The position numbers and the translations under genes are program-made. The notes beneath the pieces were generated by a model that saw only the letters and a program-made list of their open reading frames with translations, made no database searches and was not told where the DNA came from. A stretch of DNA of 32,414 nucleotides from contig CANQZD010000003.1 in NCBI GenBank assembly GCA_947628275.1, positions 1-32,414 of the forward strand. The letters are read 5' to 3'. The stretch is from an uncultured Bacilli bacterium (GTDB taxonomy: Bacteria > Bacillota_I > Bacilli_A > RF39 > UBA660). This document shows, one piece after another, positions 1-32,414 of the stretch. The stretch's first letter is position 1. Each line of letters starts with the position of its first letter.

Positions 1-10
1 TATTTTTATA

Positions 11-61
11 TAGGACATTTTAACTTAAAAATATATTTTAAAAATTAGGACATTTTAACTT
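11..61. repeat. Two copies of a 16-bp direct repeat TAGGACATTTTAACTT (11-26 and 46-61), with an inverted partial copy (AACTTGTCCTA) at about 85-95
   Basis: Read directly: taggacattttaactt occurs twice with 35-bp periodicity; TGTCCTA downstream is the reverse complement of TAGGACA. Confidence 0.7.
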
Positions 62-124
62 GTAAATCACAAAAAAATCAATTCAACTTGTCCTAGCTTT
101 TTAAAAACTAATTTCTATTAGTAC

Positions 125-153
125 TTGAAAATATTTAATATTTTTCATATAAT
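125..153 (+). promoter_or_regulatory. Sigma-A-type promoter of the T-box/leuS operon
   Basis: TTGAAA (125-130), 17-bp spacer, TATAAT (148-153), immediately upstream of T-box stem I. Confidence 0.8.
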
Positions 154-157
154 ACAT

Positions 158-340
158 TAAAGCGATGAAAAAAGAGTAGTAATAAAAATATTCTTTTAAA
201 GAGACTTTGTGGTTGGTGTAAACAAAGAAAGAAATTTTATGAACTTGCTTTTGGATGCTTATAGGAGATACTCCTTTATCAAAATTAAGTTAAAATTAGG
301 ATGGTACCGTCTTTATGACTCCTTAGGTATCATCTTTTTT
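158..340 (+). promoter_or_regulatory. T-box riboswitch, predicted leucine-specific (specifier CUU at 244-246), upstream of leuS
   Basis: GA-rich GATGAAAAAAGAGTAGTA motif; distal-loop motif GGTTGGTGTAA (211-221) in a TTTG/CAAAG stem; GAA-CTT-G specifier context; stem III GGAG/CTCC; T-box sequence AGGATGGTACCGTC (298-311); competing terminator GATGGTACC/GGTATCATC followed by T6 (300-340). Confidence 0.92.
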
Positions 341-358
341 ATTGAAGTGGAGGTTAAA

Positions 359-724
359 GTGGAAAATATTATTTATGATATTTTATTCTTTCTGATTGTT
401 TTTTTAGTTATTTTTGTTATCAATTATATATCATCTTTGAAAAAACTCAAAAAGAAAAAGAAATTAGAATTAGTTGATTATTTAGTTACCAGATTTAAAT
501 TAAGTCCTAAGAAAATAAAAGCTCGGAAAATGGTTTTAACAATTAGCTTAATAAATGCTTTTATTATATCTAGTGTAGCAACATGTATAACAATGTTAGA
601 TATTAGTTTTATTTGGCAATTTATGATTGGTTTTGTGTTAGTATTTGCCCTCATATATTCTTTATATGAGATATATGGTAGATATTTAGTTAATAAAGGT
701 TATGGAAAGGAAAATAGAAAATGA
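359..724 (+). CDS. Small integral membrane protein (about 121 aa), co-transcribed with leuS
   Basis: The track ORF 209-724 starts inside the T-box. The better start is GTG 359 (VENIIYDILFF...) with GGAGG at 349-353. Several hydrophobic segments; stop overlaps the leuS start (ATGA). Confidence 0.7.
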   Translation: MENIIYDILFFLIVFLVIFVINYISSLKKLKKKKKLELVDYLVTRFKLSPKKIKARKMVLTISLINAFIISSVATCITMLDISFIWQFMIGFVLVFALIYSLYEIYGRYLVNKGYGKENRK

Positions 725-3129
725 ATACTTTAGAAATAGAAAAAAAATGGCAAGATTATTGGGATAATCATCATACATTTGAGGCTAAAAATAATGATTC
801 TAAACCTCCATATTATGTATTGGTAGAATTTCCCTATCCATCTGGTAGTGGTCTTCATGTTGGACATGTTAGAAGTTATACTGCTCAAGATGCTATTGCA
901 AGGATGAAAAGAATGCAAGGGTTTAATGTTTTATATCCAATGGGTTGGGATGCTTTTGGAGCGCCTGCTGAAGCTTACGCTATCAAAAATCATATTCATC
1001 CTAAAGAAGCTGTCAAAGAAAACATTAAAACTTTTAAAAGTCAGATGAAAAATTTAGGTTTTTCATTTGATTGGACCAGAGAATTTTCTACGACAGATCC
1101 AGAATATTATAAATGGACTCAATGGCAATTCTTACAATTTTATAAACATGGGATGGCTTATAAAGATACAGTTCCAGTTAATTGGTGTCCAAATTGTAAA
1201 ACTGTTTTGTCTAATGAAGATGCTGCTGGAGGAATTTGTGAACGTTGTGGAACTAGTGTTACTCAAAAAGAAAAATCACAATGGATGCTTAAAATGTCTA
1301 GCTATGCTGAAGATTTATTAAAAGGTTTAGATGATACTAATTTTGCTAATAAAGTAAAGTTAGGTCAAATTAATTGGATTGGTAAATCAACGGGAGTTGA
1401 AGTTGATATTGATATTGTAGGTGGTGGTAAGTTTAGTATCTTTACTACCTGTATTGAAACTATTTATGGTATTACTTTCTTTGTTATTGCTCCTGATGGA
1501 AAATTAATTAAAGAATTATTACCAAGGGTTTTAAATAAAGAAGAAGTTTTAGCTTATATTGAAGAAACTAAAAAGAAATCAAATATGGACCGGACCGAAT
1601 TAAATAAAGGAAAAAGTGGTTGTGAACTTAAAGGTATTAAAGCCATTCATCCAATTACTAAAGAAGAAGTTCCAATTTTCTTAGGTGATTTTGTTTTAGG
1701 AGAGTATGGAACAGGTGCTGTTATGGCCGTTCCTAGTCATGATGAACGAGACTATGAATACGCTTTAGCTCATAATTTAGAGATGAAACAAGTTATTGAC
1801 GGTAAAGATACATCTAAAGAAGCATATGAAAAACATGAATATTTAGGTGTTGGAGCTAAACTTATCAATAGTGCAGAATTTACTGGTTTAACTGTTGAAG
1901 AAGCTAAAGAAAAAATCACTGAAAAATTAGTTAATGAAGGTATTGGGCGGGTTGTCAATAATTACAAAATGCGTGATTGGATTTTCTCTAGACAAAGATT
2001 CTGGGGTGAACCAATTCCAATGATTTATTGTGAACATTGTGGTTGGGTACCAATGTCTGAAAAAGACCTACCTTTATTACTTCCTGATGTTGCTGAATAC
2101 GAACCAACTGATGATGGAGAAAGCCCTCTTGCTAAAATAACTGATTGGGTTAATACTACTTGTCCAAAATGTGGTGGACCTGCTAAAAGGGAAACTGATA
2201 CAATGCCTAACTGGGCTGGTTCAAGTTGGTATTTCTTAAGATTTATGGATGCTCATAATGACCAAGAATTTGCTAGCATGGATGCTATGAAATACTGGAA
2301 TCATGTAGATTGGTATAATGGTGGTATGGAACACACTGCCAGACATTTATTATATGCTCGGTTTTGGGTTCAATTTTTATATAATATTGGACTAGTTCCT
2401 AAAAAAGAAATGATTTGGACCCGAGTAAGTCATGGGATGGTGTTAGGTTCTAATAATGAAAAAATGAGTAAAAGTAAAGGTAATGTTATCAATCCTGATG
2501 ATATTGTTAATGAGTATGGAGCTGATACATTAAGAGTTTATGAAGTATTTATGGGTGATTATCAAGCTGATGTTCCGTGGAGTACCGAATCGCTTAAAGG
2601 CTGTAGAAGATTTATTGATAAAGTTATTCGTTTAAAAGATAAAGTTGTTGATAAGAAAGGATACTCTAGCGATTTAGAAGCTTTGATTCATAAAAGTATT
2701 AAAAAAGTAACTCATGATACTTTAAATTTAAGTTATAATACGGCTATTTCAACATTAATGATTTTAGCAAATGCTTATCAAGACCATGATGAAATAACTA
2801 AAGATGAATATCACTTATTATTAACCCTTTTAAATCCTTATGCTCCTCATATTACTGAAGAGTTAAATGAACAAATTGGTTATCAACCAATCTGTGAATC
2901 TTCTTGGCCAGAATATGATGAAGCAAAAACAATTGATGATAAAATAACGATTGGTGTTCAAGTAAATGGCAAATTAAGAGGAGAAGTATTAGTTAATACT
3001 GATGAAGAAGAATCTAGTGTTAAAGAAAAGGTTATTAACATTGAAAATATTCAAAAATACTTAGATGGAAAAGAAATAGTTAAGTTTATTTATATACCTA
3101 ATAAGATTGTTAATATCATTATTAAGTGA
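721..3129 (+). CDS. leuS: Leucyl-tRNA synthetase
   Basis: Class I signature PYPSGSGLHVGHVRSYT, editing domain, KMSKSKGNV motif, full length 802 aa, downstream of a Leu T-box. Confidence 0.98.
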   Translation: MNTLEIEKKWQDYWDNHHTFEAKNNDSKPPYYVLVEFPYPSGSGLHVGHVRSYTAQDAIARMKRMQGFNVLYPMGWDAFGAPAEAYAIKNHIHPKEAVKENIKTFKSQMKNLGFSFDWTREFSTTDPEYYKWTQWQFLQFYKHGMAYKDTVPVNWCPNCKTVLSNEDAAGGICERCGTSVTQKEKSQWMLKMSSYAEDLLKGLDDTNFANKVKLGQINWIGKSTGVEVDIDIVGGGKFSIFTTCIETIYGITFFVIAPDGKLIKELLPRVLNKEEVLAYIEETKKKSNMDRTELNKGKSGCELKGIKAIHPITKEEVPIFLGDFVLGEYGTGAVMAVPSHDERDYEYALAHNLEMKQVIDGKDTSKEAYEKHEYLGVGAKLINSAEFTGLTVEEAKEKITEKLVNEGIGRVVNNYKMRDWIFSRQRFWGEPIPMIYCEHCGWVPMSEKDLPLLLPDVAEYEPTDDGESPLAKITDWVNTTCPKCGGPAKRETDTMPNWAGSSWYFLRFMDAHNDQEFASMDAMKYWNHVDWYNGGMEHTARHLLYARFWVQFLYNIGLVPKKEMIWTRVSHGMVLGSNNEKMSKSKGNVINPDDIVNEYGADTLRVYEVFMGDYQADVPWSTESLKGCRRFIDKVIRLKDKVVDKKGYSSDLEALIHKSIKKVTHDTLNLSYNTAISTLMILANAYQDHDEITKDEYHLLLTLLNPYAPHITEELNEQIGYQPICESSWPEYDEAKTIDDKITIGVQVNGKLRGEVLVNTDEEESSVKEKVINIENIQKYLDGKEIVKFIYIPNKIVNIIIK

Positions 3130-3132
3130 TTA

Positions 3133-3158
3133 GAATAGTTAAAGCTATTCTTTTTTTT
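3133..3158 (+). terminator. Intrinsic terminator after leuS
   Basis: GAATAG ttaaag CTATTC followed by T8. Confidence 0.85.
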
Positions 3159-3231
3159 ATTATTTAGCCTTTTATTCGACAAAATATTGGCAATTTTTTT
3201 GATATGATTAGTTCAGAAAAGGGAAATGATT

Positions 3232-3411
3232 ATGAAGATAAAATGTTTTGATGAAAATCATGAAAAAGATTTAGAACTGAGTGTGAATACTTTTCTAAAT
3301 ACCATTACTGCCGAGATTATTGATATAAAGTATCAAGTTGCAATTGCAATGCAAGGTGAAGATCAAATATTTTGCTTTTCAGCGATGGTGATTTATTATG
3401 AAAAAGAGTAA
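3232..3411 (+). CDS. Small hypothetical protein (about 59 aa), possible translational coupling to the downstream flippase
   Basis: ATG 3232 preceded by an AAAAGGGA-type RBS; 3' end overlaps the next ORF by 14 nt. Confidence 0.55.
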   Translation: MKIKCFDENHEKDLELSVNTFLNTITAEIIDIKYQVAIAMQGEDQIFCFSAMVIYYEKE

Positions 3412-5056
3412 GCAACTTCGTAAAAGTACTTTTATTGAAGGAACTGTTTTAGCAACATTTTGTATTGTTGTTACAAAAATTTTAGGAATGGTTTATGTAA
3501 TTCCTTTCTACAGCTTAATTGGACCTAAAGGTAGTGCCTTATATGCTTATGCTTATAATATTTATGTAATTTTTTTAAGTATATCGACCGCCGGTATTCC
3601 AATGGCTATTAGTAAAATGATTAAAGAATATAGTACTTTAAAAAATTTTTCAGCTAAAAAGCAAACATATAATTTAGGTAAAAAATTAATTATGAGTGTC
3701 TCGTTATTAATGTTTCTGATATTGTTTTGTTTTTCTAAACCAATTGCCATTTTAATATTGGGTAATCTAGAAGGTGGTAATACCATTTTAGATGTTAGTT
3801 TAGTTATTCGTTTGATTTCTTTTGCTCTTTTAGTAATTCCTTTTTTAAGTATTAATCGGGGATATTTACAAGGTCATAATATTATAAAAGAATCAAGCAT
3901 TAGTCAAATAATTGAACAATTAGTGCGAATTTTATTTATTTTAGTTAGTTCCTTTATTATCATAAAAATCTGTCATCAAAAGGAGATTACAGCTGTTTCA
4001 TTTGCTGTTTTAGGAGCTTTGATTGGCGGGATAAGTGCCCAGATATATTTATATTATAAAATTAAAAAAAATCGTCATGAGTTAAACTTAGATGTTGAAG
4101 TCAAAGACTTTCAACTAAATAAAGAAATAATTTTAAGAATAATTAAATATGCGATTCCTTTTGTCATTATTGATATTGTTATATCCGTTTATAATTTTAT
4201 AGATATGGTTTTTATTTCGCGAACAATGACTTATTTAGGATTTCCAGGAAGTACTACGGAATTTGTGACTACCTCAATTGCAACCTGGGCTAATAAAATT
4301 AACATGATTGTAAATTCAGTTGCCATTGGCTTGACAATTAGTTTAATTCCAAATATTGTCGAAGCTTTTACATTGAAAAAATGGCAAACTGTCGAGCAAA
4401 GAGTAAACAAAGCTTTACAAATTTTGTTAGTTACAAGTTTGCCAATGACAATTGGAATATCCTTATTAGCAGATGGTATTTGGAGTATTTTTTATGGCTA
4501 CAATAAACTTGGAACTGAAGTGTTAAGCTTAGAAATATTTACAGCTTTATTTTACAATTTCAATACAGTAACTTTTACAATTTTACAAAGTATGGATAAA
4601 TTTAAAACCGTATATTTATCAACTTTTTCTGGCTATATTATTAATGCTTTACTTGATGTACCCTTAATGCTTTTATGTTACCAATTACATTTAAAACCAT
4701 TTTATGGAGCTTTAATTGCTTCGATTATTGGTTTAGGTTTAAGTACTTATCTTGCTTTAAGTAAACTAAAAAAAGAATATAATCTTCAATATCATGAGAC
4801 AACTAAAATATTTAATAAAATAATTATTCCTATAATAATTATGATTTTAATTGTTATTAGTTTAAAAATTATTATTCCTTGTAATTTTAATAGTAAGTTA
4901 TGTTCTATTTTGTATGTTGCCTTTATAAGTATTATAGGAGGTAGTAGTTATTTAATTTTATTATTTAAAAATCACGTTTTAGAAACTGTTTTTGGTAAAA
5001 GTTATCTTCATAAAATTATAAAAAAAATTACTTTTGGAAAAGTAAATTTTTCTTAA
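3398..5056 (+). CDS. Polysaccharide biosynthesis/MOP-superfamily flippase, SpoVB/MurJ-like
   Basis: 552 aa, many TM segments; N-terminal KGTxLATFCIVVTKILGMVYVIPFYSLIGPKGSALYAYAYNIY resembles SpoVB-like flippases. Confidence 0.85.
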   Translation: MKKSKQLRKSTFIEGTVLATFCIVVTKILGMVYVIPFYSLIGPKGSALYAYAYNIYVIFLSISTAGIPMAISKMIKEYSTLKNFSAKKQTYNLGKKLIMSVSLLMFLILFCFSKPIAILILGNLEGGNTILDVSLVIRLISFALLVIPFLSINRGYLQGHNIIKESSISQIIEQLVRILFILVSSFIIIKICHQKEITAVSFAVLGALIGGISAQIYLYYKIKKNRHELNLDVEVKDFQLNKEIILRIIKYAIPFVIIDIVISVYNFIDMVFISRTMTYLGFPGSTTEFVTTSIATWANKINMIVNSVAIGLTISLIPNIVEAFTLKKWQTVEQRVNKALQILLVTSLPMTIGISLLADGIWSIFYGYNKLGTEVLSLEIFTALFYNFNTVTFTILQSMDKFKTVYLSTFSGYIINALLDVPLMLLCYQLHLKPFYGALIASIIGLGLSTYLALSKLKKEYNLQYHETTKIFNKIIIPIIIMILIVISLKIIIPCNFNSKLCSILYVAFISIIGGSSYLILLFKNHVLETVFGKSYLHKIIKKITFGKVNFS

Positions 5057-5367
5057 ACCATATACATATTACCATCGGTATTATACGTATCATTAGTAAA
5101 ACTTGTATTAGCACTTTCTAATCTATTTATTCGTGCTTCTAATCTATTTATAGCTCTTTCTAGTTTAGCCATTCTTGCTTCTATTTCATTCATATTCATT
5201 GGCATATCATTGGCATACACTGGATAATTAAGGGGCATATTAGACTGATAATAACTAGAATTAGCCATTACATTTGGCATTGCATTTTGATACATTGGTA
5301 TTGGACTATTATTTGCGCTCATATTAAAATTTGAAGATTGAAAAAATGAATTACGGTCTTTTTTCAT
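5053..5367 (-). CDS. Hypothetical Met/Asn/Pro/Tyr-rich protein with C-terminal coiled coil
   Basis: AGGAGG RBS upstream on the minus strand; low-complexity N-terminus and heptad segment IEARMAKLERAINRLEARINRLES. Confidence 0.7.
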   Translation of the reverse strand: MKKDRNSFFQSSNFNMSANNSPIPMYQNAMPNVMANSSYYQSNMPLNYPVYANDMPMNMNEIEARMAKLERAINRLEARINRLESANTSFTNDTYNTDGNMYMV

Positions 5368-5459
5368 GAAGCTTATCCTCCTTTTTAATTTATTATATGT
5401 TATTTACCTAGAAAGTTGCATTTTAAAAAAATTATGAGATAATAAAAACGGTGATTTAG

Positions 5460-6089
5460 ATGCGTTTAAGAAATGTAAAAAATGCTGGTGATATTTTAAA
5501 TGATAGTAAATATTTTATTAAGGATAATTATCAAGGTAATTGGTCTAAATTTTTTAAAAATAATTATCCTATATCTTTAGAAATTGGCTGTGGTAAAGGT
5601 GACTTTTTAATTAATATGGCTAAAACTTATCCTCATGTAAACTTTATTGGTATTGAAAAATATGAAAGTGTTTTAGTAAGAGCTATTGAAAAAGTTAATA
5701 ATCTAGAACTTACTAATATATGTTTTATGTGTCTTGATGCTTTAGAACTAAATAAATATTTTAATCGTGAAATAGATACTATTTATTTAAACTTTTCTGA
5801 TCCATGGCCTAAAAAACGTCATGCTAAAAGAAGACTTACTTCACCAATTTTTTTAGATATTTATGAACAAATATTTAAGAGTAATCCGCATCTTTTCTTA
5901 AAAACTGATAATCTAATTTTATTTGCCTATAGTCTTGAAACTTTAAGTAACAAAGATTATAAATTTAATAAAGTATCACTTGACTTAGCAAATGAAAATC
6001 TCTTTAATATTCAAACGGAATATGAAACTAGATTTAGTAATTTAGGATATAAAATTAATTATTTAGAAGCCATTAAAAAAAGGGTGTGA
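5460..6089 (+). CDS. trmB: tRNA (guanine-N7-)-methyltransferase
   Basis: EIGCGKGDFL SAM motif, FIGIEKYE, LNFSDPWPKKRHAKRRLT signature. Confidence 0.95.
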   Translation: MRLRNVKNAGDILNDSKYFIKDNYQGNWSKFFKNNYPISLEIGCGKGDFLINMAKTYPHVNFIGIEKYESVLVRAIEKVNNLELTNICFMCLDALELNKYFNREIDTIYLNFSDPWPKKRHAKRRLTSPIFLDIYEQIFKSNPHLFLKTDNLILFAYSLETLSNKDYKFNKVSLDLANENLFNIQTEYETRFSNLGYKINYLEAIKKRV

Positions 6090-6094
6090 TTAAG

Positions 6095-8197
6095 ATGATT
6101 AAAAGTAAAAAAATAAAAGTCATATTAATATTAATTCAAACAATTCTAGCATATTTATTAACGGTATATATTTTAAATAATACTCTTAAGTTATCTTTAT
6201 TATTTAATGTTGATATATTTTTATTTTTAATTATCTGGCTTATTAGTTTTCTTGCTTTATGTCATTTTTTCATACCTATAAAAAAACTATATCATTGGTT
6301 ATTTCAAAAAAGATTTATCCTTTCATTTTTATTATTAATTCTATTGGTTTTAGGTAAATTTAACGGTAGTTCTTATGGGATGTGGAATACTTATATTGAA
6401 CCAAATTATCCAGTTTCTAGTTTAAATTCAATTATGGCTCCAATAAGAGCTATTAGAAGTGATGAATGGTTTGTTAATTCTCCTCATGTTTTATCTCAAT
6501 TTAACAATGATTTTGCCTATTATAATTCTTACTCTAGAGGAATATCTACTGATATGTTTACTACTTTACCTGTTCCTATTAAAAGTATCTTGCTAGCTAC
6601 TAAACCATTTTTAATTGGTTATTTAGTATTAGGTAAAGATTATGGAATGTCTTTTTATTGGTGGAGTAGATTAATTGTTTTATTTTTAGTTACTTTTGAA
6701 TTTTTTAGAATTTTTACAAAAGATAATCGACAAATATCTTTACTTGGAACGATTTTAGTAACTTTTTCTCCTGCTATTTTTTGGTGGTATTCCCAATATT
6801 TAGTTGAACAATTAATAGGAGGAAATTTAGCTATTATTATGTTTTATTACTTATTACACTCTAAAGAAAAGAAAAAGAAAATATTATTTTCCCTAGGTTT
6901 AGGTTTTGGCTTTTTAATCTTTTTCTTTACTTTGTATCCAGCTTGGTTAGTGCCTTTAGGTTATTTCTATTTACTTTTAGCTTTATATTTACTTTATGAT
7001 TATCACCAAAAAGAAAAAATTAAGCTTAAAGATTTAGCGTATTTATTAATTCCTCTTAGTATTTTTGCTATATTTTTAACTATTTTCTTGACTAAAAGTT
7101 ATGAAACTATCAAAATAATTAGTAATACTATTTATCCTGGTCAAAGAAATTCTTTAGGAAATGAAGGCTTTTTAAATTTATTTTATTATCCTATATCTCT
7201 TTTCTTACCTTACAAACCAGTTGATAATCCTTGTGATTTAGCCCTTTTTTATTCTTTTTTTCCTTTAAGCATTATTTATGGTATTGAAGTTTTAATTAAA
7301 GAAAGAAAAAAACTGTCAGAAAATTATTTATTATTAATAATCATTATCTTAGTTATTTTATTAAGTGCTTTTACAATTTTTAAAATTCCAAGTTTTTTAG
7401 CTAGAATAACTTTACTATCAAATGTTACTGGTAAAAGATTAAGTGTTATAATTTCTTTTATTAGTTTATTTATCTTTATTCTTTTAGCTAATAAAAAAAT
7501 TGTATTTACTTCTAAAGAAAAAATCTGGCTTTTTATCACCACCATTTTATGTTCAATTTTAACAATTTTAGTAACTAAAAATGCTATTTCTTCTGTCTTT
7601 GTATTAAGTAAAAAAGCATTTTTAATAGCGTTTATTGTTTTACTAATACCTTCTTTAAGTTTAGTTTTTTCTCATTCCATTACTAAAAAAATTCTCACTC
7701 TTAGTATTATAATTATTTCTTTTATATCAACAATTTGGGTAAATCCTTTAATGAAGGGCTTTAATGGTATTTATGAAAAACCTTTGGCTAAAGAATTAGT
7801 AAAATATCAAACTGAAGATAAAAAATGGTTAATCTTAGATAGTTTTGTTCTCCCTAATTATTTTTTAGCAAATGGTTTAAAAGTGATTAATTCGACTAAT
7901 GTTTATCCTAATCTGACTCTTTATCATTTATTAGATAAAGATTTAAAATATGAAGATACCTATAATCGTTATGCTCATGTAGAAATTAAGCTGACTAACG
8001 ATAAGACAAGTTTTACAAGTCCTTATGAAGATCAAGTCCATATTGCTTTAAATCCAACTGATTTATGTCTTTTAAATGTTGATTATCTTGGTTCTTTAAC
8101 TGATGTATCTAAATTTTCTAATCAAAATATTTCTTTTAAAGAATTATATCATTTAGATAATATATATTTATATCAAGTTACGTGTAAAAATTCTTAA
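6095..8197 (+). CDS. Large polytopic membrane protein, possible GT-C/YfhO-like glycan-modifying protein
   Basis: About 700 aa, numerous TM helices, adjacent to glycan export genes; ATG 6095 preferred over GTG 6086. Confidence 0.55.
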   Translation: MIKSKKIKVILILIQTILAYLLTVYILNNTLKLSLLFNVDIFLFLIIWLISFLALCHFFIPIKKLYHWLFQKRFILSFLLLILLVLGKFNGSSYGMWNTYIEPNYPVSSLNSIMAPIRAIRSDEWFVNSPHVLSQFNNDFAYYNSYSRGISTDMFTTLPVPIKSILLATKPFLIGYLVLGKDYGMSFYWWSRLIVLFLVTFEFFRIFTKDNRQISLLGTILVTFSPAIFWWYSQYLVEQLIGGNLAIIMFYYLLHSKEKKKKILFSLGLGFGFLIFFFTLYPAWLVPLGYFYLLLALYLLYDYHQKEKIKLKDLAYLLIPLSIFAIFLTIFLTKSYETIKIISNTIYPGQRNSLGNEGFLNLFYYPISLFLPYKPVDNPCDLALFYSFFPLSIIYGIEVLIKERKKLSENYLLLIIIILVILLSAFTIFKIPSFLARITLLSNVTGKRLSVIISFISLFIFILLANKKIVFTSKEKIWLFITTILCSILTILVTKNAISSVFVLSKKAFLIAFIVLLIPSLSLVFSHSITKKILTLSIIIISFISTIWVNPLMKGFNGIYEKPLAKELVKYQTEDKKWLILDSFVLPNYFLANGLKVINSTNVYPNLTLYHLLDKDLKYEDTYNRYAHVEIKLTNDKTSFTSPYEDQVHIALNPTDLCLLNVDYLGSLTDVSKFSNQNISFKELYHLDNIYLYQVTCKNS

Positions 8198-8207
8198 AAT
8201 AAAATTG

Positions 8208-8240
8208 GAATACATCTTGTTTTTAAGAGTATTCTTTTTT
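8208..8240 (+). terminator. Intrinsic terminator
   Basis: GAATAC-at-CTT gttttt AAG-a-GTATTC followed by T6. Confidence 0.85.
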
Positions 8241-8264
8241 ATGCCTTAGCAATTATGTGTTGGT

Positions 8265-8294
8265 TTGATATTTTAGATTATAAATGCTATACTA
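8265..8294 (+). promoter_or_regulatory. Promoter of the glycan export operon
   Basis: TTGATA (8265-8270), 18-bp spacer, extended -10 TGCTATACT (TATACT 8289-8294). Confidence 0.65.
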
Positions 8295-8314
8295 TTAATG
8301 AATTGAGGTGCTAA

Positions 8315-9055
8315 ATGAAAAAAGAAATCGTTAATGCCATTGAAATTCAAAATGTTACTAAAAGTTTTAAGATATATTATGATAAAGCCAGAACTTTAAA
8401 AGAACATTTGGTCTTTTGGCATAAAAGTGAACCGGAATTATTTACAGCTTTAAAAAATATTAGTTTAAATATAAAAAAAGGTGAGACGGTTGGATTAGTT
8501 GGGGTAAATGGTTCAGGAAAATCAACTCTTTTAAAATTAATGACAAGAATAATTTATCCTACTAAAGGTAAAGTCGTTACTCACGGCAAACTAACATCTT
8601 TACTTGAACTTGGTGCAGGTTTTCATCAAGACTTTACAGGTAGAGAAAATATTTATTTTAATGCTTCTATTTTTGGTCTTACTAAAGCTGAAATTGATAA
8701 AAGAATCGATGAAATTATTAATTTTTCTGAATTAGGTGATTTTATTGATAATCCGGTTCGGACATATTCTTCAGGTATGTATATGCGCCTTGCTTTTTCA
8801 ATTGCCATTAATGTTGATGCTGAAATTTTATTAATCGATGAAATTTTAGCTGTAGGTGATCAACATTTTCAAGAAAAGTGTTTTGCTAAATTACAAGAAT
8901 TAAAAGAAAGCGATAAAACAATTGTAATTGTTAGTCATGATTTAGGCAATATTAAAAATTTATGTACTCGGGCTATTTGGATTAATAATGGAGTTATTGC
9001 TGCTGATGGAGAACCAGCTAAAGTTATTAATGAATATTTGAAAAAGTGTGGGTGA
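8315..9055 (+). CDS. ABC transporter ATP-binding protein, teichoic acid/O-antigen export type (TagH/Wzt-like, without C-terminal glycan-binding domain)
   Basis: Walker A GVNGSGKST, signature YSSGMYMRLAFSIA, Walker B ILLIDEILAVGD; paired with an ABC-2 permease. Confidence 0.92.
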   Translation: MKKEIVNAIEIQNVTKSFKIYYDKARTLKEHLVFWHKSEPELFTALKNISLNIKKGETVGLVGVNGSGKSTLLKLMTRIIYPTKGKVVTHGKLTSLLELGAGFHQDFTGRENIYFNASIFGLTKAEIDKRIDEIINFSELGDFIDNPVRTYSSGMYMRLAFSIAINVDAEILLIDEILAVGDQHFQEKCFAKLQELKESDKTIVIVSHDLGNIKNLCTRAIWINNGVIAADGEPAKVINEYLKKCG

Positions 9056-9061
9056 TAAAAA

Positions 9062-9835
9062 ATGAGTATTTTTAAAAATTTATATCAATATCGTGAATTA
9101 TTAAAAACTAATGTTCAAAAAGAAATTAGAGGAAAATATAAGGGCTCTTTTTTAGGCGTTTTATGGTCTTTCTTAAATCCTTTATTAACAGTTTTAGTTT
9201 ATGCTATTGTCTTTCCATATATTATGCGAGTTCAAGTTCCCAATTATTTAATTTTCTTAATTGTTGCCATTATTCCTTGGAATTTCTTTACAACATGTAT
9301 TACTACTGGTTGTAACTGTGTTTGGCTAAATGGTGGAATAATAAAGAAAGTATATTTTCCACGAGAAATACTACCTGTATCTGTTATATTAGCTGGTTTA
9401 ATTAATTTCTTGATATCATGTGTTATTATTTTAATCTTTTTACTTTTTGGGGGAGTAGGGTTTAGTATTCAATTGTTATGGTTACCATTAATTGCTATTA
9501 TTCAAAGTCTATTAAGTTTAGGTTTATTATTTATTTTAAGTGCAATAAATGTTTATGTTAGAGATGTTGAATATGTTGTTGCCTTTTTTGTCAATTTATT
9601 ATTTTATGGTACTCCTATTTTATATACTGTGGAAATGTTTCCTAAAAATATTAGTTGGATTTTAAAAATCAATCCTTTAGCGCATTTAATTGATGCCTAT
9701 CGAAGTATTTTTTATTATCAAACAATACCTAATTTTGGTTCATTATTATATTTGACTATTGTCTCTGTAGCTATTTTATTAATTGGTTACAGTGTCTTTA
9801 GAAAATTAGAAAAAGGTTTTGCCGAGGAGGTATAA
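9062..9835 (+). CDS. ABC-2 type polysaccharide/teichoic acid export permease (TagG/Wzm-like)
   Basis: 257 aa; KEIRGKYKGSFLGVLWSFLNPLLTVLVYAIVF N-terminus is typical of the family. Confidence 0.92.
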   Translation: MSIFKNLYQYRELLKTNVQKEIRGKYKGSFLGVLWSFLNPLLTVLVYAIVFPYIMRVQVPNYLIFLIVAIIPWNFFTTCITTGCNCVWLNGGIIKKVYFPREILPVSVILAGLINFLISCVIILIFLLFGGVGFSIQLLWLPLIAIIQSLLSLGLLFILSAINVYVRDVEYVVAFFVNLLFYGTPILYTVEMFPKNISWILKINPLAHLIDAYRSIFYYQTIPNFGSLLYLTIVSVAILLIGYSVFRKLEKGFAEEV

Positions 9836-9836
9836 A

Positions 9837-10673
9837 ATGAAATTTGCAGGGACTGTAATTTTATATAATCCTTTAGAAAATCTTAAAGAAAATATTTTAA
9901 GTTATTTACCATATCTAGATAAACTTTACATAATTGATAATTCTTTAACATCTCATAAAAAAATATTGCCTAAAAGTTCTAAAATAGAGTATTATTGGCA
10001 AGAAAAAAATTTGGGAATAGCTGCGGCTTTAAACTTTGCTTGTCAAAAATCACTTCAAGATGGTTATAGTTTTCTTTTAACAATGGACCAAGATAGTAAA
10101 TTTCTTAATCAAGATATAGTAAAATTGTTGGAATTTGTTAAAAATAATGATTGTCAAAATATTGGTATTATCTCACCTTATCATGATATTTTAACTAAAA
10201 ATTTAAAAAGTAATAATCAACTTGAACATCCATTGGAAGTTATGACATCAGGTAATTTACTTAATTTAGCGATTTATCAAAAAGTCGGACAATTTAATGA
10301 AGATTTATTTATCGATTGTGTAGATACTTGGATGTGTCTAAATATTAAAAAAAATGGTTATGATATTGTTCAGTTAAATGATATTAGCTTAAAGCATCAG
10401 TTAGGAAATGCAACTTTAAAAAAAATTTTTGGTAAGACAATTATTTGCAGTAATCATGAACCTATTAGACGTTATTATATGATGAGAAATACTTTATATG
10501 TTACTAAATATTTTGAACATGATTTTCCTAAATATTGCCAGTACTTAAAAAAAGTTCAACGTCATCAAATGATTATTGTTTTATTTGAACAAGCTGGTTT
10601 TAAAAAATTTAGATATATGCTACAAGGAAGAAAGGATTTCAAAAAGGGGATTAAAGGTAAATATCAACATTAG
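9837..10673 (+). CDS. GT2 family glycosyltransferase (rhamnosyltransferase-like)
   Basis: AGGAGG RBS then ATG 9837; FAGTVILYNP, YIIDNS, GIAAALNFA, LTMDQDSKF. The track start at 9819 (TTG) runs through the RBS. Confidence 0.85.
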   Translation: MKFAGTVILYNPLENLKENILSYLPYLDKLYIIDNSLTSHKKILPKSSKIEYYWQEKNLGIAAALNFACQKSLQDGYSFLLTMDQDSKFLNQDIVKLLEFVKNNDCQNIGIISPYHDILTKNLKSNNQLEHPLEVMTSGNLLNLAIYQKVGQFNEDLFIDCVDTWMCLNIKKNGYDIVQLNDISLKHQLGNATLKKIFGKTIICSNHEPIRRYYMMRNTLYVTKYFEHDFPKYCQYLKKVQRHQMIIVLFEQAGFKKFRYMLQGRKDFKKGIKGKYQH

Positions 10674-10682
10674 GAGGTAAAA

Positions 10683-12863
10683 ATGAAAAACAATCAAATC
10701 AAAATTAAAAGTATAAAAATAAGTGGTATTAAAAATCCATTATTAACTATTATTGCTGAAGAATTAGAAACTGATAATTCTGAATTGTTAGTTTATGCTG
10801 ATGAAAAATTAGTAGAATGTATTAATAATAACTTAGCTATTAATAAAGTTATGCAAGTTATCTTACCACCTAAGTGCCAAAAAATTACTGTAAAAATCAA
10901 AGAAGGTTCTAAAATAACCGTTATTAAAACTTTAAAAAATAGTACTTTAAAAAAAGTCTTTGCTAAATTATATTCTCTTTTTTATTCTTTTGTTCATAAA
11001 TTGTTTTTGTTAATTAAACTTATTGGTATAGGCATAAAACGTTTATGGCAAGATTATCATTTTTTAGTGCCTCCTAAAATGTGGAAAGTTTATTGGGATG
11101 GCTTAAAAAAACGCTTAAAAAATGGTAATACTTCATTTGCTTATAATCCTCTAAATCCTAGTGAGTACCGCAAATGGCTTAAAAATTATGAACAAATTGA
11201 TGATTATCAAAAACAAAGTTATGAACCTTTAATATCAATTGTTATTCCCGTATATAATATTGATAAAATATATTTAAGTGAGTGTCTTGATTCAATTTTA
11301 AATCAGACTTATCAAAATTTTGAAATAATTTTAGTTGATGATTGTTCAACTAAAGAAGAAACTATATCAACCTTAAAAGAGTATGAAACAAAAGATAAAA
11401 GAATTATTGTTAAATATCGCCAAGAAAATGGTCATATATCTAAAGCTTCTAATGATGGTTTAGCTTTAGCACATGGTGAATTTGTTGGATTAGTTGACAA
11501 TGATGATGTTTTAAGATGTGATGCCCTAGCTGAAGTTGTTAAAGCTTTAAATAGTAATAAACATCTTGATTTGATTTATTCTGATGAAGATAAATTAGAT
11601 TTACAAGGTAAAAGATGTTATCCTAATTTTAAATCAGCTTTTGCGCCAGATAGTTTATTAAGCAGTAATTATATTTGTCATTTTGCCGTTTTAAGAACAT
11701 CCTTGTTAAATAAAATTGGCGGTTTTAGAGTTGGTTATGAAGGCGCCCAAGATTATGATTTGTTTTTAAGATTTACTGAACAAACTACTGCTGATAAGAT
11801 ATATCATATTGCTAAAGTATTATATCATTGGCGAATGGTAGAAGGCTCTACCTCAATGGTTATTGATAATAAAAATTATGCTTTAGAGCGAGGCAAATTA
11901 GCTTTAGAAGATGCTCTTAGAAGAAGAAATATTTCTGGAATTGTCCACATTTGTGAAGATTGTCCTTACTATTATATTGAATATACTTTAAAAAAAGAAC
12001 CAAAAGTTGAAATTATTATTCCAACTAAAGATTATGCTAGTACTTTAGATAAATGTTTAAAATCTATCTATACTAAAACGACCTATCAAAATTTTCATAT
12101 TACTGTTATAAACAACAATAGTAATCTTCCTGAAACTTTTGCGCTATTTAAAAAATATCAAGAAAAATATGATAATTTTAATGTTCTTGATGCTAATATG
12201 GAATTTAATTTTTCCAAAATAAATAATTTGGCTGTTAAAAAAACTAAATCTGATTATTTGCTACTACTAAATAATGATGTTGAAGTAATCACACCAAATT
12301 GGTTAGAATTAATGGTCGGCTATGCTAGTCAAGATCATATTGGGGCTGTTGGCGCTAAACTTAGTTATCCAGATAATACTGTTCAACATGCCGGAGTTAT
12401 TGTTGGCTTAGGTGGAGTTGCAGGTCATGCTTATACTAATATTAATCGGAATGCCGTTATTTGGGGTGGTCGTCTTAGTGTTCCTTATAATTATTCAGCT
12501 GTTACTGCGGCTTGCTTAATGATAAAAAGAAGCAAATTTAATGAAGTAAATGGTTTAGAAGAAGATTTGAAAGTAGCTTTTAATGATATCGATTTTTGCT
12601 TGAAAATTCTTCAAAAAGGCTATTATAATGTATGTGTACCGATGGTTCAATTATATCATTATGAGTCAAAGTCCCGTGGTTCAGATACTACCAAAGAAAA
12701 GCAAAAAAGGTTTTTATCAGAAGTAGATTATATGACTAAGAAATGGGGTAAAAATTTAACTAATGATCAGTTTTATAATCCTAACTTCAGTTTAGAATCA
12801 AGTTTTATGCTAGACAAAAAAAGGGGGAATTTAAATGATGAACAAACTAAAAAAAATAGCTGA
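10683..12863 (+). CDS. Tandem-domain GT2 glycosyltransferase
   Basis: Two GT2 cores: ISIVIPVYN...DDCSTKEET...GLVDNDD and VEIIIPTKDYASTLDKCLKSI...NNNSNLPET...LLLNNDVEVI. Confidence 0.9.
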   Translation: MKNNQIKIKSIKISGIKNPLLTIIAEELETDNSELLVYADEKLVECINNNLAINKVMQVILPPKCQKITVKIKEGSKITVIKTLKNSTLKKVFAKLYSLFYSFVHKLFLLIKLIGIGIKRLWQDYHFLVPPKMWKVYWDGLKKRLKNGNTSFAYNPLNPSEYRKWLKNYEQIDDYQKQSYEPLISIVIPVYNIDKIYLSECLDSILNQTYQNFEIILVDDCSTKEETISTLKEYETKDKRIIVKYRQENGHISKASNDGLALAHGEFVGLVDNDDVLRCDALAEVVKALNSNKHLDLIYSDEDKLDLQGKRCYPNFKSAFAPDSLLSSNYICHFAVLRTSLLNKIGGFRVGYEGAQDYDLFLRFTEQTTADKIYHIAKVLYHWRMVEGSTSMVIDNKNYALERGKLALEDALRRRNISGIVHICEDCPYYYIEYTLKKEPKVEIIIPTKDYASTLDKCLKSIYTKTTYQNFHITVINNNSNLPETFALFKKYQEKYDNFNVLDANMEFNFSKINNLAVKKTKSDYLLLLNNDVEVITPNWLELMVGYASQDHIGAVGAKLSYPDNTVQHAGVIVGLGGVAGHAYTNINRNAVIWGGRLSVPYNYSAVTAACLMIKRSKFNEVNGLEEDLKVAFNDIDFCLKILQKGYYNVCVPMVQLYHYESKSRGSDTTKEKQKRFLSEVDYMTKKWGKNLTNDQFYNPNFSLESSFMLDKKRGNLNDEQTKKNS

Positions 12864-14697
12864 TTATAAATATCTTAATTGTTGTTTAATTATTTTAGCT
12901 AGTATAATATCAATCTTCTGGGTATGTGTTATTGATAATATACATTATTTTAATAACTCTTTTAAAGGAACAGAAACAATTAACAATATAACCTATCAAA
13001 AAGAAGAAAATAATATGGTTGTTAACCTTAAAACTTCTAATAAATATCTTTATGAGTTAGAATTTCTGGGCAAAAATACTACTAAAAATACTATTTATTA
13101 TAATGTTTATGCATATGATAATAAAAAAGAAATCTTTTTAAATCAAGAAAGATTAAGTAATGTTTATGATGGTATTAATGTTATTCGAATTGGTAAAGAA
13201 ACTGATGAGATTAAACTATTATTTGTTGATGCAAATGCCGAAGATTTTGAACTTACTGATTTAAAAGTATCTAATACTTATCAAGTCAATCTTTTAAAAT
13301 TATTTGGTTTAATTGTCAGTATTTATTTAATCTTTGATTTAATTATGTTAGTTTTTAAAACTAATAAACCTAAATTGGCTAATTACTTTTTTAAAGTAGC
13401 TGTTTTAATTGGGATGGTTATAGCTTTTGCATCACCATTATATTATTCTTTAGACGAAAAAGAACATTTTATTAGGGCTTATAATATTTCTGAATTTAAT
13501 TTTTTAAAAACTAAAAATGATATGGTTAAATGGCCAGCTAATTTGGGTCCTGTAATTGATAATCCAGCTTCTATTTTTGTACCATCAACTTATCGTTCTT
13601 ATGTTTATAACTTAAAATATTTAGATGAAATTAGTAAGCAAGATTATACATATCAAGCCCATAATTCTTCAGCTGAACCATATTTATTCCCAGGTTATTT
13701 TGTTAGTGGAGTGGCAATATTTATTACTAAACTTTTTGGCTTGTCATTTCCTTATCAATTTTATTTAGGACGTATTTTTAATGTTATCTTCTATGCTTTT
13801 ATCGTTGCTTTGGCAATTAAACTATGTCCCAAATATGCTAAATTAATATTTGCCTTAGGACTTTTACCAGGCTTACTTTTTCAAAGTGCTTCATATTCAG
13901 CTGATGTTGTAACTAATGCTTTTGCTCTTTTAGCGGTTGCCTTAACTATTTATTATCGTGATTTAACTAGAAAAATAAAATTTAAAGATTTAATCATTTT
14001 ACTATTTAGTTATATTATGGCTTTTATTACAAAAATAGCTTATTTTCCAATTGTTTTATTAATTTATTTAATTCCTAATAAAAAATTTAATAATCAAAGA
14101 AAGGCTCGTTTAGCCAAAATCTTAATTCCTCTTATTGGCTTAATTGTTTTTGCTCTTGCTAGTTTATATGCCCAAAAAATTGGAATTATACAGTGGCCTA
14201 AAGAAGGCGTAAACTCAACATTACAATTAAAGTATATTCTTGCTAATCCAATATCATACTTATATACTCTTTATAAAACTTTACAAGCAAGTATTATTTC
14301 TATTACTGCAACTTTAACAACTCAGTTAGGTTATTGTGGCTTAACTGGTGAATTAGATTTTATTATTATCATTGGTACTATTGTTTTTGCTATTGCTAGT
14401 TGTACTAGTGATTTAAGAAAATTTGACAAAATAGTTTTGGCTTTAATTGTCCTTTGCTGTGTAGGAGCAGCAATGTCTTCAATGTATATTAGTTATAATG
14501 TAGTTGGAAATAGTATAGTTGAAGGTTTTCAAGGCCGTTATTTAGCGCCAGTTTTATTACCATTTTTATTGCTATTTTCAAGTCCTAAGTTTAAAATAGA
14601 TATTAAAGAAAAAAAGATATTAATTAGTTTAATAAGCATTATGGTTTTACTAAATATCCATGCTATTATAACTATTTTTCTAAATGTTTATAATTAG
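12835..14697 (+). CDS. DUF2142-like polytopic membrane protein
   Basis: 620 aa; ASPLYYSLDEKEHFIRAYNI...PASIFVPSTYRS motif pattern and a multi-TM glycan-associated context. Confidence 0.65.
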   Translation: MMNKLKKIADYKYLNCCLIILASIISIFWVCVIDNIHYFNNSFKGTETINNITYQKEENNMVVNLKTSNKYLYELEFLGKNTTKNTIYYNVYAYDNKKEIFLNQERLSNVYDGINVIRIGKETDEIKLLFVDANAEDFELTDLKVSNTYQVNLLKLFGLIVSIYLIFDLIMLVFKTNKPKLANYFFKVAVLIGMVIAFASPLYYSLDEKEHFIRAYNISEFNFLKTKNDMVKWPANLGPVIDNPASIFVPSTYRSYVYNLKYLDEISKQDYTYQAHNSSAEPYLFPGYFVSGVAIFITKLFGLSFPYQFYLGRIFNVIFYAFIVALAIKLCPKYAKLIFALGLLPGLLFQSASYSADVVTNAFALLAVALTIYYRDLTRKIKFKDLIILLFSYIMAFITKIAYFPIVLLIYLIPNKKFNNQRKARLAKILIPLIGLIVFALASLYAQKIGIIQWPKEGVNSTLQLKYILANPISYLYTLYKTLQASIISITATLTTQLGYCGLTGELDFIIIIGTIVFAIASCTSDLRKFDKIVLALIVLCCVGAAMSSMYISYNVVGNSIVEGFQGRYLAPVLLPFLLLFSSPKFKIDIKEKKILISLISIMVLLNIHAIITIFLNVYN

Positions 14698-14706
14698 GAG
14701 GAGCAT

Positions 14707-15426
14707 ATGAAGAAGTCAAAGATATTGTTAATTATTCCTGCTTATAATGAAGAGGCTAATATTTTGAAAACCTGTCAAAAAATTATTGATTTTAATCAAA
14801 CCCATAAAATTAATTATGATTTTATTGTTATTAATGATGGCTCATTAGATAATACTAAAAAAATTTTAGAAGAAAATAAATTGCCTCATATTAATCTAAT
14901 TCATAATTTAGGTATTGGTGGAGCCGTGCAAACCGGTTATAAATATGCTTTAAAAAATGACTATGATATTGCTGTTCAATTTGATGGTGATGGTCAACAT
15001 GATGTAACTTATGTTGAAAAATTAATTAAACCAATTATAAATAAAGAAGCTGATTTTACGATTGGAAGTCGTTTTATTGAAAATATTAGTGAATTTAAAA
15101 CTTCTTTTATGCGTCGAGTAGGAATTAAAATTATTACTTTTTTTATTAAAATTGCCTGTGGTTTTAAATTAAAAGATACTACGAGTGGTTTTAGGGCGGC
15201 AAATAAAAAAATTATTAATGAATTTGCTAATTATTATCCTTCTGAATATCCTGAACCAATTTCAACTGTTTTGGTTGTAAAAAAGGGCTTTAAGGTTCAA
15301 GAAATAGGAGTTAATATGTATGAAAGAGATGGTGGTTCATCATCAATTCATTCTTGGAAAAATTTTTATTACATGATTAATGTTTGTTTATCGATTTTAA
15401 TAGCCGGAACTAGGAGGTCCAAATGA
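14707..15426 (+). CDS. GT2 glycosyltransferase, dolichol-phosphate mannosyltransferase-like
   Basis: LLIIPAYNEEANI, VINDGSLDNT, FDGDGQHD, GSRFIE, TSGFRAANK. Confidence 0.92.
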   Translation: MKKSKILLIIPAYNEEANILKTCQKIIDFNQTHKINYDFIVINDGSLDNTKKILEENKLPHINLIHNLGIGGAVQTGYKYALKNDYDIAVQFDGDGQHDVTYVEKLIKPIINKEADFTIGSRFIENISEFKTSFMRRVGIKIITFFIKIACGFKLKDTTSGFRAANKKIINEFANYYPSEYPEPISTVLVVKKGFKVQEIGVNMYERDGGSSSIHSWKNFYYMINVCLSILIAGTRRSK

Positions 15427-15764
15427 TAACAGATAATTTAAGATTAGTAGTCATTATTTTTATATTATTTTTATTAATTGTTTATTTGCTTCGAAAAAGA
15501 AAGTTATCAACTAAGTATGCAATTGTATGGTTTTTGGCTATTATTGTTATGCTATTCACAGTTTTATTACCAGATGTCATGAAGTATATAGCTAACTTAA
15601 TTGGTTTTGAATTATTATCTAATATGTTACTTTGTATTTTTATTGTTATTTTATTATTTATTACTTTAGCGCTTACTATTGTTGTTTCATCAAATAAAAG
15701 AAGAATAACTCTTTTAATAGAAGAAGTATCAATTTTAAAAAAAGAATTGGAGGACAAAAAATGA
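15423..15764 (+). CDS. DUF2304-like small membrane protein
   Basis: 113 aa, three TM segments, LSTKYAIVWFLAIIVMLFTVLLPDVMKYIANLIG, directly downstream of a GT2 gene with ATGA overlap. Confidence 0.7.
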   Translation: MITDNLRLVVIIFILFLLIVYLLRKRKLSTKYAIVWFLAIIVMLFTVLLPDVMKYIANLIGFELLSNMLLCIFIVILLFITLALTIVVSSNKRRITLLIEEVSILKKELEDKK

Positions 15765-16108
15765 AAATAATTTTAACAGCTATTTATGTTATTTTAACTA
15801 CTGGTGGTTTATTTTGCATGAAATTAGGTGGTGATTCATTGTCATTGTCTTTAAAAAATGAAATTAGTTTTAAAATTGGGTTTATTACTGCTTTAGGTTT
15901 TTTACTTTATATTTGTAGTTTCTTGTTATGGCAAAAACTAATTGCTACATATGATTTAAATTATATTGTACCTATTGCAACCGGTATTGTTCAAGTTGTG
16001 GTGTTAATTGGTAGTTATTTCTTCTTTAAAGAACCAATGAGTTGGATAAATATTTTAGGAATTATTTTGGTTATTGTTGGTATTATTTTAATTTCTCTTA
16101 AAAGATAA
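15761..16108 (+). CDS. SMR/EamA-like small multidrug-type or undecaprenyl-glycolipid transporter
   Basis: 115 aa, four TM segments, C-terminal EPMSWINILGIILVIVGIILISL. Confidence 0.75.
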   Translation: MKIILTAIYVILTTGGLFCMKLGGDSLSLSLKNEISFKIGFITALGFLLYICSFLLWQKLIATYDLNYIVPIATGIVQVVVLIGSYFFFKEPMSWINILGIILVIVGIILISLKR

Positions 16109-16129
16109 AACACGGTGGTGTTTTTTTTT
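16108..16129 (+). terminator. Intrinsic terminator of the glycan operon
   Basis: AAACAC ggtg GTGTTT followed by a long T-run. Confidence 0.75.
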
Positions 16130-16135
16130 GGTTGA

Positions 16136-16144
16136 TGTTATAAT
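16136..16144 (+). promoter_or_regulatory. Extended -10 promoter element (TGTTATAAT) for the wall hydrolase gene
   Basis: TGT-TATAAT 24 bp upstream of ATG 16168; no good -35. Confidence 0.5.
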
Positions 16145-16167
16145 TAAAATGAAAAAGAGGTGGTAAG

Positions 16168-18729
16168 ATGGATTCTAATGATGTTAATGATACTGAAGAA
16201 CTAACAAACGATGAAGAATTAATGGATAATAATAATCTTCCATCTGAAGAACCGCCTTTAGAAGAAAATGAAGCCCAAATGGATATAGAACCACCAAAAA
16301 GTGGCAATTTTTTGGGTGTGGCTAGTAAGAAATTAATTAATTTACTATTAAAAAGGAAACTTATTGTTATTGGGGCTGTTGGCATTATGTTTATCGTTTT
16401 TTTAGCAGTCTTTTTTGGTTCGAATGTTTCTACTGAAACATACAATTATAAGAAAATGGAGAGTTTAGATGATCCTTGTGATATGGTTGAAGTAACATAT
16501 GCTCCATATGGTAGTAACGAAGTTGAAACATCTTCTCTTGCCCTAGAAGATTATATTGCTAAAGCTACTTATACATATACTAAAGATTTTAAAAATATTA
16601 ATGAAGGAACATATCACTTATATAAAGCTTTAGCTATTGCTTTAAGAACAGAAGTTGTATCTCATGGTTGTAAAGTAACTTATAAAGATAAAAAGTTACT
16701 TAATAAACCGGCTATTGAAGGTAAATACAATATCTTAAACAATGCTTTAGAATCAGCTGAAGGAGTAATTATATCTAAAGCTGGTAAAAAAAAGATTATG
16801 AGTACTGAAGTATCTGATTTTTGCTATAGTAATAATGATGGCAATAATTATACAATTTTTCAAGTCCCAGACTTTTTAATTCCTAGTGAATGGGTAGATA
16901 AAAATGTCCCTAGTCGTTATAAAGATTGTCCTTGTAATCAACCTGATGAAAACTTAAGTGCTTGTTATGAAGAAGGAGATTTTAAAGAATGGGCTCACCA
17001 AGATGACACAAGTGGTTTTAATGTTTATGCAGCATATTATTTACTTGATGAATATAAATTAAGTTGGTCAGATATTTTAAAATATTTTGTTGGTGACCAT
17101 AATTATTGGACAATTAAAGAAGAAGATGAAGAAGAAAACGAAAATGCTTTAAATGAAAATTGTGGAGCGATGGATTTACATAAAACTAGTCTAAGTAAAT
17201 CTCAATTTGTTGCGGGTATGAAATCTTATAATTACAATGGAGCAAGTCCTGCTGGTTGGCAAAAATTTGTTAATAATGCTGAAACTATTTATGATGTTGC
17301 CGTAGCTAATAGTATTAATCCTGAATTTGTCGTTGTAAGAGCAATATTAGAAGGTTTTTCACCAGGGGAAGGGAAAAATAATTATTGGGGCTGGACCTGC
17401 TATAACACCTGCCCAAGTTGTTGTACTGATTTTGGGGCTAATTTTAAAGATGCTGTTGCCTCATATTGCCAAGCTGTATACAAACAATACACTGATTATA
17501 ATGATTTATTAAGAAGTTATGCTTATTTAGGTGATTATTGGTATAATCCTGGTGATGAAAGTATAGGTGGTTGCTATTATGCTCCATATATTTTCCCAGA
17601 TGGAATTCCTAAAAGAGTTGAACAAGCATGTAATGGTCCCGCTTGTAGTTCTGGTAATCCTGCTAGTTGCACTAAAACTACTGAAGAAGAACAAATCTTA
17701 TATGGTAAATATCAAGATCGTAATACTCAAACATACCGAAAAGCAATATGGAATATTAGTGAAACTGATTGTAAAATGCAAAATAGTGGAGCCGGTTGTC
17801 TATGGTGGCCAATTGGTTCTAAAAAAACAACTGTAAGAGATGAAATAACTTATGCTGATGGAGAGCCTGAAACAACTACTATAACTAGCGGTTTTGGTAA
17901 ACGTGATGCTCCATTATCTGGGGCAAGTACTAATCATAATGCCATTGATATTGGTGGTGGCGAAGAATTTAATACTAATATAATTGCGGCTGCTGATGGA
18001 ACTGTTAAAAATATAAATACTGGGTGTGTAGCTGGAAATTATTCTTGTGGTGGTCAATTAGGAAATTATGTCTTTATTGCTCATGATGATGGAAGTCTAA
18101 CTAGATATGGTCATATGAGTAGCGTCTTGGTTAACGAAGGTGATCAAGTTAAGCAAGGAGAAGTTATTGGTAAATTAGGAAATACGGGAAATTCAACTGG
18201 CCCTCATTTAGATTTCCAAGTTCAAGTAAATGGTCAAATTGTCGATCCGACAAACTATGTATCTGCTAGTGACCCAAGAAAAGTTTGTAGTGGTTCTGGA
18301 AGCATCGTAAATGGTGATAATAATAAACAAACTATTTGTTTAACTTTAAAAAATAGTGGCTATAGTACTAATGCTATTGCCGGAATTATGGGCAATTTAC
18401 AACACGAAAGTGGGTTTGATCCTGAAAGTGTTAATGACTCAAATCGTAAAGGAATTGCTCAGTGGAGTCCAACTAGATTTAATAAATTAACTAGTATTTA
18501 TGGAAGTAATAGTTATTCAGTTGAAAGTCAAATTAAGTTCTTAATTAAGGAATTAAATGAATCTTATCCAGAAGCTGAAAAATATTTAGGCGAAAAACAT
18601 TCAGCTAAAGACCAAGCATATAATTTCTGTGTGGCTTATGAAAAACATAGTAAAAGTGAATGTGATAATTCCTTAAGAGAAGATTATGCTACTGAATTAG
18701 TTAGTTATGTAAAAAATGATTGTAGTTAG
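16168..18729 (+). CDS. Membrane-anchored multidomain peptidoglycan hydrolase: acidic cytoplasmic N-terminus, one TM, possible SpoIID-like region, glucosaminidase/transglycosylase-like region, M23 endopeptidase, C-terminal phage-tail-lysozyme-like domain
   Basis: M23: SGFGKR...NHNAIDIGG...YGHM...GNTGNSTGPHLDFQV. Lysozyme-like: CLTLKNSGYSTNAIAGIMGNLQHESGFDPESVNDSNRKGIAQWS. TM: LIVIGAVGIMFIVFLAVFFG. Confidence 0.85.
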   Translation: MDSNDVNDTEELTNDEELMDNNNLPSEEPPLEENEAQMDIEPPKSGNFLGVASKKLINLLLKRKLIVIGAVGIMFIVFLAVFFGSNVSTETYNYKKMESLDDPCDMVEVTYAPYGSNEVETSSLALEDYIAKATYTYTKDFKNINEGTYHLYKALAIALRTEVVSHGCKVTYKDKKLLNKPAIEGKYNILNNALESAEGVIISKAGKKKIMSTEVSDFCYSNNDGNNYTIFQVPDFLIPSEWVDKNVPSRYKDCPCNQPDENLSACYEEGDFKEWAHQDDTSGFNVYAAYYLLDEYKLSWSDILKYFVGDHNYWTIKEEDEEENENALNENCGAMDLHKTSLSKSQFVAGMKSYNYNGASPAGWQKFVNNAETIYDVAVANSINPEFVVVRAILEGFSPGEGKNNYWGWTCYNTCPSCCTDFGANFKDAVASYCQAVYKQYTDYNDLLRSYAYLGDYWYNPGDESIGGCYYAPYIFPDGIPKRVEQACNGPACSSGNPASCTKTTEEEQILYGKYQDRNTQTYRKAIWNISETDCKMQNSGAGCLWWPIGSKKTTVRDEITYADGEPETTTITSGFGKRDAPLSGASTNHNAIDIGGGEEFNTNIIAAADGTVKNINTGCVAGNYSCGGQLGNYVFIAHDDGSLTRYGHMSSVLVNEGDQVKQGEVIGKLGNTGNSTGPHLDFQVQVNGQIVDPTNYVSASDPRKVCSGSGSIVNGDNNKQTICLTLKNSGYSTNAIAGIMGNLQHESGFDPESVNDSNRKGIAQWSPTRFNKLTSIYGSNSYSVESQIKFLIKELNESYPEAEKYLGEKHSAKDQAYNFCVAYEKHSKSECDNSLREDYATELVSYVKNDCS

Positions 18730-18737
18730 GAGATTCT

Positions 18738-19631
18738 ATGAAAAAAAAGAAAGTTATTCGTTTTGTTATCATTATAAGTATCTTCTTATTAATTTTTCTT
18801 CTTGTTTATCTAATTAATGGTAAGAACAGATTAGGAATTGAAAAATATGAAGAACCACCTGCTGAAAAAATTCCTTATGATATGACACTTGTTGATGATT
18901 ACAGTTATTTCTTTTCCGTTGTTAATATCATAAATAATTATTTGAATTATGTTAAAAATCAAGATACGGAAGCTTTAATTAATATTTTACATCCTGAGTA
19001 TCTTGATTCATATAAAATAAATAGCAATAATTTATATGAAAATTTAGGCACTTTTACTGAGGGTTTACAACTAGCTTATGAAGCCAAAAATATGGATTAT
19101 AAAATTTATGATAATCGGTATCTTTACTATGTTAAAGGGGATATTATTGAAAATGATTTTGAAGATAGTAAAATCATTATGAATGATGTAATGTTTTTAG
19201 TTAATATTGATTATGATAATATTACTTATGCAATCTATCCTCTAAATTATCTTTATGAAACCTTACCAATTATCAACCCTCAAAAGCCTATTAATTTAAA
19301 TGCTTATAATGAATTAATTGGTTCAAATGTTATAACTAAAGATTATTTGTGTAATTTATACTTAAATGATTTTATTATTAAGCTAAATAATAACTTGGAA
19401 AATACTTATGATTTATTAGCTAATAATTTTCGACAAAAATCTTTTGCCCACAAAAAAGATTATTTAAATTATATGCAAAATGTTAAAGATAAAATTAGTT
19501 CACAAGTATTTAGTTGTAGCTCATTAAGTGGTAAGAAAAAAGTTTATGAAGTTAAAGATATGAATTTTAATGTTTTTACTTTTACAGAAGAAAGTATTAT
19601 GAATTATAAAGTTGAATTTACAATCAATTAA
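18738..19631 (+). CDS. Bitopic membrane protein with large extracellular region; possible VirB8/TcpC-like (NTF2-fold) T4SS component
   Basis: N-terminal TM RFVIIISIFLLIFLLVYLI followed by two similarly organised soluble segments; lies between a wall hydrolase and a VirD4-like gene. Fold assignment is inference. Confidence 0.5.
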   Translation: MKKKKVIRFVIIISIFLLIFLLVYLINGKNRLGIEKYEEPPAEKIPYDMTLVDDYSYFFSVVNIINNYLNYVKNQDTEALINILHPEYLDSYKINSNNLYENLGTFTEGLQLAYEAKNMDYKIYDNRYLYYVKGDIIENDFEDSKIIMNDVMFLVNIDYDNITYAIYPLNYLYETLPIINPQKPINLNAYNELIGSNVITKDYLCNLYLNDFIIKLNNNLENTYDLLANNFRQKSFAHKKDYLNYMQNVKDKISSQVFSCSSLSGKKKVYEVKDMNFNVFTFTEESIMNYKVEFTIN

Positions 19632-19657
19632 TATTTTGTGGTTTTAGTATTTTGTAG

Positions 19658-19663
19658 TATAAT
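19658..19663 (+). promoter_or_regulatory. Possible -10 element (TATAAT) upstream of the VirD4-like gene
   Basis: TATAAT with weak TTGTGG (19636-19641) 16 bp upstream. Confidence 0.4.
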
Positions 19664-19687
19664 AATGAAAGTTAAAGGAGGGCGACT

Positions 19688-21799
19688 ATGAAATTCCGAG
19701 TTTCACCAAAAGATTTTACAATTTTCATCATTTTTTGCATTTTTTTGCTTTATTTATGTGCTATTGCTGTTTTAAATTTTTCTTCATTTGCTAATGATGG
19801 AACCTTTCATGGCTTAAATCCTTTTCCGGCTTTTGGACCTGATTATATCTTTTTAACTTTATTTATGTTTGTGATGGCATTAGTTATGATATTTTCTAGT
19901 GTTTCATCTTATATTTTTGAAAAAGATAAAAGTGGTAAAAGATTAATTAATGTTAAAGAAAAAGAAGAAAAAGGTTATTCTCGTTGGGCTAAAGAAAAAG
20001 AAATCAAAGAAGATAAAGGAATCGTTCATATTAAAGCGATTGATAAAAATATTGAAGGTGCAGGAATTCCAATTATTAATAATGGTACTGATTTATGGGT
20101 TGATAATGGGGAATATCATACTTTAATTATTGGTACAACTGGTAGTGGTAAATCTGAATGTGTGGTTAAACCTCAAGTTAATGTTTTGGCTAAAAAAGGC
20201 GAAAGTATGATTGTTACTGACCCTAAAGGTGAACTATATAAATATTGTGGAAGTTATTTAAAAGAACAAGGTTATAATATTATTGTTTTAAATTTTAGAG
20301 ATCCTGAAGAGGGTAATGCTTGGAATCCCTTGACGGCGCCTTATCAAAATTATAAAAATGGTAATCGTGATAAAGCTACTGAATTATTAGATGATATTGC
20401 TACTAATATTTTAGTGGACCCAAAAAACAAAGAATCTGCCTTTTGGGAAAGAAGTGCAGCTGACTATTTTTGTGGTCTTGCTTTAGGCTTATTTAAAGAT
20501 GCTAAAGAAAGTGAAGTAAATTTAAATTCTATAAATGTTATGAGTACTATTGGCGAAGAACGTTTTGCAACTAGTCATTATATTAATGAATATTTTAACT
20601 TAAAAGGTGCTGATTCTTCTGAATATATCTTTGCTTCAAATACAATTAATGCTCCAAATGAAACCAAAGGGGGTATTTTATCAACCTTTAGACAAAAAAT
20701 AAGAATTTTTTCTTCAAGAGAAAAATTAAGTGAAATGTTATCTTATAGTGATTTTGATATGCGTTCTATAGGTGAACAAAAAACGGCTGTTTTCTTAATA
20801 ATTCATGATGAAAAAACGACTTATCATAGTTTATTAACCGTCTTTTTAAAACAATGTTATGAAACACTAATTGATGTAGCTAAACAACATGGTGGTAAAT
20901 TACCAGTTAGAACCAATTTTATTTTAGATGAATTTGCCAATATGCCACCTTTAAGTGATGTTGATTCCATGGTTTCAGCGGCAAGAAGTCGGGATATTAG
21001 ATTTACCTTTATTATTCAAAACTTTTCCCAATTAGATGACGTGTATGGTAAAGAAGTCGCCCAAACAATTAAAGGAAATTCTAACAATTGGATATATTTG
21101 ATAAGTACAGAAATGGCTGCTTTAGAAGAAATTAGTAAAATGTGCGGTGAAGTTAAAAGTAAAGAAAAAGATAAAACAGCATCAACGCCATTAGTAACTA
21201 TTACAGATTTACAAAAGATGAAACTTTTCCAAGCCATCATTATCCGTTCAAGAATGGCTCCATTTAAAACTCAACTAGAACCAGACTTTAAAATGGATTG
21301 GGGAATTGAACGTAAGGAAATGGCTTTCCCTCATCGTCAGATGAAACATGTTGATACTTTCGATATTAAAAACTATGTTTCCGAAGCTAAAAGAAAACAA
21401 ATGATGGAAAATAATTCTAGTGATTCAAATCCTTTTAATCCTTTTGCTAATCCTAGTTTACCTCCAATGGGCTTTAACCCTTTTGGTGGAATTCCAATTA
21501 ATAACGGTGGTGCAATGCCTACAATGAATAGACCAGCTGGCAATTTAACAAGTGAAGAAATTGATAAAATGATTGCCGATATCGATAAAAAATTGGCTGA
21601 ATTAGATGAAGAAGAAGCAAAAGAAAAAGCAAATCTTGAAAATCAAGTATCTAATAAAGACAAAGTTAAACCAATTATTAAAGAAGAAACACCTAAGGAA
21701 GAGGAAAAGCCAAAAATTAATGTTGATACTGATGCCATTATTATGAATGATAATATGATTACTGATGATGAATTTTTTGATGATTTTTTTAATGATTAA
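19688..21799 (+). CDS. VirD4/TraG-family type IV secretion coupling ATPase
   Basis: Two N-terminal TMs; Walker A IIGTTGSGKSECVVKP; MIVTDPKGELY; FILDEFANMPPL; FIIQNFSQLDDVYG; acidic/disordered C-terminal tail. Confidence 0.92.
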   Translation: MKFRVSPKDFTIFIIFCIFLLYLCAIAVLNFSSFANDGTFHGLNPFPAFGPDYIFLTLFMFVMALVMIFSSVSSYIFEKDKSGKRLINVKEKEEKGYSRWAKEKEIKEDKGIVHIKAIDKNIEGAGIPIINNGTDLWVDNGEYHTLIIGTTGSGKSECVVKPQVNVLAKKGESMIVTDPKGELYKYCGSYLKEQGYNIIVLNFRDPEEGNAWNPLTAPYQNYKNGNRDKATELLDDIATNILVDPKNKESAFWERSAADYFCGLALGLFKDAKESEVNLNSINVMSTIGEERFATSHYINEYFNLKGADSSEYIFASNTINAPNETKGGILSTFRQKIRIFSSREKLSEMLSYSDFDMRSIGEQKTAVFLIIHDEKTTYHSLLTVFLKQCYETLIDVAKQHGGKLPVRTNFILDEFANMPPLSDVDSMVSAARSRDIRFTFIIQNFSQLDDVYGKEVAQTIKGNSNNWIYLISTEMAALEEISKMCGEVKSKEKDKTASTPLVTITDLQKMKLFQAIIIRSRMAPFKTQLEPDFKMDWGIERKEMAFPHRQMKHVDTFDIKNYVSEAKRKQMMENNSSDSNPFNPFANPSLPPMGFNPFGGIPINNGGAMPTMNRPAGNLTSEEIDKMIADIDKKLAELDEEEAKEKANLENQVSNKDKVKPIIKEETPKEEEKPKINVDTDAIIMNDNMITDDEFFDDFFND

Positions 21800-21806
21800 C
21801 TATAAG

Positions 21807-21830
21807 AGGCTTAAAGCCTTTTTTCTTTTT
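21807..21830 (+). terminator. Intrinsic terminator after the VirD4-like gene
   Basis: AGGC ttaaa GCCT followed by T-rich tract. Confidence 0.8.
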
Positions 21831-21843
21831 GTCAAAAAAGCCA

Positions 21844-21874
21844 TTGACTAGGGGGGGGGGTCTTATGTTATAAT
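21844..21874 (+). promoter_or_regulatory. Promoter with G10 homopolymer in the spacer (predicted phase-variable)
   Basis: -35 TTGACT (21844-21849), A + G10 (21851-21860), extended -10 TG-T-TATAAT (21866-21874); spacer 19 bp. Confidence 0.88.
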
Positions 21875-21901
21875 TGCTTTATAATAGAAAAGAGGATAAT
21901 A

Positions 21902-24900
21902 ATGAAAAAAATAAGTGTGAATTTGATTATGGTATTTAGCTTTTTCTTAGCATTTCTTCCCCATAATGTAAATGCTTGTACTGCCAATAGTGCATCTACT
22001 TTAAGAAGTTGCTTGGAAGGTGCTGATGAAATTATTAATATTGATTCTACTGGTTTGGGCAATACTTATAAAGAAGTTTTTGAAATTAAGCGAGATGTTC
22101 AAATTATTGGTAGTTCTGATAAAAGTAGTTTCGCAGGTCAATTTAAAATTGTTAACACTAATAGCAACAATAAAGTAGTTATTAAAAATCTTAAAATTAG
22201 TTTTCGACTTGATGTTGATGATAATAACTATAGTAATATTTTGGTAACATCACCAGTTGATTTAACCATCAGCAATATTTATACTTCATATGCATCTGGA
22301 ACACTTTCTACTCTTGAATTTAGAACTATTAATTTTGAAGGAAATATTGATGATTCTAAGGTAAATATTGAAAATAGTACAATTAATGGCTTTTTTGATG
22401 GTATAAGAATTGGTGGCGATAATGTAACAGTTAATATTAAAGATTCTTATATTCATAGTCGTTATGCTCTAGCTATTGGTAAAGAAGGAGAGCAACATTC
22501 TAAAAATCGTGTAAATATTTCTAATTCTAAATTGTATGCAACTTCTAATAATGAAGCTGAAGCTGCTTTAATTATTGGTGGTCAAGACGATTTAGAAGTT
22601 AACATTGATGGCAAAAGTGAGCTTAGTAATTCCAACTATGACAATGCTAATAAGCCTAAAGCTGCTGATATTATTCGCTTTTATAATGGTAAAGACAATA
22701 CTCTAAAAAATACTAATGTAACCATTAACATTAAAGATCAAACTATTATTGATGATGAGTCTATAAATAATGCTCCTAATCATCTTTTCCATTTTGGTGC
22801 AGCTAATTTAGATAGTAATAACGTTATTAATATTGGTAAAGATGTAAAAATGGAATTAAATGGTAAAGATAAAATTGAAATTGCCAAGAAATATAATAAT
22901 GACCAAACAGGTTATTATATTGTTGGTTTATATGACTTTGATGGTAGTTCTACAATTAAAACATACCCAACCAGTGATGTTGATGAACAGACTGATTTAG
23001 CAATGCAAGAAATTGCTAATAAAGTTGAAGAAAATTATAAATTTAAGGGTTGGTATACCGATGTTGATTTAACAAATTCTAAACCAACTAATATTACTAG
23101 TAATATTGATTTATATCCTAAAAAAGTAAAAATTTATACAGTTACTATTGCGGGTGAAGAGTTCAAAGAGGTTGAAGAAGGACAATCTTTAAAAGATTTT
23201 GCTTTAAGTAAAATTAATGAACTAAAAAATCCTGGCAATAAAATTATTGAAAATTTTTATAAAGAAAATGCTGATGGTAGTGAAACCGTTATTGATAAAG
23301 ATAGTATATTAGATTATGAAGTTTATGAAGATTTAAAAATAAATGTTAAATATAATGTTAAAATAACAATTAAAGATGATTCAGAAACTGAGTTCATTAT
23401 TCCTGAAGGTGGAACTTTAGATGGTCAAGACCTTGAATCTTTAAAAGAGGCAACTGACAAACAATTTGATCATTTTGAAGCTAATAATGAAAAAGTAATT
23501 GAAAGTGGCGATGGTGCGACAAAATTTACTGAAAATACTGAATTAGTTAGAAAATATACGGTTAATGTTACCATTGAAGGTCAAACTAATAATCCTTATA
23601 AATTAAATGAAGGTGATACACTTGATACATTAGATACTAAATATGATAAAATTTTAGAAAAACTAGAAAAAGTAACCAATGGTGGCAAGAAAACCTTTAA
23701 AGAATTTAGAAATACAGCAACTAATACTAAGATTGATAAAACTTCTCAAGTAACTAAAAATATTACCATTAAACCAATTTATGAAGTAGAAGTTACGATT
23801 GGTAAAACTAAAATTTCTGTTGAAGAAGGAACGACTTGGGAACAATTACAAACTAATGATTTGGCTAAACAAGCTTTAAGTGAATTAGAAAATATTAATG
23901 CTTCTCGTTTTGTACGTTTTGAAATTAATGGAACTCCTTTAACAAATGAATATGTTTTCAATGAGCCAGAAGAAATAACAGCTAGATTTAAAATTATTAT
24001 AACTATTGGTGAAGAACAACTAAGTTTATTAGAAGGTGAAAATTTTAATAATTTAAGTGCTAGTGATGAAGAAAAAGTTACTAATCTTAAAAATGTTGCT
24101 AATAAAACTTTCAGTCATTTTGAAAAAACTGGTGAAGAAATTGATGTTTATAATACCCCATTCAATGAAGATACCGTGTTGACCCCAGTATATAATGTTA
24201 ATGTATTACTTAATGGTAAAACTTACACTTTAAGAGATGACCAATCAATATTAAGTTACAATAATACCGAAATAAATGAATTATTAGATAATGTTGTTGC
24301 TAAACGCTTTTCTCACTTTTTAAATGAAAAAAATGAGGTAATAAATCGTGATACTATTATTACTGAAAATATGGAATTAAAACCTATCTATGTTATTGAT
24401 ATTACTATTGGCGATGAGAGCGTTACAGTTAATGAAAATAGTACATGGCAAGAAATTTTAACTAAAATTAATAGTAGCAGTTTAACTCAAGAAGCTTTAG
24501 AAAATTTAAAAAATTCTGGTTCTAAAAAATGGGCATACTTCGTTGATGATGATAATAATAAAATTGAAAATGATACAATATTTACTAAACATACTACTAT
24601 TAGTTCTAAATTTTATGTTAAAGTAACTATTCAAAATCAAGCTTTTGCTGATAAATATCTAGAAGTAATTGAGGGTGAAAATTTAAATTCTCTAACTCCT
24701 GATAATCAAGCTATATTAGATGAAATAAAAAATCAAGCTAATAAAACTTTCAGTCATTTTGCAAAAGATGGTGAAGTATATAATCTTGAAGATGCTATCA
24801 ATGAGGATGTAACTTTAACAGCTGTATATGAAATAATTATTACAATTAATGAAGAAGAATTTACTTTATATGATAATCAAACTTTAAATAGTTTAGGTGA

Positions 24901-26167
24901 TAAGTTAGACCATTTTAAAAATATTTCTGATAAATCTTTTGCTTATTTTGCAAAAGATGGTGCGAAAGTATTTGAAGATAGTACAACTTTCAGTGAAAAT
25001 ACTACAATTACTCCAATATATACAATTACTATAACAATTGAAGATGAAGAATTTTCTAATATTGCGGATAACTTAACTTTTGAAGAAATTAAAAATATAA
25101 GTGGAATAAAAGAAAAATTAGCTAGTTTAGAAAATGATCATTTTGCTTATTATGAAATTCTTGGTAAAGAAGTCAAAGATACTGATGTAATATCTACTAA
25201 TACTACAATTACTCCAGTATATTATGTTTTCTTAAAAGTTAATGATGTAACAATTAAATTATTAAAAGGTCATAGTTTTAAAACATTGACTTCTACAGAA
25301 AAAGCTAAAATAAGTCAATTTGAAAATCCTAGTGATAAATCTTTTAAATATTATTTAGCAAACAATGAAATAGTTACCGATGAAACTACTTTTGATACTG
25401 ATACTATTTTAGTACCTAAATATACAATTAAAATTACGATTGATGATGAAGAATTTACTCTTGATGAAGGTTCTAAATTAACTGACCTTGCTACTCAAGA
25501 AAAATATCAAGCTCTTAAAAATCCTCAAGATAAACAATTTAAATACTTTAAAAATGGTAATGAAATTGTTAATGAAGAGCAAGATATCTTTACTAGTAAT
25601 ACTACGTTAGATGCAATCTATGAAGTAACTGTTACTATTGGTAGTGAAAAAATCAATGTTTTAGAAAATACTAGTTTTCAACAATTAAAAGAAAATAGTG
25701 ATGTTAATAATTGGCTAGCTAACTTAAAAGATAATTCTAATAAAGAATTTGCTATGTTTGTTGATGAAGATAATCAAGAAATTTTGGATACAACCTTATT
25801 TATTAAAAATACAACTATTTTACCTAAATTTTCTATTATCATCTCAGTAGCTGACCATGAATTTAAATTACTAGAAGGTCAAACATTAAATGATTTAAGC
25901 GAAGAAGATAAAGCTATTTTAGAACAACTAATGGAATCTAGTAACCAAGTATTTAGTCATTATATCAATAAAGAAACTAAAGAAGTTGTAAATAATGATA
26001 CTAAACTTTATGAAAATACAACTTTAGAAATGGTGCTTGAAGAACAAGAAAATATTAATAATCCTCAAACTGGTGATAATATTTTTAAATATATTGGTCT
26101 AGCTATTGTAATGATAATTCTTATTGGTAGTTGTCTAAAAAAATTAATGGCTTATAATAAAAATTAA
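21902..26167 (+). CDS. Large repeat-rich cell-wall-anchored surface protein (LPXTG-like NPQTGD sorting signal)
   Basis: Signal peptide MKKISVNLIMVFSFFLAFLPHNVNA; N-terminal beta-helix-like region; FKGWYTD motif; about 14 repeats of 65-75 aa; C-terminal NPQTGDN, hydrophobic helix, basic tail. Confidence 0.9.
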   Translation: MKKISVNLIMVFSFFLAFLPHNVNACTANSASTLRSCLEGADEIINIDSTGLGNTYKEVFEIKRDVQIIGSSDKSSFAGQFKIVNTNSNNKVVIKNLKISFRLDVDDNNYSNILVTSPVDLTISNIYTSYASGTLSTLEFRTINFEGNIDDSKVNIENSTINGFFDGIRIGGDNVTVNIKDSYIHSRYALAIGKEGEQHSKNRVNISNSKLYATSNNEAEAALIIGGQDDLEVNIDGKSELSNSNYDNANKPKAADIIRFYNGKDNTLKNTNVTINIKDQTIIDDESINNAPNHLFHFGAANLDSNNVINIGKDVKMELNGKDKIEIAKKYNNDQTGYYIVGLYDFDGSSTIKTYPTSDVDEQTDLAMQEIANKVEENYKFKGWYTDVDLTNSKPTNITSNIDLYPKKVKIYTVTIAGEEFKEVEEGQSLKDFALSKINELKNPGNKIIENFYKENADGSETVIDKDSILDYEVYEDLKINVKYNVKITIKDDSETEFIIPEGGTLDGQDLESLKEATDKQFDHFEANNEKVIESGDGATKFTENTELVRKYTVNVTIEGQTNNPYKLNEGDTLDTLDTKYDKILEKLEKVTNGGKKTFKEFRNTATNTKIDKTSQVTKNITIKPIYEVEVTIGKTKISVEEGTTWEQLQTNDLAKQALSELENINASRFVRFEINGTPLTNEYVFNEPEEITARFKIIITIGEEQLSLLEGENFNNLSASDEEKVTNLKNVANKTFSHFEKTGEEIDVYNTPFNEDTVLTPVYNVNVLLNGKTYTLRDDQSILSYNNTEINELLDNVVAKRFSHFLNEKNEVINRDTIITENMELKPIYVIDITIGDESVTVNENSTWQEILTKINSSSLTQEALENLKNSGSKKWAYFVDDDNNKIENDTIFTKHTTISSKFYVKVTIQNQAFADKYLEVIEGENLNSLTPDNQAILDEIKNQANKTFSHFAKDGEVYNLEDAINEDVTLTAVYEIIITINEEEFTLYDNQTLNSLGDKLDHFKNISDKSFAYFAKDGAKVFEDSTTFSENTTITPIYTITITIEDEEFSNIADNLTFEEIKNISGIKEKLASLENDHFAYYEILGKEVKDTDVISTNTTITPVYYVFLKVNDVTIKLLKGHSFKTLTSTEKAKISQFENPSDKSFKYYLANNEIVTDETTFDTDTILVPKYTIKITIDDEEFTLDEGSKLTDLATQEKYQALKNPQDKQFKYFKNGNEIVNEEQDIFTSNTTLDAIYEVTVTIGSEKINVLENTSFQQLKENSDVNNWLANLKDNSNKEFAMFVDEDNQEILDTTLFIKNTTILPKFSIIISVADHEFKLLEGQTLNDLSEEDKAILEQLMESSNQVFSHYINKETKEVVNNDTKLYENTTLEMVLEEQENINNPQTGDNIFKYIGLAIVMIILIGSCLKKLMAYNKN
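23141..26050 (+). repeat. About 14 degenerate protein-coding repeats of about 65-75 codons
   Basis: Recurring pattern (V/I)x(V/I)TI....(F)x(L)xEG.xL..L.......L.......K.FxxFxxx........T.....T.(L/I)xPxY. Confidence 0.85.
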
Positions 26168-26188
26168 AAAACTCGTTTGAGTTTTTTT
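26167..26188. terminator. Bidirectional intrinsic terminator between the surface protein and clpP
   Basis: AAAAACTC gttt GAGTTTTTTT; A-tract and T-tract flank the stem on both sides. Confidence 0.8.
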
Positions 26189-26765
26189 AATTTTCAGTAA
26201 TAATCTCATCAATTAATCCATAGTTTTTAGCTTCTTTTGCTGACATATAATTATCTCGGTCAGTATCAATAATTATTTGTTCTAATTTTTGTTTTGTATT
26301 TTTAGCTAATATTTTATTTAATTTTTCTTTAACTTTTAAGATATGTTCACAAGCTATTTTCATATCGGAAGCTTGTCCTTGCATTCCTCCTAAAGGTTGA
26401 TGAATCATTACCTCAGCATTTAATAAAGCAAATCTTTTTCCTTTCGCACCAGAAGAAAGAATAAAAGCACCCATTGATGCTGCTAGGCCAACACATATTG
26501 TCCGTACCTCACTTTTAATATAATTCATTGTATCATATATTGCTAAACCACTTGTAACTTGACCACCAGGACTGTTAATATATAAATAAATATCATCATG
26601 ATTTTTACTATCTAAATATAGTAATTCACTGATTATTATATTGGCACTTGTATCATCTATTTCTCCTGTTAAAAATACAATTCGATCTTCAAGTAATCGG
26701 GAATATAAATCATAAACTCGTTCTTTGTTATTTTCTTTTTCTAAAACTGTTGGAATAATGTTCAT
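26187..26765 (-). CDS. clpP: ATP-dependent Clp protease proteolytic subunit
   Basis: [38 protein letters not shown] (Ser), MIHQPLGG (His). Confidence 0.97.
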
Positions 26766-26863
26766 TTAATCACCTATAATTATCATAGTAAGATTTTGTA
26801 AAAAGTATTCAAAAAAAAAATAATTTATGATAAAATTAATTAGAATAAGAGGGAGTTAAGAAG

Positions 26864-28483
26864 ATGAAGGTAACATATCAAAATGAAACAAAAATCTTTT
26901 CTAAGCCAATTACTTATTATGAGGCGAGTCAACAATTTGGGGTTAGTCACGCCATGGTTGCTTTAGTTAATTTTAACTTAGTCTCTTTAAGTGACAAAAT
27001 TACTAATGATGTAACAGTTAATTTTTTAGATATTAGACATGTTACTGGTTATAAAATATATCAAGCCGGTTTAAAATATTTATTTTTAGAAGCCATAAAT
27101 GAATTATATCCTAATAGTAAAGTTAAATTTTTGCACAGTGTACCTAAAGGTATTTTATGTGAAGTAAATATTAATCATGAATTAACAAGTACTGATATTT
27201 CACGTATTAAAGGTCAAATGGCTCATCTAGTAAGTAGTAGTGAACCATTTATTCCCTATCATTTGAAACCTATTGATGCTTATAATTACTATATTCAACT
27301 TCATGAAGAAGAAAAAGCCGAAATGATAAAAACATTAAGTAGTGATTTAGTAACTATGTATCGTTTAAAAAATAGCTTTAACTATTTTTATACATTTATG
27401 CCTTATGATACTTCTAGTTTAAATCGTTATTCAATTGTTTATATTGGTAAAAATAGGTTAGTTCTTGTTTGTCCAAGTTTAGCATTAAATGGTAAATTAC
27501 CAGATTATGTTCATTATGATAATATTATTAATAATTTTATGGAAACTCAAAGTTGGCTTAAATTAATTCATTGCCCTTATTTAGCTGATGTAAATACTTT
27601 AGTAAGTGAACAAAAAATTCAGAATTTCATTTCTATTAATGAAATAAGATTTCATGAAGATATTTTAAAATGTAGTGAACAAATTATGCAAAGTAAAGAT
27701 GTTAAATTTATATTAATTGCTGGTCCATCTAGTAGTGGTAAAACTACAACAACTAAAAGATTAAGTACTTTTTTAAGAAGTAAAGGGTATGATACTATAT
27801 GCCTTTCAACTGATGATTTTTTTGTTGAACGTAAAGATACTCCAAGAAATGCTCAAGGGGAAATGGACTTTGAATGTATAAGAGCTATTGATTTAGAATT
27901 ATTTAATGATACTTTAAATAGATTATTAAATCATGAAAAAGTTGAAATACCGGAATATAATTTCAAAGAAGGTAAAAAAATTTTTAATGGTCATTATATT
28001 GAATTAAAAGAAAATACGCTTATTTTAATTGAAGGACTTCATTGTCTAAATGATGATTTATTGCCTTTTATTGATAATAAATATAAATTTAAAATTTATT
28101 TAAGTCCTTTTATGCCTTTAAATATTGATCGGCATAATTATATATCAACATTAGATTTAAGATTAATTAGAAGAATTGTTAGAGATAGTAAAACAAGAGG
28201 TGTGAGTGTTGAAAGAACCATTTTAGATTGGAAGATGGTTAGAAATGGCGAGGAAAATTATATTTTTCCTTATGTAAGCCAAGCTAATATTATAATTAAT
28301 ACCGCTCTAGCGTATGAATTAGGCGTTTTAAAAGTTTATGCTTTACCGTTATTATATTCTGTTGCTTTAGATAGTACTTGTTACTCTGAAGCTCGGCGAT
28401 TAATAAAAAGTTTAGACCCATTTTTTACTATTAATAGTGAAATAGTTCCAAAAGATTCTATTTTAAGGGAGTTTATTGGTTAA
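26864..28483 (+). CDS. Nucleoside kinase: TGS/ThrRS-like N-terminus fused to uridine kinase/phosphoribulokinase-like domain
   Basis: N-terminal TGS-like and ThrRS-editing-like region, then P-loop IAGPSSSGKTTTTKRLS, EGLHCLND, Y..FPYVSQANIIINTA. Confidence 0.88.
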   Translation: MKVTYQNETKIFSKPITYYEASQQFGVSHAMVALVNFNLVSLSDKITNDVTVNFLDIRHVTGYKIYQAGLKYLFLEAINELYPNSKVKFLHSVPKGILCEVNINHELTSTDISRIKGQMAHLVSSSEPFIPYHLKPIDAYNYYIQLHEEEKAEMIKTLSSDLVTMYRLKNSFNYFYTFMPYDTSSLNRYSIVYIGKNRLVLVCPSLALNGKLPDYVHYDNIINNFMETQSWLKLIHCPYLADVNTLVSEQKIQNFISINEIRFHEDILKCSEQIMQSKDVKFILIAGPSSSGKTTTTKRLSTFLRSKGYDTICLSTDDFFVERKDTPRNAQGEMDFECIRAIDLELFNDTLNRLLNHEKVEIPEYNFKEGKKIFNGHYIELKENTLILIEGLHCLNDDLLPFIDNKYKFKIYLSPFMPLNIDRHNYISTLDLRLIRRIVRDSKTRGVSVERTILDWKMVRNGEENYIFPYVSQANIIINTALAYELGVLKVYALPLLYSVALDSTCYSEARRLIKSLDPFFTINSEIVPKDSILREFIG

Positions 28484-28502
28484 TTAGAAAGGATGATAAA
28501 AA

Positions 28503-29507
28503 ATGATTAAAGTAGCAATTAACGGTTTTGGAAGAATAGGAAGATTAGCGTTACGAGAAATGTTGATAACTACTGATTTTGATGTTGTAGCTATTAATGA
28601 TTTAGGAAGTGCCAGTGATTTAGCTTATTTATTTAAATATGATACTACTCACCGACGTTTTCATGATGATTTAATATCTTATGAAGATGATATGTTAGTT
28701 ATTAACAATGTTAAAAAAATTCCTGTTTTAAATGAAAAAGATCCTAAAAAATTACCTTGGGAAAGTCTAGATGTTGATTTAGTTTTAGAATGTACAGGAT
28801 TATTTACAAAATATGAAGATGCCTATGCTCATATTAAAGCTGGAGCTAAAAAAGTTTTAATTTCTGCACCTAGTAAGGGTGATGCTAAAACTATTGTATA
28901 TGGCGTTAATGATGATATTATTGATGGGAGTGAAGAAATCATCAGTGCTGCATCTTGTACCACTAATTGTCTAGCTCCAGTCTTAAAAGTTTTAGATGAT
29001 GAATTTAAAATAGTTAAAGGCTTTATGAGTACTATTCATGCTTATACAAATGACCAAGCCACATTAGATATCGCTCATAAAAAAGGTATTTTAAGTCGAA
29101 GAGGAAGAGCCAGTGCTGCTAACATTGTTCCAAGTAGTACTGGAGCTGCAAGTGCAATAGGTAAAGTTTTACCTAACTTAGAAGGAAAATTACTTGGTGG
29201 GGCTTATCGTGTTCCTGTTCTTGATGGTTCAATGATTGAATTAACTTTAGAATTGAAAACTAAAGTATCAGTTGAGATGATTAATAAAGCTTTTAAAAAA
29301 CATGCCAGTGATACTTTAAAATTCACTATGGATCCTGTTGTTTCTAGTGACATTATTGGTTGTTCATGTGCAGCTTTAGTAGATGGGTTATTAACAAGTG
29401 TTTTAGAAAGTGATAATAAACAATTAGTCAAAGTAGTCGCATGGTATGATAACGAATATGGTTATACTTGTCAGATGCTTAAAACAGCTAAAAAATTATT
29501 TAGATAG
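28503..29507 (+). CDS. gap: Glyceraldehyde-3-phosphate dehydrogenase
   Basis: INGFGRIGRLALRE, SAASCTTNCLAPVLKVL catalytic Cys, WYDNEYGYTCQML. Confidence 0.97.
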   Translation: MIKVAINGFGRIGRLALREMLITTDFDVVAINDLGSASDLAYLFKYDTTHRRFHDDLISYEDDMLVINNVKKIPVLNEKDPKKLPWESLDVDLVLECTGLFTKYEDAYAHIKAGAKKVLISAPSKGDAKTIVYGVNDDIIDGSEEIISAASCTTNCLAPVLKVLDDEFKIVKGFMSTIHAYTNDQATLDIAHKKGILSRRGRASAANIVPSSTGAASAIGKVLPNLEGKLLGGAYRVPVLDGSMIELTLELKTKVSVEMINKAFKKHASDTLKFTMDPVVSSDIIGCSCAALVDGLLTSVLESDNKQLVKVVAWYDNEYGYTCQMLKTAKKLFR

Positions 29508-29519
29508 GTTTGTGATTTT

Positions 29520-30737
29520 ATGAAAAAATGTTTACAAAACATGATTGTCAAAAATAAAAAAGTTATTTTAAGAGTTGATTATAATGTCCCCATATTAAAT
29601 GGTAAAATATTAGATGATTCTAAAATTAAACTTACATTAGATACTATTTATTATTTATTAAGTGAAAATTGCAAAATTATTATTCTTAGTCATTTAGGAA
29701 AAGTCCGTAATAATAATGATAAAAAGAAAAATTCTTTAGAACCAGTTGCTAATCATTTAAAAAGTATTTTAAATAAAGAAGATGTTTATTTTTCTAAAGA
29801 AAATTATGGTGTAGAAGTAATAAATAGAGTTAATAGTATGTTACCTGGTGAAATCCTTTTTTTAGAAAATACTCGTTTTATGGATGTCCCTAATCGCTTA
29901 GAAAGTAATTGTGATGCCCAATTAGCAGAATTTTGGGCTAGTTTAGGTGATGTCTTTGTAAACGATGCTTTTGGTTGTGCTCATCGGGCCCATGCTTCAA
30001 ATTATGGTATTAGTAAATATGTCCCTAGTTGTCTAGGCTTTTTAATGCAAAAAGAACTAGGAATGTTAAATCGTTTAGTTCTTCATCCACTTCATCCTTT
30101 TACAGTTATAATGGGTGGAGCTAAAATAGATGATAAATTAGAATTAATGGCTAGTTTACTTCCTAAATGTGATTATTTACTTTGTGGAGGAGGAATTGCC
30201 AATAGTTGTTTAGAAGCTTTAGGTTTTAATATTGGGGAGTCTTTAGCTACTACTGATGAAAAAACTATTAAAAAAATTCAAAAATTATTATTAAAATATA
30301 AAGAAAAATTTGTTTTACCATTAGATGCCGTTGTTGGCAGTACTTACGATGCAAATTTTGCTCAATATAAATTAATTGATAAAATAATTGATAATGATGT
30401 TATTTTTGATATTGGCAATAAAACTATTCAAAAATTTTCTGATATTATCATGAAAAGTGAAACTATATTTTTAAATGGAACTGTAGGTATTTACGAAAAT
30501 GTTATGTTTGCTAATGGAACAAAAGAATTACTTAAACTTTTAAAAAAGAGTGAAGCAATAGTTGTAGTTGGTGGTGGTGATGCTTCTAGTAGTGTTAACA
30601 ATTTAGGCTATGCTAATGCTTTTACTTATGTTTCAAGTGGCGGTGGGGCAACCTTAGAATATATAGCTACTGAACATTTAGTCGCTTTAGAGCCAATAGG
30701 AAAGGAAGAAGATGAAGTTGAAAAGCTTGATATGTAA
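29520..30737 (+). CDS. pgk: Phosphoglycerate kinase
   Basis: RVDYNVP, FVNDAFGCAHRAHAS, GGAKIDDKLEL, GGGDASSSV..SSGGGATLEYI. Confidence 0.96.
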   Translation: MKKCLQNMIVKNKKVILRVDYNVPILNGKILDDSKIKLTLDTIYYLLSENCKIIILSHLGKVRNNNDKKKNSLEPVANHLKSILNKEDVYFSKENYGVEVINRVNSMLPGEILFLENTRFMDVPNRLESNCDAQLAEFWASLGDVFVNDAFGCAHRAHASNYGISKYVPSCLGFLMQKELGMLNRLVLHPLHPFTVIMGGAKIDDKLELMASLLPKCDYLLCGGGIANSCLEALGFNIGESLATTDEKTIKKIQKLLLKYKEKFVLPLDAVVGSTYDANFAQYKLIDKIIDNDVIFDIGNKTIQKFSDIIMKSETIFLNGTVGIYENVMFANGTKELLKLLKKSEAIVVVGGGDASSSVNNLGYANAFTYVSSGGGATLEYIATEHLVALEPIGKEEDEVEKLDM

Positions 30738-31419
30738 CTTAAAAGCTAATTTTAATCTTGAAGATGTTTTAGAATATAAGAAAGTTTTAGTTAATCATGG
30801 TGATATACCTAATTTAATTGTTTGCCCATCTTTTTGCTTTCTACCAGTTATGTATTCTAAAAATTATCAAATCGGGGCTCAAGATGTCAGTGAATATGGC
30901 AATGGAGCTTACACTGGCAAAGTAAGCGTTAGAATGCTTAAAAGTTTAAGAGTTTCAGCCGTTTTATTAAATCATGCTGAATTAAAAAATAAAAAAAGTA
31001 AAGTTTTAGCTAAACTAAAAAAATGTTTGAAAGCTAAAATGCCTATTTATATATTTATAAGTGAAACTGCTGAAGAACATAATTATCAATATACCCTTAA
31101 AGTTTTACAAAATCAAATAGCCTATTATTTAAAAAATATTTCTCATGATAACTATCAATATATTTCATTTATTTATGAACCAAATTGGCTAATTGGCGAA
31201 ACCTCTTTAGAGGCTACTGAAATAAATAATCTTATTTATATTTTAAAAAAAGAATTAGAAAATACTTATCAACATTCATTTAATATTTTATATGGTGGTG
31301 GTGTAAACTTATCTTTAGTAGAAGCTTTAAAAGATAGTTTTGTTGATGGTTTTGCCATTGGAAATAATAGTCTTGATGTTAATAATATCCTTAATATTGT
31401 AAATACTCTTAAAAAGTGA
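30712..31419 (+). CDS. tpiA: Triosephosphate isomerase (divergent)
   Basis: NLKAN (Lys), GAQDVSEYGNGAYTGKVSVRMLK, LNHAELK (His), IYEPNWLIG (Glu), LYGGGV; position directly after pgk. Confidence 0.88.
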   Translation: MKLKSLICNLKANFNLEDVLEYKKVLVNHGDIPNLIVCPSFCFLPVMYSKNYQIGAQDVSEYGNGAYTGKVSVRMLKSLRVSAVLLNHAELKNKKSKVLAKLKKCLKAKMPIYIFISETAEEHNYQYTLKVLQNQIAYYLKNISHDNYQYISFIYEPNWLIGETSLEATEINNLIYILKKELENTYQHSFNILYGGGVNLSLVEALKDSFVDGFAIGNNSLDVNNILNIVNTLKK

Positions 31420-31460
31420 CAATACTCGACATAAATAGACAGTATTTGTCATTTTATTTT
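31417..31460 (+). terminator. Hairpin overlapping the tpiA stop, likely terminator
   Basis: TGACAATACT cgacataaatagac AGTATTTGTCA (one bulge) followed by TTTTATTTT. Confidence 0.6.
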
Positions 31461-31534
31461 CTTTTAATTTGACGTTTTATCTGGTATTATGTTCTTGGGT
31501 GTTGTAAATAGGAAGTACTAGAAAGGAAAAGAAA

Positions 31535-32299
31535 ATGAAAAAATTTAAAGCATTAGTAGTAGATGATAATAAGGAGTTTACGAATAATGTCTTAGAACAT
31601 TTTAAAAAAAGTGAAGTACTTGAAGTTACAAAAGTTATCCACAATGGAGAGGAAGTAATTAACTATTTAAAAGAACCCAATGACATTGATATTATCTTCT
31701 TAGATTTTTTAATGCCAGGGATGGATGGAGTTGCAATTTTAGAAGAAATGCAACGTTCTAAAATTCAAAAGAAAGTTATAGTTTTATCAAGTTTTTTAGA
31801 AGACTATACTATGAAAATGATTAAAAAATATCATGTTGATTATTATATGTTAAAACCAATATCTCTAGATTCACTAGAGAAAAGAGCTATAGAAATTTTA
31901 GAATCAGAACCTAATTCATCAGTAAATAAAGAAATTAATGAAGATATTGCTATTAAAACCAGTGAATTGTTACATAATTTAGGAATACCTTCTCAAATTA
32001 AAGGATATCAATATTTAAGAGAAGGAATATTAATGATATATCAAAATAATAATTTTATTGGTAGTATTACTAAATATTTATATCCAGAAATAGCTAGACG
32101 GCACGCGACAACTGCTTCAAGAGTTGAAAGAGCAATTAGACATGCTATTGAAGTTTCTTGGAATAGAGGCGACTACAAAATGATGAATAAATTATTTGGT
32201 AATAGTATTGACTATGATCGAGCTAAACCAACCAATTCAGAATTTTTAGTTACTATAAGTGATGCCTTAAGAATAGGCAATAAAGCAATCTTTGCTTAA
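31535..32299 (+). CDS. spo0A: Sporulation master response regulator Spo0A
   Basis: Receiver domain (VVDDNKEF, FLDFLMPGMDG, LKP) plus Spo0A_C signature HNLGIPSQIKGYQYLREGI...TTASRVERAIRHAIEVSWNRG...KPTNSEFLVTISDALR. Confidence 0.96.
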   Translation: MKKFKALVVDDNKEFTNNVLEHFKKSEVLEVTKVIHNGEEVINYLKEPNDIDIIFLDFLMPGMDGVAILEEMQRSKIQKKVIVLSSFLEDYTMKMIKKYHVDYYMLKPISLDSLEKRAIEILESEPNSSVNKEINEDIAIKTSELLHNLGIPSQIKGYQYLREGILMIYQNNNFIGSITKYLYPEIARRHATTASRVERAIRHAIEVSWNRGDYKMMNKLFGNSIDYDRAKPTNSEFLVTISDALRIGNKAIFA

Positions 32300-32310
32300 A
32301 TAAAATAATA

Positions 32311-32341
32311 TAGAATACAAATTTTAAAATGTATTCTTTTT
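32311..32341 (+). terminator. Intrinsic terminator after spo0A
   Basis: AGAATACA aattttaaaa TGTATTCT followed by T-run. Confidence 0.85.
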
Positions 32342-32353
32342 TGGTACTATAAA

Positions 32354-32401
32354 AGTGTAATAATTAACTACAAAAAGTAGTTGAATATTACACTTCTTTT
32401 T
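32354..32401. terminator. Second long hairpin at the window end
   Basis: AGTGTAATA-att-AACTAC aaaaa GTAGTT-gaa-TATTACACT followed by CTTTTTATT. Confidence 0.7.
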
Positions 32402-32414
32402 ATTATGATTGAAG

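What the first reader, a model, noticed from the sequence alone, without database searches (positions are those of the whole stretch)
21844..21874. G10 homopolymer inside the -35/-10 spacer of a surface-protein promoter: a predicted phase-variation switch
Sequence shows TTGACT-a-GGGGGGGGGG-tcttatgt-TATAAT just upstream of a 1421-aa wall-anchored surface protein. A run of ten Gs is very unlikely by chance in so AT-rich a genome, and no comparable G-run was noticed elsewhere in the window. The tract lies wholly within the spacer, so slipped-strand gain or loss of Gs would change spacer length (19 bp now; 17 bp with G8) without touching the protein. Spacer-tract phase variation is established for Neisseria meningitidis porA and opc and for Mycoplasma lipoprotein promoters. 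A poly-G version driving an NPQTG-anchored repeat protein in this type of bacterium would be a new instance. A terminator (21807-21830) insulates the gene from upstream read-through, which would make the switch effective. The present 19-bp state is predicted weak, though the extended -10 (TGn) may partly compensate.
Basis: partly seen in the sequence, partly recalled or inferred. Interest (0 to 1): 0.93.

Follow-up and report, generated by a model that had tools for sequence, protein, structure and literature searches.

The report
Poly-G promoter switches for surface proteins
A run of ten Gs sits between the two recognition boxes of the promoter of a giant cell-surface protein, and it is one of a genome-wide set of such runs (up to several dozen per genome) that an uncultured family of gut bacteria appears to use to flip its surface proteins on and off by miscounting Gs.

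Summary
The G10 run is real and lies wholly inside a -35/-10 spacer (TTGACT-A-G10-TCTTATGT-TATAAT, 19 bp) before a 1421-aa NPQTG-anchored protein. It is not isolated. The same 947-kb genome has 15 G8+ runs: seven lie in the same promoter slot, eight inside coding sequences. Of six coding tracts with a visible start codon, five are out of frame and one in frame. Two contigs overlap identically except for G10 versus G11. Among 147 relatives, 31 genomes carry such promoters, up to 38 matches in one, against none for the reversed control; all lie in one family, versus 1 of about 195 genomes elsewhere in the phylum. The genes behind them are mostly secreted or anchored paralogues. Best explanation: porA-type spacer phase variation, deployed as a large surface phasome in an uncultured Bacilli lineage. 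The mechanism is known; the lineage, scale and combination with frame switching and a DGR look new. Length variation at this exact locus, its effect on transcription, and which length is ON remain unshown.

The parts
21804..21829 (+). weak intrinsic-terminator-like hairpin with T-rich tail, end of the upstream TraG/VirD4-like gene
   Evidence: -7.8 kcal/mol, z -1.65
21844..21849 (+). -35 hexamer TTGACT (5 of 6 to consensus)
   Evidence: same TTGAC anchor in 6 sister tracts of the genome
21851..21860 (+). G10 homopolymer, the proposed slippage tract, wholly inside the 19-bp spacer 21850-21868
21861..21868 (+). linker TCTTATGT with extended -10 TGn; TCTTATGA in five of six sister promoters, TATTATGG in the sixth
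21869..21874 (+). -10 hexamer TATAAT
21890..21895 (+). ribosome-binding site AAGAGG, 6 nt before ATG
21902..26167 (+). 1421-aa repeat surface protein with N-terminal signal segment, List_Bact repeat (sub-threshold) and NPQTG anchor
26060..26074 (+). NPQTG sortase motif followed by a hydrophobic segment and charged tail
   Evidence: translation; sortases in genome

Best explanation
The G10 tract is a contingency switch. During replication the polymerase slips on the G run and adds or removes Gs (inferred). That changes the distance between the -35 and -10 boxes away from or towards the 17 bp that ordinary promoters of these bacteria use, so transcription of the surface gene rises or falls in a heritable, reversible way (inferred). 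The same device is repeated at seven promoters of this genome, and at dozens of promoters of paralogous surface genes in related species (shown as sequence). A second set of G tracts in the same genome sits inside the 5' coding ends of a putative DGR-target gene family, and of an acyltransferase, and switches them by frameshift (shown as sequence states; switching inferred). The cell population would thus express varying combinations of surface proteins, probably to evade phages, host antibodies or competitors (inferred).
For: All seven promoter-type G9-11 tracts in the genome share TTGAC-N1-2-Gn-(TCT/TAT)TATGn-TA-rich -10, before at least three unrelated surface gene groups. Genus and family relatives: 31 of 147 genomes, up to 38 matches each, reversed-pattern control 0, none outside the family in that sample; 1 of about 195 other-family genomes in a phylum sample. 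In the loci examined G runs fall off from G4 to G7, then long tracts of 8-11 reappear almost only in promoter slots; those loci were chosen for long runs. Tract length varies while flanks stay fixed: linker-identical paralogous promoters carry G8, G9, G10 or G11, and 5 of 10 tract pairs with at least 60 identical flanking bases differ in G count. Contigs C24 and C27 overlap with 95 identical flanking bases but G11 versus G10. Coding tracts: five OFF, one ON, with long open frames behind them. Linked genes have an N-terminal hydrophobic segment in 93 of 120 versus 117 of 455 control ORFs, Fisher p 4e-25. Promoter tracts lie near contig ends 17 times versus 1.7 expected (also expected from repeats).
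Against: No reads, strains or expression data for this species; length variation at this exact tract is not observed. Several genomes show nearly uniform lengths (G029, G015 all G10; G068 all G8), which a fast switch need not give unless one length dominates. MutS is intact, so slippage rates may be modest. The extended -10 could make the promoter tolerant of spacing. Three of the window gene's homologues have ordinary promoters, one an unclear one, one an interrupted tract. A second TATAAT (21880-21885) leaves the start site open. Assembled homopolymer lengths can be off by one.
Confidence: 0.85

Rival explanations
1. The G run plus its linker is a fixed operator: a species-specific regulator binds the poly-G core, and constant length matters more than variation.
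For: Within a species the core (-35, G run, linker, -10) is nearly identical at many genes while upstream flanks differ, and some genomes have one G length throughout. Interrupted tracts keep nearly the same length.
Against: Tract length varies with identical flanks; the same G8-11 tracts occur inside coding sequences where only frame makes sense; the linker differs between species; most genes behind a tract within one genome are paralogues, so shared cores can be inherited.
Confidence: 0.07
2. The tract slips, but expression hardly changes because the extended -10 carries the promoter; the runs persist as mutational hitch-hikers of duplicated promoters.
For: TGn before the -10 in all own-genome promoters; homologues with ordinary promoters exist.
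Against: Strong restriction to promoter spacers and coding ends of surface genes; long G runs are rare elsewhere in these AT-rich genomes; found in several genera of the family.
Confidence: 0.05
3. Sequencing or assembly artefact (for example two-colour poly-G calls) or chance.
For: Homopolymer lengths in short-read MAGs are uncertain.
Against: Runs are internal to contigs with conserved promoter boxes on both sides, in many independent assemblies; reversed control zero.
Confidence: 0.01
4. G-quadruplex element (pilE-G4-like) promoting recombination or controlling transcription.
For: G-rich tract next to surface genes.
Against: A single run of 8-11 G lacks the four separated runs that an intramolecular quadruplex normally needs (established knowledge; for the window).
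Confidence: 0.02

Closest known systems
Neisseria meningitidis porA (poly-G) and opc (poly-C) promoter-tract phase variation
   Same: G/C homopolymer in the promoter (porA: between -10 and -35) of a surface-protein gene; one-base changes alter transcription of porA (PMC3899988); opc C11 to C12 raises expression (PMC3447861).
   Different: There single loci in a Gram-negative; here seven promoters in one incomplete genome and up to about 40 pattern matches in a relative, in Gram-positive Bacilli, controlling paralogous surface families; effect on transcription untested here.
Mycoplasma hyorhinis vlp system
   Same: Combinatorial expression of a multigene surface lipoprotein family in low-GC relatives of Bacilli (cited in review PMC11868660); a poly-A tract in the vlp promoter region is from general knowledge, not checked here.
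   Different: Poly-A rather than poly-G, few genes, wall-less pathogen; here wall-anchored and membrane-anchored proteins. The poly-G promoter pattern was found in 1 of about 195 sampled genomes of other families of the phylum.
Campylobacter/Helicobacter G/C-tract phasomes
   Same: Many G/C tracts per genome, intergenic and intragenic (abstracts of PMC8355987, and PMC2823697).
   Different: From general knowledge those are dominated by coding tracts; here the promoter-spacer position is widespread in relatives and coding tracts are a second layer.

Membership tests
porA/opc-type spacer-tract phase-variable promoter | homopolymer located wholly between -35 and -10 | tested here: met
porA/opc-type spacer-tract phase-variable promoter | gene encodes a surface protein | tested here: met
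   signal segment, NPQTG anchor, sortases in genome
porA/opc-type spacer-tract phase-variable promoter | tract length varies between cells or strains at this locus | tested here: inconclusive
   no reads or strains available; variation seen at sister tracts and in one contig overlap
porA/opc-type spacer-tract phase-variable promoter | transcription depends on tract length | not testable with these tools
   needs reporter or RNA data; ordinary promoters in these loci peak at 17 bp
multi-locus phasome (contingency loci) | many homopolymer tracts concentrated in surface genes | tested here: met
frameshift (translational) phase variation | tract in 5' coding region with ON and OFF frames and undecayed downstream ORF | tested here: met
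   for sister genes in the genome, not for the window gene
G-quadruplex pilE-like element | four separated G runs | tested here: not met
   single G10 run, no other G7+ run in window

The most novel reading that the evidence does not exclude
An uncultured family of gut Bacilli runs its cell surface by a two-layer contingency system: dozens of poly-G spacer promoters, each setting one member of a paralogous surface family, plus poly-G frameshift switches in genes that also look like targets of a diversity-generating retroelement with an array of about eight template repeats. Expression and binding-site sequence would then be randomised independently.
Probability: 0.5. Interest if true: 0.85.

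Novelty: new variant of a known kind. Interest (0 to 1): 0.74.

Why it matters
Poly-G spacer switching is known from single loci of Gram-negative pathogens. Here it looks like a main way in which an uncultured gut lineage diversifies its surface, with many independent switches per genome. It makes testable, from existing metagenome reads, how commensals generate surface heterogeneity. It also offers dozens of natural promoters that differ mostly in spacer length. It warns that MAGs of this lineage tend to break at these tracts and that truncated ORFs may be phase-OFF genes, not pseudogenes.

Tried and rejected
Loss of mismatch repair as the cause: rejected, MutS is intact (MutL not checked). 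Gene-family naming of the surface proteins gave only weak hits, apart from a camelysin-like and lectin-like protein in one relative. Papers linking RF39, or uncultured Firmicutes or Tenericutes, to poly-G phase variation: none found in the open library; subscription papers are not covered. The GTDB name of the genus could not be obtained; related records are titled uncultured Bacilli, Clostridia or Tenericutes, many from rabbit gut. Contig-end enrichment was kept only as weak evidence because repeats also break assemblies.

Full report
Observation. The window holds TTGACT (21844-21849), A, ten G (21851-21860), TCTTATGT, TATAAT (21869-21874): a 19-bp spacer with a TGn extended -10, an AAGAGG ribosome-binding site and ATG at 21902. 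It is the only run of seven or more G on either strand; 100 dinucleotide shuffles gave on average 0.26 overlapping G7 matches, none reaching the observed 4. The gene encodes 1421 aa with a signal segment and an NPQTG anchor, and the genome has four sortases. The upstream hairpin is a weak terminator, so insulation from the upstream TraG/VirD4-like gene is only partial. A second TATAAT at 21880-21885 leaves the start site formally open.

Not isolated. The window's genome (947 kb in 51 contigs, 66.8% complete) has 15 separate runs of G8-G11. Seven sit in the same place: TTGAC, one or two bases, G9-11, an eight-base linker ending TATGn, and a -10-like hexamer. The other eight are inside coding sequences. 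None is left over. The promoter tracts precede at least three unrelated gene groups: the window gene, a pair of 246-247 aa proteins with an N-terminal signal and a C-terminal membrane segment, and a family of membrane-anchored proteins of 440-535 aa; two tracts run off their contigs before the gene.

Relatives. A pattern for this promoter was found in 31 of 147 relatives, up to 38 matches in one genome, while the reversed pattern gave none; all hits lie in the window's own family. In a phylum-wide sample only one of about 195 genomes outside the family matched. Taking about one hundred of these promoters with their genes shows the design: most of the sampled genomes have a paralogous surface family whose members each have their own poly-G spacer promoter, with a species-specific linker. 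Of linked ORFs of at least 150 aa, 93 of 120 have an N-terminal hydrophobic segment against 117 of 455 other ORFs of the same loci (Fisher p 4e-25).

Evidence that the tracts slip. (a) Promoters with identical linkers within one genome carry different G counts, for example G8, G9 and G10, or G9, G10 and G11; of ten tract pairs with at least 60 identical flanking bases, five differ in G count. (b) Contigs C24 and C27 overlap over 66 and 29 identical bases on either side of a coding tract that is G11 in one and G10 in the other; the two contigs carry the two halves of what looks like one gene. This is the nearest thing here to a within-sample length polymorphism, though two near-identical copies cannot be excluded. 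(c) Six coding tracts have a visible start codon: five are out of frame and one in frame. The out-of-frame genes, bar one cut by its contig, keep a long open frame after the tract (full lengths 564 to 741 aa), as expected of reversible OFF states rather than decay. (d) Promoter tracts lie within 150 bp of contig ends 17 times against 1.7 expected (with a few positions converted from the reverse strand by hand), which both polymorphism and repeats would cause.

Which length is ON. In the fetched loci, TTGAC[AT]..TATAAT promoters without a G run have spacers that peak at 17 bp (25 of 48). Poly-G promoters cluster at 16 and at 19-20, with fewer at 17-18 (the fetched set mixes taxa and the search pattern shapes it). 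Against a simple reading, 19-20 bp is the common assembled state of the genus, and interrupted G tracts, which should slip less, also keep about 19 bp. Either most members are OFF at any time, as could be expected of a multigene family, or a G tract tolerates a longer spacer. I leave this open.

Homologues of the window gene. One in G028 has a G10 promoter with the same 19-bp layout, one in G003 an interrupted G tract with 19 bp, three others (G002, G008, G009) ordinary 17-18 bp promoters, and one (G017) no G tract. The switch therefore appears to be gained and lost between species.

Comparison. Promoter-tract switching is established for porA (PMC3899988) and opc (PMC3447861). The window promoter meets the anatomical criteria; variation at the locus is not observed and the effect on transcription cannot be tested here. 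What is different is the lineage (uncultured Gram-positive Bacilli), the number of copies and the pairing with coding tracts. Literature searches of the open library found no earlier description.

Side finding. The genome carries a diversity-generating retroelement on contig C5: reverse transcriptase, bAvd, a MutS-domain-I protein and about eight template-like repeats. A variable-region-like gene end differs from one template at 25 adenines among 33 mismatches. The 3' ends of several coding-tract genes resemble these repeats, so the same genes may be switched by G slippage and mutated by the retroelement; for those more distant copies the adenine bias is weaker (roughly a third to a half of the mismatches), so that link is a hypothesis.

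Noticed in passing
L222 (own genome contig C5:1-16000), 279-6282: Diversity-generating retroelement: RT (5254-6282), bAvd (4914-5282), MutS_I-like protein (4555-4917) and an array of about eight template-like repeats; a VR-like gene end at 279 differs from one template mostly at adenines (25 of 33 mismatches).
   Followed up: partly
L036:9706, L037:10003 and 12363, L038:67 and 1918, L039:40 and 2315: Coding G8-G11 tracts about 55 codons into a membrane-anchored surface family; five visible genes are OFF by frame; 3' ends of several resemble DGR variable regions.
   Followed up: partly
L033:8135-9214 (C2): Acyltransferase-3 family protein (possible wall or glycan O-acetyltransferase) with a G10 tract 10 codons after its start, currently in frame.
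   Followed up: no
own genome contigs C24 end and C27 start: Contig overlap identical apart from G11 versus G10: assembly break at a length-variable tract, usable as a general signature in MAGs.
   Followed up: partly
window 16168-21799: Peptidoglycan hydrolase (M23 plus phage-lysozyme-like) followed by a TraG/VirD4-like coupling protein: looks like part or remnant of a conjugation module upstream of the surface gene.
   Followed up: no
genomes G028, G008, G029: Interrupted G tracts (for example GGGAGGGGGG) of about the same total length as intact ones, possibly locked switches that could reveal the functional spacer length.
   Followed up: partly
family-wide: Genomes of this family mostly have one MutS_V match (MutS), whereas sampled relatives in other families mostly have two or more; the second may be MutS2.
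   Followed up: no
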